Source: Synechococcus sp. M44_DOE_062 (lineage in GTDB: Bacteria > Cyanobacteriota > Cyanobacteriia > Thermostichales > Thermostichaceae). From it: 64,000 bases of DNA. The position numbers and the translations under genes were made by a program. Of this stretch, positions 1 through 64,000 are shown in pieces (position 1 is the stretch's first letter; each line of letters starts with the position of its first letter). The stretch is from the NCBI GenBank assembly GCA_015295985.1, contig DVDX01000024.1:1-64000 (forward strand), read 5' to 3'. Below the pieces are notes generated by a model. That model saw nothing but the letters and a program-made list of their open reading frames with translations, ran no database searches and was not told the DNA's origin.

Positions 1-172
1 CCGCATGAGCGCTTTGAGTTCCCGGAAGAAGTCCTCCCCCGCGGCAATGCGCTCTAGAGGAAGCTACCCTAGCTTCGTTAGGGATCCACTCCCAGCGAAT
101 CCTAAATGTCCTAAATGATAAAGAGTTCAGGGATCCCATGAGGGATCCCTTTTTGAGTTGGGCGTAAGGTGG
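1..172. other. Left-edge non-coding stretch with possible gene fragment
   Basis: No complete gene is seen here. On the minus strand, bases from about 53 down to 1 read as a plausible peptide (RIAAGEDFFRELKALMR), but a TAG lies just upstream and there is no ATG, GTG or TTG in between, so it is either the decayed start of a gene beyond the window or chance. Bases 132-150 contain two GGGATCCC palindromes separated by ATGA and followed by TTTTT. This could fold as a small hairpin terminator for plus-strand transcription, but no plus-strand gene is seen ending there. Confidence 0.3.
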
Positions 173-736
173 CTAGGAAGGGATCCCGTCTCGCAGGCGG
201 GCGCGAATGGCTTGCCAGATCTGTTCAACCAACTGGGGCGGGCTGGTTTCTGACTGGATGGGCACCCGCACATCGGCTTGGGCGTAGAACGGCTCTCGCT
301 CTTGCATCAGCTTGTACAGGGCAGCTTGGGGATCGGGGGTTTGCAGCAGGGGGCGTTGGCCGGGAGCCCGTTTGAGCCGCTGCCAAATCAGCTCGGGGGC
401 CACATCTAGCCAAACGGTGAGGCCATGGTGCAAGTAGCTCCAATTTTTGGGGCGCAACACAATGCCGCCGCCTGTGGCGATCACCAACCGGGTGTAGCCG
501 CTCAACTGGGCCAACACCTGCGTCTCCAGATCCCGGAAGTAGGCTTCCCCATGCTCGGCGAAAATTTGAGGGATGGAAGAGCCTTCCACCTGCTCCACCA
601 GCCCATCGGTGTCGAAAAATTGAAAGCGCAACTGGGCTGCCAGCTCCGCTCCCACCGTGGATTTGCCGCTGCCCATCATCCCAATGAGATAGACATTTAC
701 GCCGCGCAGGCGCTCAGCTTCTTCGGGGTGGATCAT
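173..736 (-). CDS. aroK: Shikimate kinase
   Basis: This 187-residue protein phosphorylates shikimate with ATP in the chorismate pathway to aromatic amino acids, in the cytoplasm. A Walker A loop, [11 protein letters not shown], lies at about residues 19-29. It is followed by FFDTD (the shikimate-binding aspartate region), [14 protein letters not shown] and the ATGGG motif near residue 90, all characteristic of the family, and the length is normal. The gene begins 15 bases after the ribE stop on the same strand, so it is probably the last gene of an ABC-F/ribE/aroK transcript. There is no functional link to riboflavin, so the grouping looks like housekeeping co-transcription. Confidence 0.95.
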
Positions 737-751
737 GAACAGGAGAAGTAC

Positions 752-1390
752 CTAGATATAGCCGTGCTCGGCCAGAAACTCCAGAGAAACGCTGCTCTCA
801 AGGGGGGCCAAGCCTAGCAATTTTTCCACATACTTGCCCAAAATATCCGCCTCTACGTTTACGGGATCCCCAACTTGGAGCTGGGAAAGGTTGGTCTCGC
901 GGTAGGTTTGGGGGATCACAGCCACCTTGAACCAACAGCCCCCTTGGCGCACTTCGGCAATGGTCAGGCTCACCCCGTTCACCGCCACGCTGCCTTTGGG
1001 CACGATGTAACGTCCGATCTCTTCAGAAACCTTGAAGCTCAGCTCCCAGGCGTTGCCGGTGGCCGCTTGATCCCACAGTTGCCCCACCCCATCGATATGG
1101 CCGCTGACAAAATGCCCCCCTAACTTATCTCCCACCCGCAGGGCCGGTTCCAGGTTGACGGTGCGTGGGCCAGGGGATCCCTGGCCCCAAGTCGAGCGCT
1201 GCAGGGTTTCCGGAGAAACATCGGCCAAAAAGCCATCGGGCAGAATCTCCACCACTGTCAGGCAAAGGCCATCCACCGCCACGCTATCTCCACAGGCCAA
1301 CTGGGGTTGCAACCGGGGACAGGTAACCCGTAGCTGTGAAGAATTGATCAACTGGGCTGTACCCAAACTTTGTACCAGACCCGTAAACAT
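752..1390 (-). CDS. ribE: Riboflavin synthase alpha chain
   Basis: This 212-residue enzyme dismutates two 6,7-dimethyl-8-ribityllumazines to riboflavin. It starts with MFTGLVQ, the family's invariant N-terminus, and shows the two tandem lumazine-binding halves: the first with CGDSVAVDGLCLTV, the second with GSVAVNGVSLTI. VSGHIDGVG is the usual motif at the junction. An AAGGAG sequence sits about 8 bases upstream of the ATG, supporting this start. It lies 12 bases downstream of the ABC-F gene and 15 bases upstream of aroK, in an apparent operon. The gene is called ribE in some species and ribC in others. Confidence 0.95.
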   Translation of the reverse strand: MFTGLVQSLGTAQLINSSQLRVTCPRLQPQLACGDSVAVDGLCLTVVEILPDGFLADVSPETLQRSTWGQGSPGPRTVNLEPALRVGDKLGGHFVSGHIDGVGQLWDQAATGNAWELSFKVSEEIGRYIVPKGSVAVNGVSLTIAEVRQGGCWFKVAVIPQTYRETNLSQLQVGDPVNVEADILGKYVEKLLGLAPLESSVSLEFLAEHGYI

Positions 1391-1402
1391 TGCTTTGGCT
1401 CC

Positions 1403-3121
1403 TTAGGTTTTACCGGCTGCCTTTTTGGCTTTTTGTTTTTCTCGCTCTTTAGCTCGTTTTTCGGCAGCTTTGGCCGCTTTTTCGGCAGCAATCCGCTCTT
1501 GCCGGGCTTTCTCTTTTTCTTCGGCAATCTTTTCCAAATAGTAGTGATAATTGCCCTGGTAGACGACCAATTCTCCGTTGCGAATCTCCACGATCTTGTT
1601 AGCCACCTTTGAGATAAAGTAGCGGTCGTGAGAAACGAGGATCACCGTGCCATCGTAATGCTGCAAAGCTTCTTCCAGCATCTCTTTGGCCGGAATATCC
1701 AGGTGATTGGCGGGCTCATCTAAAATTAGTAGGTTGGCTGGCTGCAATAGCATTTTTGCCAACGCCAAGCGGGCTTTTTCTCCCCCACTCAGAGCCGCTA
1801 CCTTCTTGAAAACGGCGTCACCACTGAAGAGAAAGCGACCCAACAGCGTGCGCACTTCTTCGTTTTTCCAGTCGGGCACTTCGTCATGGATGGTGTCCAA
1901 GACGGTTTTGTTTAGATCCAAAGCCTCTGCTTGATTTTGCTCAAAGTAGGCAGGGATAACATTATGGGGCCCCAATTTTACGGATCCCTCAGTCGGTTGC
2001 TCTAGGCCGGTGATGAGGCGCAGCAGGGTGGATTTTCCCGCCCCATTAGGCCCCAGAAAGGCAACGCGATCCCCGCGCTCGATCAACAGCTCTGCACCCA
2101 AAAACAAAATCTTGTCTCCGTATATATGAGTCAGATCCTCGATCTTCACCACCTCACGGCCACTGCGGGGAGCAGGGGGAAAGCGAAACTTGAGGGTGCG
2201 CACATCCCCAATGGGTGCTTCGACCCGCTCGATCTTTTCCAGTTGTTTTTCGCGACTTTTGGCCTGAGTGCTGCGGGTGGCACTAGCCCGGAAGCGATCA
2301 ATAAAGGTTTGTTGTCTTTCAATTTCTTTTTGCTGACGTTCGTAGGCGGCCTGTTGTGCTTCTCGTCGCTCAGCTTTTTGGAGCAGGTATTGAGAATAGT
2401 TACCCAAGTATGTCGTGGAAACTCCTCGCTCTGTCTCCACAATTTGGGTGCAAAGCCGATCCAAAAACTCTCGATCATGAGAGACGATCACCATGGGGAT
2501 CGTCAAGCTTTTGAGGTAGTTTTCCAGCCACTCAAGGGTCTCTAAATCCAGGTGGTTGGTCGGCTCGTCCAGCAACATCAAATCGGGCTTTTGCAGCAGG
2601 ATCTTTCCCAGGCTGATGCGCATCTGCCAGCCGCCGCTGAAGGCGCTCACCAGGCGATCCCCGTCCTCCGGCTCAAACCCCATTTCCGGCAAGATTTTCT
2701 CGATGCGGGCCTCCAGTTCATAGCCGTGTAAACTCTCAAATTGGCGTTGGAGACGATCCAGATGACGCAAAAGGGTTTCTAACGTGTCCGGATCCGCCTG
2801 CTCCATCTGCCGGGTGACCTTGGCAATTTCTTGGTGAATGCGGTTTTCCTCTTGAAAGACCGTCCAAAACTCTTCTCGCACCGTTCGGGTGGGATCCACT
2901 TCAAATTCTTGGGTGAGATAGGCAATGCGCAGATTGGGAGAGCGAATCACCTCTCCGCTGGTGGGTTCCTCCTGCCCGCAGATGATCTTGAGTTGAGTCG
3001 TCTTTCCGGCCCCGTTGACTCCCACCAGTCCAATGCGATCCCCAGGCTTAACTTCCCAGTTCACATCCTTGAGCACCTCACCGGTGGGATAGATTTTGCT
3101 AATGTGCTCTAATCGCAGCAT
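1403..3121 (-). CDS. ABC-F family ATPase (ribosome-associated type)
   Basis: This protein of 572 residues has two ABC ATPase cassettes and no membrane segments, as in ABC-F proteins that act on the ribosome (translation factors or antibiotic protection). Walker A loops are GVNGAGKTT and GPNGAGKST; signature motifs are SGGWQMRISLGK and LSGGEKARLALAK; both are followed by LLDEPTNHLD or LDEPANHLD. Between the cassettes is a charged linker rich in Arg and Gln, and the C-terminus is a Lys/Glu/Ala-rich helix of about 40 residues. I place the start at the ATG at 3121 because AAGGAG lies 5 bases upstream; an in-frame extension to 3202 lacks such support. It is the first gene of the run leading to ribE and aroK. 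The exact ABC-F subgroup cannot be told by eye. Confidence 0.9.
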   Translation of the reverse strand: MLRLEHISKIYPTGEVLKDVNWEVKPGDRIGLVGVNGAGKTTQLKIICGQEEPTSGEVIRSPNLRIAYLTQEFEVDPTRTVREEFWTVFQEENRIHQEIAKVTRQMEQADPDTLETLLRHLDRLQRQFESLHGYELEARIEKILPEMGFEPEDGDRLVSAFSGGWQMRISLGKILLQKPDLMLLDEPTNHLDLETLEWLENYLKSLTIPMVIVSHDREFLDRLCTQIVETERGVSTTYLGNYSQYLLQKAERREAQQAAYERQQKEIERQQTFIDRFRASATRSTQAKSREKQLEKIERVEAPIGDVRTLKFRFPPAPRSGREVVKIEDLTHIYGDKILFLGAELLIERGDRVAFLGPNGAGKSTLLRLITGLEQPTEGSVKLGPHNVIPAYFEQNQAEALDLNKTVLDTIHDEVPDWKNEEVRTLLGRFLFSGDAVFKKVAALSGGEKARLALAKMLLQPANLLILDEPANHLDIPAKEMLEEALQHYDGTVILVSHDRYFISKVANKIVEIRNGELVVYQGNYHYYLEKIAEEKEKARQERIAAEKAAKAAEKRAKEREKQKAKKAAGKT

Positions 3122-3262
3122 AGTGCTCCTTGGGGATCCGAGCCAATTGGGGAAGTGTGGCGTTTTCTTTACGGTGTCTTGGGTTGATTGTCTATCCAAC
3201 ACAAAACTTTTGTTGATTTTGACAGGAAAGCGGATGGCGACAGGGATAAACCTGGGGGGATA

Positions 3263-4510
3263 TTATGCTTTCGCTTGATCTTCAAGGGGATTGGGGGATC
3301 CCTGAAACAGGGCAGGCTGACCTGTTCTGTCTCCCTGAACCGACAAAGGGTTTTGTCTGTGGGCTGGCGAAGGAGGCTGTTGGGCCAGAAGCCGCTTCAC
3401 CTCTGCATTAAGCTGGCTTTCATTGAAGGGCTTGGTCAAGTAGGCGGTTGCCCCCGACCATTTGCCGCGGATGCGGGCCAGCAGACCATCACGAGAGGTA
3501 ACCATCAGGATGGGAAGGGACTTAAACTCTTCTAAGCTGCGTACAATGCGGCAAAGCTCTAGACCGTCGATCCCCGGCATGGCGATATCCATCAACAATA
3601 GGTGGGGCCGATGCTGAAACAACAAGGGAAGCACCTCGACAGGGTTACCTGTTGTGATCACCTGATAGTTGGGCAAATACTGCCGTAGGATTTCCTGCAT
3701 CACCACGCTGTCGTCCACTGCCAAGATGGTTATCGGGTTATGGCGCTTGGTCTGCAGCAGCTCTTGGGGTGTTTGTAGGCTAATCAACCCTTTTTTCGCC
3801 CAGGATGCAAAGAGATTGGCCACCTCCAGCCGATCCCGGCACAGCTTCTTGGCAATCACCTCCAGCGACTGGCCATCTTTGGTGAGGGCGTGGAGCTTTT
3901 GTCGCTGCTCATCGGTGATGCGGTAGCGGTTAACCCGTTCCCAATTGACCAGCGGCACCGCCAGCATGGTTGGAATGGCCACCTTCAAATCTGCCCAGCG
4001 ATCGTGACGCCGGGCGGCTTCTTGCAGCAGTGGCTCCAACTCAAACCCGCCAATGGGGGCCTCTTGGGCAACCCGTTCCTGCACCTCAAAGTAACAGGTG
4101 CCTGCCCGCTCAAAGAGGTAGCGGTCGAAATCGGTGAGCAGGTTGAGCCACAGGGCATCTTCCAGCTCCCCTGGCTTGAGCAGGCCCAACTGTGTAATGA
4201 CCTCCAGCAGCTCGGGCAAGGAATGGTCTTTCATCAAGTGCTCTTTCACCACCGAGATAGCCCGCTGGGACCATTTCAAGTTGAGGCGAGGAATAAAGCA
4301 GGATAGGCGTTTCAGCAGGACTAGCGTGTTGAGGGGTTGATCGGCAGAAAAGAGCAGCCTGCCGTAGTAATAGGTCAACACCCAGGGCTCTGTGCCTTCA
4401 GAGGGATCCAGCCCCTTGAGGTGAATGTGCAGATATCCAGTGGTAAACTGCCGACCTTGCCGCCTGAGCAGTGGCGCAAGTTCCTCAGAGCCGAACACAA
4501 AACGGGACAT
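3263..4510 (-). CDS. PatA-like response regulator (DUF4388/PATAN + receiver)
   Basis: This is a 415-residue regulator with an N-terminal PATAN/DUF4388-type region (about 1-250) and a CheY-like receiver domain (about 259-380). The receiver carries the acidic pair at D266-D267, the phospho-acceptor D308 in LLLMDIAMPG, and a TS followed later by K in YLTKPF. Cyanobacterial PatA-type proteins of this layout take part in phototaxis or cell differentiation and interact with partner proteins rather than DNA. There is no DNA-binding output domain. The last 35 residues are Pro/Gln-rich and probably disordered. No chemotaxis genes are adjacent, so the partner kinase is unknown. Confidence 0.85.
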   Translation of the reverse strand: MSRFVFGSEELAPLLRRQGRQFTTGYLHIHLKGLDPSEGTEPWVLTYYYGRLLFSADQPLNTLVLLKRLSCFIPRLNLKWSQRAISVVKEHLMKDHSLPELLEVITQLGLLKPGELEDALWLNLLTDFDRYLFERAGTCYFEVQERVAQEAPIGGFELEPLLQEAARRHDRWADLKVAIPTMLAVPLVNWERVNRYRITDEQRQKLHALTKDGQSLEVIAKKLCRDRLEVANLFASWAKKGLISLQTPQELLQTKRHNPITILAVDDSVVMQEILRQYLPNYQVITTGNPVEVLPLLFQHRPHLLLMDIAMPGIDGLELCRIVRSLEEFKSLPILMVTSRDGLLARIRGKWSGATAYLTKPFNESQLNAEVKRLLAQQPPSPAHRQNPLSVQGDRTGQPALFQGSPNPLEDQAKA

Positions 4511-4782
4511 GCGGCGTTCTCCGGGCCAACTTCTTCAGGCCAAATGAGCAGCGATTCACCTCAGCCACACGCTCAAACCGTCGAAAGGGGAGCTTCAGAG
4601 GGCTCACTTATTTTTTAACAACTGGCTGATCTTAGCTTTCCCAGCCATTCCCTTTGCAGCGAGGGAATCCCGCTTTGCTGACCAAGATATACACACCGTG
4701 GGATAACTTGGTAGGCCCATACTTGAGTACGGGGTGGAAAAGCTCTCCAGCGACTTGAGTTGCTTGCAAAACCGGGGCCTGG
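4511..4782. other. Intergenic region between regulator and rph
   Basis: These 272 bases show no open frame with coding character and no clear terminator hairpin. They would hold the promoter of the PatA-like gene (reading left) and the 3' end of the rph transcript (also leftward). Confidence 0.5.
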
Positions 4783-5517
4783 TTATAGCTCTAAATTGAG
4801 AGCCTGCCGTTGGGCTTGGAGCAATTCTTGGATCCCGGCTTGGGCCATCTCCAGCATCTGCAGCAGTTGCGGGCGGCTGAAGCAGCCGGCTTCGGCGGTG
4901 CCCTGGATCTCGATGAAGGATCCCTGCTCGTTCATAACAATGTTCATGTCCACCTCGGCTTGGCTGTCTTCCTCATAGCACAGATCCACAAGTACCTCTC
5001 CCTGCACAATTCCCACCGAAAGGGCCGCCACCTGCTGCCGCAGCGGGGATCCCTGGGTCGGATCCAGCAGCCCCTGTTTGTACAGCCAAGTGATGGCGTC
5101 GTGCAGGGCCACATAACCCCCTGTGATGGCGGCGGTGCGCGTTCCACCATCGGCCTGCAGCACATCGGCATCGACGGTGATGGTACGGGATCCGAGCTTG
5201 CGAAAATCCAAGGCGGCGCGCAGACTTCGCCCGATTAGCCGTTGGATCTCGGCAGTGCGGCCCGATAGTTTCAACATCTCCCGCGGCTGTCGTTGTTGCG
5301 TGGCTCCCGGCAACATGCGGTACTCAGCCGTCAGCCAGCCTTGGCCGGTGTTCTGTGAAAAAGGGGGAACTTCTTCGGCTACACTGGCGGTGCAAAGGAC
5401 ATGGGTATGGCCGAACTTGACCAACACCGAGCCAGGGGCATAACGGGTAAAGTGGCGCTCAAAGGAGACTGGGCGCAATTGAGCAGCCGTGCGATTATCT
5501 GGGCGTTGCCAGCTCAT
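4783..5517 (-). CDS. rph: Ribonuclease PH
   Basis: This 244-residue phosphorolytic 3'-5' exoribonuclease trims tRNA 3' ends. It opens with [13 protein letters not shown] (the family motif R-D-R-L-R-P-like) and contains [59 protein letters not shown] and [15 protein letters not shown]. All are standard RNase PH signatures, and the length is normal. It stands alone on the minus strand, with unrelated neighbours on both sides. Confidence 0.95.
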
Positions 5518-5800
5518 GGGCAGTTCGAAAAGGGATCCCTTGCATTGTCAACCATGTCTGCCCAATGCGGCTCAGAGCTTGGAATCTCTGCAGAACTTGA
5601 CTTAGGCGACGGTCTGACTGCAACGGATGCGGACGAATGGATCTGGGAAGGCAAGGATGACAAGTAGGGCAACTGCGCCGGGTATGCCACTTCTGGGCAG
5701 AAGAAAGTAAAGCACTTGTGAGCAGCAAAACTCCCAGCGGCTCACTCAACCCTCAGCCGCCCTACTGATTCCCTTTCCCTGCATATCTTAAGGAGAACCT

Positions 5801-5828
5801 AAAAAAATGCACCAGCGCATGCTGGCGC
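5801..5828 (-). terminator. Rho-independent terminator of the Ycf23-like gene
   Basis: Read on the minus strand, an 8-base stem GCGCCAGC / GCTGGTGC (one G-T pair) with loop ATGC is followed directly by A and seven T residues. It lies about 28 bases beyond the stop of the DUF561 gene, exactly where an intrinsic terminator is expected. The rest of 5518-5800 shows no gene. Confidence 0.75.
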
Positions 5829-5855
5829 AAGAGAGTCAACTTTCACCCGTCAAAC

Positions 5856-6608
5856 CTAGACAAGGGCAGGGATCCGAGATCCCCCCAGGGCCTCCACCAG
5901 CGCCCGCACTTGAGCTACCATGGCCACTTCATCCTGGAGCCGGCTGACGGCTTTGCCTACCCCTACACCTGAGGCACCGGCAGCGATGGCCAAGCGCACC
6001 GTTACCGTCGAGAGGCCGGAAGCGCAGATAACAGGCACCGAGACCACACGGCTAATTTCATAGGCGGCGGCCAAGGTGGGGGCAGCCTTCTCGATCAGGC
6101 CCAGGGATCCCCCATGAACCGGCTCGGCGCTGGTGCTGCCCTCGGTTTGGATGAGATCGGCTCCCAGATCCTCCAGTTTCTCGGCCAATTCCGCCTGTTG
6201 ATCCAGAGGCAGAGTGTGGGGAACGGTTACCGACAAGAGCGTGCGGGGCAGCAGAGAGCGGGTTCGGCGGGTGAGATCGAGGACTTCCGCCGCGGAGAAG
6301 ATGCGGCCTGAAGGGTAGAAGCTGTCGTAATTGCCGATCTCGGCCATGTCGGCTCCTGCCTGTACGGCTGCGGCCAACTGCTGGGGATCCACCGCCGACA
6401 CACAGATGGGCAGATCGACCTGGGCGCGCACCTGCTGCACCAATTCGGGGCTGGCAGCAATATCCACCCAAGTGGCCCCACCCTGTTGGGCAGCGCGGGT
6501 GATGCTCAGAACCGACTGCAGGTCGAAGTTTTGCAGACCGCTGATGATCTTGAGGGCCCGACGTTGGGCCAGAGCGTCGAAAAGAGCAGCATGAGAGGCA
6601 GTGGTCAT
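5856..6608 (-). CDS. ycf23: Ycf23/DUF561 family protein
   Basis: This protein of about 250 residues resembles the Ycf23/DUF561 family found in cyanobacteria and red-lineage plastids. Visible features suggest a TIM-barrel fold: the N-terminal LKIISGLQNF, GATWVDIA, the glycine-rich GADMAEIGNYDSFY, LIQTEG and, near the C-terminus, VICASGLSTVTVRLAIAAGASGVGVG, which resembles a phosphate-binding loop of aldolase-type barrels. The reaction is unknown. The ATG at 6608 gives the normal family N-terminus; a TTG at 6653 would add 15 residues. The gene diverges from speB and is followed by a good intrinsic terminator. Confidence 0.8.
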   Translation of the reverse strand: MTTASHAALFDALAQRRALKIISGLQNFDLQSVLSITRAAQQGGATWVDIAASPELVQQVRAQVDLPICVSAVDPQQLAAAVQAGADMAEIGNYDSFYPSGRIFSAAEVLDLTRRTRSLLPRTLLSVTVPHTLPLDQQAELAEKLEDLGADLIQTEGSTSAEPVHGGSLGLIEKAAPTLAAAYEISRVVSVPVICASGLSTVTVRLAIAAGASGVGVGKAVSRLQDEVAMVAQVRALVEALGGSRIPALV

Positions 6609-6813
6609 AGGCTCGTCAGCTTCTGAAATGGAGTCCAAGAGGAGTGAAAACAAACGGCTACGGGAGCTAGGCTTGGGGAAGCCTTTGCTCAGTCTAGAGG
6701 GTTTGCCTCAATCCCACAAGGGATCCCTCTTTATTGATTGATCCTGATTCATTCTGAGTGTCCCAGTCTTTTGAACCTGCCCCAATTCAATACAATGGGG
6801 ATCCCTTCTGGAA

Positions 6814-7731
6814 ATGACCATGTATCGCTCTCCTTTCCCCTTCCTGGGCCTGCCTGAGCCGGATCCAGAGATGGCCCAAGCGATTCTCCTGCCCGTCCCC
6901 TACGAGGCCACCACCTCCTATGGCAAAGGCACTGCCAAAGGCCCTCAGGCCCTGTTGCAGGCTTCTGCCTATGTGGAGATCTATGACGAGGTAGGGGATT
7001 GCCAGCCAGCTCTCCACCCGGACTTCTCGGAAGAGATCTCCCGCTACTGGACGGCACCGCCGGTGGAGTTCGAGGGTCTGGGATCTTCTGCCCACGAGTT
7101 GGCTATGGCCGAAATCCAGCGTCGCGCTGGCGAGTGGGTGAAACCGGGACGGTTCCTGCTCTCCCTCGGTGGGGAGCACTCCATCACTGGGCCCCTGATT
7201 GCTGCCCACCTGCCCCATTATCCGGAGCTACACGTGCTGCAAATCGACGCCCACTGCGACCTAAGAGATAGCTACGAGGGATCCCGCTATTCCCATGCTT
7301 CTGCCATGGCCCGCGTGGTAGAACAAGTGGGCAGCCGCCTCACCCAAGTGGGGATCCGCTCCATCTGCGCCGAAGACCGCCAGGCCATTCGCGAGCGCCG
7401 TCTGCACACCTTTTTTGCCCACAGCCTGCACGCCAAGCCAGCCCAGGAGTGGATCCCAGAGGTGATCGCCACCTTGGGCCCCCAGGTTTACCTGACGGTA
7501 GATGTGGATGGGCTGGATCCCGCGGTTGTGCCGGCCACCGGTACCCCCGAACCCGGTGGCTTGGGCTGGTGGGAGACGGTAGAGCTGATCCGGGCGCTAG
7601 GACAGCAACGGCAAATTGTCGGCGCCGATGTGGTAGAGCTGTCGGTCACCGGGGAACGGGAAACCGATCGCCGCAGTGCCTTCACCGTCGCCAAACTGAC
7701 CTATCAAATCTTGGCTGCGGCCTTGGGTTAG
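6814..7731 (+). CDS. speB: Agmatinase/arginase-family ureohydrolase
   Basis: This 305-residue binuclear manganese ureohydrolase most likely hydrolyses agmatine to putrescine and urea. The metal-binding motifs are all present: GGEHSITGPL, IDAHCDLRD and TVDVDGLDPAVVP, each with the expected His or Asp residues. GKGTAKGPQALLQAS near residue 40 is also typical. The start is ATG at 6814, with another ATG two codons on. Members of the family in cyanobacteria also include arginases and guanidine hydrolases, so the exact substrate is not settled by sequence alone. It stands alone, divergent from the Ycf23-like gene. Confidence 0.85.
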   Translation: MTMYRSPFPFLGLPEPDPEMAQAILLPVPYEATTSYGKGTAKGPQALLQASAYVEIYDEVGDCQPALHPDFSEEISRYWTAPPVEFEGLGSSAHELAMAEIQRRAGEWVKPGRFLLSLGGEHSITGPLIAAHLPHYPELHVLQIDAHCDLRDSYEGSRYSHASAMARVVEQVGSRLTQVGIRSICAEDRQAIRERRLHTFFAHSLHAKPAQEWIPEVIATLGPQVYLTVDVDGLDPAVVPATGTPEPGGLGWWETVELIRALGQQRQIVGADVVELSVTGERETDRRSAFTVAKLTYQILAAALG

Positions 7732-7903
7732 GCTCAAGAAGAGCTTGGCCGGGGATCCTCTAGTTTGGCCGCCTGCTCTGGAGTGGGAGCCAGTTTACAG
7801 ACCAGGGTCAGGGTTTGCTGCATGGGAGTAGTTTATCTGTTTTGGGTTGCAGGGCGGTGCTCCTCCCCATAGGTAAATCTGGGGGCTTTCGCGCCGCGTT
7901 TTC

Positions 7904-8107
7904 TTGGTGAAATCGGCCCATCCCCGTCGTCCTGCTTTTGAGCTGCCTACTTTGTCCTGGATCCCGTTGGTGGGCGGGGCACTGGTGCTGCTCCTCTTGG
8001 CCACCTGGCTGCAGTGCTTGGTGGTGGTGCCTGCTGGCACACGGGCTGTGGTGTTCAACTCTCTGACGGGGCTGAAGCCGCAACCGCTGGGAGAACGTAT
8101 GCCTTGA
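7904..8107 (+). pseudogene. N-terminal fragment of a prohibitin/SPFH membrane protein
   Basis: A 67-residue reading frame (TTG at 7904 or GTG at 7907) has one membrane segment, about residues 18-36, followed by VVVPAGTRAVVFNSLTGLKP. That segment strongly resembles the N-terminus of cyanobacterial prohibitin/band-7 proteins. The family normally continues for more than 200 further residues, but here the frame stops at 8105-8107 just after LGERMP, and no continuing SPFH homology is seen in the other frames up to yggS. I read it as a truncated remnant. It could still be expressed as a short membrane peptide. Confidence 0.6.
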
Positions 8108-8218
8108 AGCGGTAGCGGACAGTCCGCCGACTCTGGGTTCTGCAAAAATCTATCCCAAAGCATTGCTGCCAATTGGAACGAGAATGGGGATAGAGATCCC
8201 CGGCCTGCTGACCTGACG

Positions 8219-8902
8219 ATGCCCCTTGACGAGCAGCTCATCCACAGCCGCATTCAGGCCATCCGAGCCCAGATCCCAGCCCATGTGGAGATTATGGCGG
8301 TGAGCAAAGGCTACACTGCCGACCACATCCGCGCCGCCTATCGGGCCGGGATCCGCCACTTTGGGGAGAGTCGAGTGCAAGAGGCCGCCGTCAAACAAGG
8401 GCAACTGCAGGATCTGACCGATATCGTCTGGCACTTGATTGGGCATCTGCAGACCAACAAAGTCAAACCAGCCCTTAAGCAATTTGCCTGGATCGACAGC
8501 GTCGATAGCTTGCGCCTGGCCAAGCTGATCAACCAAAAAGCCTGGGAGCTGCACCTCACCCCCAAGCTTTGCCTCCAGGTTAAGTTGGCTCCGGATCCCA
8601 GTAAATTTGGCTGGCTCATCCCCGATCTGTTGCAGAGCCTGCCCGAACTGAACCAACTGTTGCAGGTGCAAATCGTGGGCCTGATGACCATTTTGCCTTT
8701 GGGCTTGAGCTCAGAGGCGGCCCTAGAGCTGTTTCGCAAGCTGGCCGAACTGGCTGATTACATCCAGCGCAGCGGCTACGAGCATCTGCAGGTGCACACC
8801 CTCTCCATGGGCATGTCCGACGATTACCCCCTGGCGGTGGCAGCAGGCTCCAACTTGATCCGGCTGGGGCGCGCTTTGTTTGCCGACGCCGAGCGGGAAT
8901 AA
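8219..8902 (+). CDS. pipY: YggS/PipY family PLP-binding protein
   Basis: This 227-residue PLP-binding protein with an alanine-racemase-like barrel belongs to the YggS/PipY/PLPBP family, which maintains PLP and amino-acid homeostasis. The PLP lysine is in IMAVSKGYT near residue 30; HFGESRVQEA, WHLIGHLQTNK and LSMGMSDDYPLAVAAGSNLIRLGRALF are diagnostic family motifs. It lies upstream of sepF and proC, a neighbourhood conserved from Gram-positive bacteria to cyanobacteria. In many cyanobacteria pipX is directly upstream; here that position holds the prohibitin fragment and no pipX is seen. Confidence 0.93.
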   Translation: MPLDEQLIHSRIQAIRAQIPAHVEIMAVSKGYTADHIRAAYRAGIRHFGESRVQEAAVKQGQLQDLTDIVWHLIGHLQTNKVKPALKQFAWIDSVDSLRLAKLINQKAWELHLTPKLCLQVKLAPDPSKFGWLIPDLLQSLPELNQLLQVQIVGLMTILPLGLSSEAALELFRKLAELADYIQRSGYEHLQVHTLSMGMSDDYPLAVAAGSNLIRLGRALFADAERE

Positions 8903-9392
8903 ATAGATGTAGCCCTTGTGAAGCTGTTAAATTGTGATTAGATTTTGTGTAAAGCCACGCAACTCCGGAGTCGCCCTGCGGGGTACCTTCGGGGCAAGAG
9001 TTTGGCTTGGCTCCATCAAAAGCAGGGGGATCCTGCCCAAGATTTGCCCTAGCGGGGAAATTTTGGGGAAATTTGCAATCATTTGCGTTACTTCCGTTAG
9101 TATGTGCTCAATCCAGACGAGGAGCAGAGTTCACTCCTGCCAAACAATGGTTGGCAAGCGGGATAACATCTTCACTTCTTCTGGGTAAACTCTACTCGTC
9201 GAATCAATGAGGTTTGCTAACCTGTGTTAGCCCACAGCAACTTTCTGAGCAAACCCTGTCTCAGCCTCTTGGAAAACTTTAACCAACAATAAGTTAAGGA
9301 TGCCCCCTAGCTTGAGTGGGTCACTCAGGATCCAAGCAAGAGTTTGAATCCTGCGCTCGCCGCGAACCATGACCTGTAGTGAGGATGTGCAT
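8903..9392. other. Long gap between yggS and sepF
   Basis: About 490 bases without a convincing gene. Short frames on both strands lack protein-like composition. The segment at 8955-9000 is rich in short self-complementary words (CTCCGGAG, GGGGTACC). The right part should carry the sepF-proC promoter. I could not identify an RNA gene. Confidence 0.5.
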
Positions 9393-10052
9393 ATGAACGT
9401 CAATGGAATCTGGAGCAGGGTAAGAGATTTTGTGGGCCTGAACGATCCCGTGGACAGCCTGGAGGAGTACTCTGAAATGGAAGGGCAGGAGGATTACCAA
9501 CTGCTCTACGAGGGGCACCGTTCCCAACCGACTGCTCCCTCTGAAGAGGAAGAAGTGAGTACCCTTCCACGAGGGCGGCGGCACCGGGGAGCGGAAGCAG
9601 GGGAAGGATCTGCCGGTCGAGAAGAGTCGCGGGGCCATCGGCGCAGTCAACATCGGGGTCGCTTAGCGGGGGGCAGTATGGGGAGCAACGTGATTGGATT
9701 ACCCGGCGTAAACCCACCCACCAGTGAGGTGGTGGTGATGGAGCCGCGCAGCTTTGATGAGATGGCTCAGGTCATCCAGTACCTGCGGGAGCGCAAGACG
9801 GTGATCATGAATTTGACCCTGATGGATCCCGCCGAGGCACAGCGCTCTGTGGATTTCGTTGCCGGTGGCACCTATGCCATCGATGGCCATCAAGAGCGCA
9901 TTGGTGAAAACATTTTTTTATTCACCCCCAGCACGGTAACGATTTCCACCCCCAGTAGCCAAGTGGTGCAGCCGCTGCAGCGTCCTTTGCAAAGCCCTAC
10001 CCCCCTCTGGCCCAGCAGCTATGAGCATTTGCAGGCAGTAGGTCAGCACTAG
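9393..10052 (+). CDS. sepF: SepF-like cell division protein
   Basis: SepF (Cdv2 in cyanobacteria) binds membranes and anchors and bundles FtsZ at the division site. The 219-residue product starts [19 protein letters not shown], the amphipathic membrane-binding helix and conserved GL-x-DP. A low-complexity charged linker (about 25-95, Glu, Arg and Gly rich) follows, then the SepF core from about 105: [41 protein letters not shown] and [13 protein letters not shown] chose the ATG at 9393 over the upstream ATG at 9369 because it gives the normal N-terminal helix. proC follows after 5 bases, so they are likely co-transcribed. Confidence 0.92.
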
Positions 10053-10057
10053 TCGTT

Positions 10058-10861
10058 ATGGAGCGGCTACTGCTAGGTGTTATCGGGGGTGGAGCCATGG
10101 GATCCGCCCTGCTGCGGCGTTGGGTGGCTATGGGAGTTTGTCCCGCAGCTCAGATGGCTTTGCGGGAGCCCGATCTGGACAAGGCTGTGGCCCTGCAGCA
10201 GGAGCTGGGCATCCGATTGTTGGCGGATCCCTCTCAGGCGGGAGAGTCTGAGATTTTGTTTCTGGCCGTTAAACCACAGGTTTTCCCGACGGTGGTGGCC
10301 GAGATGGGCCAGTTGGCTGCTACAGAGCTGGTGATCTCGATTATGGCCGGGATCCCCTTGCAGCAGTTGCAGCAGGCTTTTCCCAAGCAAAAGGTGGTGC
10401 GCACAATGCCCAACACGCCGGCGCTGGTGGGGGCGGGCATAACAGCCATCAGCTACGGGCCAGGAGTGACACCTACGCAGGTGGAGCAGGTGGAAAAGCT
10501 GTTTCGCGCGGTGGGCGAGGTGGTGACGGTGGCCGAAAGCCAGATGGATGCAGTGACGGCACTTTCGGGTTCCGGGCCGGGGTATCTGGCGGTGATCCTG
10601 GAGGGGCTGATCGACGGAGGGGTACAGGTAGGGCTGCCGCGTCCCATCGCTACCCAGTTGGCTGTGCAGACCCTAGCGGGTACTGCTGCCCTCTTGCAAC
10701 AGGAAAATCTCCACCCTGCCATTCTTAAAGATCGGGTTACCAGCCCAGGGGGGACAACCATCACCGGGATCCAAGCCTTGGAACAGGCGGGGGTGCGGGG
10801 AGCTCTGATGCAGGCGGTGCGGGCAGCCTACGAGCGCTCTTGCCAGTTGCGGGGATCCTAG
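10058..10861 (+). CDS. proC: Pyrroline-5-carboxylate reductase
   Basis: This 267-residue enzyme makes L-proline from 1-pyrroline-5-carboxylate with NAD(P)H. An N-terminal Rossmann motif, GVIGGGAMGSALL, is followed by ILFLAVKPQ, VRTMPNTPALVGAGITAIS, TALSGSGPGYLAVILEGLIDGGVQVGLPR and VTSPGGTTITGIQALE, all diagnostic for ProC. It begins 5 bases after sepF. Its TAG stop lies in the sequence CTAG, shared with the stop of the convergent NADH dehydrogenase gene. Confidence 0.95.
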   Translation: MERLLLGVIGGGAMGSALLRRWVAMGVCPAAQMALREPDLDKAVALQQELGIRLLADPSQAGESEILFLAVKPQVFPTVVAEMGQLAATELVISIMAGIPLQQLQQAFPKQKVVRTMPNTPALVGAGITAISYGPGVTPTQVEQVEKLFRAVGEVVTVAESQMDAVTALSGSGPGYLAVILEGLIDGGVQVGLPRPIATQLAVQTLAGTAALLQQENLHPAILKDRVTSPGGTTITGIQALEQAGVRGALMQAVRAAYERSCQLRGS

Positions 10862-12075
10862 CGGGCCAGCAACCCTTGCCAGAGGGGACGGGTGATCCAA
10901 TTCCACCCCACCTTGAGCTGGTGTTCTAGGGTGGGCAGGCGTACTAGATAGGCAGTTCGCCGGGCCAAATAGCCCAGGGGGCCGGTCAGGGTGAGGCCGC
11001 CAAGGGCAGAAAGCACCGCCGTATCCACCCCCAGGCTCAGCATTTCCCCCAAGGAAAAGTAGCGAAAGGGCAGGAGAGGCCGCTCCTGGGTGAGCAACGC
11101 CCACAGGTTCCAGGCGCAATAACCGGCCTGTTGAAAAGCCGCTTGGGCTGTGGCCGGCACCGGCTTGCCCTCCGCGTCCACCACCGCCGCTGCATCTCCC
11201 AAGGCAAAGATCTCTGGGAAGGTGGGGATCTGTAAGGTGGGCAAAACCTGCAGCCGTCCCCGCTCGGTTTTGGGCAGATCCCAATTGGCAATCACCGCTG
11301 CCGGTCGGGTTCCGACAGTCCACAGCACAGCATCCGCAAGATCCGTAGCAATCTCCTGGCTCTCCAGTCGCTGGAGCTGCAGACGGAAGAGAGGGGCGCC
11401 GTTCTCGTTAAGGGCCTCAATGCTCAAGACCTTGGTTTGCAACTCCACCTGCACCCGCCGTTGGGCCAGCGCCTCTTGGGCCGCCTCCCGGCTGGAGGGA
11501 GCAAAGCCGGACAAGATTTGGGATCCCAACTCGATGAGGCGGATCCGTCCCCGCCAGCCCAGCCGATCTGCCAATTTACAGGCCAATTCCACGCCACTGG
11601 CCCCTGCTCCTGCGATAGCCAGATCTATATGCTGAGCCGGATCCCGCTCTTCTAACGCCTTCAGGTGGGCGCGCAGCCGCTGGGCATCTGCCAGGGTGCG
11701 AAAGGGAAAAGCAAACTCCGCCGCTCCCGGAACGCTCTCCAGAGGGGTTTCTCCCCCCAGCGCCAGCACCAGCGCGTCATACTCCAAGCTCTGCCCATCT
11801 TCCAGCTCCACTCGGCGGGCTTGAGGGTCGATAGCCCGGACGGATCCCCGGCGAAACTGCACCGATTCTGGGGTTAGCAGATCTTGGAAACGGGGGGCCA
11901 CCTCCCAGTCTTCCATTTCTCCGGTGAGCAGCTCGTAAAGCAGAGGGGCAAAGACAAACCGCTCCTGCCGGTCGACCAAGGTGATCTGGGGTGGCTCTGA
12001 CCAGGGTTGCCGGCTCAGTTCCAAAGCTGTGTACAGCCCGCCAAAGCCGCCCCCAAGGATGCAAATGCGATTCAT
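10858..12075 (-). CDS. Type-2 NAD(P)H dehydrogenase (FAD)
   Basis: This roughly 405-residue single-subunit, non-proton-pumping flavoprotein of the NDH-2 family passes electrons from NAD(P)H to quinone. An N-terminal FAD Rossmann loop, ICILGGGFGGLYTALELSR, is followed by FVFAPLLYELLTGE, a second nucleotide loop IAGAGASGVELACKLAD, IFALGDAAAV and a C-terminal amphipathic tail typical of membrane attachment (about the last 70 residues). Start is the ATG at 12075; a GTG five codons upstream is less likely. In cyanobacteria such enzymes are thought to sense or adjust redox state. Its stop codon shares CTAG with proC. Confidence 0.88.
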   Translation of the reverse strand: MNRICILGGGFGGLYTALELSRQPWSEPPQITLVDRQERFVFAPLLYELLTGEMEDWEVAPRFQDLLTPESVQFRRGSVRAIDPQARRVELEDGQSLEYDALVLALGGETPLESVPGAAEFAFPFRTLADAQRLRAHLKALEERDPAQHIDLAIAGAGASGVELACKLADRLGWRGRIRLIELGSQILSGFAPSSREAAQEALAQRRVQVELQTKVLSIEALNENGAPLFRLQLQRLESQEIATDLADAVLWTVGTRPAAVIANWDLPKTERGRLQVLPTLQIPTFPEIFALGDAAAVVDAEGKPVPATAQAAFQQAGYCAWNLWALLTQERPLLPFRYFSLGEMLSLGVDTAVLSALGGLTLTGPLGYLARRTAYLVRLPTLEHQLKVGWNWITRPLWQGLLAR

Positions 12076-12259
12076 GCTCGGATGGTTCACGTGACGTTAT
12101 CAGACGTTCATCAAAGTTGCGCGAAAGGCTCCGACTTAAAGATCACACCCTGCTGGCGCAGGTGAGCTGCTGAGGGATACCTCACCTTAGAGAGGAGAGA
12201 GAAAAGAGGAGAGAGCCTCACTTCTCACTCCTGATTGGAACTGACTTGAACTTTCCCGG
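12076..12259. other. Short intergenic region, purine-rich
   Basis: These 184 bases hold no gene. There is a GA-rich tract at about 12190-12216 and no clear terminator. The left part upstream of 12075 should carry the NDH-2 promoter. Confidence 0.4.
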
Positions 12260-12772
12260 CTAGACTTCTCCAGCGTAGTCTGTGTTGTCCCAGCTCTGCC
12301 AGCCCGGCATTTCCGACGGGGAAGCCCGTCGCTCGTCCAGCCAAGTTTGGAGAATCACCGCCGCCGACTGCTGATCGATTAACCCCTTCTGGGCTTTGGC
12401 CGGGATCCCCGCCTCGCGCAGATCCCACTCCGCCTGCACGGTGCTCAGGTATTCGTTGACGGTAACAACGGGAAGATCCACGGCCACCTGCAAGGCGCGC
12501 ACAAACCGCTGGACTTTGCGGGCCTGGGATCCCAGGGAGCCATCGGCCAGAAGGGGGATCCCCACCACCACCACGGTGGCCTGGCGACGGCGGATCCACT
12601 CCTGAACTTGGGCAATATCCTCTGCAAGGGATCGTCGCTGGATGACCCCCAAGCCGGTAGCCAACAGCCCCAGCCGATCGGAGCCCGCTACGCCGATGCG
12701 ACGGTTGCCCACATCCAACCCCAGCGCAGAAAAGGGATCCCTTGTGGCAAAATGGTTCAGGCTTATCGACAT
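12260..12772 (-). CDS. ruvX: YqgF/RuvX family RNase H-fold nuclease
   Basis: The product is about 170 residues, in the family annotated as putative pre-16S rRNA nuclease or Holliday junction resolvase-like. The catalytic aspartate lies in ALGLDVGNRRIGVAGSD near the N-terminus, then VVVGIPLLADGSLGSQARKVQRF, VVTVNEYLSTVQAE and DQQSAAVILQTWL, matching the family order. The usual E in VDERLTT is replaced by VNEYLST, still containing the Glu. The ATG at 12772 is chosen because the long upstream extension (to 12913) has no family similarity. It diverges from ahcY with 73 bases between them. A second, more distant RNase H-fold gene lies at 25677-26141. Confidence 0.85.
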   Translation of the reverse strand: MSISLNHFATRDPFSALGLDVGNRRIGVAGSDRLGLLATGLGVIQRRSLAEDIAQVQEWIRRRQATVVVVGIPLLADGSLGSQARKVQRFVRALQVAVDLPVVTVNEYLSTVQAEWDLREAGIPAKAQKGLIDQQSAAVILQTWLDERRASPSEMPGWQSWDNTDYAGEV

Positions 12773-12824
12773 CTTGCTGCCCTTTTGGGCTTTCGGTTCT
12801 CGTTCGCCTATCCTCTCTCGATGA

Positions 12825-14126
<1,302 letters not shown>

Positions 14127-14186
14127 GAGCAGGTTCTGGCGCTACGAGCATGAGACACACCCTAAAACCTGTCGCACCTGAACCAA

Positions 14187-14206
14187 CTCGCCAGCAGGAA
14201 GGCGAG
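14187..14206 (+). terminator. Hairpin between ahcY and the PIN gene
   Basis: A 6-base stem CTCGCC / GGCGAG with an 8-base loop lies about 60 bases after the ahcY stop and is followed by CTTTC, a weak T-tract. It may terminate ahcY, or both convergent transcripts. Confidence 0.35.
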
Positions 14207-14222
14207 CTTTCAACTCCTTCTC

Positions 14223-14630
14223 CTAGCGATACAGCCAGTCGCACAGCACGTCCGGCGGACAAACCTCTTGGTCATAGAGCTCACGCACCGCCCAAAGGCT
14301 GCCGTGGACGACAACCCCGCTCTCTGCACAAGCCCTGCGCAGCCGGCCATCGTTGGAGAGGAGCGTAGAGCCATTGGTACGGCAGTAGTGGAGACACAAT
14401 GCGTCGGCTATCGACAACCCACCTTTCTTCAGTACCATTGCTTCCGGAAGCCACGTTTCCTGCACCTGGACAACCCGCACGCCCAACTTGCTGACCTGGG
14501 ACTCGCACAGGTCGTCGACTTCTGCCAGTACCACGTCAAGCACCTCCAGAGTTGCCAGCCTTGCCAAGGATTCCAGTCCCCCGACCTTGGCGAAGTCAAT
14601 GAGGATGTTGGCGTCAGAAAGCAGGGTCAT
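14223..14630 (-). CDS. PIN-domain protein, putative toxin nuclease
   Basis: This 135-residue protein has the PIN-domain arrangement of acidic metal-binding residues: D6 in LLSDANILIDF, E37 in LAEVDDL, D76 in LSIADALCLHY and D94 in LLSNDGRLRRA. PIN proteins are Mg-dependent ribonucleases, often toxins. The ATG at 14630 begins right at the first beta-strand; a longer in-frame extension lies entirely inside the upstream gene. It starts 8 bases after the stop of the XRE/ImmA metallopeptidase gene, so the two are almost certainly translated from one message, with the regulator first. Its specific target RNA is unknown. The pairing implies a toxin-antitoxin or stress module; that is inference. Confidence 0.75.
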   Translation of the reverse strand: MTLLSDANILIDFAKVGGLESLARLATLEVLDVVLAEVDDLCESQVSKLGVRVVQVQETWLPEAMVLKKGGLSIADALCLHYCRTNGSTLLSNDGRLRRACAESGVVVHGSLWAVRELYDQEVCPPDVLCDWLYR

Positions 14631-14638
14631 TAGGGCTG

Positions 14639-15835
14639 CTAAAGAGCACTTGCGCCGCTTGACCACCAAAACGAAGCTCGCTTGCGGACATCCTCCATCG
14701 GCACACCCAGCACTTCTGCGGCTCGGGAAGCGCTCACAATGTCGAGGGAGAGAGCCTGAAACACCAGCCGTTCGAGGCGGGATTTGGGCAGTTGGCTCTG
14801 GTCGTTCTGCCAAGCGGGGTTGTAAAACTCACGCCGTAGCTCAAGCGGCTCCTTGTCTTTTCCGTATTTCTTGTTCAGTACACCGATCTGTTGGCCGCAT
14901 TGCTTGCGAGAAATGATGCCAATCTGAGCGGCCCGCACCAGGACAGTTCGCATGCTGATGCCGTAGCGGAGCTTGAGGTCAAGCAGCATGGCCTCAGGAA
15001 CCCAGCGGTGGCGGAATGCCTGAAGTTCTCGCTCAAGGACGTCACGCGGCAGCAGCACTGCCCCGGCCAAATGGTTGGCGAGTTTCTCCCTAGTGCTCCG
15101 CACCGCTGTCACGAACAGGTTTCTATCCACGGTCTTTTCTGGGCGCGCGAAGTCCTGGCGATGGCAGATGAGGTGAGCTAACTCGTGTAGAGCGGTGAAA
15201 AACTGCCGTTCAACAGGGTGATTGTCGTTGACGACGATAACTGCCCCAAGCGACTCGGTGTAAGCCGAGAGACCACTGACATGGGCTGGCAGGGGGATGA
15301 GGAGAATCTTCAAGCCGCGCTCCTCAAGTCGGGCAATGACATCTCCCAGAGGAGCATGTTCTACCCCTAGGAAGTCTCGCACGTCGTCGGCGTAGCGCTC
15401 CACCGCATACGGACCATAGGTCTCCACCGGCATTTGGGGTGGCGACACAGCAACCTCACCAATCCCCTTCTCGATCTCGGCATAGGCTAGGGCTCGCTTC
15501 AGCACCAGGGCTTTGAGCGCGGGGGTCCAAACTTTTGGATCATCTGCTCTGAATAGCAAAGTCGGTTCCGTCTGCGCCGGCAGGATGGATCCCCTAGACT
15601 TGGCCTGGCCGTCACGGTCGTGGGGTGGGGTACAGGCGGCCTTTTCTTCCAAGAAAACCTCAAGCGGCACACCCAGCGCGCGGGCAACAGCAGCCAACTC
15701 ACCGATGGAAGGGGTGCGCTCACCTTTCTCCCAAATCGCGATGGTCTCCGGGGGCAGCCCGACTTTGTTACCCAGATCGGTCTGGCTTAACCCCCTATGT
15801 TCGCGGAGTAACTGAATGTAACCAACGTTGATCAT
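14639..15835 (-). CDS. XRE-type HTH + ImmA/IrrE metallopeptidase
   Basis: The 398-residue protein joins an N-terminal helix-turn-helix domain (about 8-62, LSQTDLGNKVGLPPETIAIWEKGERTPS) to a COG2856 ImmA/IrrE-type zinc metallopeptidase domain. The zinc-site motif HELAH is at residues 217-221 (FTALHELAHLICH), with further LANHLAGAVLLPRD downstream as in the family. The last part (about 320-398) is an extra helical region. Such proteins bind DNA and cleave a repressor or partner; in ImmA/IrrE systems they relieve repression after stress. The ATG at 15835 gives the normal HTH start. It forms a two-gene unit with the PIN gene, lying 5' of it, and a short inverted-repeat element lies 76 bases upstream. 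Confidence 0.8.
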   Translation of the reverse strand: MINVGYIQLLREHRGLSQTDLGNKVGLPPETIAIWEKGERTPSIGELAAVARALGVPLEVFLEEKAACTPPHDRDGQAKSRGSILPAQTEPTLLFRADDPKVWTPALKALVLKRALAYAEIEKGIGEVAVSPPQMPVETYGPYAVERYADDVRDFLGVEHAPLGDVIARLEERGLKILLIPLPAHVSGLSAYTESLGAVIVVNDNHPVERQFFTALHELAHLICHRQDFARPEKTVDRNLFVTAVRSTREKLANHLAGAVLLPRDVLERELQAFRHRWVPEAMLLDLKLRYGISMRTVLVRAAQIGIISRKQCGQQIGVLNKKYGKDKEPLELRREFYNPAWQNDQSQLPKSRLERLVFQALSLDIVSASRAAEVLGVPMEDVRKRASFWWSSGASAL

Positions 15836-15910
15836 AGGCAGCGCGACGTGTTCCACTGTAGCAACCCAAAGGCTGTCGGTGTTCACCGACAAGCTTCCAG
15901 GGCGTTTATG

Positions 15911-16018
15911 GTCATTTCGATTCAAACTAGGACACTGCACTCATAACTCAATGTTGACTGTGCGGAGCCAGAAGGCTCTTTTCAATAGCTCGGGGGTCTC
16001 ACCCTAACCTGAAATGAC
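15911..16018 (+). mobile_element. MITE-like inverted-repeat element, copy 1
   Basis: A 108-base segment bounded by perfect 8-base inverted repeats GTCATTTC (15911-15918) and GAAATGAC (16011-16018). It has no coding capacity. Three internal blocks recur, in reverse orientation, at 57636-57792: GATTC..ACTAGGACACT.CAC after the left end, GCCAGAAGGCT (15967-15977) and GTCTCACCCTAAC (15996-16008). It sits in the promoter region of the XRE/ImmA gene, so it could supply or alter regulatory signals. The parent transposon is not in the window. Confidence 0.6.
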
Positions 16019-16144
16019 TACGTTGATTTCGACTCCAACAGGCTGGCCAAAGGCCCATCGATCTGCTCAGGCAATACAGAGAAGAGAGCCCATTGCCGCT
16101 CCATTGAGAAGCTTAAAAGGTTCCAAACGACCACGCAGGAGTGT

Positions 16145-17377
16145 TTAGTCACCACTTAGGCCAAGATGGGAGCCGTGGCCCCGGTGCATCTGCGACCAAA
16201 CGCGGGTGGGCAGACCCCAGACGTAGATAAACCCTTCCGCTGCTTTGTGATCAAACTGGTCTCCTGCGCCGTAGGTGGCCAGCTCGGGGTTGTAGAGGGA
16301 GTAGGGAGAGCGACGGCCCACACAGACCGCCTGGCCCTTGTGCAGCCGCATTCGCACCTCGCCGGTTACGCTTTTTTGGGTGGCTTGGACGAAGGCATCC
16401 AACGCCTCTCGCAGGGGCGAGTACCAGAGGCCGTTGTACACCAGTTGGCCGTAGGTGGTCTCAATGCCGTACTTGTAATGGATGACATCGCGGGTGAGGG
16501 TGAGGCTTTCCAGCTCGCGGTGGGCTTGGATCAAGACGGTTAAGGCGGGGCACTCGTAGATCTCCCGCGACTTGATCCCCACCAGGCGGTTTTCGATCAT
16601 GTCAATGCGGCCCACCCCATGCAGGCCAGCTAAGGAGTTGAGCTGCTGGAAAAGGGATCTGGGACTGAGGCGCTGCCCATCCAGCCCGACGGGGATCCCT
16701 TGCTCAAACTCAATCTCCACATAGGCCGGTTCATCGGGAGTTTGGGAGATGGGGCGGGTGAGGGCGTACACTTCCTCCGGCGGCTCCCGGTCGGCATCTT
16801 CTAGGATGCCAGCTTCAGCGCTGCGACCCAGGATGTTGAGGTCGATGCTGTAGGGGCTGGACTTTTGCACCGGCATGGGGATCCCGTAGCGCTCTCCATA
16901 GGCAATGGTTTCCTCTCGGCTCATTCCCCACTCCCGAGCAGGGGCCAACACGTTGAGCTTGGGGTTCAAAGCAGCAATAGCCAGATCAAAGCGCACTTGG
17001 TCGTTGCCTTTGCCGGTGCAGCCGTGGGCCACCGCATCGGCTCCCACCTCTTCCGCCACCTCCACCAATAGCTTAGCGATCAACGGTCGGGCCAGTGCCG
17101 TAGAGAGAGGGTAGCGCTGCTCGTAGAGGGCATTGGCTTGAATGGCTGGGAAGGCGTAGTCGGTGATCAAGGTCTGAATGGCATCCCGCACCAGAGATTG
17201 CTCTGCCCCTGCCCTAAGAGCCTTGGCCTGAATGGCCTCCAGCTCCACCCCTTGCCCCAAGTCTACGGCCAGCGTAACCACCGATTCCACCCCCCACTCG
17301 TGCTTGAGATAGGGGATGCAAACGGAAGTATCCACTCCGCCTGAATAGGCCAATACCACCTTCTTCGCCCGTCCCAT
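16145..17377 (-). CDS. argG: Argininosuccinate synthase
   Basis: This 410-residue enzyme joins citrulline and aspartate with ATP in arginine synthesis. The N-terminal ATP pyrophosphatase loop [18 protein letters not shown] is present, then [58 protein letters not shown] and [15 protein letters not shown], all typical of ArgG. Length and start are normal. It lies alone, divergent from the FAD oxidoreductase gene. Confidence 0.96.
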
Positions 17378-17515
17378 CGGATCCCTGCTTGAAAAGTTGC
17401 TAGCCCATTATGCCCTGTGGCGTGGATCTTGGCTGGCCTCAGTGTCGGTTTCCTCAGCTATTCTCAAGGGGATTTCTCCTGCCGGGGAAGAGCTTGGGGT
17501 GTGAGTGAGGTGAGC

Positions 17516-19444
17516 ATGGCTGGCAAAAAGACGGCTGCGGCCCGCCGGAGATCTGGGCACAGGCGAACTTTGTGGCTGGGGATCCTGTCGCTGCTGAGCT
17601 TTCTGGGGGGGATGGGGTTTGCCAGCTTGTCCCAACCCGAAGTGGGATCCCCCATCGCTGCTTCAGAGCCAGAGCCGCCTCGTTTTACCGCCCACGGTTG
17701 GCCTATGTTGGATCCCTTGCCGCAGCCGGACGAGATTTGGGAGTGCGAGTTGGTGGTGGTGGGGGGATCCCTGGGGGGAGTGGCGGCAGCGGGCCATGCC
17801 ATGCGAGAGGGGGTGCAAACCTGTCTCATCGAGCTTACCCCTTGGCTGGGGGGGCAGATCACCGCCCAGGGGGTATCGGCCATTGATGAATCGCTGCCGA
17901 TGCGGCAGCGGGGCAATTTTTCCAACCACTGGCTGCAGTTCAAAGCCCTCATCGAGAGCCAGCCTGTAAATCTCCCCGCCTGGACAGGGATCCCTCCAGG
18001 AACCCGCGTGGCCGAGATCAACAGTTGCTGGGTGGGAGGGCTGTGTTTTCCGCCTCAGGCGGGGCTGCAGGCGGTGGAAAGCTGGCTAGAGCAAGCGGCT
18101 CGGCACGCTCCCAACAGCCGCTGGGCTACCCAAACGGCTTTCAAAGGGGCCACCTTCAGCGCCGATGGATCCCGGATTGAAAGCATTTATGCTGTGCAGC
18201 GGCAACCGCGGGATCCCGATTTTGTGCCACCGGGACGGCTGTGGCGGGAGCTGGTGAGCTGGTACAGTTGGCAGGAAACGGAGGTGTTCGCCAAGCGAGT
18301 GCTGCGTCTACAAGCGCCGCCGGGCCGCCCATTGTTCGTGATCGATGCCACCGATACCGGAGAGCTGGTGGGCTGGGCCGGGATCCCCTATCGGCTGGGA
18401 TCAGAAGGGCGAGACGTGACCGGAGAGCCCAACGCTGCCCCTGCCAGCAACCCGGAGTGTACTCAGGCCTTTACCTTTCCCTTCGTGCTGGCCATCCACG
18501 ACGATGGCGGGCGCTCCCGAGCAGAGCTGGCCCAACTGCAGCCAGGCTATTCCCGCGCTGAACACCGCCGCGAGTTCGATATGGAAGGTTTCCCCACCTT
18601 CAGCGGCCAGAGCTTTTTCAATTACCGCCGCATTGTCAGCAAGGGCCGCCGGGATCCCTTCTACAGCACACCCGTTCCAGGCGACCTGACGCTGGTGAAC
18701 TGGAACCGCGGCAACGACTGGGGGATCATGAACCCACCCCTGATTCTGACGGAAGAGCGGCTGGTGGCCTCGGGGCAGCGCCACAACTGGCTGGGGGGCT
18801 TGGATGTCTCGGCCATCAAAGATGGAGAAAACCACGCTCTGCTGTTTGCCGAGTGGCTAATGGAAACCCAATCCCGCAGCGGCTATCCCCTGTCCTTGGT
18901 GTTTGCAGAAGAGTCTTTGCTGGGGACTCGCTCCGGCCTTAGCCTCTACCCCTACATCCGGGAAGGTCGGCGCATCCTGGGGCGATCTGCTTACGGCCAA
19001 GCAGAGTTCCTGATGTTGGAGCAGGATATTCGCGTCGGCACCACTGGGGGACGGGACTTCAGACCTACCGTGGTGGGGGTTACCCACTACGCCATCGACA
19101 TCCATGGCTGTCGCTACCGCAACTGGGAGCCATCTCTGTCGGCCAGCTCCGCGCCAGTCAACGAGTTTTCCGTCCGCCCCATTCTCATTCCCTTAGAAGC
19201 CCTGATCCCGCAGAAGGTGGATAACCTGCTCATTGGCGGCAAAGGGATCGCCGTCAGCCACATTGTCAACGCCGCCACCCGCGTGCATTACGGTGAATGG
19301 ATCATCGGCTCGGCAGCAGGGCTGACCGTAGCTTGGCTGCACAGGCAGGATCCCAGCTTGACTCCAGCTCAGATCGTGCCGCAGGGCAAAATGGCCGATT
19401 TACAGCGCTATCTGGTCTCCCGCGGGCAACGACTGCAATGGTGA
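17516..19444 (+). CDS. Exported FAD-dependent oxidoreductase
   Basis: The 642-residue protein has an Arg-rich N-terminus and a hydrophobic segment (about 18-40) that is a signal peptide or membrane anchor. It is followed by an FAD-binding Rossmann loop VVVGGSLGGVAAAGHAMREG and LIELTPWLGGQ. Other motifs are LFVIDATDTGELVGWAGI in the middle and DNLLIGGKGIAVSHIVNAATRV near the C-terminus. It matches the broad PF12831-type FAD-dependent oxidoreductase family, for which no reaction is assigned in cyanobacteria. I use the ATG at 17516 since it precedes the Lys/Arg-rich signal start; an in-frame GTG/ATG extension to 17417 is less plausible. No functional partner is adjacent. Confidence 0.75.
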   Translation: MAGKKTAAARRRSGHRRTLWLGILSLLSFLGGMGFASLSQPEVGSPIAASEPEPPRFTAHGWPMLDPLPQPDEIWECELVVVGGSLGGVAAAGHAMREGVQTCLIELTPWLGGQITAQGVSAIDESLPMRQRGNFSNHWLQFKALIESQPVNLPAWTGIPPGTRVAEINSCWVGGLCFPPQAGLQAVESWLEQAARHAPNSRWATQTAFKGATFSADGSRIESIYAVQRQPRDPDFVPPGRLWRELVSWYSWQETEVFAKRVLRLQAPPGRPLFVIDATDTGELVGWAGIPYRLGSEGRDVTGEPNAAPASNPECTQAFTFPFVLAIHDDGGRSRAELAQLQPGYSRAEHRREFDMEGFPTFSGQSFFNYRRIVSKGRRDPFYSTPVPGDLTLVNWNRGNDWGIMNPPLILTEERLVASGQRHNWLGGLDVSAIKDGENHALLFAEWLMETQSRSGYPLSLVFAEESLLGTRSGLSLYPYIREGRRILGRSAYGQAEFLMLEQDIRVGTTGGRDFRPTVVGVTHYAIDIHGCRYRNWEPSLSASSAPVNEFSVRPILIPLEALIPQKVDNLLIGGKGIAVSHIVNAATRVHYGEWIIGSAAGLTVAWLHRQDPSLTPAQIVPQGKMADLQRYLVSRGQRLQW

Positions 19445-19506
19445 ACTCCAAGAACACCGCCCCGCCGCCCAGATCCCCCTGCTCCATCTTGTCTGGCATG
19501 GAGGCC

Positions 19507-20505
19507 CTAGCCCTCTGCCTCAGAGGGAAGGGAATCGGGATTGGTATCCTCGCTACTTTTGCCATAGCGCCGCCGCCGCCACCACACCAGTAGAGGGCTG
19601 GCAATAAAAATGCTGGAATACACCCCTAAGGCAAATCCCACCAGCAGAGCGATGGCAAACCCCTTCAAGGTAGCTCCTCCGAAAATGGCGATGGCAATCA
19701 AGGGCAGCATCGTCGTCAGGGTGGTATTCAAGGAGCGGGCAAAAGTTTGATTTAAAGACAGGTTCACCACCTCAGCGAAGCTGACTTTACGGCTCACCAG
19801 GCGAAGGTTTTCGCGGATGCGGTCGTAAATGACCACAGTGTCGTTGACGGAAAAGCCGATGATGGTCAGCAGTGCCACCACAAACAGGCTATCCACCTCC
19901 ATGCCCACCGTCAGGCCCAAAAGGGCAAACAGCCCTATCGTCAACACCACATCGTGCAGCAGTGCCAAAATGGCAAACACCGCGTAATCCCACTGGAAGC
20001 GCAGGGCCAGGTACAGCACAATGAGCCCGAAAGAGATGAGCACCGCCACAATGCCAGAACGCAAGAGCAAACGCCCCACCGTCGGGCCAACCGTTTCGAC
20101 CAGATTGCGCTCAAAGGGGGCAACCTCCTGCCGTAGGGTGGCTTCCACGGCCAAGCGCTCCGTCTCCGACAAGGGGGGCATACGAATCAGGGCTTCCTGG
20201 CCCGTCTGGGTGTCCAGTTGAATGATGCTGCTCCCCAGGTTGTGTTCCTGCAGCGCCCGCCGCAGCTCCTCGGTGGTGACAGGCCGCTCAAAGCTCAGAT
20301 CCAGCAAAGTACCGCCGGAAAAATCCAACCCCAGGCGCAGGGGGGTTCCCAGAGAAGCCAGGGAAAAAGCCATGCTGACCAGCCCCACCAGCAACACCCC
20401 CAAGGAGAAGCCAAACCACAGCCTGCTCCGCCCAACAATGTCGAAGCGGTAGTCCAGCAAACGAGAGGAGGCCGGATCTACGGGGGATAGCTCTTGAGCC
20501 GTCAT
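19507..20505 (-). CDS. secF: Protein translocase subunit SecF
   Basis: SecF works with SecD to pull exported proteins across the membrane using the proton gradient. The 332-residue protein has six membrane segments: one near the N-terminus, then five after residue 150. FDIVGRSRLWFGFS, LRLGLDFSGGTLLDL and the block FSVNDTVVIYDRIREN are diagnostic. secD lies upstream with a 4-base overlap (stop/start ATGA), giving translational coupling. The C-terminus ends in a charged tail. Confidence 0.95.
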   Translation of the reverse strand: MTAQELSPVDPASSRLLDYRFDIVGRSRLWFGFSLGVLLVGLVSMAFSLASLGTPLRLGLDFSGGTLLDLSFERPVTTEELRRALQEHNLGSSIIQLDTQTGQEALIRMPPLSETERLAVEATLRQEVAPFERNLVETVGPTVGRLLLRSGIVAVLISFGLIVLYLALRFQWDYAVFAILALLHDVVLTIGLFALLGLTVGMEVDSLFVVALLTIIGFSVNDTVVIYDRIRENLRLVSRKVSFAEVVNLSLNQTFARSLNTTLTTMLPLIAIAIFGGATLKGFAIALLVGFALGVYSSIFIASPLLVWWRRRRYGKSSEDTNPDSLPSEAEG

Positions 20506-21848
20506 GATTGAGCCGTCTCCATCTGAACGCCGTAAAACTGAGGTTTGCGCAAGCTGGGGATCCCCATCGCCGCCAAGAGCAGGGTACGGGTGCAGGTGAT
20601 GGCCGTAAAGAAGCTCACCAGAATACCAATGCCCAGGGTTACCGCAAACCCTTTCACCAGACCCATCCCCAGCCAGAAGAGCACGCCACAGACCAAAAGG
20701 GTGGTTACATTGCTGTCCAGGATGCTGCTGAAGGCGCGGTTAAACCCTTCCGAAATGGACTTGTAGATGGATTTGCCAGCCCGCAACTCTTCTTTAATGC
20801 GCTCGAAGATCAACACGTTGGCATCCACCGCCATGCCGATGCTGAGGATAAAGCCAGCGATCCCCGGCAGAGTCATGGTGACCCCCAGCAGTTGGAACAG
20901 AGCAAAGGTGCAGAGGGCATAGATGAGCAGAGCGATGTCGGCAATCAGCCCCGGCAGGCGATAGTAGGCCACCATAAAGATAAAAACCAGCACCAAGCCC
21001 CCAATCCCGGCATAGAGACTGCGGCGCACGCTCACTTCCCCCAAAGTGGCCCCAACGGTGCGATTTTCAATCACCTGAATGGGAACCGGCAGCGCCCCTG
21101 CCTTGAGCTTGACGGCCAGATCGGTAGCGGTCTCCACCGTAAAATTCCCTGTGATCACCGCCGTCCCGCCGGTAATGCCGGTGCGGGCAAACTCCGGCCC
21201 CACTATCGGGGCACTGATCAGCACGTCGTCCAGAAAAATGCCCAATGGACGTTCTGTCCCGGCCAGATCTCGGGTGAGCTGAGTAAATTTTTCTGCCCCC
21301 TCCGGCTTGAACTCCAGCAACACTTCCCAACTTTGGGATCCGCGGCGGGGGGCTTGGGGATAGGCGTTGCGCAGCAGATCCCCGGTGAGGCCGACTCGCT
21401 CAAACAGAGTATCCGGATTCTCCCCTGCCGTTACCTCTCCCCGCTCGTTGCGGGGCAGCGCGCTGACAGGAACCAAGCCCTTGCGAAACTCCAATTGGGC
21501 CGTATCTCCAAGGAGAGCAATGGCCCGATCCGGATCCGCTACCCCCGGCAACTGCACGAACAGGCGGTCTTGGCCGCTGATTTGCACCAGAGGCTCAGCC
21601 ACCCCCAACCCGTTGATCCGCTGCTGGATGACGGCCTCTACCCCTTGCATCACTTCGGGGGTGATCTCAGGCACCTCCTCGGTGGGCATGGCTTGTAGCG
21701 TGAGCTGGGTTCCTCCCTTGAGGTCAAGGCCAAGGCGAACCTCCCGGCTGAAGCCCAAGTAAACGAGGGCAACCACCACGGCCAAGATGAAGATCAACCC
21801 CCGCAAAAAGGCGAGCCGGCTGAGCCACGAAGCTGAGAATTGGGTCAT
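20502..21848 (-). CDS. secD: Protein translocase subunit SecD
   Basis: This 448-residue inner/thylakoid membrane protein partners SecF. It has an N-terminal membrane segment, VRLGLDLKGGTQLTLQ, a periplasmic P1 domain (about 50-270) and five C-terminal membrane segments containing LPGIAGFILSIGMAVDANVLIFERIKEELR. The periplasmic region matches SecD: QRINGLGVAEPLVQISGQDRLFVQLPGV. It overlaps secF by 4 bases. Confidence 0.95.
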   Translation of the reverse strand: MTQFSASWLSRLAFLRGLIFILAVVVALVYLGFSREVRLGLDLKGGTQLTLQAMPTEEVPEITPEVMQGVEAVIQQRINGLGVAEPLVQISGQDRLFVQLPGVADPDRAIALLGDTAQLEFRKGLVPVSALPRNERGEVTAGENPDTLFERVGLTGDLLRNAYPQAPRRGSQSWEVLLEFKPEGAEKFTQLTRDLAGTERPLGIFLDDVLISAPIVGPEFARTGITGGTAVITGNFTVETATDLAVKLKAGALPVPIQVIENRTVGATLGEVSVRRSLYAGIGGLVLVFIFMVAYYRLPGLIADIALLIYALCTFALFQLLGVTMTLPGIAGFILSIGMAVDANVLIFERIKEELRAGKSIYKSISEGFNRAFSSILDSNVTTLLVCGVLFWLGMGLVKGFAVTLGIGILVSFFTAITCTRTLLLAAMGIPSLRKPQFYGVQMETAQS

Positions 21849-22223
21849 AGGCCTGAAAGGACGAGGAACGCTGGCAGACTCGATCTGAGGCTCTTAGGAT
21901 TTTGGCACTTTCCGAGCCTTCTGATCCTATCGCAGACGGGATCCCTTGCTTGGCAAGGCGGAAAACGGCAGAGCCAGTGGCGCTGCCCTGACAAAATGGC
22001 CCTTGGGATCCACCGCAAAGGCAACCCCCAGCTTGATGGAGATGGGTACTGGGTTATCGCTTTGGGCAGGGGGGATGAAGTTCAAAGCCGTTATTGTTGA
22101 TGTTGATCAAGTAAGGAATGCCCCTGCTGGTTTGGGCCGACCCTAGGTTAGGCTATTGCCATCCCGGGGGAGCAGGAAACACCTCTGCCCGGAAGTCGGC
22201 GAGTTGAGTGAAGGAAGGTTGAG
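21849..22223. other. Intergenic region upstream of secD and of the FxLYD-type gene
   Basis: These 375 bases carry no credible gene; the frames found lack protein-like features. Divergent promoters for secD (left) and the secreted protein at 22224 (right) are expected here. No hairpin or known regulatory motif stands out. Confidence 0.4.
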
Positions 22224-23072
22224 GTGAATGGGAGACTGGCCTGCCATTTCCCTGTGCTGCTATTGACCCTGCCTCTGTGGGGATCCCCGACCTGGGCCGG
22301 AGAGTATTTCACCGAGGAAGTGACCAGCCCTAGCCTGGAGATCATTCACGGCTGGCGGCAGGAGGTGTACGGCATTGGGGTTACCATCACCAACACCAGC
22401 CTCGGCTCCTTTCGCGTGCCCTTGGAAATTGATATGGAGGATCGGGCTAGCTGTGAGCGGGCCGACTTGGTGCTGACGAACAATCGCATCATGCCGATGG
22501 GATCCTTCCAGGACTGCATTCTCAACATCTTTCCCTACCTGGATAAGTTCATCAACCAAGAAGTCGCCAGCATTCGAGTCACCCTAAAAGGGCCGGCTCC
22601 CCCTCTGGAAATTCCGCTAGAGGAGTCGGATCGGCTGATTTTGGCCCAGGTGGCCAACCAATCGCGGGAAGCCTTTGTTTTCTTTCAGCAGGAGTTGGCC
22701 CGTGTTTTGGAGCTGCTGAGGCAGTCGGATCCCAGCCAGAGCGAGACGGCCCCACAGCCTGCTACCCCAGCCCCAACCGCCACTCCAGCCGAGTCTGCTG
22801 CCAGCCCAGGAGATTTTGTAATTGTGGGATCCATTCGGGAAGAACGAGTGGGGGCTGGTAGCCGTCTAAGCGTGGAAGCAATCAACCGCAGCACCCGCAC
22901 GGTTCTCAACGCCCGTGCTCGTTTCACCTTCTATCGCGGGGAGGAAGTTGTTGATACGCGAGTGGTAGCATTCGAACCCAGTGACGTGCCCCCCGGACAA
23001 AGGGCCTCTGCCAGTGTGCTGAAAACCGAGGCCAACTGGGATCGCGTTACGGTGACCTTCCAGTGGCAGTAA
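22224..23072 (+). CDS. Exported protein with FxLYD-like C-terminal domain
   Basis: This 282-residue protein of unknown role has a signal peptide (about 1-25, ending near TWAGEYF). A beta-rich N-terminal domain (about 26-140) is followed by a Pro/Ala/Thr-rich linker (about 172-192). The C-terminal domain of about 85 residues (IVGSIREERVGAGSRLSVEAIN, then LNARARFTFYRGEEVVDT) resembles FxLYD/DUF3426-type beta-sandwich modules. The start is GTG at 22224, supported by AAGGAAGG ending 6 bases upstream. It converges on chlP with 7 bases between stops. Function is not recognisable; extracytoplasmic location is a safe inference. Confidence 0.65.
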   Translation: MNGRLACHFPVLLLTLPLWGSPTWAGEYFTEEVTSPSLEIIHGWRQEVYGIGVTITNTSLGSFRVPLEIDMEDRASCERADLVLTNNRIMPMGSFQDCILNIFPYLDKFINQEVASIRVTLKGPAPPLEIPLEESDRLILAQVANQSREAFVFFQQELARVLELLRQSDPSQSETAPQPATPAPTATPAESAASPGDFVIVGSIREERVGAGSRLSVEAINRSTRTVLNARARFTFYRGEEVVDTRVVAFEPSDVPPGQRASASVLKTEANWDRVTVTFQWQ

Positions 23073-23079
23073 GGTTGCC

Positions 23080-24300
23080 TCAGGGGGCTAAAGCGTTGCC
23101 CCGAATCAGGCTGCCTAGCGTTTTAACCGTGATCTTGAACTGCACCCAAGGGCTCAGGGGCACCACCGTTTTGTAGAGGTAGCTGTCAAAGGTCATCCTC
23201 TGCACATCCCGGTCGGCGCACATCTCCACGAAGGCTTCACGGGTGGCGTTGGAACGGTAGAACACCCGCTGCAGAATATCCAAGACTTTGTAGGTCAAGC
23301 CGTATTGGCGATCCCAGCGCTTGAGATACAGCTTTAGATCCTCTTCACTGGGGATGCGCGCCCCACCGTTAGAGGTCTCGACAATGGTCTCAGCGCACAT
23401 GCGGCCTGACTTGGCAGCAAAATAGATCCCTTCGCCACTGGATTTGGTTACGTATCCCGCCGCATCTCCCACCAAAGCAGCACGGCCCACCACGCGGCGC
23501 GGACGGGGATGCTCTGGGATGGGATGGGCTTCCACCTTGATCACCTGGCCCCCGCGGATACGCTCAGCAGCACGGGCGCGGATCCCGGCTTGCAACTTTT
23601 GGATGTGGGCTTGGTTCACCTTCATGGTGCCGGTGCCCACGGCTACATGGTTGGACTTGGGAAACACCCAGGCATAAAAGTCTGGAGAAACATCGTCCCC
23701 CACGTACATTTCTGCTCGCTCTTCGTAGTAGGCCATTTTGTCGTCCGGGAGCCGGATTCGCTCCTGAAAGGCCAGAGCATAGTTATAGTCCCCAGCACCA
23801 ATGGCTTCCGCCACCTTGGAGTGGAACCCATCTGCCCCAATCACCAGATCCACTGCCAAAGAACGCGGCACCCCTTGCCTTGATCCGTCAGAGAAATCGT
23901 TGTAGTGCAGGATGTAGGGATCCCGGCCATTTTGGGGGATTTCCAGATGCATCACCTTGCCGTTGATCAGCGCCGCCCCTTTTTGGTGGGCACGATTGCG
24001 CAAGAAAGCATCCAAGATCTCGCGGCGGCACATGCCGATGTATTCGTTTTCCTTTTCGAGGGCAATGTCCACCTCATAGTTGGAGGGGGAGATCATCTTC
24101 ATCTTGCGCACTTTGCGGTCGATGATCTCAGGGGGAAGGTCAAATTCTGAAACCATACAGAGGGGAATGGCGCCGCCACAGGGTTTGGCATTGTCCAGCT
24201 TCCGCTCAAACAAAAAGGTTTCAATTCCAGCTTGGGCTAGAACTTCAGCAGCAGAGGCTCCGGCTGGCCCGCCCCCCACAACAGCAACTCTCAGGCTCAA
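23080..24300 (-). CDS. chlP: Geranylgeranyl reductase
   Basis: ChlP reduces the geranylgeranyl chain to phytyl for chlorophyll a, tocopherol and phylloquinone. The 406-residue flavoprotein has the FAD loop VAVVGGGPAGASAAEVLAQAGI at the N-terminus, then KPCGGAIPLCMV, VDLVIGADGFHSKVAEAIG and GRAALVGDAAGYVTKSSGEGIYFA, matching plant and cyanobacterial ChlP closely. KSNHVAVGTGTM is also typical. It is a single-gene unit on the minus strand, a clear mark of an oxygenic phototroph. Confidence 0.95.
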   Translation of the reverse strand: MSLRVAVVGGGPAGASAAEVLAQAGIETFLFERKLDNAKPCGGAIPLCMVSEFDLPPEIIDRKVRKMKMISPSNYEVDIALEKENEYIGMCRREILDAFLRNRAHQKGAALINGKVMHLEIPQNGRDPYILHYNDFSDGSRQGVPRSLAVDLVIGADGFHSKVAEAIGAGDYNYALAFQERIRLPDDKMAYYEERAEMYVGDDVSPDFYAWVFPKSNHVAVGTGTMKVNQAHIQKLQAGIRARAAERIRGGQVIKVEAHPIPEHPRPRRVVGRAALVGDAAGYVTKSSGEGIYFAAKSGRMCAETIVETSNGGARIPSEEDLKLYLKRWDRQYGLTYKVLDILQRVFYRSNATREAFVEMCADRDVQRMTFDSYLYKTVVPLSPWVQFKITVKTLGSLIRGNALAP

Positions 24301-24568
24301 GGCGCTCTCCTCGATGCAAATGCGACTGGCTCATCAGACAGCAGGCATCCTACCACAGCTCCTCAGAAGCATTGCGAACCTTGACGAAGTGTTGCAGGGT
24401 GGCCCAGGTCTGTGGCCACGGTCTACCCCGATTTGACCTAAGCTTTCTAATGCGTTTATCCGCAACCTCATTCTGAACACAGCCGGTCGCGTTGGCATTG
24501 CTTAGCAACAAAAGCAAGCTCTCTCTGCTTTGAGAACTGTTCACGCAACTGGGCGCACTCGCCTGCCT
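24301..24568. other. Intergenic region upstream of chlP
   Basis: No gene is visible. This region contains the chlP promoter on its left side and the 3' end of the lipoprotein gene transcript on its right. No terminator was identified. Confidence 0.4.
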
Positions 24569-25705
24569 CTACAAAAGGCCCTGTCGCATCTGATCCCAGA
24601 GATTGAGATAGGACTCGGCTTCGGCTGAGCTCAAGGGGCGCCAGATCTCCGAGCGTTGCCAAGTGGAGATTTGAAAGTCGGCTCTGCGTTGCAGGCGTGG
24701 GGCAAGTTGAGCCCAATCCAGTGGTAAAATGGAAGGGATCCCGCTCAGATTAACCAAGCGAGGCGCAAATTCGGGATTCAAGACAAAATCAAGCCAGTCG
24801 GCCAACAGGGATCCGGAAGCTGTCTGGGTTGATTCTGCGTGGGTATTGTCTTCGACGTGAGGTCGCACCCAAACATCCCACCAGATGGCGGATCCGGAAG
24901 CCGGGATCACCACTGCCAGCTCAGGGTAGTTGGCTTGGGTGGCGTAGAGATCCTGGGACCAGCCCACGGCCACCCAGCTATCGGCCAAGCGCAAGATGGG
25001 CAGATAGTCGGAAGAGGTGTAAGTTAAAACCTGGCGATGCAGGGATCCCAGCTCTTGCCGTAGTTCGGCATCCTCAGGGTCGAGGGGATCGTTGTAGGAG
25101 CGGCCCAATTTCTTCAGGGTTAGCCCAATTACCTCTCGCGGATGATCCGGCAGAGTCAGTTTGCCGGCCAGATCAGGCCGCCACAGATCCGCCCAGTCCC
25201 GGATGGGCTCCCTCACCCGATCCCGGCGGTAGGCAATGGCTGTTACCCCCCAGCGCCAGGGCACACCCCAGATCTGCCCCTCCCGACGTGCTGCAGCTTG
25301 CCAACGGGGATCCAAATTGCGCCATCCTTCTCCCAGCAAGCTTTCCGGTAGCGGATCCAGCCAACCAGCAGCAATGGCCCGATCCAACCCGTCGGCCCCC
25401 AACAAACTCAAAGCCGCCACCGGCAGCCGCCGCCGGAACCATCCCCCCGGATCCCACCAGGCCGGATCAGCCGGCTGAACACTTTGCTGCAGATAGGCCA
25501 ACAACTGCTCCCGACTCTCCAGCAGTTGCAGCCGAAAGCGGGCCTGGGTCTTGCGGCGAAACTCGTTGAGCAAGCTGGTGGGGATCCCTTGCTTGAGGGC
25601 CACGATAAGAGGCAGGTGCGCATCCGGCCCCCCACATCCTGCCGCCACCAGTCCCAACAGGATCCCCTGCAGAAGCTCACGTCGGCTCAGCCGTATCTCG
25701 ACCAC
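24569..25705 (-). CDS. Tat-exported solute-binding lipoprotein
   Basis: This 378-residue protein is shaped like the substrate-binding part of a spermidine/putrescine or iron ABC importer. The N-terminus has a twin-arginine motif (LSRRELLQG) and a lipobox LVAAGC, cysteine at about residue 23, so it should be exported folded and lipid-anchored. Later segments include GQIWGVPWRWGVTAIAYRRD and WVAVGWSQDLYATQ, typical of PotD-like proteins. No permease or ATPase gene is near, so its transporter partner is elsewhere or it has another role. The start overlaps the end of the resolvase-like gene by 29 bases, so the two are coupled. Confidence 0.75.
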   Translation of the reverse strand: MVEIRLSRRELLQGILLGLVAAGCGGPDAHLPLIVALKQGIPTSLLNEFRRKTQARFRLQLLESREQLLAYLQQSVQPADPAWWDPGGWFRRRLPVAALSLLGADGLDRAIAAGWLDPLPESLLGEGWRNLDPRWQAAARREGQIWGVPWRWGVTAIAYRRDRVREPIRDWADLWRPDLAGKLTLPDHPREVIGLTLKKLGRSYNDPLDPEDAELRQELGSLHRQVLTYTSSDYLPILRLADSWVAVGWSQDLYATQANYPELAVVIPASGSAIWWDVWVRPHVEDNTHAESTQTASGSLLADWLDFVLNPEFAPRLVNLSGIPSILPLDWAQLAPRLQRRADFQISTWQRSEIWRPLSSAEAESYLNLWDQMRQGLL

Positions 25706-26141
25706 GACAATACCGCTCCACCAAGATTAGAGCCACCAGATCATCGTAAGCCTTAGCCGGCACCCGCATCCCCTTGGGCAAGAGCCGCTGCCATCCTCGC
25801 GGTGGGTAAAAATCCCAGTAGCGCTGCCGGGCTTCTTGGGAGCTGTGCCGCTCATCCACCAAGACGATCTGCTGCGGGGGGAGAATGGATTCCAGTTGAG
25901 ACTTCCAGGCTTGGGCCGTCGTCTGATTGCCCAGGATCACCTGCTCCGCCTGAAACTGTTGCCGGAGAGCTTGCAGTCTAGACAACGCTGCCGAGGAAGG
26001 GATCACCTCCCGGTGTAAAACCTTCAGCTCCCTTTGCGGAAGCACCTGCACCACAGCAATGCCGCACTTGTCGCGCCCTGGGTCGAAACCAATCAGCACT
26101 CGCCCACCCTCAAGCTTTGCCGAATGGAGTGGGTTCCTCAT
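25677..26141 (-). CDS. Small RNase H-fold, resolvase-like protein
   Basis: The 154-residue product contains an RNase H-like start, VLIGFDPGRDKCGIAVVQV, with the acidic residue in GFDPG. ERHSSQEARQRYW and the C-terminal AKAYDDLVALILVERYC resemble the rear half of Holliday-junction resolvase-like proteins of the YqgF group. It is clearly different from the ruvX gene at 12260. The nuclease role is inferred from the fold alone. It overlaps the upstream DUF3084 gene by 4 bases and the downstream lipoprotein gene by 29, giving a three-gene overlapping unit. Confidence 0.6.
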   Translation of the reverse strand: MRNPLHSAKLEGGRVLIGFDPGRDKCGIAVVQVLPQRELKVLHREVIPSSAALSRLQALRQQFQAEQVILGNQTTAQAWKSQLESILPPQQIVLVDERHSSQEARQRYWDFYPPRGWQRLLPKGMRVPAKAYDDLVALILVERYCRGRDTAEPT

Positions 26142-27517
26142 CCCTCAGGGCGCCCCGCCTGTTGAACTCCAGGAGAGCCGGGTTGACCAGAAGCTTCCGC
26201 CATCAGAAAACTCACCCGCAACGGCCCTGCCGTGTAGATGTCGGTGTCGGCAACCAGCTTCACATCCAGAGGGGTGGTACTCTGGCGGAGATGCTGCACA
26301 ACCTCCAGAAACTTGACCTGGGAGAACTCCCCAACCGTGCCGGTGATGGGATCCGAGAGGAGCCCCTCCTCCTGCGAGCGCTGATTGGCCTGGTTCAGCA
26401 GCCCCAGCAGTTGCTGTTGGATTTGATTTTCGCTCAAACCCGGTTGAATCACCCCGTGGGCCAGCACGGATCCCTTGGCGAAGATCCGCTGGTTGGGGTA
26501 AATCTGCACGAGCACAGGCACAGGCTCTCCCTTGAGCCGGTTGGTGAGGGAGAGAATGCGCACCGCCCAGCTTCCGGGTTCTTGCAACTTCTCCAAGGCT
26601 TGATCGGCATCCTCCCGGCGGATCAAGATTGCGTTTTCCAGAGGGGGCATGGGCTGGGATCCAAGGGCAAGGGCCCGCTGCTCCGCCTGGGCCAAAAGTT
26701 GCTCAAACTGCTGCCGGATTGCTTCTGGTTTTGCCCCTCTTGGGGTCTCCACAACCCCCGTTGCCAAGACTTCCCCCGCCAAGATGGCCAGTTCCCCCCG
26801 CCGCAGCCGCACCGCCAACTGGTTAAGCTGCTCGATCTCCTGCTCAAGCTGGTTTTTCTGGTTCTCCAGTTGGGCTAAGGCTGCCTGCACTACATCCAGG
26901 GAGCGCTCCAGTTGCTCTCGATCCAGTTGCAGGGCTTGTTTTTGCGACTCCAGGGTGGCGATCATCTGCCGGGCCGACTCCACCTCTGCCTTCACTGCCT
27001 CCAACTCGGCCTGGGCTCGATCCAGACTGGGCTGCACCTTGGCCAGTTGCTCGTTGGCTGCCGCCAGCTTAGCCTCCGCCTCCTGCCGCTCCTGCAGCGC
27101 CACCGCCAGTTGATCCCGCACTTCGCTCAGGCGGGTTTGGGCTGCCGACTGCTGGCTGCGAAATTGGTCGAGATCCATCTTGAGGTGGTCTCGCTCAACC
27201 CTAAGATCGGCATTTTCCGCTTCCAAAAGGGCTTTTTGGCGGTTGAGGGCCCGCAGCTCTTGCTCCGCCTGAGCAATTTGGTTGGTGTAGCTGAACAGGG
27301 CCTCCGACAGGGAACGGTTGAGGAGCAGCAGTGTGCCCAAGGTCAGGGCGGAGATGCTCACGCCGGTCACCACAGCCACCAGAATGGCTGTATGGCGGGG
27401 GCGCAGGTTAAACCAGGTGAGGCGCTTTTTGCCAATGCGGTAGCCCACCCGATCCCCGACAACGGCAATCAGGCCACTGACAACCAACATGTAGAGGATC
27501 AGCAGTACGCCTTGCAT
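26138..27517 (-). CDS. DUF3084 membrane-anchored coiled-coil protein
   Basis: The product of about 459 residues has two N-terminal membrane segments (about 2-20 and 42-62) followed by a long coiled coil (about 80-225). A C-terminal domain holds GVVETPRGAKPEAIRQQFEQLL, ILSLTNRLKGEPVPVLVQIYPNQ and IFAKGSVLAHGVIQPGLSE. It matches DUF3084, a conserved cyanobacterial family without known function. The chosen ATG at 27517 removes a 11-residue leader with no family character. It is the first gene of an overlapping three-gene run with the resolvase-like and lipoprotein genes. A cell-envelope role is plausible but unproven. Confidence 0.8.
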   Translation of the reverse strand: MQGVLLILYMLVVSGLIAVVGDRVGYRIGKKRLTWFNLRPRHTAILVAVVTGVSISALTLGTLLLLNRSLSEALFSYTNQIAQAEQELRALNRQKALLEAENADLRVERDHLKMDLDQFRSQQSAAQTRLSEVRDQLAVALQERQEAEAKLAAANEQLAKVQPSLDRAQAELEAVKAEVESARQMIATLESQKQALQLDREQLERSLDVVQAALAQLENQKNQLEQEIEQLNQLAVRLRRGELAILAGEVLATGVVETPRGAKPEAIRQQFEQLLAQAEQRALALGSQPMPPLENAILIRREDADQALEKLQEPGSWAVRILSLTNRLKGEPVPVLVQIYPNQRIFAKGSVLAHGVIQPGLSENQIQQQLLGLLNQANQRSQEEGLLSDPITGTVGEFSQVKFLEVVQHLRQSTTPLDVKLVADTDIYTAGPLRVSFLMAEASGQPGSPGVQQAGRPEG

Positions 27518-27620
27518 ATTCCCGGATCCCCGCCATGGAAATCTTAGCAAGGTTGCCCTGAGGACTTTGGGAGTTGTTGGGGGCTGGGAAATTAGGAATT
27601 CAGTGTTTTTTGTAGGGGTT

Positions 27621-28601
27621 CTAATCCGCGTAGAGGAGCCGCTCCACCGCCGCTACGATATCTGCAGGTTGCACGATGGTGGCTGCCTCCAGGGTGCCGT
27701 TGTAGGGGGTGGGAATGTCCTGCGAAGCCAAACGCACCACCGGCGCATCCAGCTCGTCAAACAGTTCTTCCATGATGCGAGCCGTCAGTTCCGCCCCAAT
27801 GCCACCGGATTTCATGTCTTCCTCAACAACAATCACCCGATGGGTTTTGCGCACCGAAGCGGCAATGGTCTCCATATCCAGAGGTTTGAGCGAGATCAAA
27901 TCAATCACCTCAGGGTCGATCTCCTGCTGCACCAGAGTGTCCACGGCCTTGAGCACGTGGTAGCGCATGCGGGAGTAGGTAAGCAGGGTAACATCGGAGC
28001 CAGTTCGGACAATCTCGGCTTTGTCCAAAGGCAAAAGATATTCCTCCTCTGGGAGGTCTTCCTTCAAGTTGTACAAGAGGACATGCTCGAAAAAGAGAAC
28101 CGGGTTGTCATCACGGATGGCAGACTTGAGCAAGCCTTTGGCATTGTAAGGGGTTGAGCAGGCCACGATCTTGAGCCCAGGCACTGCTTGAAAGTAAGCC
28201 TCCAGTCGTTGCGAGTGCTCTGCCCCCAACTGACGGCCCACCCCACCCGGCCCGCGGATGACCATCGGGATCTTGAAGTTGCCCCCGGAAGTGTAGCGGA
28301 GCATACCGGCATTGTTGGCAATTTGGTTGAAGGCCAGGAGCAGAAAGCCCATGTTCATCCCTTCCACCACCGGGCGCAAGCCGGTCATGGCTGCCCCAAT
28401 GGCCAAGCCGGTAAAGCTGTTCTCGCAGATGGGGGTATCCAGCAGGCGCATCTCCCCATACTTGCGATACAGGTCTTTGGTGACTTTGTAGGAGCCGCCG
28501 TAATGGCCGACATCTTCTCCCAAAACAAACACGTTGGGATCGCGGGCCATTTCTTCGTCGAGGGCAGCACGCAAGGCGTTGTAGAGGAATGTCTCGGCCA
28601 T
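27621..28601 (-). CDS. pdhB: Pyruvate dehydrogenase E1 component beta subunit
   Basis: This 326-residue subunit of the E1 enzyme, with PdhA, decarboxylates pyruvate using thiamine diphosphate. Typical motifs are LREALNEAM-like [71 protein letters not shown] and [11 protein letters not shown]. Start is the ATG at 28601; the reading frame continues open beyond it only because it is antisense to pdxA. The E1 alpha, E2 and E3 genes are not in the window, as is common in cyanobacteria where they are scattered. Confidence 0.93.
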
Positions 28602-28784
28602 AGAGGTCAAATGTCGCCAAACCCTCATTAAACCATTTTGCCGGCATGGATCCCCTTGCGGATGACTGGATAGGCTGAGCTCAGCATTCTGGCTCAAAGG
28701 GATGGCGACCTTCCCCGCAACTCCCGTCAGCACTCTGGTTCCCTTGGAAAATAGGGATTGCCTGTCTTGTCGAGGGAAGACACC

Positions 28785-29873
28785 ATGAGCCTTGCACTGC
28801 CCAAACTGGCCCTGACCTTGGGGGATCCCACGGGGATTGGGCCGGAAATTGTGCTCAAGGTGCTGGCGGATCCTGAGGTGCAGTCTGGCGCCCACATCAC
28901 GGTTGTGGGGGATCGGCAGGTTCTGGAAGCCACCTATCACCTGCTGAGGGATCGGTCGCCGGTTCCGTTGGCCCATCCGGCAGGGATCCCGATGCTGGAA
29001 TGCAACACGGGCTTTCGGTTGCAGCCTGGCCGTATCGGTCAAGGAGATGCCGACAGTGGTGCGGTTAGTTTTGTTTACCTGAAAACGGCGGTCGAGCAAA
29101 CGCTGCAGGGGGAGTTTCAGGGGATCGTGACAGCGCCCATCGCCAAATATCTCTGGCATCAAGCTGGCTATCGGTTCCCCGGCCAAACGGAAGTTTTGGC
29201 CCAACTGAGTGGGTCTGAACGCTACGGGATGCTGTTTGTTGCCCGTTCCCCCCACAGCGGTTGGCAGATGCGGGTTTTGCTGGCCACTACCCATATTCCC
29301 CTCAGCCAAGTGCCCACCGTGCTGACCCCAGAGCGGGTGCAGACAAAGCTGGATTTGCTGGTGGGATCCCTGCGCCACACCTTCGGGATCCCAGATCCTA
29401 GGATTGCAGTGGCCGGTCTGAATCCCCATGCCGGCGAACAGGGGCAACTGGGATCTGAGGAAAAAGAATGGCTGACCGAGCTGCTGCGCACCTATGCCCA
29501 CGCCCAAATCTGGGGGCCGCTTCCCCCCGACACCCTGTGGGTGGCTCCCGCGCAAGCCTGGCATGGCCAGGGATCCCCAACCGTGGCAGATGCTTACTTG
29601 GCTCTCTATCATGATCAGGGCTTGATCCCGGTGAAGATGCTGGCTCTTGACCGGGCGGTTAACCTAACAATTGGGCTGCCTTTTGTTCGCACCTCTCCCG
29701 ATCATGGCACCGCCTTCGATATTGCCGGCCAAGGGGTGGCCTGGTGCGAGAGCCTTAAGCAGGCGATCCTGCTGGCGGCAGAACTGCTGGGCAAAAACCC
29801 CCAATCCCCTGAGGGAAATACCGTCTGTACCCGGCAATCTGAGGCCGTTTCTCGTTTCCAGGGGGTGGCTTGA
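28785..29873 (+). CDS. pdxA: 4-hydroxythreonine-4-phosphate dehydrogenase
   Basis: PdxA oxidises 4-phosphohydroxy-L-threonine in the DXP-dependent pyridoxal phosphate pathway. The 362-residue protein has [18 protein letters not shown] at its start, [52 protein letters not shown] and [18 protein letters not shown], all of which are diagnostic. The ATG at 28785 is preferred to 28758. The stop overlaps the next start in TGATG, so the aldo/keto reductase is translationally coupled. Confidence 0.94.
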
Positions 29874-31018
29874 TGGGAGTTGCCGGTGCTACCTCAACCG
29901 AAATGCTTTACCGTCGCTTTGGGCGCACCCAACAGCTTGTCTCAGTTTTTTCTCTGGGCAGCATGCGCTTGGTCAATGTGCCCAGGGCTCAGGCTCAGGC
30001 AACCGTTGAGGCAGCCCTAGCCGCAGGGATCAACCACATCGAAACGGCTCAGGCTTATGGTCATGCCGAGGTGCTCTTGGGCGAGATTTTGCAAACTCTG
30101 TCTCTTCCCCGCCATCAGTTGATTCTGACCAGCAAACTCACGCCCACAGATAGGTTGTGGGAGCGGCTGCAGGGATCCCTGCGCCGTCTGCGGGTGGATT
30201 ACCTGGATCAATTTGCCTTTCATGGCATCAACTTGCCGGAACATCTGGAGTGGGTGCTGCAGAAAGGGTTGCCGATTCTCAAGCAGATGCAGCAAGAAGG
30301 CTGGGTGCGCCACATTGGTTTTTCCACCCATGGATCCCTGGAGTTAATTTTGCAGGCCATCCAGACAGGATGCTTTGACTTTGTTAATTTGCACTATCAC
30401 TTTTTCCAACAGCGCAATGCACCGGCCCTAGAAGCGGCTGCCCAGCAGGATATGGGCGTGTTCATCATTTCTCCTGCCGATAAAGGGGGAATGCTCTATC
30501 GCCCGCCCCAACACCTGCAGGAGTGCTGTGCCCCGTTCAGCCCCTTGGAATTTGCCTATCGTTTTTTGCTGGCGGATCCCCGTGTTCACACCCTCAGCCT
30601 GGGCATCACCCATCCTGAGGAGTTGCAGGTGGCCTTATCGGCCTTACCGGATCCCGACCGGTGGTGGGTGGATGGCCCTCAGGTGCAAGAACGGTTGCGC
30701 CAAGCCGAGCAGGAACGCTTGGGATCCAGCCGCTGTGCCCAGTGCTACGCCTGCCTGCCCTGCCCAGAAGGGATCCACATTCCCGAAGTGCTGCGGTTGC
30801 GCAATCTAGCCATTGCCCACGAGATGACGGAGTTTGCCCAGTACCGCTACAACATGTTCGGCCAAGCTGGGCATTGGTTTCCGGGGTTACCTGCCGACCG
30901 CTGTACCGAATGCGGTGACTGCTTGCCCCGCTGCCCGGAGCATCTGCGGATCCCGGAGTTGCTGGCCGAAGCCCACCAGTTGCTGCATCGCTCTCCAATC
31001 CGGCGGCTCTGGGAATGA
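29873..31018 (+). CDS. Aldo/keto reductase with C-terminal [4Fe-4S] domain
   Basis: The 381-residue protein has an aldo/keto reductase barrel (about 5-280) with GSMRLVN, GINHIETAQAYGHAEVLLG, YLDQFAFHG and HIGFSTHGS. The C-terminal segment carries a ferredoxin-like pattern with two cysteine clusters: CAQCYACLPCPEG and CTECGDCLPRCPEHL. AKRs of this type are common in cyanobacteria and clostridia; the substrate is unknown. The catalytic Tyr/Lys of classical AKRs seems replaced in part (HIETAQAYG retains the Tyr). Translation is coupled to pdxA by the 1-base overlap. Confidence 0.82.
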   Translation: MGVAGATSTEMLYRRFGRTQQLVSVFSLGSMRLVNVPRAQAQATVEAALAAGINHIETAQAYGHAEVLLGEILQTLSLPRHQLILTSKLTPTDRLWERLQGSLRRLRVDYLDQFAFHGINLPEHLEWVLQKGLPILKQMQQEGWVRHIGFSTHGSLELILQAIQTGCFDFVNLHYHFFQQRNAPALEAAAQQDMGVFIISPADKGGMLYRPPQHLQECCAPFSPLEFAYRFLLADPRVHTLSLGITHPEELQVALSALPDPDRWWVDGPQVQERLRQAEQERLGSSRCAQCYACLPCPEGIHIPEVLRLRNLAIAHEMTEFAQYRYNMFGQAGHWFPGLPADRCTECGDCLPRCPEHLRIPELLAEAHQLLHRSPIRRLWE

Positions 31019-31036
31019 CCATTCCCCCTATCCTGC

Positions 31037-31612
31037 TTGGCTGAGCTCAACTTCGTTTATGATCGGTTGCAGTTCGTCGATGAACTCACAAGGCGAGGCA
31101 TTAGGGTGAATAGTCAGAGCCAAGACCGCTTAGACCGAGTAGAGCAACTGCTGGCTTGGACGGCTGAACAAACTGCTGCCAACAGCCGAGAAATTCGGGA
31201 GCTCTGCCAATCCATCCAGGAGCTGCGCCAGTCCATCCAGGAAAGCCGCGCCCAGTCTGCGGAGGAGAACGCCGCCCGTCTGCGGGAAATCGAGGAGCTG
31301 CGCCAGTCCATCCAGGAAAGCCGCACCCAGTCTGCCGAACAAGCTGCTGCTCAGGCTCAAAGCTTGCGAGAGCTACAGCAAGTTGTCAGCGAGACCCGCT
31401 CTGACTTAGCTCACCTTGCCGAGTGGGCAGAGGAAGTGACTCAAGCTCTGGTCACCCTCACCGCTCTACAACGAGAGCACGAACGCGCCATCCAGGCCAT
31501 CAACCAACGGCAAGCGGAAACGGATCAGAGGTTCAACGTTCTCCTCGAGGAAGTGCGCTACCTGATTCGCCGGCAAGGCTCTGACGGAAATTCTCCCCCC
31601 TCGTCGGCCTGA
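31037..31612 (+). CDS. Coiled-coil protein with internal repeat
   Basis: This 191-residue protein of unknown role is rich in Gln, Glu and Arg and almost wholly predicted helical and coiled-coil (about 30-175). A 41-base stretch at 31220-31260 recurs at 31295-31335 with one mismatch, giving a 25-residue repeat around ELRQSIQESR. Start is weak: TTG at 31037, with no better ATG nearby in frame until after the coiled-coil begins. It follows the aldo/keto reductase by 18 bases. Its distribution and function are not known to me. Confidence 0.5.
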   Translation: MAELNFVYDRLQFVDELTRRGIRVNSQSQDRLDRVEQLLAWTAEQTAANSREIRELCQSIQELRQSIQESRAQSAEENAARLREIEELRQSIQESRTQSAEQAAAQAQSLRELQQVVSETRSDLAHLAEWAEEVTQALVTLTALQREHERAIQAINQRQAETDQRFNVLLEEVRYLIRRQGSDGNSPPSSA

Positions 31613-31654
31613 GCACTGGGCTCCCTTCAGACTCTCAAAACTGCCAGGACAGTC

Positions 31655-31885
31655 CTAATCTTCATCCACTTCCCACTCCAATAGGTGTGCGTAGGGAGCT
31701 ACCAAGTGGGGAGCATAAAAGGCAACAGCTCGAAGGGCATGCCAGTCTTCCAAGCAGCCAAAGACGGTCGGATACTCATTGCGCTCCAACCGCTCTGCAA
31801 TTGCCGCCACCTCAGCTTCAGTAAACTGGCGGGGATCCATCCCCTTGACAGGGGCTTCTGCTTTGGAGTTGGATCGGGCAGACAT
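31655..31885 (-). CDS. Small conserved-looking hypothetical protein
   Basis: This 76-residue acidic protein starts with a short charged leader, then FTEAEVAAIAERLERNEYP and LEDWHALRAVAFYAPHLVAPYAHLLEWEVDED. No family is recognised. The ATG at 31885 is chosen over 31939 because the added N-terminus has no protein-like features. It converges with the coiled-coil gene. Confidence 0.55.
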   Translation of the reverse strand: MSARSNSKAEAPVKGMDPRQFTEAEVAAIAERLERNEYPTVFGCLEDWHALRAVAFYAPHLVAPYAHLLEWEVDED

Positions 31886-32240
31886 AGGCAGCCTGAACAC
31901 GCTACAAGCCGATCTTAGCCTCTTCTTTTCGCTGGCCAAAAACTTGACATGCTCCCTGTCCCAAAGGGAGAAAATTCTTAATTACCGGTATTGCTTGGCA
32001 ACACTGTGTGAACAGCTTCAAGACAGTCGTTTGGTTTTTTGGGCAGTTGAGTCCTCTCGTCGCTGCATTTGCCGTAGCACAAAAGCCACCCTGCTGGTCG
32101 ATTCCCGCGTAGGGGTAAAACGGGGCTACAGGTTCAACTTTTGGATAGGTTAAGCCGTGGTCTTCCGAAACTCTGAAAAGGGATCCCCATTTCCTCAGTT
32201 TCGTGGCAAGGTGAGGACAGATGCCGCATCGGAGGCTGCT
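31886..32240. other. Intergenic region upstream of the flavodiiron gene
   Basis: About 355 bases without a convincing gene. It is locally AT-richer and should carry the promoter of the flavodiiron gene and of the small protein at 31885. Nothing else is identified. Confidence 0.4.
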
Positions 32241-34019
32241 ATGGAGAGCAAGATCCCCGTCCGCGATGTCCAAGTTGCCCTTATCGGCCCATCCACATTA
32301 GTTCTCCGCTCCCGCACCTGGGAACGCTTGAAGTTTGAGCTGGAATACGCCCGGCAACGGGGTACCACCGCCAATAGCTACCTCATCCAGGCCCGCCAAA
32401 CCCTTCTCATCGATCCTCCAGGGGAATCCTTCACCAGCATCTTTTTAGAAGAGCTGGCCCAACACCAGTACCTGCAGCGGCTGGACTTTATTTTGCTCAG
32501 CCACGTCAACTTTAACCGCATTGCCACTCTCAAAGCCCTATTGCCTCTGGCTCCTTACGCGATGGTGCTCTGCTCCAAGCCGGGATCCATTACGCTACGA
32601 GCCGCCTTTGAAGAGATGGATCCCTTGCCCCGCAGTCGCGACGAAGAAGAAGCCGCCGATCTGGGCATTTTCTACAATGGCGACCAGTCTTTCCGTTTGC
32701 GGGTCATCCGGGATGGGGATCGCCTGGATTTGGGAGAAGGGCATGAGTTGCACTTTCGCACCGTGCCCACGCCCCGCCACCCCGATGCCCTCTGTACCTA
32801 CGATCCGGCTACCGGGATCCTCTATACCGATAAGCTGTTCGGCGCCCATGTGTGTGATGAGCAGGTGTTTGACGAGCATTGGCGGCAGCTCAGCGAAGAC
32901 CGCCGCTACTACTTCGACTGCTTACACCGCAACCAATTGCCCCAGGTAAAGGCAGCCCTGGCCAAGTTGGAAGAATTTCCTGCCCAAATCTATGCCCCTG
33001 CCCACGGCCCCTTGGTGCGCCACAGCCTGCGGCGCTTGCGGTTGGACTACCACACTTGGTGCGAGGAGGATCCCGGCGAGCAGCGGGTAGCTCTTCTGTA
33101 CACTTCCGCCTATGGGAATACAGGTTTGATGGCCATGGCCATAGCCCAAGGGTTGGAGCGAGCCGGCGTTAAGGTGGAGCGGATCAACTGCGAATGGGCC
33201 GCCCCGGAAGAAATCGCCCAGGCTCTGGAGCGCTGCCAGGGGTTTGTTATCGGATCCCCGACCTTGGCCGGCCATCCCCCCGTGCAGATTCAAACCGCCC
33301 TCGGCATCATCCTTTCTTCGGTTCCCACCACCAAGCTGGCCGGGGTTTTTGGCTCCTACGGCTGGAGCGGAGAAGCGGTGGATCTCATCGAGAGCAAGTT
33401 GCTCAATGCCGGCTTTTCTCTGGGGTTTGAGACGATCCGCGCCAAGTTTAAGCCTACTCCCGAAATCCTAGAAGCCTGTCAAGAGGCGGGATCCCAGTTT
33501 GCTCAGGCCCTGCGCAAAGCCAAACGAGCCCGCGCCCCTCGCCAAACCAGCAGCGAAACTCAGGCGGATCGGGTTGGGCAAGCCCTAAGTCGGGTAGTGG
33601 GATCCCTGTGCGTCGTGACCGCTCTACAAGGAGAGACCCGCCGTGGCTTTCTCACCTGGTCGGTGGCCCAGGCCAGCTTCAATCCGCCGGGGCTAACTCT
33701 ATCGGTGAGCAAGGAACAAGAAGCCGAATTGCTGACCTATCCCCAGGCACCCTTTGTGCTCAACATCTTGCGGGAAGGCAAAGGTAGCAATTTGCAACGG
33801 CATTTTCAGCGGCCCCAACGCCCTAGAGAAGATCGGTTTGCCGGCTTGGCCACGGCCACTGCTGAGAACGGCTGCCCCATTTTGTTGGATGCCCTAGCTT
33901 ACCTGGAGTGCCGTGTGAAAACTTGGATGGACTGCGGGGATCGCTACCTGGTCTATGCCGAGGTGGAACGAGGCAAGGTGCTGGATCCCACGGGGGTTAC
34001 TGCCATGCGGCGGGGATAA
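32241..34019 (+). CDS. Flavodiiron protein, Flv1/Flv2-like (non-canonical metal site)
   Basis: This 592-residue class C flavodiiron protein has a beta-lactamase-like domain (about 1-265), a flavodoxin domain (about 270-405, ALLYTSAYGNTGLMAM) and a C-terminal flavin reductase domain (about 440-590). Cyanobacterial FDPs move electrons to oxygen and protect photosystem I. In the diiron motif the expected H-x-E-x-D-H reads HVNFNR at residues 88-93, so E, D and the second H are lost, and the later Asp is aligned with K198; H180 and H255 remain. That is the pattern known for Flv1 and Flv2, which work with canonical partners (Flv3, Flv4) elsewhere. Start is ATG at 32241. Confidence 0.87.
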   Translation: MESKIPVRDVQVALIGPSTLVLRSRTWERLKFELEYARQRGTTANSYLIQARQTLLIDPPGESFTSIFLEELAQHQYLQRLDFILLSHVNFNRIATLKALLPLAPYAMVLCSKPGSITLRAAFEEMDPLPRSRDEEEAADLGIFYNGDQSFRLRVIRDGDRLDLGEGHELHFRTVPTPRHPDALCTYDPATGILYTDKLFGAHVCDEQVFDEHWRQLSEDRRYYFDCLHRNQLPQVKAALAKLEEFPAQIYAPAHGPLVRHSLRRLRLDYHTWCEEDPGEQRVALLYTSAYGNTGLMAMAIAQGLERAGVKVERINCEWAAPEEIAQALERCQGFVIGSPTLAGHPPVQIQTALGIILSSVPTTKLAGVFGSYGWSGEAVDLIESKLLNAGFSLGFETIRAKFKPTPEILEACQEAGSQFAQALRKAKRARAPRQTSSETQADRVGQALSRVVGSLCVVTALQGETRRGFLTWSVAQASFNPPGLTLSVSKEQEAELLTYPQAPFVLNILREGKGSNLQRHFQRPQRPREDRFAGLATATAENGCPILLDALAYLECRVKTWMDCGDRYLVYAEVERGKVLDPTGVTAMRRG

Positions 34020-34035
34020 GAGCAGTCTAAGTCTC

Positions 34036-35016
34036 TTGTTGGTCTTAGCTTTTAGGGATCATAGGGTTCTACGAGACCTTTCTGGCATTCTTCAGCAGAC
34101 TGTTGAAGCTTCTGTTGGGTTCGGGGGAAAAATTGTAAAGACAGTCTCCGACACGGGTAAGGTTGCCAGCCAGGTTACCCAGACAGTTGCGCAAACTACT
34201 ATCGGCACAACCATTGAGGCCACCAAGAAAGTCGGGGAAACTCTTGTTAACACCAGTAAAGCCGCTACCCAAGTCATCTTCGAAGAAGTCCATCAAGAGC
34301 CTTATTTGATCCCTGTTGAACTCTCTCAGGGCTGGGACGAAGCCCTGGTTTTCATTAACGGTTTTCTCAGTGGCAGTGAAACCCAACCGTGGGAGAAACA
34401 ACTACTATGGGAAACAATCCGGCATGCTGGGTGGAGAGGATCCCTTTACTACCTCTGGTGGGATGCTTCCAATCCAACGAGATTGACCTTATCCACTCTG
34501 AAGCTAGGGGTAGGGCTGCTTGCTCACTGGGAAGCACACAAAGCAAAAGCCAAGAAAGTGGGGCTCGACTACGCCTATCCCCTGCTATCCTCCTTGCCAG
34601 AAAGGCAAATCACTCTCATGGGGTTTTCTCTGGGAGCCAGGGTAGCCTACTACATCATGCGAGGTTGGCCTCAAACTTCAGATCGACGTCTTAAGGATGT
34701 CATCCTGCTGAGTGGTGCCGTTAGAAGGCAAGCCGATAAGAACTGGGGCCTATATGTAGAAAACATAACTGGAAAGTTGGTGAACATCTACAACGAAGAC
34801 GACTTGGTTCTGGCATACGTTTTCAAAGTCCCTTCCCTTAACCGCAGCCCCTGCGGGATCAAGCCGATTAAGGAGTTTCACCCCAGAATTGAGAACCTCA
34901 ATGCCACTCACTTAATCGGTTCAGGAGAACATAGCTACGAAGCCTACCTTCCCCACCTGAAGTTTCTTCTGGAGCAAAAGCTGGATTGGCAAGCCCGCAG
35001 CAGGCGGTCAATCTAG
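34036..35016 (+). CDS. DUF726-like alpha/beta-hydrolase, start unclear
   Basis: The protein of roughly 325 residues has a C-terminal alpha/beta-hydrolase fold with the nucleophile elbow GFSLGAR and the preceding WDEALVFINGFLSG and SLYYLWWDA. It resembles the DUF726 hydrolase family. A conserved His may be in HLIGSGEHSYEAYLPH near the end. The N-terminal 100 residues are low-complexity helical. No good start codon exists: the open frame runs back into the flavodiiron gene and the first candidate clear of it is TTG at 34036, without a ribosome site. The 5' end may be lost. Substrate is unknown. Confidence 0.6.
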   Translation: MLVLAFRDHRVLRDLSGILQQTVEASVGFGGKIVKTVSDTGKVASQVTQTVAQTTIGTTIEATKKVGETLVNTSKAATQVIFEEVHQEPYLIPVELSQGWDEALVFINGFLSGSETQPWEKQLLWETIRHAGWRGSLYYLWWDASNPTRLTLSTLKLGVGLLAHWEAHKAKAKKVGLDYAYPLLSSLPERQITLMGFSLGARVAYYIMRGWPQTSDRRLKDVILLSGAVRRQADKNWGLYVENITGKLVNIYNEDDLVLAYVFKVPSLNRSPCGIKPIKEFHPRIENLNATHLIGSGEHSYEAYLPHLKFLLEQKLDWQARSRRSI

Positions 35017-35142
35017 CCCACTTCAAGCCAAGCTGGTCAGCAGCCAGTTCTCTTAATCCTTAATCACTTGCAGTCTAGGGATCCCTATGATGCGAGGAAC
35101 ATTGGTCAGGGTTCCTGGAAAAGGGTGTCTCCATGTCTTCTG

Positions 35143-35715
35143 TTAGGTTCGTCTATCCTGTTCAACTTTCAACCATCCAAAGATTTGTTGTGGAGTCAAT
35201 GCTAACTGGATCCCGTCGATCACCTTGAGCTGATGATCTGCTCGGCAAATTTCTGGCTCTTGTTGAGGAGCAAATACCAAAATAGAGTAATCGTCTAAAT
35301 CCACCATCCACCCTAATTTGCTGCCGTGCTTTAGGCAATGTAGGATGTTATCAATTACACGGCTTACCCTTTGACCCGGCGAAAGCATTTCGATAATCCA
35401 GTCGGGTGCTGCGGTGAAGTCATCCTCTGGCTCACCTGTTTCACTGAGGCGAATTCGATCCCACGCAATTACGGCAATATCGGGAACAATGGAACGACCG
35501 GCGAAAGTGCATTGCAACTCGGGCAGGGCAGTGTAGTCGGTGGTGCTGCTGTCAACCTCAGCCACAAGGCGTTTTTGCAAAATGGAGTGGCGGGCTTTGG
35601 GCATCGGTTTTTGAATGGCAACTCCATCCACGTATTCCCATGCCGGAGACTCTTCTATGTGAGGCAACTTGAGAAAGTCTTCAAGAGTGAGGGCCAAATC
35701 TAGGCGGGTTGTCAT
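35143..35715 (-). CDS. Uma2 family endonuclease (DUF820)
   Basis: This 190-residue protein of the PD-(D/E)XK nuclease-like DUF820 family is abundant in cyanobacteria. The N-terminal TLEDFLKLPHIEESPAWEYVDG and the core VPDIAVIAWDRIRLSE, PDWIIEMLSPGQRVSRVIDNI and LGWMVDLDDYSILVF supply the characteristic Asp/Glu residues. The biological role of the family is not established. The ATG at 35715 gives the usual family N-terminus. A second, different member is at 40394-41011. Confidence 0.8.
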   Translation of the reverse strand: MTTRLDLALTLEDFLKLPHIEESPAWEYVDGVAIQKPMPKARHSILQKRLVAEVDSSTTDYTALPELQCTFAGRSIVPDIAVIAWDRIRLSETGEPEDDFTAAPDWIIEMLSPGQRVSRVIDNILHCLKHGSKLGWMVDLDDYSILVFAPQQEPEICRADHQLKVIDGIQLALTPQQIFGWLKVEQDRRT

Positions 35716-35800
35716 AGGTTTAGGCAAAGCCCCCGGGATCCCTGTCAGTACTGTATCCCAAGTCCCAAACTTCGAGGGAGAGGGGGCGGTGGAGTAAGGC

Positions 35801-38800
35801 TTAAAACTGCGGCAATTGGGGTAGACGTAGCGTAAAAGTTGTCCAGCCGGCAGAGCTGCTGACCTCAAGGGATCCCCTCAGTTGATCCACCATTTGTTTT
35901 ACCAAGGCCAAACCCAGGCCCGTGCCCCCTTCTTGCCAAGGATCCTGGCTGGGGATCCGGTAAAAGCGCTCGAAAATGCGGGTGAGTTCTTCTGCAGGGA
36001 TCTCTCGGCTGTTGCTGACTTGGATGCGAGTTTGGTTGGCCTCAACCCTGACTTCTAGGTGGATGGATCCCTGGCCGGGGGTGTATTTCACCGCGTTGTG
36101 CAGAAGCTCCCGCAGAATGCGCCCCAAAAGGAGAGGATCCGTAGTGATGCTGCTCTCCAAAGGCACCCTGGCTTGAAAGGTTTGCCCTTTAGCACGGGCG
36201 CGTTCGCCAATAGCCAACAGCAAATCCCCCAACAGGGCTTCCCAGGTCAGCGTTTGCAGATTCAAAGCATAGGCTCCTGCCTTGAGCCGCTGCAAATCCA
36301 ACAGGTCGTTGATCAGCTCGATTTCCCGTTGGCATTCCCGCTGGGCAATGGCTAGGTACTGAGCCTGCTTCTCCCCCGCAGGGGCAACTTGCAGCATGTG
36401 CAAGGCCATCTTGAGGCTGGTGAGGGGGGTGCGCAGCTCGTGGCTGACGGTGCTGATAAAGTCATCTTTGAGGCGGTTAAGGCGCTCCAGGGCTTGCACC
36501 TGCTCTTGAGCCGCTTGGAATAGGCGTGCCTGCCTTAGCCCAATGGCGCATTGATTGGCCACTTGAGCTACGAGATTCACCTCCTGCTCATCAAAACTTT
36601 CTCCACTGCTGCGAAAAACCCATAGATCCCCTAAGACTTGCTCCTTATCGCGCAGCGGGCAGACCAAGATTGATCCTTGGCGGGGGGTGTCAGGAAGAAA
36701 ACAAAATATACAGGGTTCTCCTCGCAACAACTGGGCGTAGAGATCTGGATATTGGGTAAAGGAAATGCAGGTATGCAAGGTTGACTCCCAGCGAGGACAA
36801 TACTCATAGCTGATGGTGGAAAGGGCGAGATCGGTGTTGTAAAGGCCAATATCGCAGCCCTCTACATTTAGGTTTTCCCCCAGCTCGCGTAGGGCGGTGT
36901 TGAGGATTTCAGCTTCATCCAGAGAGTCGCGCACCCGATCGGTGATGCGTTTCAGCAGGGCTTCAAATTGCAGGGATCGCTGCAACTCAGAGGTGCGTTG
37001 CCGAACCTTTTCTTCCAAGGTTTGATTGAGGACTTGCAGTTGTTCGTACAACTGGGCCTGTTGCAACGCAATGGCCAATTGATTGCTCAGCTCTTGCAGA
37101 AGCCGGATTTCCCACTCTTGCCAAGGGCGGCTGGATTGGCAGTGCTGAGCTACCAATAAACCCCACAAAGCCTCACCCTGCCGAATCGGGATCACCAAGT
37201 TGGCTTGGGCTTGGAAAGACTCCAGCAACTCCCGATAGCAAGGATCCAAATTGGCTGTCGCCACATCCCCCACTGCTTGGACAAAGCCCTCTTGGTACTT
37301 GCAATAGCACGGATCCCTTTGGAAATGCTCATCCCATACGTAGCGGCCCAGGTGGCTGGGCCAGGGATCCGCCACCGACTCGGCGACCACAATCCCGCCG
37401 CTGTTTTCCTGTAGTTGGTAGATCATCACCCGATCTACTTGGAGAAACTCTCGCACTTCCGCAACCGTTGTTTCCAAGAGAGTTTTCAAGTCCAAAGCTT
37501 GGCGGATCCGTCGCAATAAGGCCCCCAACAGTCGCTCCCGCTCTGCTTCTTGCCGGAGCACTTCTTGAGCTTCTTTGAGGGGGGTGATGTCCACAACAAC
37601 ACCGCAAACGGCATAGGGATCCCCTTGCCGATTTCGCAAAGCAAACTTGGTGATCCACTGGCTTAACTCATTTCCATTGCGGAAAAAAATTCGTTCATAG
37701 CTGATGGGGTGCGGCGATTGGAGAGCCCTTTGATCTTGCTCGCGAAACTCCAGAGCCTCTTCTGGCATGAAAAGCTCATCATCTGTCTTGCCAATAAGCT
37801 CTTCTGCCTCACATCCCCTCTGTTGCAGATAAGCCCTGTTGACGTGGAGATAGCGCCCCTCCAAATCTTTGAGAAAAATGGAAAAAGGGATCTCGTCCAG
37901 AATAGCGGTGAGGCGAGCCTCGCTTTCTTGTAGAGCCAGCTCTGCTTCTTTCTGCTCCGTAATATCTTCAGTAATGCCTGCGATGTGAACGACTTCCTGC
38001 TGCTCGTTCAAGACAGGGTAACAAGAGGTACGTAACCAGTGCAGCCTGCCATCTGGGTGGAAAATCCGATAGGTAACTGACATCTTGCCTTGGGCGACAA
38101 GGGATAGGGTTTCCATCACCCTTGGCAGATCCTCTGGATGGATCCTTTCTTTCCAGAGATCCGGCTGGCGATAAAGCTCCTCTGGCGTGTATCCAAAAAT
38201 CTGTTCACAACGGGGACTTTTGTAGAGGGGGCGGCTAAAGTCTGCCGACTGTAGGAAGAAAGTCACCGGTACAGCCTCTGCAATTTCTCGGAAGCGGGCT
38301 TCGCTCTCTCGCAAAGCCAGTTCCGCCTGCTTCTGTTGGGTAATGTTGCGGGTGCTGGAAACGATCCCTTGAACCAAAGGATCATCCAAGAGATTGGTGC
38401 AGAGGCTCTCCAGCCACACCCAATGGCCATCGGCATGTTGCATCCGATAGACAAAGCAGAGAGTCTGGCCGGGCTGGGACAGGAGTTGCTCACAGGCAGA
38501 CGCGATGGCCTCGCGGTCTTCGGGATGAACCAGCTCCAGGGGTTGAGGCTCTCCTGGTTGGGGGGTAAGACCTAGAATCTTCTCCGCCACCGGGGGGTTA
38601 AGGCAATACAGCCGGCCCTGGGCATCAACCCGGTGCAAGATGTCGTGGCTGTTGTTGATAAAGGCGCGAAAGCGTTCCTGTTGCTCGATGAGCTCCTGTT
38701 GCAGGCGCTTTTGCTCGGTGATATCCAGGACAATGCCGAGAAGACCCAAGCCTTTCGATTCATCCTGCAATTTTACGGCCAGGCGATAGGTGTAGCGCTC

Positions 38801-39526
38801 CTGGCCTTGGATAACCTCCTTACCTTCAAATTGCGACACACCCTGCCGCTCCAGGTCGGATAGAACCTGAGAGCAGCGCTCCGGCCAGTGAGGATATTGT
38901 CGAGCTGCCTCCTCCAAAGAAGTGCCCAGCAGATCGCCAAACCAGGCGCGGTCAGTGGCATTTTGCAAAATCAGCACTCCCTGGGGATCCCTGGCCCACA
39001 CTGCCAACGGCAGAGCGTCCAACAAGGCGCGCAGTTGGGCTTCCCGCAGCCGCAGGTTTTCTTCCAACTGTTTCTTCTCGGTCATGTCTCGGCCCACCCC
39101 GCGAATGAACCGCAAGCGGCCCCGCCGGTCGAAGATGCCTTGGTTGATCCACTCAAACCAGCGTATCTGCCCTGCTGCATCCAGTACTCTGCCAACTCGG
39201 GTGAAGGTGGGCTGCTGAGGGGTGAGCTGGGCTATCTTTTGCCGCACCTGCTCTTGCTCTTCTGTCGGCAGCGCATCGATCCAGCGCCTGCCCCGCCAAT
39301 TCCCTAAGAGCTTTCGGCAAGCTTCGTTACATTCCACCACCGTTGTATCCGCACGCGCCAGCATGATGACATCGGAAAAAACCACCTGTGCCCGCTGGAA
39401 CCACCTCCTTTGCCAGTAAATCACTGCAACCAGTGAGGATCCCCACAGGAGCAGCCAAAGCCAACCAGGCAGAGTGTTCCGGTCGAGCAAGGTGATCAGG
39501 TTGACCAGATCCCAGGGGACGCTCAT
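35801..39526 (-). CDS. Hybrid-sensing histidine kinase: 5 PAS, 2 GAF, HisKA, HATPase
   Basis: The 1241-residue kinase has one membrane segment (about 18-36) and five PAS domains (about 45-150, 160-275, 285-400, 405-525, 530-650). A phytochrome/CBCR-like GAF domain (about 675-825) and a second GAF domain (about 860-1010) follow. The kinase core has the phosphorylated His at 1029 in FISTVSHELRTPL and the ATPase N and G boxes LLHNAVKYTP and GGTGLGLALVK. The first GAF has LDPCYRELLESF, with Cys763 at the chromophore-attachment position of CBCRs but Tyr instead of the usual His at 764. The cognate response regulator is not adjacent. The signal is unknown; light or redox is plausible. Confidence 0.88.
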   Translation of the reverse strand: MSVPWDLVNLITLLDRNTLPGWLWLLLWGSSLVAVIYWQRRWFQRAQVVFSDVIMLARADTTVVECNEACRKLLGNWRGRRWIDALPTEEQEQVRQKIAQLTPQQPTFTRVGRVLDAAGQIRWFEWINQGIFDRRGRLRFIRGVGRDMTEKKQLEENLRLREAQLRALLDALPLAVWARDPQGVLILQNATDRAWFGDLLGTSLEEAARQYPHWPERCSQVLSDLERQGVSQFEGKEVIQGQERYTYRLAVKLQDESKGLGLLGIVLDITEQKRLQQELIEQQERFRAFINNSHDILHRVDAQGRLYCLNPPVAEKILGLTPQPGEPQPLELVHPEDREAIASACEQLLSQPGQTLCFVYRMQHADGHWVWLESLCTNLLDDPLVQGIVSSTRNITQQKQAELALRESEARFREIAEAVPVTFFLQSADFSRPLYKSPRCEQIFGYTPEELYRQPDLWKERIHPEDLPRVMETLSLVAQGKMSVTYRIFHPDGRLHWLRTSCYPVLNEQQEVVHIAGITEDITEQKEAELALQESEARLTAILDEIPFSIFLKDLEGRYLHVNRAYLQQRGCEAEELIGKTDDELFMPEEALEFREQDQRALQSPHPISYERIFFRNGNELSQWITKFALRNRQGDPYAVCGVVVDITPLKEAQEVLRQEAERERLLGALLRRIRQALDLKTLLETTVAEVREFLQVDRVMIYQLQENSGGIVVAESVADPWPSHLGRYVWDEHFQRDPCYCKYQEGFVQAVGDVATANLDPCYRELLESFQAQANLVIPIRQGEALWGLLVAQHCQSSRPWQEWEIRLLQELSNQLAIALQQAQLYEQLQVLNQTLEEKVRQRTSELQRSLQFEALLKRITDRVRDSLDEAEILNTALRELGENLNVEGCDIGLYNTDLALSTISYEYCPRWESTLHTCISFTQYPDLYAQLLRGEPCIFCFLPDTPRQGSILVCPLRDKEQVLGDLWVFRSSGESFDEQEVNLVAQVANQCAIGLRQARLFQAAQEQVQALERLNRLKDDFISTVSHELRTPLTSLKMALHMLQVAPAGEKQAQYLAIAQRECQREIELINDLLDLQRLKAGAYALNLQTLTWEALLGDLLLAIGERARAKGQTFQARVPLESSITTDPLLLGRILRELLHNAVKYTPGQGSIHLEVRVEANQTRIQVSNSREIPAEELTRIFERFYRIPSQDPWQEGGTGLGLALVKQMVDQLRGSLEVSSSAGWTTFTLRLPQLPQF

Positions 39527-39712
39527 AGTTAGGCTTGTCGCTCAAGTAAGTGTACAGAGTGTCAAAGAGTACAGGCTTCTCAGTAGCATTTCTAACCCAG
39601 ACTCGGTTACTATGCCAACATTTCCCATCTCCCCGAAGAGGAGAATAAACCAAACTTTGGAGCCACTGCAAACTGGATTCGCCGCAAGTGTGAGATAGTG
39701 TCACCTAGTGTT

Positions 39713-40300
39713 TTAGGGTGGAGAGTTCTTTCTTGGGTTTCCTGAGTGTTCGGATAGATAGTTCTGAATCCAGCGCGCCAGCCGCTGAGAGAGCACGAAA
39801 GCCTTTGGCTCATCCCCTTTGATGCCTACTTGGCTGCTAAAGCAGGCGATGATCTCCTCTTTCAGATCCTGCTCAAAAGGCTCTCCGCGAAACTGCAATC
39901 GCACCTGACTTTGTACCTGGAAACTCTCTTGAGCTTGGTTATCCAAAACCTCCTGACCTATCCGATGCACCCGCACCCCTTGCAACTGGGCCAAGGGATA
40001 AGAAAACACCTGCTGCCGCCAAATTCCCCAAGGGCCACGCAGCCGGGTTAAGGTCACCCGTTGGCTTTGGCGATCCAGACTCAGAATCTGACCTAGCCCC
40101 CAAGGGATCCCGGCCCATAGTCCCAATCCCACGGCTACCAGTCCCAACGGTGGCAGGCGGAACCAAACTTGGAATGCCAAAATCAGCAGCAGCAAACCTC
40201 CTGCTACCCGCCAAGCCAGTTGCTGGGGAGTGAACCGTTGTAGGGCAATGCGCAGCCGCTTAGGATTGCGCTCCAGAACCTGCGGATAAGCCAGTGCCAT
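39713..40300 (-). CDS. Membrane protein of unknown function
   Basis: The product is 195 residues with two adjacent hydrophobic segments, roughly residues 30-72. The cytoplasmic C-terminal part (about 80-195) is rich in beta-strand-like alternation (VTLTRLRGPWGIWRQQ, QLQGVRVHRIGQ). It resembles uncharacterised cyanobacterial proteins with a PH-like domain, though no family name is certain. The ATG at 40300 is preferred over 40315. Nothing in the neighbourhood suggests a role. Confidence 0.6.
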   Translation of the reverse strand: MALAYPQVLERNPKRLRIALQRFTPQQLAWRVAGGLLLLILAFQVWFRLPPLGLVAVGLGLWAGIPWGLGQILSLDRQSQRVTLTRLRGPWGIWRQQVFSYPLAQLQGVRVHRIGQEVLDNQAQESFQVQSQVRLQFRGEPFEQDLKEEIIACFSSQVGIKGDEPKAFVLSQRLARWIQNYLSEHSGNPRKNSPP

Positions 40301-40393
40301 GAAATGGGATCCCACTGTTGAGGCTAGTTTAACAGGGGTTGCTTTTCCCTGGGCGCTGAAGGCATCTTATCCGGGCATTGCGTTGGTGAAAAA

Positions 40394-41011
40394 CTACAAC
40401 TCCGGCTCGGCAAAAAACTCTGATAAATCCAGCGCAAATCCAGGGATCACCTCTCCACCTTCCAGGATGTCGCCGGGTTTCTTCAGTGCTTCAGGCTCAG
40501 GCCGACGATAGACCAAAACATATTTCTCTTCAGGGTGAATGATCCAGACCAGTCGGGAGCCATTCTCGAAATACTCAACGACCTTATCATGGAGCTCTCC
40601 AATGGTGTTGGCATCCGAGAGAACCTCTACAGCCAAGTCTGGGGATCCCTCAATATAACCCTTTGGGATCCCGCCCAGAGATTGCAGCCGTTCTTTGGAA
40701 AAGAAAGAACAATCCGGAGAGCGGCGATTACCTGATTTCATTTTAAATGAAGTGTCAGAATCGAAGACGACGCCCATTTTTTGCGCTCTAACATGAGCGG
40801 TTAAGAAAAAGCTTATTAAACTAACGTAGTACCCATGCTTTGCGCCTGCCGAGCCCACGGTAACCAGTTCTCCATTCACAACCTCATAGCGATTGCCATT
40901 CTCCGGTAAAGCCATAAACTCTTCGTCAGTCCAAATTTTTCGAGAAGCTGCCGGAGAGCTATCAGCAGGTGCCTCGGCCAATTTTTCTCTTTCCAAAACC
41001 TCGACCATCAT
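40394..41011 (-). CDS. Uma2 family endonuclease (DUF820), second copy
   Basis: The 205-residue protein has IWTDEEFMALPENGNRYEVVNGEL at its N-terminus, then RSPDCSFFSKERL, GSPDLAVEVLSDANTIGELHDKV and LVWIIHPEEKYVLVYR, giving the PD-(D/E)XK-like D, E and K residues of the Uma2/DUF820 family. It is more canonical than the copy at 35143 and only distantly alike, so the pair is not a recent duplication. Role unknown. Confidence 0.82.
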   Translation of the reverse strand: MMVEVLEREKLAEAPADSSPAASRKIWTDEEFMALPENGNRYEVVNGELVTVGSAGAKHGYYVSLISFFLTAHVRAQKMGVVFDSDTSFKMKSGNRRSPDCSFFSKERLQSLGGIPKGYIEGSPDLAVEVLSDANTIGELHDKVVEYFENGSRLVWIIHPEEKYVLVYRRPEPEALKKPGDILEGGEVIPGFALDLSEFFAEPEL

Positions 41012-41119
41012 GACCTCCGCAATGAAAAACAGCTAAGGGAGCCAGTCCGGAGTCAACACATCCTGAAGAGCGATCTGCAGGCCCGGCAAGAAGTCAGCAA
41101 GCTGCCCTGAGGGATCCCT

Positions 41120-42442
41120 TTATTCAGGATCCACCAGGGATCCCATGAACAACACGGTTTGGGCCTCGGCGTTGCCGCCGGATCCGGAGGCCACAATGGC
41201 AAGCCAGAAGGGCCGATCCGCCACAAATTGAAAGGGCTCTTGCCGGTCGATGGCAGTCCGGGAGACGATCACCCCGGTAGCGGCTGCCGCTTCGGATCCC
41301 TCTTCGTTCACTTCGATGGCCGCTTTGTGAAGGACTTTGCTGAGCCGAGCTGGCTCTGGGGTCATCTGGCTGAAATCGGCTCGGTTGGAAAAGGCAATCC
41401 CCAGGCCCAACTGCTGCAGAACGGAAGTGAGATCGGTTTCATAAGCCAATTCAAATTTCGGGATCCGCACCGAACCTGCACGGGGGCGCAGGGATCCCAT
41501 CCATTCTTGCCAAGTTTCTGGGCTCAGCTCTGCCCGCAGCGATTCCAGCTCCACTCCCTTCTTGGGCAGCAGGATCAGCATTTTCAACTGACCTTCCCCG
41601 TAGGGCAGGCTCACCACCTGCAACTGCTCAGTTTCCAGGTAGTCATAACGACCGGATTGAACCATCATGGGCACTCGGACGCGGCGGCCATCCAAGCGGG
41701 TAAAGGGCTGAGTTTGGGTGCGCTCCGGATCGAAGGGCTGAGTCCACTCGCCTTTGAAGTAGATGGCATTGAGCAAAACCATCAAATCCTCGCGGCTAAG
41801 GCGATCCACAATGCGGTTGATCTTGCCCTGCGTGTGCTCTGCCACCCAGCCGTTGATCTGGTTCACCGTCTGCCGGGATCCCAAATCCACCCGATTCACC
41901 ACCGCTTGGTAGTAGGTGGCCAAAGCCTGCAAAAACTGGGGCTGTAGGGTGAAGGTTTGATCCACCCAGAGGCCGTTGGCCATTTGCACCTGGACTGGCC
42001 CTCCTGCTGGGGATCCCTCTACCAGCCAGCGCACCATCTGGGCATGGGTCCAGTTCAACTCATTCAGGGAAAGGTCTTGTACCTCCAGCACCTCGGCCAT
42101 TGCCGTTTGGGTCTCCCCAGAGGCGCCGTTGTAGACCATGCTCAGAGCCAGGCGAATACTCAAGGGGGAGAAAAAGAGGTTCTCCTGAGGCTGCTGCCGG
42201 AGCAGGTGATCAAACAGTTTCAGCGCAAAGCGGGTTTGGGCTTGTTGGGCCACCACCTCTTCTCCATACCCTTCGCCGTAGGTCACCGTTGGCTCAAACG
42301 GGATCCGCACCGGGGTTTCCTGTGAGCGAGACCCCATCCCGTGAGTGGGCCAGATGCTCAGGAGCCCCAGGCCAAGCAGAGCCAGAAGCGGGATCCGGCT
42401 CACCAAGGATCTATTGAAAATGAAATTGAAAAAGTCCTTCAT
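41120..42442 (-). CDS. Secreted serpin (serine protease inhibitor)
   Basis: A 440-residue serpin with an N-terminal signal or membrane segment (about 15-38). The fold markers are present: FFSPLSIRLALSMVYNGASGETQTAM, VLLNAIYFKGEWTQPF and IRIPKFELAYETDLTSVLQQLGL-like sequence. The reactive-loop hinge EEGSEAAAATGV lies at about residues 380-391 and is followed by IVSRTAID, so the bait bond probably lies near R395-T396. The intact Ala-rich hinge indicates an inhibitory serpin. C-terminal RPFWLAIV is typical. Serpins are patchy in bacteria and often in thermophiles. The target protease is unknown; exported location is inferred. Confidence 0.9.
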   Translation of the reverse strand: MKDFFNFIFNRSLVSRIPLLALLGLGLLSIWPTHGMGSRSQETPVRIPFEPTVTYGEGYGEEVVAQQAQTRFALKLFDHLLRQQPQENLFFSPLSIRLALSMVYNGASGETQTAMAEVLEVQDLSLNELNWTHAQMVRWLVEGSPAGGPVQVQMANGLWVDQTFTLQPQFLQALATYYQAVVNRVDLGSRQTVNQINGWVAEHTQGKINRIVDRLSREDLMVLLNAIYFKGEWTQPFDPERTQTQPFTRLDGRRVRVPMMVQSGRYDYLETEQLQVVSLPYGEGQLKMLILLPKKGVELESLRAELSPETWQEWMGSLRPRAGSVRIPKFELAYETDLTSVLQQLGLGIAFSNRADFSQMTPEPARLSKVLHKAAIEVNEEGSEAAAATGVIVSRTAIDRQEPFQFVADRPFWLAIVASGSGGNAEAQTVLFMGSLVDPE

Positions 42443-42682
42443 ACGGCTCTCCTGGCAGGGTGGGGAACGATAAAGTCTATGGCTATGCTATCGGGTCGGT
42501 TGCAGGCTGCTCTTGCCCAGGGCCGCCATTTCCGCTGCGCTCAAGGGGGAAAAGCACAGGCAGCTTCCGGCAAGCAAGAATTGGCAAGGCTCTCCCAGGG
42601 GGGAACTTTCTGCGTCCGGTTGGCCAAGTCGCAGTAGCAGCGTCTGGCGCGATAGGATGAAACCTGCACAGGAGAGCGCCAC

Positions 42683-43264
42683 ATGATTCTGTTCGCGATA
42701 CGGAGTCCGCAAAAAGTTCCGAAAGGATGCAAAGTTACCTTGGGCCTAGCTCTGCTGCTTTTGGGATCCAGCTTGGGATGTGCTGCTGCCCCGGAGAGAT
42801 CTCCCGCCTCACAAACTCAGGCGACGGAAGCCCTCTCCCCATCTCCCCCAGCAATAGGGCAGCCCCAGCAACTGCCGGTTGAAGCCGAAGTCACCCTTGC
42901 CGGCCAACGCTTTGAGCTAGAGGTGGCCCGCACCCCTGAGCAACAGCGCTTGGGCCTGATGTTTCGCACCGATTTGCCGCCGGATCGGGGCATGTGGTTT
43001 CCCTTTGATCCTCCGCAGCCAGCTTCTTTTTGGATGTTTAACACCCTGATCAACCTAGACATTATTTTTCTTTACCAAGGCAAGGTGGTGTACATTGCTG
43101 CCGATGTGCCCGGCTGCCCTGCCCAACCCTGCCCCACCTATGGGCCGCCTCCTTCCCAGTTGGTGGATGGCGTGCTGGAGTTTCGCGGTGGGACGGCTGC
43201 CGCTTTGGGTTTGGCCGTTGGAGATCCGGTCGAGATCCGAGAGCTTCAGCCCGTAGCCCCTTGA
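42683..43264 (+). CDS. DUF192 lipoprotein
   Basis: This 193-residue protein has a lipoprotein signal (LLLGSSLGC, Cys near residue 32), a Pro/Ser/Thr-rich spacer, then the DUF192 domain from about 72. Its motifs LEVARTPEQQRLGLMFRTDLPPDRGMWFPF, SFWMFNTLINLDIIFL and ADVPGCPAQPCPTYGPP are family-typical. DUF192 proteins are small beta-barrel domains of unknown role. The gene is divergent from the serpin gene. Confidence 0.85.
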   Translation: MILFAIRSPQKVPKGCKVTLGLALLLLGSSLGCAAAPERSPASQTQATEALSPSPPAIGQPQQLPVEAEVTLAGQRFELEVARTPEQQRLGLMFRTDLPPDRGMWFPFDPPQPASFWMFNTLINLDIIFLYQGKVVYIAADVPGCPAQPCPTYGPPPSQLVDGVLEFRGGTAAALGLAVGDPVEIRELQPVAP

Positions 43265-43414
43265 TCTGGCAGGGAAAGGGATCGGGGGTGAGGGAAGACA
43301 GGCTCAAAGATGATCTTTTGAAGAATCTTTGCGATGATTTTTGAGGGTCGCCAACTAAGCCCATGGAAGAGGCGACCGCAAGCCCAAGGGCGGTTTAGCC
43401 ACTGAAGCAAGTCT

Positions 43415-44710
43415 ATGGATGTCAGCAGCGTAAGTCATTGGATAGGGGTGGGGGCTGTTGCCCTAGCTTCCATCCTTTGGGCTGAGATCGTACGGGATGT
43501 GCGCCACTGGCTGGCCCACGCGTGGCCCTGGCTGATGCCCAAACACACCCTGCACCACCGCCTGTTTCGTCGGGATCTGAGCGTGGTGGATGGGAAGTTG
43601 TACCGAGAATCCCAGTGGCACCACGATGTTCCCGAAGCGGTGACGATGATCCTAGCCGGGATCCCTTGGGTGGTGGTGTTGGGCTGGGGATCCTGGCTGT
43701 ACGGCCTGGCAGCAACAGTGGGCATTCTCTACTCAGCCAGCTTCGGGGTGGCAGGCATGCTGCGCGGCTACGGGCTGGCCCTGGAGACGGATATCACCCA
43801 CCGACCGGGGCCTTTCCCCGCCCCCCCCAGCCAATGGCATGTTAACCGCGCTTACCACTGGCGGCACCACTTTGACGATACCAACGCCTACTTTTGCGGC
43901 ACTCTCACTCTTGTGGATCGGCTCATGGGCACCAGTCTTTCTCTCAAGGGCAAGCGGGTAGCGGTTACGGGGGCCTCCGGCACCCTGGGCCAAGCCCTGC
44001 TTAAGCATTTTCACCAGCAGGGGGCCAAGGTCATCGCCCTCAGTTCCCAGTCGGATCCTGTGCAGATCCAGGTGGACGGGCAGCCCCAGACGGTGGAGAC
44101 CATCCGCTGGCAGGTGGGGCAAGAGGGATCCCTGGCAGAGCTGCTGGAGCGGGTGGATATTTTGGTGCTCAACCACGGCTTCAATGTTCATGGGGATCGG
44201 GATCCTGAGGCCGTTCGCCAGTCTTACGCCGTCAATACTTTCTCCAGTTGGCGCCTAATGGAGCTGTTCTTTCAGACGGTTCGCAGCAACCCCGAGATGG
44301 CCACCAAAGAGGTGTGGGTTAACACCTCCGAAGCTGAGGTCAGCCCTGCTTTCAGTCCCCTCTATGAACTCTCGAAGCGGGCTTTGGGAGACTTGGTTAC
44401 CCTGCGCCGTCTGGATGCCCCCTGTGTGGTGCGCAAGCTCATCCTCGGCCCCTTCAAGAGCAAGCTCAATCCGATTGGGGTCATGTCGGGAGATTGGGTG
44501 GCCGCCCAGATCTTGGCTCAGGCCAAACGCGACTGCCGCAACATCATCGTCACCATCAATCCCCTCACCTACCTGCTTTTCCCACTCAAAGAGCTGGCCG
44601 TGAGTACCTATTTCCGCCTGTTTAGCCGTCGGTCTCCAAGGACAGGGATCCCTGCCCCCAACCCAGATGCTGTCGGTGGGGCTGAGTCCGGCGAGTTCCC
44701 TTTGGTTTAG
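43415..44710 (+). CDS. Fusion of fatty-acid hydroxylase/desaturase and short-chain dehydrogenase
   Basis: The 431-residue protein joins an N-terminal sterol-desaturase/fatty-acid-hydroxylase superfamily region (about 1-175), with His-rich motifs HTLHH and WRHHF and membrane segments, to a short-chain dehydrogenase domain (about 185-400). The SDR part has the cofactor loop VAVTGASGTLGQAL and the catalytic YxxxK in YELSKRAL. Such bifunctional proteins are found in cyanobacteria; the lipid substrate is unknown. The two halves appear continuous without a frameshift. The ATG at 43415 has no strong ribosome site. Confidence 0.82.
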   Translation: MDVSSVSHWIGVGAVALASILWAEIVRDVRHWLAHAWPWLMPKHTLHHRLFRRDLSVVDGKLYRESQWHHDVPEAVTMILAGIPWVVVLGWGSWLYGLAATVGILYSASFGVAGMLRGYGLALETDITHRPGPFPAPPSQWHVNRAYHWRHHFDDTNAYFCGTLTLVDRLMGTSLSLKGKRVAVTGASGTLGQALLKHFHQQGAKVIALSSQSDPVQIQVDGQPQTVETIRWQVGQEGSLAELLERVDILVLNHGFNVHGDRDPEAVRQSYAVNTFSSWRLMELFFQTVRSNPEMATKEVWVNTSEAEVSPAFSPLYELSKRALGDLVTLRRLDAPCVVRKLILGPFKSKLNPIGVMSGDWVAAQILAQAKRDCRNIIVTINPLTYLLFPLKELAVSTYFRLFSRRSPRTGIPAPNPDAVGGAESGEFPLV

Positions 44711-44913
44711 AAGGGATCGGATCCCAACCCGCCCCATAGCTCTATGGCATTGGGCCCAAAAGTGGAGTAAGACAAGAGCAGGTTCTATGGCGTCAGTAGG
44801 GTGGGATCCCTTGCGCCAATACGAACTTTTGGGGAGCGAGGGCGCCCCTTGGCTTGGCGGAACACAGCAGCTCGATCCCCGGTGAGCGTTGGGTGTGAGG
44901 AGTAGGAGTGAGC

Positions 44914-45663
44914 GTGAACATGGTGCGACGGTGGGTGGGCGCAGTGCTCTGCGTGGTGGGTGGGTCGTTGATGCCGGGGCTGTTGTCCGGCTGTGCCATC
45001 CCGATGCCTTCGGCATCTGCAGGGGTTTCTGAAGTGCAGGTGCGGTTGGTGCATGTGGCCCCCAATGCCCCTCGAATTGACTTGGAGGTGGGAGGGGTGA
45101 GGGCTGCTCGGGGTGTAGCCTATGGCTCGGTGAGCGAATACGTGCGCATACCGGCGGGCGAGTACGACATCGTTTTGTTTTCGACGCCTGAGAACCTCGG
45201 CCAGTCTGCAGGTTCTTCAGTTGTGGCCAGAACCGTAGCCAATCTCAGGGGCGGGGGAGTGTTCTCGGTGGTGGCCGCCAATGAGCCGAATCGCATGACA
45301 GCCCTAGTCTTAGAGGACAACATCCATCCGCCGTTTGATCAGGCTCTGGTGCGGTTTGTCCACGCTGCTCCCGATGCACCGGCCCTGCAATGGCAAGGAG
45401 AGCAAGGGCGTGTGCTGATTCCCCAGTTGGCGTTTGGACAGGTGTCCACCTTTCAAGCCATGCGCCCCGGCTTTACCCAAATTCAGGTGGCCATAGCCCC
45501 TTCAGCCTCTGGGTCAAGTGTGCGGGGCATCCCCTTGCAACGGTTTGACCTGCAGCTAGAGGCGGGGAAAGTCTATACCCTCTACGTAGCGGGACTGTTG
45601 CGCAGCAATCCGGCCCTAAGCCTGGTGCTGGCAGAGGAAACTCGAGCTCGTAGGCTCCTATAA
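44914..45663 (+). CDS. DUF4397 lipoprotein
   Basis: The product is about 249 residues, beginning with a lipoprotein signal (GLLSGC, Cys near residue 31). Two DUF4397 copies follow, one opening VRLVHVAPNAPRIDL and the other VRFVHAAPDAPALQW, each an immunoglobulin-like module found in secreted bacterial proteins. I choose GTG at 44914 because AGGAG ends 5 bases upstream; ATG at 44920 and GTG at 44908 are alternatives. Function is unknown. Confidence 0.8.
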   Translation: MNMVRRWVGAVLCVVGGSLMPGLLSGCAIPMPSASAGVSEVQVRLVHVAPNAPRIDLEVGGVRAARGVAYGSVSEYVRIPAGEYDIVLFSTPENLGQSAGSSVVARTVANLRGGGVFSVVAANEPNRMTALVLEDNIHPPFDQALVRFVHAAPDAPALQWQGEQGRVLIPQLAFGQVSTFQAMRPGFTQIQVAIAPSASGSSVRGIPLQRFDLQLEAGKVYTLYVAGLLRSNPALSLVLAEETRARRLL

Positions 45664-45738
45664 CAAGGCTGCTTGTGGCTCTATCCTCTCTATTCTATAC
45701 TGCTCTGGGATCCCTTTTCCTCACAGGGGGTATGGCCT

Positions 45739-46494
45739 GTGGATGCTTGGTTTCAAGTTGTGGTGCTGAATCAAACCCCAGATCCAGAACGGGTCATCTA
45801 CCAGGCCATGCATCAGGATTACAGCCCTGATTTTGTCAACCCAGAGAGCCGGATCCCGGAAAAGTATGGAGAGGCCGTGGTGCGGCATTTGCTGGAGGGC
45901 AACCGTGGCCACTATGGGCCTTTGGAGCATCCTCAGATCACGTTTGGGGTGGGCTATTTTCCCCATGCCGTCATGCAACAGGCCCGTACTCATCGGGTGG
46001 GAATTTCTTTTGATGTTCAATCTTTCCGATATACAGGCCAGCAAATTGCCGATTTGGGCAAAAGACTCTTGTTGGCAGAGGACTCCTCGTTGTCTTGGCA
46101 AGAGCTGGAAACGTTGTTTTACGTTCCTGCCAGTGTCAAGGAGGGCAAAGCCAAAACCCGCCAAGGCTGCAAGCCCATCTCCCCCGAAGCTTTGGATATC
46201 ATTCTTGCGCAATATCGCAGCCAGGCCATTGCCTATTATCGCCTGGTAGAAGAGTGCGGATTGCCCTATGAAGATGCTCGCAACATCATTGGCTACGGGA
46301 TCCGACAACACTTCGTGGTCTCTTTCAATTGCCGTAGTTTGATGCATTTTTTGGATTTACGAGCCAAAGAAGATGCCCAGCGAGAAATCCAATATCTCTG
46401 TGAACTGATTTGGCCTCACTTTGAAGCATGGTGCCCCCACGTGGCGGCTTGGTATCGTAAGCATCGCTGGGGAAAGGCTCGATTATCCCCTTAA
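45739..46494 (+). CDS. thyX: FAD-dependent thymidylate synthase
   Basis: ThyX methylates dUMP to dTMP using folate and FAD. The 251-residue protein has the ThyX motif in variant form, RTHRVGISFDVQSFRY, where the usual N-E after S-x is D-V. YGPLEHPQITFGV and NCRSLMHFLDLRAKEDAQREIQ are also diagnostic. The start is GTG at 45739, since it yields a normal N-terminus; the frame remains open to a TTG at 45673. The gene follows the DUF4397 gene by 75 bases. No thyA is seen in this window. Confidence 0.92.
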   Translation: MDAWFQVVVLNQTPDPERVIYQAMHQDYSPDFVNPESRIPEKYGEAVVRHLLEGNRGHYGPLEHPQITFGVGYFPHAVMQQARTHRVGISFDVQSFRYTGQQIADLGKRLLLAEDSSLSWQELETLFYVPASVKEGKAKTRQGCKPISPEALDIILAQYRSQAIAYYRLVEECGLPYEDARNIIGYGIRQHFVVSFNCRSLMHFLDLRAKEDAQREIQYLCELIWPHFEAWCPHVAAWYRKHRWGKARLSP

Positions 46495-46559
46495 ATTTGT
46501 GCACTGCTGACCCCTTCCGCAGCTAATCCTGTTTTCGATCTTTATGTCGGGTTACTGGT

Positions 46560-47297
46560 ATGGATCCCAAAGCTTACAAGCAAATGGCAGGCTTGGAAGA
46601 CCGACATTGGTGGTTTTTGGGTCGCCGTCACATTCTAAGTCGGGTTATTGGATCCCTGTCGCTTCCCCCATCTGCTCGTATTTTGGAAGCTGGCTGTGGT
46701 AGCGGTGGTAACCTAGAGATGTTGTCCAGATTTGGCAAAGTTTGGGCTATGGAAAAGAGTGAGATGGCACTGCCGCTGGCCCAAGCTCGCGGTATTGGGA
46801 TTGTTGCTGAGGGTGAGCTGCCGCATCGGATCCCTTTTGGTTCTCAACAATTTGATTTGATTGCTTTGCTGGATGTACTGGAACATCTGGAGAATGACAA
46901 AGAAGCTCTCCTAGCCCTTAGTCAAAGGTTAGCCCTATCTGGCTACTTGGTTATAACCGTTCCGGCTTATCCGTGGCTGTGGAGTTTGCATGATGAGCTG
47001 AATCATCACAAGAGACGATATACCCGCGGACAACTTTTGTCATTGCTTAAAAGCTCAGGCTTAGAAGTTTATACCCTTGTTTTTTTTAACAGCTTCCTCT
47101 TCCCAGTGATTGCAGGGATCCGCCTAATTCAGAAAGTGATTTGCTTGAGGGAAAGCCAAGATCTGAAAATGCCGCCGCTTTGGCTTAATCGACTGCTAAC
47201 GGGTATTTTTGCTGCAGAAGCTTGTCTGATACCTAAGTTTTCCTTACCTTTTGGTGTGTCTCTGCTGGCAGTAGCCAGTCCAGCAAGGAAATCGTAG
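46560..47297 (+). CDS. Class I SAM-dependent methyltransferase
   Basis: The 245-residue protein has the SAM-binding motif ILEAGCGSGGNLEML (about residues 41-55), then FDLIALLDVLEHLENDKEALL and LVITVPAYPWLWSLHDELNHHKRRYT. It resembles methyltransferases of the UbiE/polysaccharide-associated group, with two hydrophobic segments near the C-terminus. The substrate is unknown. Base composition is visibly more AT-rich than its neighbours, which could mark a transferred gene. It precedes the sugar transferase by 219 bases. Confidence 0.75.
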   Translation: MDPKAYKQMAGLEDRHWWFLGRRHILSRVIGSLSLPPSARILEAGCGSGGNLEMLSRFGKVWAMEKSEMALPLAQARGIGIVAEGELPHRIPFGSQQFDLIALLDVLEHLENDKEALLALSQRLALSGYLVITVPAYPWLWSLHDELNHHKRRYTRGQLLSLLKSSGLEVYTLVFFNSFLFPVIAGIRLIQKVICLRESQDLKMPPLWLNRLLTGIFAAEACLIPKFSLPFGVSLLAVASPARKS

Positions 47298-47516
47298 TAT
47301 CCTGCCACCATTGCTTTTCTAGGCTGCACTTTGATCATTGCTTAATCTCTTCTATTCTGAATAAAGATCTTTGAAGCTGGGAAAGGCTGCCGATTAATGA
47401 TCTGGTGAGAGCTGCCTATTCAAGTTTTGGTCAACATGGATCTTGTCCAGTAGCCTTAGATGCGCAATCTTTTCTGTAAGATTGTTGGCAGTCTTGATTG
47501 CCGAAGGAGATAGCTC

Positions 47517-49064
47517 TTGGCCGAACGCGGCTATAAAGCTCGTCTAGATCTGCATCGTTTGTGGGTGCTCTTGGCCTGTTTTGGGGATGGCCTTTGTATT
47601 TGGTTGGCCTTTGGGGCAGGCTACTGGCTGCGCAGCTTGCGTCCTCATCAGCTCTTGCCTTGGGATGTCTACGCGGCTTTGGGATTGTTGACTGCCCTCA
47701 GCTATTGGGGCATTCAGGCGGGCTTGGGCGGATACGGCGAGTCGAAGCGCTTGTCTCGCTTTGAGGAATGGGCCAGTTTGCTGGTGGGGCTGGGATTGAC
47801 TTTTGGTTTGGTGCTGGCAGGGGCCTTTTTTGTTCGCTCGGTTTCTTTGTCGCGGTTGGTGGTGGGCTACGCCGGCTTGTTGGCCCTGCTGAGTTTGACT
47901 TTGATACGGGTGGGATTGCGGCTGGGTATAGGCTGGTTGTGCTCCAAGGGCTACGGTCGGCGGCGGGTCATCTGGGTGGGATCCCAGTCGGTGTTGGCAG
48001 AAGTGTTGGAGCGGTTGGAGCGATCCCCGCAGTTGGGCTTCCAGGTAGTCGCCTGGGCAGGTTTAGAGCAAGGCTCTTGCGGGGAAGATCTCCCGTCCCA
48101 AGATGGGGATCCTCGGCCAGACTCATATCCAGTACTGAACACCGCCCGCCCTACCTCTGACGGGGTTAAGTCTGCCGCCGGGACTCCGCCAGGAACCCTC
48201 TCCGGCTGGTGCAGTCAGCCTGAACCTTCCTGGTCAGCTCTTGAGCGGCTGGATCTGGCCCATTTGATTGCCTATCTGCAAGCGCATCCAGAAGTGCAAG
48301 AGGTGTGGTTTGGGCAGCCGGAGCTGGCAACTGCTCCTCTGTTGCTCAGTTTGCAAGCGCTGTCGGTGCAGGTGCGCTTGGTGCCGGATATCCTGGGTTT
48401 TTTGACGGTGAACTTCAGCCTGCAGTCTCTCGACGGGATCCCTCTGCTAACTTTGCGCCAACCCCCTCTGCGCTATACCCACAACCGTTGTATCAAACGG
48501 GCCATCGATATTCTCGGTGCCTCTCTAGGGCTTGTGTTACTGAGCCCTCTGTTGCTGTTTATTGCTCTGTTGGTAGCCTGCACCAGCCCTGGCCCCATCT
48601 TGTATTGGCAGGAGCGGGTGAGCTTGGATGGCCGCCGCTTTTGGATTGCCAAGTTCCGCACCATGCGGGTGGATGCCGAGGGATCCGACCGGCCCGGCTG
48701 GACTCGCCCTGGGGATCCACGGCGGACGGCGGTGGGGGCCTTTTTGCGCCGCGCCAACTTGGATGAGCTGCCCCAACTGTGGAACGTGTTGAAGGGAGAA
48801 ATGAGCTTGGTGGGGCCTCGCCCGGAGCGGCCCTATTTTGTGGAGCAATTTAGCCAGGAGATCCCCAAGTATCCTGATCGGCATTTGGTGAAAAGCGGCC
48901 TAACCGGCTGGGCCCAGATCCACGGCCTACGGGGGGATACCAGCATTGCCCGCCGCACCCAGTATGATCTCTATTACGTGCAAAACTGGTCGTTGTGGCT
49001 GGATCTGCGCATCTTGGCCATCACCTTCTGGCAAGGGATCCGCGGACGGCTGGCCGGATACTAG
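47517..49064 (+). CDS. Polyprenyl-phosphate sugar-1-phosphate transferase (WbaP/EpsE type)
   Basis: This 515-residue membrane enzyme transfers a sugar-1-phosphate to undecaprenyl phosphate to start exopolysaccharide or O-antigen synthesis. The N-terminal half has about four membrane segments, followed by a Rossmann-like segment. The C-terminal bacterial sugar transferase domain (about 320-515) contains KRAIDILGASLGLVLLSP, WQERVSLDGRRFWIAKFRTM, LDELPQLWNVLKGEMSLVGPRPE and GLTGWAQIHGLRGDT. The start is TTG at 47517 with AAGGAG ending 7-8 bases upstream, which supports it. A Pro/Ser-rich insert lies at about 190-240. purC follows after 10 bases. Confidence 0.88.
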   Translation: MAERGYKARLDLHRLWVLLACFGDGLCIWLAFGAGYWLRSLRPHQLLPWDVYAALGLLTALSYWGIQAGLGGYGESKRLSRFEEWASLLVGLGLTFGLVLAGAFFVRSVSLSRLVVGYAGLLALLSLTLIRVGLRLGIGWLCSKGYGRRRVIWVGSQSVLAEVLERLERSPQLGFQVVAWAGLEQGSCGEDLPSQDGDPRPDSYPVLNTARPTSDGVKSAAGTPPGTLSGWCSQPEPSWSALERLDLAHLIAYLQAHPEVQEVWFGQPELATAPLLLSLQALSVQVRLVPDILGFLTVNFSLQSLDGIPLLTLRQPPLRYTHNRCIKRAIDILGASLGLVLLSPLLLFIALLVACTSPGPILYWQERVSLDGRRFWIAKFRTMRVDAEGSDRPGWTRPGDPRRTAVGAFLRRANLDELPQLWNVLKGEMSLVGPRPERPYFVEQFSQEIPKYPDRHLVKSGLTGWAQIHGLRGDTSIARRTQYDLYYVQNWSLWLDLRILAITFWQGIRGRLAGY

Positions 49065-49074
49065 GGGTTAGCGT

Positions 49075-49842
49075 ATGCCACTTTCCCCCCAAGAGCTGCT
49101 CTACGAGGGCAAGGCCAAGCGCATCTATCGCACTGCCGATCCCCAGGTTTATCTTTGCCAATACAAAGACAACGCCACGGCCTTCAACGCCCAAAAGCGG
49201 GGATCCATCGCCGGCAAGGGAGAGGTGAATTGCACCGTCTCCAGCCATGTGTTGGCCTACCTGGCGCAGCAAGGGATCCCCAACCATTTCTTGGCCCAAA
49301 CTGGCCCCACCGAGATGCAGGTGCGAGCCTTGCACATCCTGCCTTTGGAAGTGGTGGTGCGCAACCGCACAGCGGGCAGCCTCTGCCGACGGCTGGGCCT
49401 AGAGCAGGGCCTTCCCATCGAGCCGCCGCTGGTGGAGTTCTATTACAAAAACGATGCCTTGGGGGATCCCTTGGTGACCCCAGATCACATCCGCCTATTG
49501 CAGTTGGCCACGCCGGAGCAGGTGGAGCGCTTGGGATCCCTGGCTTTGGCCATTAACCATCATCTGCAGGCCTTCTGGAGAAGCTGCCGCCTGGAGTTGG
49601 TGGACTTTAAGCTGGAGTTTGGCCTAGATGAGAGGGGAGAGATCCTGCTGGCCGACGAGATTAGCCCCGATACCTGCCGTCTTTGGGATCTGGGGGGATC
49701 CGAGCCACGGGTGCTGGACAAGGATCTCTTTCGCTTTGATCTGGGGGATCCGGTGGCTGGCTATCAAGAGGTGCTGCAGCGAGTGCTTCAGGCAGTGGGA
49801 TCCCAATCCCCTCTCTCCCTTTGGGAGAAGGGCCAAGACTGA
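49075..49842 (+). CDS. purC: Phosphoribosylaminoimidazole-succinocarboxamide synthase
   Basis: SAICAR synthase of purine biosynthesis, 255 residues. Typical motifs are ELLYEGKAKRIYRT, DNATAFNAQKRGSIAGKGEVN, QVRALHILPLEVVVRNRTAGSL, VDFKLEFGLDERGEILLADEISPDTCRLWDL and DKDLFRFDLGDPVAGYQEV. Length and start are normal. It lies 10 bases after the sugar transferase and 72 bases before the DUF2157 gene, likely in one transcript. Confidence 0.95.
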   Translation: MPLSPQELLYEGKAKRIYRTADPQVYLCQYKDNATAFNAQKRGSIAGKGEVNCTVSSHVLAYLAQQGIPNHFLAQTGPTEMQVRALHILPLEVVVRNRTAGSLCRRLGLEQGLPIEPPLVEFYYKNDALGDPLVTPDHIRLLQLATPEQVERLGSLALAINHHLQAFWRSCRLELVDFKLEFGLDERGEILLADEISPDTCRLWDLGGSEPRVLDKDLFRFDLGDPVAGYQEVLQRVLQAVGSQSPLSLWEKGQD

Positions 49843-49913
49843 GGGCTTACAATCGCGTTAGCAATCCCACTCACTCAACGCCCAAACTCCCTCTCCCTTG
49901 TCGGGATCCCGCC

Positions 49914-51365
49914 ATGACCTCCCCCCGCCCCCCCTACCCCAGTGAGCGTTTCCGCCGCCAACTGGCCGACCTGCTGAACACCTGGGTGGAGCAGGGGTTG
50001 ATCGAACCTGCCCAACGGGATCGCCTGCGGGAGTATTACCAACTGGAGAGTTTACAGCGCTCAGCCGAGGGGCGATTTGCCCTGGTGCTGCTGCTGCTGG
50101 GCGCAGTTCTGGTGGGCCTAGGGGTAATCTCCTTTGTGGCGGCCAACTGGGCTGCCATTCCCCGCTGGGTAAGAGCCTGGGGGTGCTTGGCCCTCATGGT
50201 AGGGCTGCAGGTGGCCGGCTTCCAGGTTTGGCAGCAGGGATCCCGACGGCTAGGCAGCGCCTTGCTGATAGCCGGTGAGCTGACCCTGGGAGCCTGTATT
50301 GGCCTGATGGCGCAGTGGGTTCAGCTTGGGGGATCCGCGGCAGGCTTGTTTTGGGCCTGGGGGATGGGCAGTTTGGCCATGGCCTACAGCTTGCGTCACA
50401 GCCCCAGCGGTGTACTGGCCTGCGTTCTGCTGGGCTCGGGGATGGTAGCCGACTTGGTGGATTGGGGGCCTGTCAACTTCCTCCATCTCTACCCTTGGTT
50501 GACCTTGGGCCTGCTGGTTCCTCTGGCCTATTGGTGTTGTTCTCGCTGGGTTTTTGCCCTAGCTCTGGTGAACTTTGGCCTGGCGATGCAAGGGTTGGCC
50601 AGCCGTTTGGGCAGCTTTTTCCCAAGGTCGCTCCTTTGGCATCTGCTTGGTGTCGCGGTTGTGTAGGGGCTGGCTCTCTGGCACCAACGCCATGAGCCTT
50701 GGCTAAGGCGGGTTTTAACTGGGGGAAGGGATCTGGAAGAGCTTCCTGGCGAGCTGGAGCAAGGCTTGGATTTGGCCCCAACGGCCCAGAACTTGGCTCT
50801 GCTGGGGCTGGGTGTCCTGCTCTATGTCTGGAGCTTCTGGCAAATTTGGGACGATCTTCCTGCCGATCCCCTCTGGGACGCTGGGGATCCCTGGGCTAAT
50901 TTGTCGGCAGTGGGGTTGCTGCTCTTGGCGGGCTGGGGCTGGTGGCAGGGTTGGCAAGAGAAGGGATCCCAGTCGATTGGGGTTTGGCTCGAGGATGCCA
51001 CCGTTTTGGTCTCTCTGCTTGGCTTAGGGCTTCTGGTGGGGGCGAGCAGCCTCCTCCCCTCCAACTCGACGGCTGGGCTGGCCTTGGCCTTCTTTGCCCC
51101 CTGGATAGTGACCCTGCTGTTGCTGGGGCTGTCGGCAGTGCTCTGCTGGGAAGGGCTGCAGCAGGGGCGGCGAGGACGCTTCTGGCAGGGACTGTTGGGG
51201 TTGACCTTGGTGGTGCTGACCCGCTTTTTCGAGTACCCGACCGGCCTCTTGGTCAAGTCAGCGGTGTTAGTGGTCTGTGGGATCGGGGTGATCTGGATTG
51301 GGCTGAAGTTTGAGCGGCGGCAGAGCAGATCCCTTCCCTCAGCGCAGCAGACTGCGAGGAGCTAG
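49914..51365 (+). pseudogene. DUF2157 membrane protein interrupted by an in-frame TAG
   Basis: A long membrane protein of the DUF2157 type, with an N-terminal soluble region (LADLLNTWVEQGLIEPAQRDRLREYYQ) followed by many hydrophobic segments. The frame stops at TAG 50664-50666 after 250 residues, yet continues without another stop in the same frame to 51365, with membrane segments (LGLGVLLYVWSFWQIWDDLP and later) as in the family, for 483 residues in total. The stop is thus a single nonsense change (for example TGG or CAG to TAG) rather than a frameshift. It may be a pseudogene, a recent mutation, a sequencing error or a suppressed stop. The second half lacks a strong start of its own. Confidence 0.7.
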
Positions 51366-51374
51366 GGAGCTAAC

Positions 51375-52361
51375 CTAACGGCGGGCCTGGGCAAAAATGG
51401 CCTGCAAAATCTCGTCGGCCCCCTGCCGTTTTAGCTTTTCTGCCAAAGCTACCCCCACCGCTTCCGGGTCGGCTACGGATCCCGTTTGGCTGTCGCGGAT
51501 GAGCCGCCGGCCATCCAGCTCGGCCACCATACCGGTTAGGTGCAGCTCCTCCCCTTGGACTTGGCTGTGAACGCCAATGGGCACCTGACACCCTCCCTCC
51601 AAAGCCCGCAAGAAGGCTCGCTCGGCCAAACAGCGCGCCGTCGCTTCCGCATCCGCCAAGGGTCGCACCAAATCGAGGATGCGCTCATCCCCCTGCCGGC
51701 ACTCGATTCCCAGGGATCCCTGCCCAACTGCATACAAAGACACGCTGGGATCCAGCACCTCGTGGATCCGGTCGGCTTTGCCCAGGCGCTTCAACCCGGC
51801 CACTGCCAAAATAAGGCCGTCGTACTCTCCCCTCTCCAGCTTGGCCAAGCGGGTGTTGAGGTTGCCCCGCACATCCTTAAACCGTAAGTGGGGAAAGGCA
51901 TGGCGCAGTTGGGCCAGCCGCCGCAGCGATGAAGTGCCAATCACCGTCCCTTCGGGCAAGGTGGCCAGTCGGTAATCCTGGAACTTTTCCCCCACCACCA
52001 AAGCATCCAAGGGATCCTCCCGCCGCGTAATCGCCCCCAACACCAAGCCCTCCGGCAAGCGGGTGGGTAGGTCTTTAAGGCTGTGTACCGCCAAGTCGCT
52101 GCTGCCGTTGAGCAGGCTAACTTCCAATTCCTTGGTAAAGAGACCTTTGTCCCCAATTTTGGCCAGGGCTACATCCAGGATGATGTCTCCTTGGGTGGAA
52201 AGGGTGTTGAGCTCCAGGGGTAATCCCGGATGGTGTTCTTGCAACTGACCCATCACCCACTGGGTCTGCACCAAAGCCAACTCGCTTTTTCGAGAGGCAA
52301 TCCGCACCGGCTCGGTGATCCCAGCAGAGGGCTTGGAAGGGGTCGAGGCCCGTTTGCTCAT
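51375..52361 (-). CDS. hemC: Porphobilinogen deaminase
   Basis: Hydroxymethylbilane synthase joins four porphobilinogens on the way to heme and chlorophyll. The 328-residue protein begins [17 protein letters not shown]. It has [54 protein letters not shown] and, at the dipyrromethane cofactor cysteine, [13 protein letters not shown]. Length and start are normal. It converges with the DUF2157 gene, with 9 bases between stops. Confidence 0.96.
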
Positions 52362-52540
52362 GGCTGCCGCAAAAAAAGGACACCGTCTCTCACGCTAGCT
52401 GAATCTGTGCCAGGGCAAGGCGGCGCCCTTCAAGATCCTTAACCAAAATCGCAGTTTCCCGAAATCAAGACTTTACCAAAAAACTGGGTCTAAAGCCCCG
52501 CCCTGAGGCCTACAGCCCGCTGACGCGACTAGGGCGGCTT

Positions 52541-52823
52541 TGTGTTATATTGTATGCAGCGGTAGGGTAGTCAACCGCTCTAAAAACCCAACAGTCTCGC
52601 GACTGGATTCAACCCAACAAGTTTTGTGGTTGGTGGTTGTTTTTCGCAACGGTACCTTAGGGCATAAGGGAACCGCCTCGCATTCGCGTCAGCGGCGCGG
52701 AGCGCTAGAGGGAACGCCTGGGGAGATAAGCACCGCTGTCGTAGAGGGGCAACCCGACACGGTAAGTGCTGTCGCAGAACCAGGAACAAGAATCCACTGC
52801 CTTTAGGCAGGGGAGTATGTCAA
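52541..52823 (+). mobile_element. IS200/IS605-like remnant with terminal hairpins
   Basis: The 3' end has a hairpin CTGCC-TTTA-GGCAG (52797-52810) followed by GGGAGTATGTCAA, which closely resembles the right end of cyanobacterial IS200/IS605 (tnpB) elements. The 5' end has a second hairpin, AGCGGT / ACCGCT (52558-52563, 52574-52579), after TTATATTG. In between, one frame reads AEPGTRIHCL just before the right-end hairpin, similar to the C-terminus of TnpB proteins, but no full tnpB is present. It looks like a short non-autonomous derivative or decayed copy, possibly still making an omega-like RNA. The family assignment is from motif memory, not a search. Confidence 0.5.
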
Positions 52824-52987
52824 CGTAGGGATCCCAGTCGGTAGGATAAGTAGGTGGATTCTCCGGCTCGGCGGGGGAGAACTCGACCGGTCAATCTCCT
52901 CTTCCCCAATTCCAGAGCTTTTGAGGGAAGCCTTCTACAATGGGCACAAGCCCCTGGTTTGGTTGGTCGTCTGCCTGGATAGGTCTC

Positions 52988-53449
52988 ATGGAAGAAAACA
53001 ACGTCAGCAACGGCACTCAGTTACTGCTCAAGCGCAACATTCCCATCAAGGTGGTGGTCACACCCCTTTGGAAAAAGGAAATGCAGGAGCAATTGGAGCG
53101 GCAGATCGAAGCCACCGATGCTCAGATGCAACAACTGGAGTTTCAGGGCAAGCGGGCTATTGCTGAACTGGAGAAACAGAGTCCCAACCCCAACAGCCCC
53201 CAAGTGCTCCAGCAGGTGGAAGCGGTGAAAAGCCGCGTGAACGAGCAGAAGATCCGGCTCTTGGATCAGAAAAACCAATTGTTGCAGCAGATCAACCAAC
53301 TGACCACCCTGGAGCTCAACCAAGAAGTGCTTCAGGGTAACGTGGAGAGTTTCTTCCGAGTCCAAAAAGGAGACAACCTGATCCAGAAAATGCAGGTCGA
53401 GATCCTCCTGGAAGATGGGGTGATCAAAGAGATTCGTGGCAACCCATGA
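52988..53449 (+). CDS. YlqD family protein
   Basis: This 153-residue protein of unknown function shows an N-terminal beta-strand region (LLLKRNIPIKVVVTPLWK) and a long coiled coil (about 30-120, Gln and Glu rich). The C-terminal strand region QKGDNLIQKMQVEILLEDGVIKEI completes a layout that matches the YlqD family of Firmicutes and cyanobacteria. Start is ATG at 52988. It lies between the IS-like remnant and the GT2 gene. Confidence 0.75.
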   Translation: MEENNVSNGTQLLLKRNIPIKVVVTPLWKKEMQEQLERQIEATDAQMQQLEFQGKRAIAELEKQSPNPNSPQVLQQVEAVKSRVNEQKIRLLDQKNQLLQQINQLTTLELNQEVLQGNVESFFRVQKGDNLIQKMQVEILLEDGVIKEIRGNP

Positions 53450-53636
53450 ACTTCTTGCTCCCTTGCCCGAGAAGCGGCAGCCGGGATCCCCAATTTTTCT
53501 GGCCCGTAGACCCTCAAGAACTCCGTTCTGCCAGCACAATAGGTGACAATAAGTAACAGCCTCTTAACAGCCTTTGAGTTAACGCTCGGACAGGCTGGCG
53601 AGGTTGGGTAACGTTGTCGCCTGTGGGAGGATCCCC

Positions 53637-55115
53637 ATGTCTGAGTTCGTCTGGTCAGAGCCAGAGCCTCTTGAGGATCTTTGTCTTCCCGATTGGCTGC
53701 TCACCTCGGCCCAACGCCGCCGTCTCAGGGCTCTGCTGGTTCTGGCCATGGTGTGGGGGGTGGTCAGCCTGATGCATGTGGTGCCGACGGCTCGCTGGAT
53801 TACCGTTGGTTTGGCCACGTTCATGGTGATCCACATCAGTCGGTTGTTTCGCCTGCAACCGGTGGCCTCCCTACCCCCTCTGAGACTTCCTCCTGCCGAT
53901 GGGATCCGCCGGGATCCCGGGTTAACAGATGAAAACAATAACTCTGTTCTGCCGACGCAACTGGATGGGCAGGGCAGGCTTTCTGGGTTAAGCGGGGAGT
54001 GGGCTGGGCTAACCTTGCCCCGTGTGGCTGTGTTGATCCCGGCCAAGAATGAGAGCGCAGTGCTCCCACGGCTGTTGCACAGCTTGGCCCAGCTCCGTTA
54101 CCCCACCAGCCATCTGGAGCTGTGGGCCATCGACGACAACAGCAGCGATGCCACCCCTGAGGTTCTGCGGGAAGCCCAAAAGTGGATCCCTCATCTGCGG
54201 GTTTACCGGCGGCAGCCGGGGCGAGGGGGGGGTAAGTCTGGTGCTCTCAACGAGGTGCTGCCCTTGACCCAAGGGGAGATCATCCTGGTCTGCGATGCCG
54301 ATGCTGTGGTGCCCTCAGATTTTCTTGCCCGCACTCTGCCCTTGTTTGTTCAAGTGGGAAACCGGCGCAGCCGTTTTAGCAGACGGGCGGTAGGCGCTGT
54401 CCAGGTGCGCAAGGCCCTGAGCAACCCCAACGTCAACTTCTGGACTCTGGGGCAGGTGGCGGAAATGGCCTCCGATGCTTACTTCCAGCAGCAGCGCGTG
54501 GCCGTGAGGGGCATTGGCGAGTTACGTGGCAACGGCCAACTGGTGCGGCGAGATGTTTTGGAAAAGTGCGGCGGCTGGAACGAGGCTACCCTCACCGACG
54601 ACCTGGATCTCACCTTTAAGCTGCACCTGGCGGGCGTAGATATCGCCTTTCTGACAGAGCCGGCCATTGTCGAAGAAGGGGTCACCTCCTGGAAAAGTCT
54701 CTGGCACCAGCGCTGCCGCTGGGCGGAAGGGGGCTACCAGCGCTATCTCGACTACTGGCCAGGGATCCTCGGTCGCCGCATGGGGATGGCCAAAACGGTG
54801 GATCTCTGGGCCTTCTTTATTTCCCAGTACTTGCTGCCGATGGCCTTGGTTCCCGACACCCTCTGGGTGCTGTTGACGGGTCACTCGTCGGTGCTGCTCC
54901 CTTTGAACGCGCTGGTGATGGGCTGCTTGACGGTGGCCTTTTACCGGGGGCTACGCCAAGTGGAAGGTCTGCGCGGACCGCGACTTTGGTGGCACACCGC
55001 CCTGGGTTTGGTCTACATGCTCCACTGGCTGCCAGTTATGATCGCCACAACTGCCCGCATGTGTGTGCAGCCCAAGCGCTTGAAGTGGGTGAAAACTGTT
55101 CATCACGGCGCTTAA
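53637..55115 (+). CDS. GT2 glycosyltransferase, possibly monoglucosyldiacylglycerol synthase
   Basis: The 492-residue protein has two N-terminal membrane segments (about 33-70) and a GT2 catalytic domain with the motifs AVLIPAKNESAVLPRLL, AIDDNSSDAT, VCDADAVVPSDF, TDDLDLTFKLHLAG and QRCRWAEGGYQRYL, followed by three or four C-terminal membrane segments. The DDNSSD, DAD, ED/DD-L and QxxRW set is that of processive GT2 enzymes. Its size and layout resemble cyanobacterial beta-monoglucosyldiacylglycerol synthase (MgdA), which starts galactolipid synthesis; this is a resemblance, not proof, and other GT2 roles are possible. ATG at 53637 has GGGAGG 7 bases upstream. ilvC follows. Confidence 0.75.
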   Translation: MSEFVWSEPEPLEDLCLPDWLLTSAQRRRLRALLVLAMVWGVVSLMHVVPTARWITVGLATFMVIHISRLFRLQPVASLPPLRLPPADGIRRDPGLTDENNNSVLPTQLDGQGRLSGLSGEWAGLTLPRVAVLIPAKNESAVLPRLLHSLAQLRYPTSHLELWAIDDNSSDATPEVLREAQKWIPHLRVYRRQPGRGGGKSGALNEVLPLTQGEIILVCDADAVVPSDFLARTLPLFVQVGNRRSRFSRRAVGAVQVRKALSNPNVNFWTLGQVAEMASDAYFQQQRVAVRGIGELRGNGQLVRRDVLEKCGGWNEATLTDDLDLTFKLHLAGVDIAFLTEPAIVEEGVTSWKSLWHQRCRWAEGGYQRYLDYWPGILGRRMGMAKTVDLWAFFISQYLLPMALVPDTLWVLLTGHSSVLLPLNALVMGCLTVAFYRGLRQVEGLRGPRLWWHTALGLVYMLHWLPVMIATTARMCVQPKRLKWVKTVHHGA

Positions 55116-56171
<1,056 letters not shown>

Positions 56172-56204
56172 TCGGGTATCTGGAGCTGAGTGTAGGCCGT
56201 CTCT

Positions 56205-57512
56205 GTGCTGGATCTGAAGCTGCTACGGGATCGCCCTGAACAGGTGCGCCAAGCCCTGCAACATCGCCGGGCCACCGTCGATCTGGACGGCATCCTGCAG
56301 TTGGATCGGGAGCGGCGGCAGTTGGAGACCCGCAAGGGATCCCTGCAGGCCGAAAGCAACAGCCTCGGTAAAAAAGTCGGTGAGATTATCCGCCAGGGGG
56401 CCGATCCCCAAGGCCCCGAAGTGGTGGCCCTACGGCAGCGGGGGGTGGATCTCAAGGCCGAAATTGCCCAACTGGAGCAGCGAGAACGGGAGCTGGAAGA
56501 GGAGATTCGCGCTCGGCTGCTTACCCTGCCCAATTTGCCCCTGCCCAGTGTACCGGTTGGCCGAGATGAAACCGACAATGTAGAGGTGCGCCGCTGGGGT
56601 GAGGAGCTGAAACCCGCCCATCCTGTCCTTCCCCATGACGAGATTGCCGAAAAGCTGGGGTTACTGGAGATTGGCCGTGCGGTTAAAGTGGCCCAAAGCC
56701 GCTTTGTGGCTATGGTGGGGGCGGGCGCGGCCCTGGAGCGGGCCTTGATTGCCATGATGCTGGAGCGCCACATTGCAGCCGGCTACACCGAGGTGATCCC
56801 GCCCTTTTTGGTTAACAGCGCTGCTTTACAGGGGACGGGGCAGTTGCCCAAGTTTGCCGAAGATAGTTTTCGCTGTGCTGAAGATGACCTGTGGCTGATC
56901 CCGACGGCGGAAGTTCCCCTCACCAACCTGTACCGGGATGAGGTGATCCCTGCGGAGTCCCTCCCCCTCTACTTCTGTGCCCACACCCCTTGTTTTCGCC
57001 GCGAGGCGGGCAGCTATGGCCGCGACACCAAGGGGCTGATCCGGTTGCACCAGTTTCAAAAAGTGGAGCTGGTTAAGGTCACTCGCCCAGATCAATCGGA
57101 AGCTGAACACGAGAAGCTGGTACAGGATGCCGAGGCCATTTTACAGATGCTGGAGCTGCCCTACCGGGTGGTGGAGCTGTGTAGCGGCGATTTGGGCTTT
57201 GCGGCAGCCCGCTGCTTTGACCTGGAAGTGTGGTTCCCCTCCCAAAATCAGTACCGTGAGATCTCCAGTTGCTCCAACTGCTGGGACTTTCAGGCCCGCC
57301 GTGCCAACCTGCGCTACAAAGAAGCCGGCCAGAAAGGCACCCAGTTTGTCCACACCCTGAACGGCTCTGGCTTGGCGGTGGGGCGCTCTCTAGCTGCTCT
57401 GCTGGAAAATCACCAACAGCCGGATGGCTCAATTCGCATTCCCAAAGCGCTGCGCCCCTTTCTCAGTTCCCGGTTTCTCTCGGAAGACGGGATCCTCATT
57501 CCTGCTGTCTGA
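56205..57512 (+). CDS. serS: Serine--tRNA ligase
   Basis: This 435-residue class II synthetase has the start GTG at 56205 giving [18 protein letters not shown]. An N-terminal helical arm (about 27-110) is followed by the motifs [47 protein letters not shown] and [20 protein letters not shown] and [23 protein letters not shown], which are the class II motifs 1-3 of SerRS. Length is normal. Confidence 0.95.
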
Positions 57513-57635
57513 TCTTGGATTGAGACGCTGCTACCCACCCAGGCGGAGGCGCTCATCTTTTCTGCTTGGAAATGAATGAGTTTGACCAGCTCCCTGCTCT
57601 AAAGGGTGAGGAGCCCTAACACTTCGCAGAGACTT

Positions 57636-57792
57636 TTCATCTGCAGTTAGGGTGAGACACCTGGGCTACTGTGTTGCTACGCAACGCTGCCGCGACCGCG
57701 CCAGCGGGACGGAGTCCTTGAAAAGCCTTCTGGCCTGGTGGATTCAATGTTCTAGGTTTTAGGTGTAGTGTCCTAGCTGGAATCGAAATGAC
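57636..57792 (-). mobile_element. MITE-like inverted-repeat element, copy 2
   Basis: Read on the minus strand, this matches the 15911-16018 element: GGTCATTTCGATTC and CTAGGACACT near the left end, GCCAGAAGGCT in the middle (57724-57734), and GTCTCACCCTAAC near the right end (57646-57658). The middle here contains an extra stretch with GTTGCGTAGCAAC- and GCGGCAGCG-type palindromic words, missing from copy 1. The right end is diverged (TTTTCATC in place of GTCATTTC). It lies after serS in a 322-base gap that otherwise shows no gene. Confidence 0.5.
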
Positions 57793-57834
57793 CCTAGTCT
57801 TCAAATCCAGTGTCCCGTCGGGCTACCCTTTCGC

Positions 57835-58239
57835 TCAAGATTTGCCCTTAATGCGATCCAACTCAGCTTGCAATTCGGCAATCTTCTGGCGTAGACGAGC
57901 CGCTTCCGAAAGTTCAATGGCCGTGCCTGACTCCCCCTCGGCATTGCTAATGTCGTCAATGGTGATCTTGCGGGGGCCAGCAGTTTGTCTGTCTTCCCCC
58001 TTGCGGTTGGCGTTGGCGGCAATGGCATCCATGTAAGCCCGCGCCTCTTCGGCGGTCATCGCCCCCCGCTCCACCAGTTCGTCCACTAAAGCTTGCACCT
58101 GCTTGCGCAACTCTATTAGACGGATACCTGCTTTGCCGGCCACCTTAGCAGCATTATCCGCCGCCACAGCGGCCAGACCCATGCCGAAGTAGAAGGCTTT
58201 TTGGGCCCAGTTGGCGAGGGGATTGTCTGTTTCGGACAT
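57835..58239 (-). CDS. Phasin-like small helical protein
   Basis: The 134-residue protein is largely helical: NPLANWAQKAFYFGMGLAAVAADN with a membrane-like stretch, then LIELRKQVQALVDELVERGAMTAEEARAYMD and a C-terminal coiled coil (AARLRQKIAELQAELDRI). It resembles the phasin-like or PHA-granule-associated helical proteins seen in cyanobacteria, but no firm family is assigned. The ATG at 58239 is used; an ATG four codons upstream is possible. It is downstream of the carboxysome operon on the same strand, about 250 bases after ccmO. Confidence 0.55.
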   Translation of the reverse strand: MSETDNPLANWAQKAFYFGMGLAAVAADNAAKVAGKAGIRLIELRKQVQALVDELVERGAMTAEEARAYMDAIAANANRKGEDRQTAGPRKITIDDISNAEGESGTAIELSEAARLRQKIAELQAELDRIKGKS

Positions 58240-58487
58240 AGTGTGATGCATTGCTAGGGCAAGGGAAAGAGAGGCTCGAAAGGGAGTGACCCAGCAGAGA
58301 GAGGTAGGGCTGCAAAGGGCGACCCGGGTTGACGCGCCTGCTCTGAGCATCCCGTGGTGCTGCTATCTTCCGATCCTGACACGGTTTGGGCGTCGGAGCT
58401 GCACGGACCCAGGTCTCTTAGTAGCCTAGCATTTTTCCGCTCTGCCCTGCTCGGCTTTCTTGGGCAACGGATGGGTTGCTCAGGGGG

Positions 58488-59204
58488 CTAGGGAGTTTCA
58501 GGGGGCTCCAGATAAACAGGGATCCGCCCCACAGCCGTATCGCTGCGCTGCACCTCTTGTTCCTGAACTTGAGGAAGGGTTACCGGCAGGGTAACCGGTT
58601 GGGCAACAAAACAACTGGCCACCGGTAGGGCTTGCTCCAGCTCGTCCAGAGGGCGGGGGATCACTGCCACTGCGTGCAATTCCCCAATGCGCTCTGCTTC
58701 GTACATGCCGGCATCGATGGCAATGGCCACGTTGGCCACCGTACCGCGAATAATGGCTGTACACAGACCATCCCCAATGGTCTCGTAGGCCGCCAGTTGG
58801 ACATCTGCTGTTTTGAGCATGACATCGGCAGCCCCCACCATTGCCGGGAAGCCACGAGTTTCCAGCAGGCCCACAGCCAAGTTGCTGAGGCGGCTGTAGC
58901 CCCGGTTTTGTGCCAGTTGAGACAGCTTGCTGCTGATCGGCAGTACCACTTCCAAGTTGGGTAGGGGGCGCGGGATCACCAAACTGGAGATCTCCTCTTG
59001 GTCAAACTGGCGGGCCAGCTCAATTCCCTCCTCAATGGCAATGCGCACATCGGCAATTCCCCCCCGCACAATGGCTGTGCAGTAACCCCCCGAAGTTTTC
59101 TCAAAGCCAATCAGCGTCACGCCTGCCGATTTGGTCATGGCGTCGGCAATGCGCACGATGACCGGAAAGCTGCGCGTCTGAATTAGGCCCAGAGAGGTTG
59201 ACAT
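58488..59204 (-). CDS. ccmO: Tandem-BMC carboxysome shell protein
   Basis: This 238-residue shell protein contains two BMC domains in tandem (about 1-85 and 95-195), each with the shell motifs: GLIQTRSFPVIVRIADAM ... YCTAIVRGGIADVRIAIEEG and GLLETRGFPAMVGAADVM ... LCTAIIRGTVANVAIAIDAG. CcmO-like tandem proteins form trimers that occupy facet positions. The 40-residue C-terminal tail is Pro/Val rich. The ATG at 59204 has AGGA 6 bases upstream. It is the last gene of the operon, 32 bases after ccmN. Confidence 0.9.
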   Translation of the reverse strand: MSTSLGLIQTRSFPVIVRIADAMTKSAGVTLIGFEKTSGGYCTAIVRGGIADVRIAIEEGIELARQFDQEEISSLVIPRPLPNLEVVLPISSKLSQLAQNRGYSRLSNLAVGLLETRGFPAMVGAADVMLKTADVQLAAYETIGDGLCTAIIRGTVANVAIAIDAGMYEAERIGELHAVAVIPRPLDELEQALPVASCFVAQPVTLPVTLPQVQEQEVQRSDTAVGRIPVYLEPPETP

Positions 59205-59236
59205 CGGCATCCTAACCACTCATGCCAGTTTAGCCA

Positions 59237-59914
59237 TCAGAGTCGGCCATCCCTAGAGGAGAGCACCTGTCGATAGGGATAAATCTTGCCCAAGAGGCGA
59301 TCCAATTCCGAATGGCCAGGGATCCCGTTGAGCTTGCGCGTTTTTGGGGAAGTGGGTTTTTCTTGGGTTTGCTCGGCAGCTTCCTGCCAGCGACGGGTTT
59401 GCTTTTCGACATTGGCCACCGGAGAACTGGGCGGGGGGGGCGGCTCAGGCAGCGTCTCTTGCGCCATTTCCACTTCTGAGGGATCCGCTTGGGTAGTGCC
59501 TGCTTCCTTGAGATTGGAACCATAGGTGGGATCCCCGATCAGCGAGCCGGGAGGAATGACCGCTTGGCTGAGTACCGAACAATTGAGCACCGTGGTTTCC
59601 GAGCCGATGCAGGCATTTTTACCGATGGTGCCCTGCCCGATCACCAACACCCCCATTCCCAAGGTTGCGCCCGCCTCCACGATGAGGGATCCCCCACAGG
59701 CGTGCAGGACGGATCCCATGCCAATACACACGCCGCGCTCGATGTAGATCCGACAGCCGGGGTTAGCCCGCAGCAGCACCCCTGCCCCAATCCCCACCCC
59801 AGCTTCCACCTGCACCTCACCACTGACAAAATAGCGAGTTTCGCCGTTTTGGCCGGGCAAGGCGCGGAGCGTCATGGAGTTGGGCAAAGTAGAAGCCAAC
59901 AGAGTGCTCCTCAT
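59237..59914 (-). CDS. ccmN: Carboxysome assembly protein CcmN
   Basis: The 225-residue protein has a left-handed beta-helix of hexapeptide repeats (about 30-135, GVGIGAGVLLRANPG and similar), a Pro/Glu-rich linker (about 150-190) and a short C-terminal amphipathic helix (HSELDRLLGKIYPY), the encapsulation peptide that links the CcmM core to the shell. That architecture defines CcmN. Start is ATG at 59914 (alternative 59875). It follows ccmM after 52 bases. Confidence 0.9.
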   Translation of the reverse strand: MRSTLLASTLPNSMTLRALPGQNGETRYFVSGEVQVEAGVGIGAGVLLRANPGCRIYIERGVCIGMGSVLHACGGSLIVEAGATLGMGVLVIGQGTIGKNACIGSETTVLNCSVLSQAVIPPGSLIGDPTYGSNLKEAGTTQADPSEVEMAQETLPEPPPPPSSPVANVEKQTRRWQEAAEQTQEKPTSPKTRKLNGIPGHSELDRLLGKIYPYRQVLSSRDGRL

Positions 59915-59966
59915 CGCTGGGGGGGTTGGGCTTGAACCAACAGAGGTCAAAAAAAGCTGGGATCCC

Positions 59967-61928
59967 TTAGGGGGTTTGGATGATCTGCTCCAGCACCCGC
60001 CGTTTGGCCTTGGGATCGATCCCCAGCAGGCGGACGTATTCGCCGCGATGTTCCTCCAGACAGGCTTCCAAAGCCGCCACCACTTGGGGTACTTGGGTAG
60101 CCTCGATGGGGCTACAGCTTTGCCAAGAAGAGGTGCGAAAACGGCGCTTGTCCGCATGTTCGGTGCCGATGCGGTAGCCTTGGCTGAGCAACTGCTGCAC
60201 CTGAGCCACCACTTCGGCATTGAGGCGGGTACCAGAAGGGGATCCCTGGGGGGCAGAAGCAGGAGCCGCGGCAGCAGCAGTAGATTTTCCGCCAGGGGTT
60301 TGGATGATGCGCTCATAGACCCGCCGTTTGCCTTTGGGATCGATCCCCAGCAGGCGCACATAGTCTCCCTGGTGCTCCGCCAGGGCAGCCGTCAGCTTAG
60401 CCAGCACCTCTGGCCCGCGGGTGGCGCGAATGGCTGGCCCACTCTGCCAGGAAGAGGTTTTGAAGCGGCGCTCGTCGGCATATTCGTAGCCGATGCGATA
60501 GCCCTGAGCCAGCAGCCGATGCACCTCCTCCTGTACCTCCAGATCCAGGCCGGCACTGCCCCCTGCCGGGGGAGCCGTAGCTGTCCCTGCACCCGTCTCT
60601 GCAGAACTGCTGCTCACCTGGCCTTGCGGGGTTTGGATGACCTTCTCCACCACCCGCCGTTTGGCCTTGGGATCAATCCCCAGCAGGCGCACATAGTCTC
60701 CCTGATGCTCCGCCAAGGCAGCCTGAACAGTGGCCAGGATCTCCTGCGGCTGACCGCTCCAATTGCCCAAGGTCTGCCAAGAAGAGGTGCGGTAGCGGCG
60801 GGCATCGGCCACCTCCAGGCCAACGCGATACCCCTGCGCCAACAAAGCCTGGATCTCCTCCTCTAGTCCTGAGCCAGAGCGAGGGCCGGATGTGCCAGAA
60901 CCTGGAGCAGCAGTTGCCGAGACGCGGCTGGGCATCCCAGAAACCAAGGCCGGCCCATCGGGGGTTTGGATGATCTGCTCCAGCACCCGCCGTTTGGCCT
61001 TGGGATCGATCCCCAGTAGGCGCACATATTCCCCTTGGTGCTCCGCCAGGATGGCCCCCAACGATTGCACCACCTCTGCCTCCTGGGTACTGGCGATTGG
61101 GCTTTCGCTTTGCCAGGAAGAGGTTTTGAAGCGGCGAGCATCAGCATACTCCAGCCCCACGCGATAGCCTTGGGCCAACAGGGCGCGAATTTGCTCCACC
61201 ACCTCCGGCTTGAGAGGGGATCCGCCGCCGTTTCGGCCATTGCTGCGATGGGAAGAATGGGTCATGGGTGCCGTCTCCGTAGCCGTTGAGTGAGAGGTGC
61301 GCTGCAGTTCGTTGCGGATGGGAGCAATACAGACGAGGTTTTCGCTGCACTGGTAGCCCTCTCGCAGGGCTTGGTTGATACCGATCACATGTTGGGCAAA
61401 CTTGGCATCGCTGTCCTGGACGTCGGGCAGCCGGTCAGCCTCCGACTGGGTGGTGATGATGGATCCAGAGGGCACATACTTGCCTGGGGGGATCTCCACA
61501 TCCTGGATCAGGCAATGCAACATGATGATGCAGCCATCCCCAACCCGAGCGTTGAACACGGTCGAGCGGAAGCCAATAAAGCAGTCGTTGCCCACGTAGG
61601 CCGGCCCGTGGATCAGAGCCATGTGGGCAATGGAAGTGTTTCTGCCGATCCAAACGGAGTAGGGTTGGCCGTCTTCCCCTATCACCCGCCCTTGCTCCAG
61701 ACCGTGGATGACCACCCCATCCTGAATGTTGGATCTGGCGCCAATGTGGAAGGGGGATCCCTCGTCGGCGCGAATGGAAGTTCCCGGCGCGATCAGCACC
61801 TCCGCTCCCACCCGCACATCCCCAATGAGGTTGGAGAAAGAATGTACGTAGGCCGAGGGATCGATCTTGGGCTCCGCCAGTCGGCGAGACCAGGGCGTTG
61901 GCGGCGCAGCATAGGTTTGAGCAGGCAT
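59967..61928 (-). CDS. ccmM: Carboxysome core scaffold CcmM, four RbcS-like domains
   Basis: The 653-residue protein scaffolds Rubisco in the beta-carboxysome. The gamma-carbonic anhydrase domain (about 20-205) keeps the zinc histidines H75, H102 and H107, and cysteines C194 and C200, a pair required for activity in Thermosynechococcus CcmM. Four RbcS-like domains follow at about 238-323, 355-434, 462-545 and 568-653. Only the last has the Cys pair (C605, C623) known to form a redox disulfide that regulates Rubisco binding. An in-frame ATG at Met222, with GGAGA 8 bases upstream, likely gives a short form (432 residues) holding only the four RbcS-like domains. Confidence 0.95.
61263..61278 (-). 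promoter_or_regulatory. Internal ribosome site and start for short CcmM
   Basis: Read on the minus strand, GGAGA is followed after 8 bases by the ATG of Met222 of ccmM, just before the first RbcS-like domain. Short CcmM (M35 in S. elongatus) arises by internal initiation at the equivalent position; here the product would carry all four RbcS-like domains. Confidence 0.65.
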
Positions 61929-61999
61929 AACCGTGAGCCTCTAGAACGCAGTAGGGCGGACAAGGGCAGCAAGAGAGACCAGAGGGGAAGGGATCCCAG

Positions 62000-62299
62000 C
62001 TAGCGTTGATCGCGCTTGTTGTAGAGGGAGCGACCGCCAACAGTGACGGTATCGATAATCGCCATCACCACCGCATCCAGCGGGCGGGTCTGGTTTCCTT
62101 GCGGCTGGCGAGCGGCACTGCCTTGGCTGATCAGCACCCACTCGTCGTTGCCAGCCCCCACCGGATCGGCAGCCACAGCGTAATCGGGTTGCGGCTGGCC
62201 CTCGAGATCGACGTACTGCACCAACAAGAACTTCACACCCGTCAAGCTGGGATCCTTTTGGGTGCTGGTGACGGTGCCCCGCACAATGGCAATACGCAT
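62000..62299 (-). CDS. ccmL: Carboxysome shell vertex protein CcmL
   Basis: The 99-residue pentamer-forming vertex protein (CcmL/EutN family) has [31 protein letters not shown] at its start and DPVGAGNDEWVLISQGSAARQP, then AVVMAIIDTVTVGGRSLY, all family-typical. The ATG overlaps the ccmK stop in TGATG, so translation is coupled. It sits between ccmK and ccmM, the usual order. Confidence 0.94.
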   Translation of the reverse strand: MRIAIVRGTVTSTQKDPSLTGVKFLLVQYVDLEGQPQPDYAVAADPVGAGNDEWVLISQGSAARQPQGNQTRPLDAVVMAIIDTVTVGGRSLYNKRDQR

Positions 62300-62640
62300 C
62301 AGGGACGGGTGAAGGGACGGATGGCATTGACCCCTTCGCGGAACTGGGCCACATCCTCGGTGTAGCGGATGGGCAACACGTACTCCAGGTTTTCGTGGGG
62401 ACGGGCGATAATGTGCCAAGACAACAACTGGCCGCCGTTCACCCGCTTCACGGAGTCAATGCCGGCAGCCACCGAGGCTTGCACCTCCGAGACATCCCCC
62501 CGCACAATCACGGTGACCCGACCGCTGCCGATTTTTTCGTAACCCACCAGGGTAACGCGGGCTGCCTTGACCATGGCATCAGCCGCTTCCACCACCGCCG
62601 GGAAGCCCAAGGTCTCGATCATTCCAACTGCAATAGCCAT
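62299..62640 (-). CDS. ccmK1: Carboxysome shell hexamer protein CcmK (longer paralog)
   Basis: This 113-residue BMC-domain protein forms hexamers in shell facets. [57 protein letters not shown] is the shell core, with the pore loop GSGRV; the last 12 residues after YTEDVAQF extend beyond the other paralog. A DNA stretch of about 70 bases in its core is identical to the neighbouring ccmK. Exact numbering (K1 or K2) is by convention and not certain. It lies between the other ccmK and ccmL. Confidence 0.9.
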
Positions 62641-62721
62641 AGGTACTCCTTACGCTGAAAGTGAGAGTAGGGTGCGAACTAAAGGGATCTGGGGCAGATC
62701 TATCTATGGACTCAGTGGGGA

Positions 62722-63030
62722 CTAGGTGCGGAACTGCTCCACCGCCTCGGTATAGCGGATGGGCAACACAAACTCCAGGTTTTCGTGGGGACGGGCAATG
62801 ATGTGGTGGGAGAGAATCTCACCCCCGCTCACCCGCTTGGCAGACTCCAAACCGGCGGCTACCGAGGCCTGCACCTCTGAGACATCCCCCCGCACGATCA
62901 CGGTGACCCGACCGCTGCCGATTTTTTCGTAACCCACCAGGGTAACGCGGGCTGCCTTGACCATGGCATCGGCAGCTTCTACCACTGCCGGAAACCCGCG
63001 GGTCTCGATCATTCCAACTGCAATAGGCAT
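62722..63030 (-). CDS. ccmK2: Carboxysome shell hexamer protein CcmK (shorter paralog)
   Basis: This 102-residue BMC hexamer protein is the first gene of the carboxysome operon. It has [55 protein letters not shown] and [15 protein letters not shown], all typical CcmK. The ATG at 63030 gives the usual length; the open frame extends upstream to 63123 without family character. It is 81 bases upstream of the second ccmK. Assigned K2-like from length, with modest confidence. Confidence 0.9.
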
Positions 63031-63543
63031 ATCAACTCTCCACTTCTGAACACTCAGTTCCTGAACGTTGTCGAACCCAGCAATAAGGCAAAGGGATCTC
63101 GCTTGTTGAGCTCGCTCCTGCAATCTCCTTTCGATTTCATCAGAGAGATCCTCTGCCCAAATCTCGATTGACAGCTTTTCCCGGCGACACCTACCTCGGC
63201 CACCACAGATCCCTCCCTAGGGGGAAGCCCCAGACTTCAAACTGAAGCCAGAAAAGGTTGTAGGAGCCATCAGGGTTAACCGCAACTGTCACTCAGGTGG
63301 GCAAAGCTGCCAACTCTGAGCTAAGTCCACATCTTTCTTGCACAAAATTGATCATACAAAATCGATTAGGACAGCTCAGAGAAGGGATCCCCGACTTAAC
63401 AAAATGATATCTCCACTTAATCCTAGACGAAAATCAATATTTTTAATTAGCGCGATAGCTTTTTATTAAGAGAAGCAAAAATGTTGTCAGTTTAAAAATA
63501 ATTCTTGACATCTTTTCAACTTTTGTTGTCATCGGCTCCCAGC
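63031..63543 (-). promoter_or_regulatory. Long leader/promoter region of the carboxysome operon
   Basis: No gene is visible in these 513 bases. The right third (63410-63535) is strongly AT-rich compared with the rest of the window. An imperfect dyad AATTGAT / ATCGATT lies at 63346-63367, of the spacing seen for LysR-type CO2-response regulators, but it is weak evidence. The promoter of ccmK should be here, and the neighbouring ABC ATPase gene reads left into it from 63544. Confidence 0.35.
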
Positions 63544-64000
63544 TCATCGGCGCAGTGAGGGGGGCACTTCCAGGCCGTGGGCTTCCATGAGGTCGGCTTG
63601 GCCCATTAGGTGGGCCGGGGATCCCTGGGCCCAGATCCGCCCCTGATCCAACAGGACGACCTGATCGCATACCTCCAGGATCAGCTCCAGATCGTGGGAA
63701 GCCAGCAGAAAAGTATGGGTAGCCTGCTGCAAAAAAACTATCAACCGTCGCCGGGCTCGCAAATCGAGGTTGGCTGTCGGTTCATCGTAGAGCACCAACT
63801 GGGGTTTCATTGCCAGGATCCCGGCGATGGCGACCATGCGCTTTTCCCCACCGGAGAGGTGGTGGGGGGGACGATCGGCCAGGTGTAGAGTGCCGGTCAG
63901 GTGCAGGGCCGCTCGAACTGCAGCCGCAATCTCCCCCTCAGGACAAGCCAAGTTGCGCAGCCCAAAGGCCACATCTTCGGCCACCGATGGGGCAAACAGT
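63544..64000 (-). CDS. ABC transporter ATP-binding protein, ECF/cobalt type (5' cut by window)
   Basis: The C-terminal 150 residues of an ABC ATPase. Walker B and signature are seen: LSGGEKRMVAIAGILAMKPQLVLYDEPTANLD, then a D-loop and H-loop (LLASHDLELILEVCDQVVLL). The Q-loop region reads FAPSVAEDVAFGLRN, typical of CbiO/EcfA subunits of energy-coupling-factor importers for cobalt, nickel or vitamins. The Walker A part lies beyond the right edge. Substrate cannot be told. Confidence 0.8.
   Translation of the reverse strand, partial: LFAPSVAEDVAFGLRNLACPEGEIAAAVRAALHLTGTLHLADRPPHHLSGGEKRMVAIAGILAMKPQLVLYDEPTANLDLRARRRLIVFLQQATHTFLLASHDLELILEVCDQVVLLDQGRIWAQGSPAHLMGQADLMEAHGLEVPPSLRR

Follow-up and report, generated by a model that had tools for sequence, protein, structure and literature searches.

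TnpA requires only the hairpins at the ends of an element, and TnpB is thought to hold its transposon in place by cutting empty sites. TCAA is the right cleavage site of the IS608 type. Guide RNAs encoded away from their nuclease are already known, and the stand-alone IscB omega-RNAs are encoded in this way. In the account of ISDra2, in which TTAC is given as the target of IS608, TnpB and its RNA supplied from separate plasmids formed an active complex (PMC8612924), so that supply in trans is possible. The 5′ side of the omega-RNA is reported to be cut by TnpB from its own mRNA (PMC10278001), and 36% of the RAGATH-18 RNAs in the set described have no adjoining IS607 TnpB (PMC11061315). Palindrome-associated transposable elements (PATEs) have been described in Haloquadratum (PMC3119063).

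The locus analysed here lies on contig C10 of a 2.93-Mb cyanobacterial genome (G000) assembled in 90 contigs, and the window denotes the whole 64,000-nt stretch under analysis. We read the element at this locus, with a probability of roughly 0.6, as a mobile guide-RNA gene in the form of a PATE-like IS200/IS605 element that has no transposase; its anatomy is observed directly, whereas its expression and its use by a nuclease are presumed, with TnpA and TnpB acting in trans.

The insertion sits between hemC (51375-52361, minus strand; named from its translation) on the left and a 169-aa frame at 52940 on the right. In a relative, G004, the sequences matching the window up to 52477 and from 52824 join at one base, forming an exact empty site (TTTAC/CGCAGGGATCCC in G004 versus TTTAC/element/CGTAGGGATCCC in the window), and in G001 and G003 TTTAC lies near the right flank and the element is absent. 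The G004 junction, with the flanks of G001 and G003, therefore defines the element as 52477-52823 (347 bp, plus strand). No target duplication accompanies it, one C being ambiguous. The start at 52541 given in the initial annotation falls inside the element, since the genome copies and the empty site place the left end at 52477, directly after TTTAC. This TTTAC (52472-52476, plus strand) is the flanking target or TAM-like motif for which that annotation had proposed to look, and the empty sites of G004, G001 and G003 retain it. On the right, the element is followed by a presumed guide taken from the flank (52824-52843, plus strand), which adjoins TTTAC in the G004 empty site with 2 mismatches in the first 20 nt; the guide role is assigned because of the TnpB biology described for ISDra2 (PMC8612924).

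Both ends carry subterminal hairpins. The left-end hairpin AAAGCCCCGCCCT/AGGGCGGCTTT (52492-52504 with 52531-52541, plus strand) is also kept in copies that have no mini-repeat, and in the window copy a 26-nt palindromic mini-repeat occupies its loop. The right-end hairpin CTGCC/GGCAG (52797-52801/52806-52810, plus strand) is present as annotated, its pairs covary across the family, and it is followed by the right end GGGAGTATGTCAA (52811-52823), whose resemblance to the ends of tnpB elements survives alignment. The short TnpB-like C-terminal tail was likewise confirmed: the open frame 52540-52806 is homologous to the TnpB frame of G000:C85, and the two have NGTLGHKGTA...GQPDTVSAVAEP.TRI in common. 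Inspection of the open frames revealed no transposase or nuclease gene inside the element, the longest frame on the element strand being an 88-aa relic of the TnpB tail.

A search of G000 with a 361-bp query gave 47 matches, with an E value of 3e-111 for the best other copy, which is far beyond chance and rules out fortuitous hairpins. About a dozen related protein-less copies are present in this genome. The comparison with IS605 elements of the same genome, which the initial annotation had suggested, also yielded related elements, so the objection that none exists falls away. Thirteen loci could be lined up at both ends; TTAC is found on the left in 12/13 and TCAA on the right in 12/13. Eleven of the 13 are 255-412 bp long and devoid of tnpB and tnpA, and the other two, L009 and L010, are tnpB elements of 1.37-1.41 kb. 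The copies have diverged (71-83% identity), indicating that activity is not recent. Mini-repeats lie inside the leader, the stretch between left end and scaffold, or inside the scaffold in some copies. These nested palindromes of about 22-30 nt (GGCCTACGGCCCGCT..CGCGA type and CGCGTCAGCGGCGCGGAGCGCT type) distinguish the copies and occupy the left-end loop, the crossing strand of the pseudoknot and loops of the scaffold; they occur at 52505-52530 and about 52680-52707 in the window and in L002, L003, L005, L007, L008, L012, L015 and L016. We take them to resemble the very small mobile repeats of cyanobacteria. Two further observations were made in this genome. L019 (G000:C58, about 64440-64740) is a second, different protein-less element that has the left end in common and the right end GAGAATGTCAA, and its ends resemble those of L027 (C12), its tnpB-bearing relative. 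L018 (G000:C3) carries two tandem right ends about 41 bp apart at about 1460-1510, as if one element had landed beside the end of another.

The leader is not tnpB sequence; it has the core AGNGG..RGGTAATCAACCNCTNTAAAAACCY and is present at 12 loci of this genome. An extended -10 promoter-like motif, TGTTATATT (52543-52551, plus strand), lies upstream of its first stem. The form TGnTAnnnT is kept across the family: 49 of 66 distinct rows have it with its start 15-17 nt before that stem, as compared with a single row of the 66 for each of two control intervals. Judged by the position of this motif, a transcript would be expected to begin at or near the first base of a 5′ H-type pseudoknot (52558-52589, plus strand). 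Its stem, 52558-52563/52574-52579, is the hairpin AGCGGT/ACCGCT of the initial annotation; the hairpin exists, but it is internal and forms the first stem of an RNA pseudoknot, not a transposon end. The loop GGGT (52565-52568) pairs with ACCC (52586-52589), which makes a pseudoknot with an A-rich crossing strand, and a second leader hairpin follows, CAGTC/GACTG (52592-52605, plus strand), in which all five helix pairs have both-side changes across the family. Across the family, the first stem appears as AGCGG/CCGCT, AGAGG/CCTCT, AGTGG/CCACT and ACAGG/CCTGT, and the loop as GGGT or AGGT paired with downstream ACCC or ACCT.

RNAalifold recovered both leader stems unaided. Among 17 sequences, 18 cells were changed on both sides versus 6.9 in shuffles; among 75 matches (68 distinct rows), 139 cells were changed on both sides versus 58.6 in shuffles, and 92.6% of cells were paired versus 26.7-47.2% in slid controls. 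The underlying alignment drew on 74 of the loci, with a few places represented twice (e.g. L111/L146, L114/L160 and L109/L148) and identical rows merged into the 68 distinct ones. The search model included the two leader hairpins and excluded the pseudoknot pairs, which thus offer a less biased test of covariation; 93.8% of their cells are paired, and 19 cells show a double change in one pair. The possibility that the leader is a tnpB 5′ region was rejected, as L009 and L010 pass from the left end directly into tnpB with a different sequence. The leader model R1 detected no leader at 12 tnpB-linked loci (L009, L010, L083, L093, L096, L097, L173, L179, L180, L181, the minus-strand L182 copy and L188), where the leader detected at L182 belongs to a neighbouring orphan element and not to the minus-strand tnpB-linked copy, and the tnpB link of L180 is a short tnpB-like remnant behind an HNH frame, judged by eye. 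The left end proper, the promoter-like motif and the 5′ pseudoknot domain had been overlooked in the initial annotation, and together they make the element more than a deletion remnant.

The surroundings of some loci deserve mention. L180 (G288:C1:685091-686243) has a tnpB-type right end behind the HNH-bearing frame and the tnpB-like remnant, by eye possibly a tnpB interrupted by a group II intron. Directly upstream of the leader, L114, L120 and L123 have a similar divergent small frame of ribbon-helix-helix-like appearance (by eye), and in G046 the repeated unit reaches into this upstream side. At L121 (G002:C16), CRISPR repeats (Rfam CRISPR-DR58; 1878-1987) lie about 260 bp upstream of the leader element.

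The leader model found matches in at least 33 of 388 genomes of the class, at least 28 of 334 high-quality genomes and at least 21 of 160 genera (E ≤ 0.001); the filters were strict, and missed copies were demonstrated. Synechococcus OS-B' and Dolichospermum flos-aquae CCAP 1403/13F are carriers that can be cultured. For 60 of the 75 leader matches, a convincing right end lies 229-392 nt downstream, a span too short for tnpB; 10 of the remainder had no right end by pattern, and the right ends of 5 (L091, L115, L128, L159 and L167) did not convince and were left out. Among the more distant genomes, most have a long form of the element, in which an additional domain separates the leader from the scaffold. 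This domain also covaries: of 74 predicted pairs, 48 have both-side changes, and 94.8% of cells are paired in 28 nuclease-less elements (26 of 36 listed rows, one phage copy and one plasmid copy). The repeated unit within genomes measures about 350-560 bp. A plasmid search with the window element gave no match. No Rfam 15 covariance model, HEARO and group I introns included, matched window positions 52400-53000 at E ≤ 1, and across 20 loci Rfam returned only two tRNAs, the overlap of one tRNA and a neighbouring CRISPR repeat; for want of a match in these regions, a known Rfam RNA was rejected. HEARO, IS110 bridge RNA, a group I intron and a preQ1-type riboswitch were set aside on their generally known features and the missing Rfam match.

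The 3′ part of the element, 52645-52823 (plus strand), is a complete TnpB omega-RNA scaffold that includes the relic of the tnpB 3′ end. A single alignment and model cover the orphan and the tnpB-linked scaffolds; in the 25 hand-picked rows (4 tnpB-linked, 15 long form), 23 of 25 pairs have at least one compensatory change. The corresponding model, R2, had matches in 14/14 genomes tried and gave the window scaffold 126 bits, but its own alignment contains the window sequence, and because it was built mostly from long-form rows its scores favour that form. The window scaffold is 93% identical to those of the tnpB-linked L009 and L010 over 135 columns. Collectively, the exact empty site, the TTAC and TCAA ends, the copy family and this scaffold with its covarying helices support the initial annotation of a transposase-less IS200/IS605-like element with a possible orphan omega-RNA, which may yield a guide RNA for a nuclease.

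The two forms differ in their relation to tnpB. For 9 of the 11 short-form scaffolds compared (G000, G004, G139 and G067), identity to a tnpB-linked scaffold, in most cases one from the same genus or genome, is 84-93%, and the remaining L088 and L154 reach 77% and 70%; copies of G023, at 70-71%, are intermediate. Long-form scaffolds are 72-90% identical to their closest long-form counterpart in a different genome or phage, but their identity to the tnpB-linked scaffolds in the comparison reaches only 59-68%. Five long-form genomes gave 145 TnpB matches and 59 R2 hits of at least 95 bits; none of the 39 hits at or above 105 bits is tnpB-linked, as opposed to 8 of the 20 at 95-105 bits. The absence of tnpB among the 39, together with the 59-68% identity, makes the long form look like an orphan lineage, and the occurrence of the same leader on two scaffold classes argues that the leader is a module with a value of its own. 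At L174 (G177:C1:39169-40304) and L186 (G023:C1:31350-32486), the scaffold matches of 102 and 123 bits lack a leader as well as a tnpB frame upstream, and thus represent a third kind of orphan.

These figures also bear on whether the RNA is functional without guiding TnpB, the leader being regulatory, ligand-binding or active in transposition and the scaffold re-used. Conservation of the leader away from tnpB, with a further domain in the long form, speaks for such a role, as do the lack of tnpB beside the 39 high-scoring copies of the five long-form genomes and the low identity of long-form scaffolds to tnpB-linked ones. However, the 3′ domain keeps the fold of a TnpB scaffold and the exact junction of right end and guide, through which each copy enters its own flank, and the window short form closely matches the local tnpB scaffolds. 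We therefore think a non-guide role improbable.

The partner genes of this genome appear damaged. Both tnpB genes with a matching scaffold look broken, that of C85 having stops or frame breaks before a 347-aa open stretch and that of C26 being spread over several frames, and the three tnpA loci, each of them short or interrupted, look broken too, although an assembly in 90 contigs could miss intact copies of either gene. Relatives have a tnpA of normal length, and in G004 a 421-aa tnpB frame adjoins the best-scoring scaffold of that genome. The window copy may thus no longer work and may be a relic of a working family. The broken partners, and the truncation or rearrangement of some copies (L007, L012 and L017), would also suit a PATE that is inert: a deletion derivative in which terminal tnpB sequence persists only because TnpA requires the ends, and whose RNA is functionless. 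Yet the leader and the whole scaffold, neither of which is an end sequence, keep their folds by compensatory changes across genera, and the promoter-like motif is kept as well, so that we regard an inert derivative as unlikely.

Long-form elements have also entered phages. In the Nodularia phages kac65v151, kac65v161, kac65v162 and kac68v162, such an element follows the ribonucleotide reductase gene (L189, MK605242 119557-119993; KU230356 and MK605245 are also involved), and phages 2AV2 and kac68v161 have the exact empty site (ATTAT/TATAAGG versus ATTAT/element/TATAAGG). Carriers and empty site together show a recent insertion of a protein-less element and provide a natural allele pair; the guide of the phage element would match the empty-site relatives. 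The carrier MK605242 itself encodes a tnpA (138-aa frame) and gave five TnpB matches. Two of its tnpB-linked scaffolds are at most 58% and 64% identical to the orphans, and a pairing of the long form with the phage's own tnpB scaffolds is accordingly unsupported. An exact-pattern scan of viral contigs, with a pattern stricter than the family, gave 0 hits.

The reading as a mobile guide-RNA gene suggests the following course of events. TnpA made elsewhere would move the element in trans. The promoter-like motif in the left end would start the RNA at the pseudoknot, and the pseudoknot may set and protect a 5′ end that is otherwise processed by TnpB from its own mRNA; a self-standing guide gene would need another way to do so, which makes the pseudoknot a candidate. 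The transcript would pass the right end into the flank, where the sequence after TCAA would serve as a guide matching the empty site, and the scaffold would bind TnpB made elsewhere. TnpB would then cut TTTAC-guide alleles, whether these result from excision or lie on sister chromosomes, and the element would be restored by repair. The relatives in many cyanobacteria and some phages suggest a family of mobile guide-RNA genes that borrow both transposase and nuclease.

In a more far-reaching interpretation, which we consider a serious though minority possibility, mobile noncoding-RNA genes marked by leader and scaffold would form a lineage apart in cyanobacteria and the phages that infect them. 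No high-scoring copy of the long form was seen beside tnpB, and this form would be a parasite of parasites with its own 5′ pseudoknot and a further folded domain, riding any compatible TnpA, recruiting TnpB or another protein in trans and programming cuts of alleles or rival phages that lack it. The short form in the window would have arisen by recombination of this leader onto a scaffold matching the local tnpB. If protein-less elements do use empty-site cutting with dedicated guide genes, guide RNAs would be selectable as independent selfish elements, which would bear on the separation of guide loci from nucleases on the way to CRISPR-Cas12. The leader is a small, conserved and structured RNA, open to a direct test of whether it stabilises a guide that is provided in trans, and the phage copies with their empty-site relatives form a natural test of RNA-guided competition between phages.

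Among known classes, the element agrees with IS200/IS605 in its insertion 3′ of a short target without duplication (TTTAC at the G004 empty site, TTAC in 12/13 copies) and in its subterminal hairpins at both ends (52492-52541 and 52797-52810). It encodes neither TnpA nor TnpB, and with only the 88-aa TnpB-tail relic it is a non-autonomous derivative and not an IS. It is not a MITE in the strict sense, as the ends CAAAAAACTGG...TATGTCAA, compared by eye, form no terminal inverted repeats and there is no duplication. It differs from the stand-alone IscB omega-RNAs, as generally known, in having the guide at the other end and another scaffold. A literature search outside subscription papers gave no published description of the conserved leader with its pseudoknot, of the domain specific to the long form or of how widely they are distributed, and an earlier description is possible. 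Having no transposase and ends of the IS605 type, the element fits the description given for PATEs (PMC3119063): near-terminal palindromes, no terminal inverted repeats (by eye), no target duplication, a tetra- or pentanucleotide target on the left and, sometimes, tnpB C-terminal sequence. That account describes no conserved RNA in the parts available, whereas in the present elements, which occur across many genera, a complete omega-RNA scaffold is combined with a promoter-like motif and a conserved pseudoknot leader. The RAGATH-18 reRNA is likewise a structured RNA that guides TnpB (PMC11061315), but of IS607, as it is described there, and not of IS200/IS605, and no Rfam family matches here. 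With the TnpB omega-RNAs or reRNAs, as described for ISDra2 (PMC8612924) and for AmaTnpB and others (PMC10278001), the element shares the derivation of the scaffold from the right end, the guide following from the flank and a target-site motif identical to the insertion motif; in these accounts the RNA is normally cut from the tnpB mRNA, whereas here its gene encodes no protein and has a promoter-like motif and a 5′ domain of its own.
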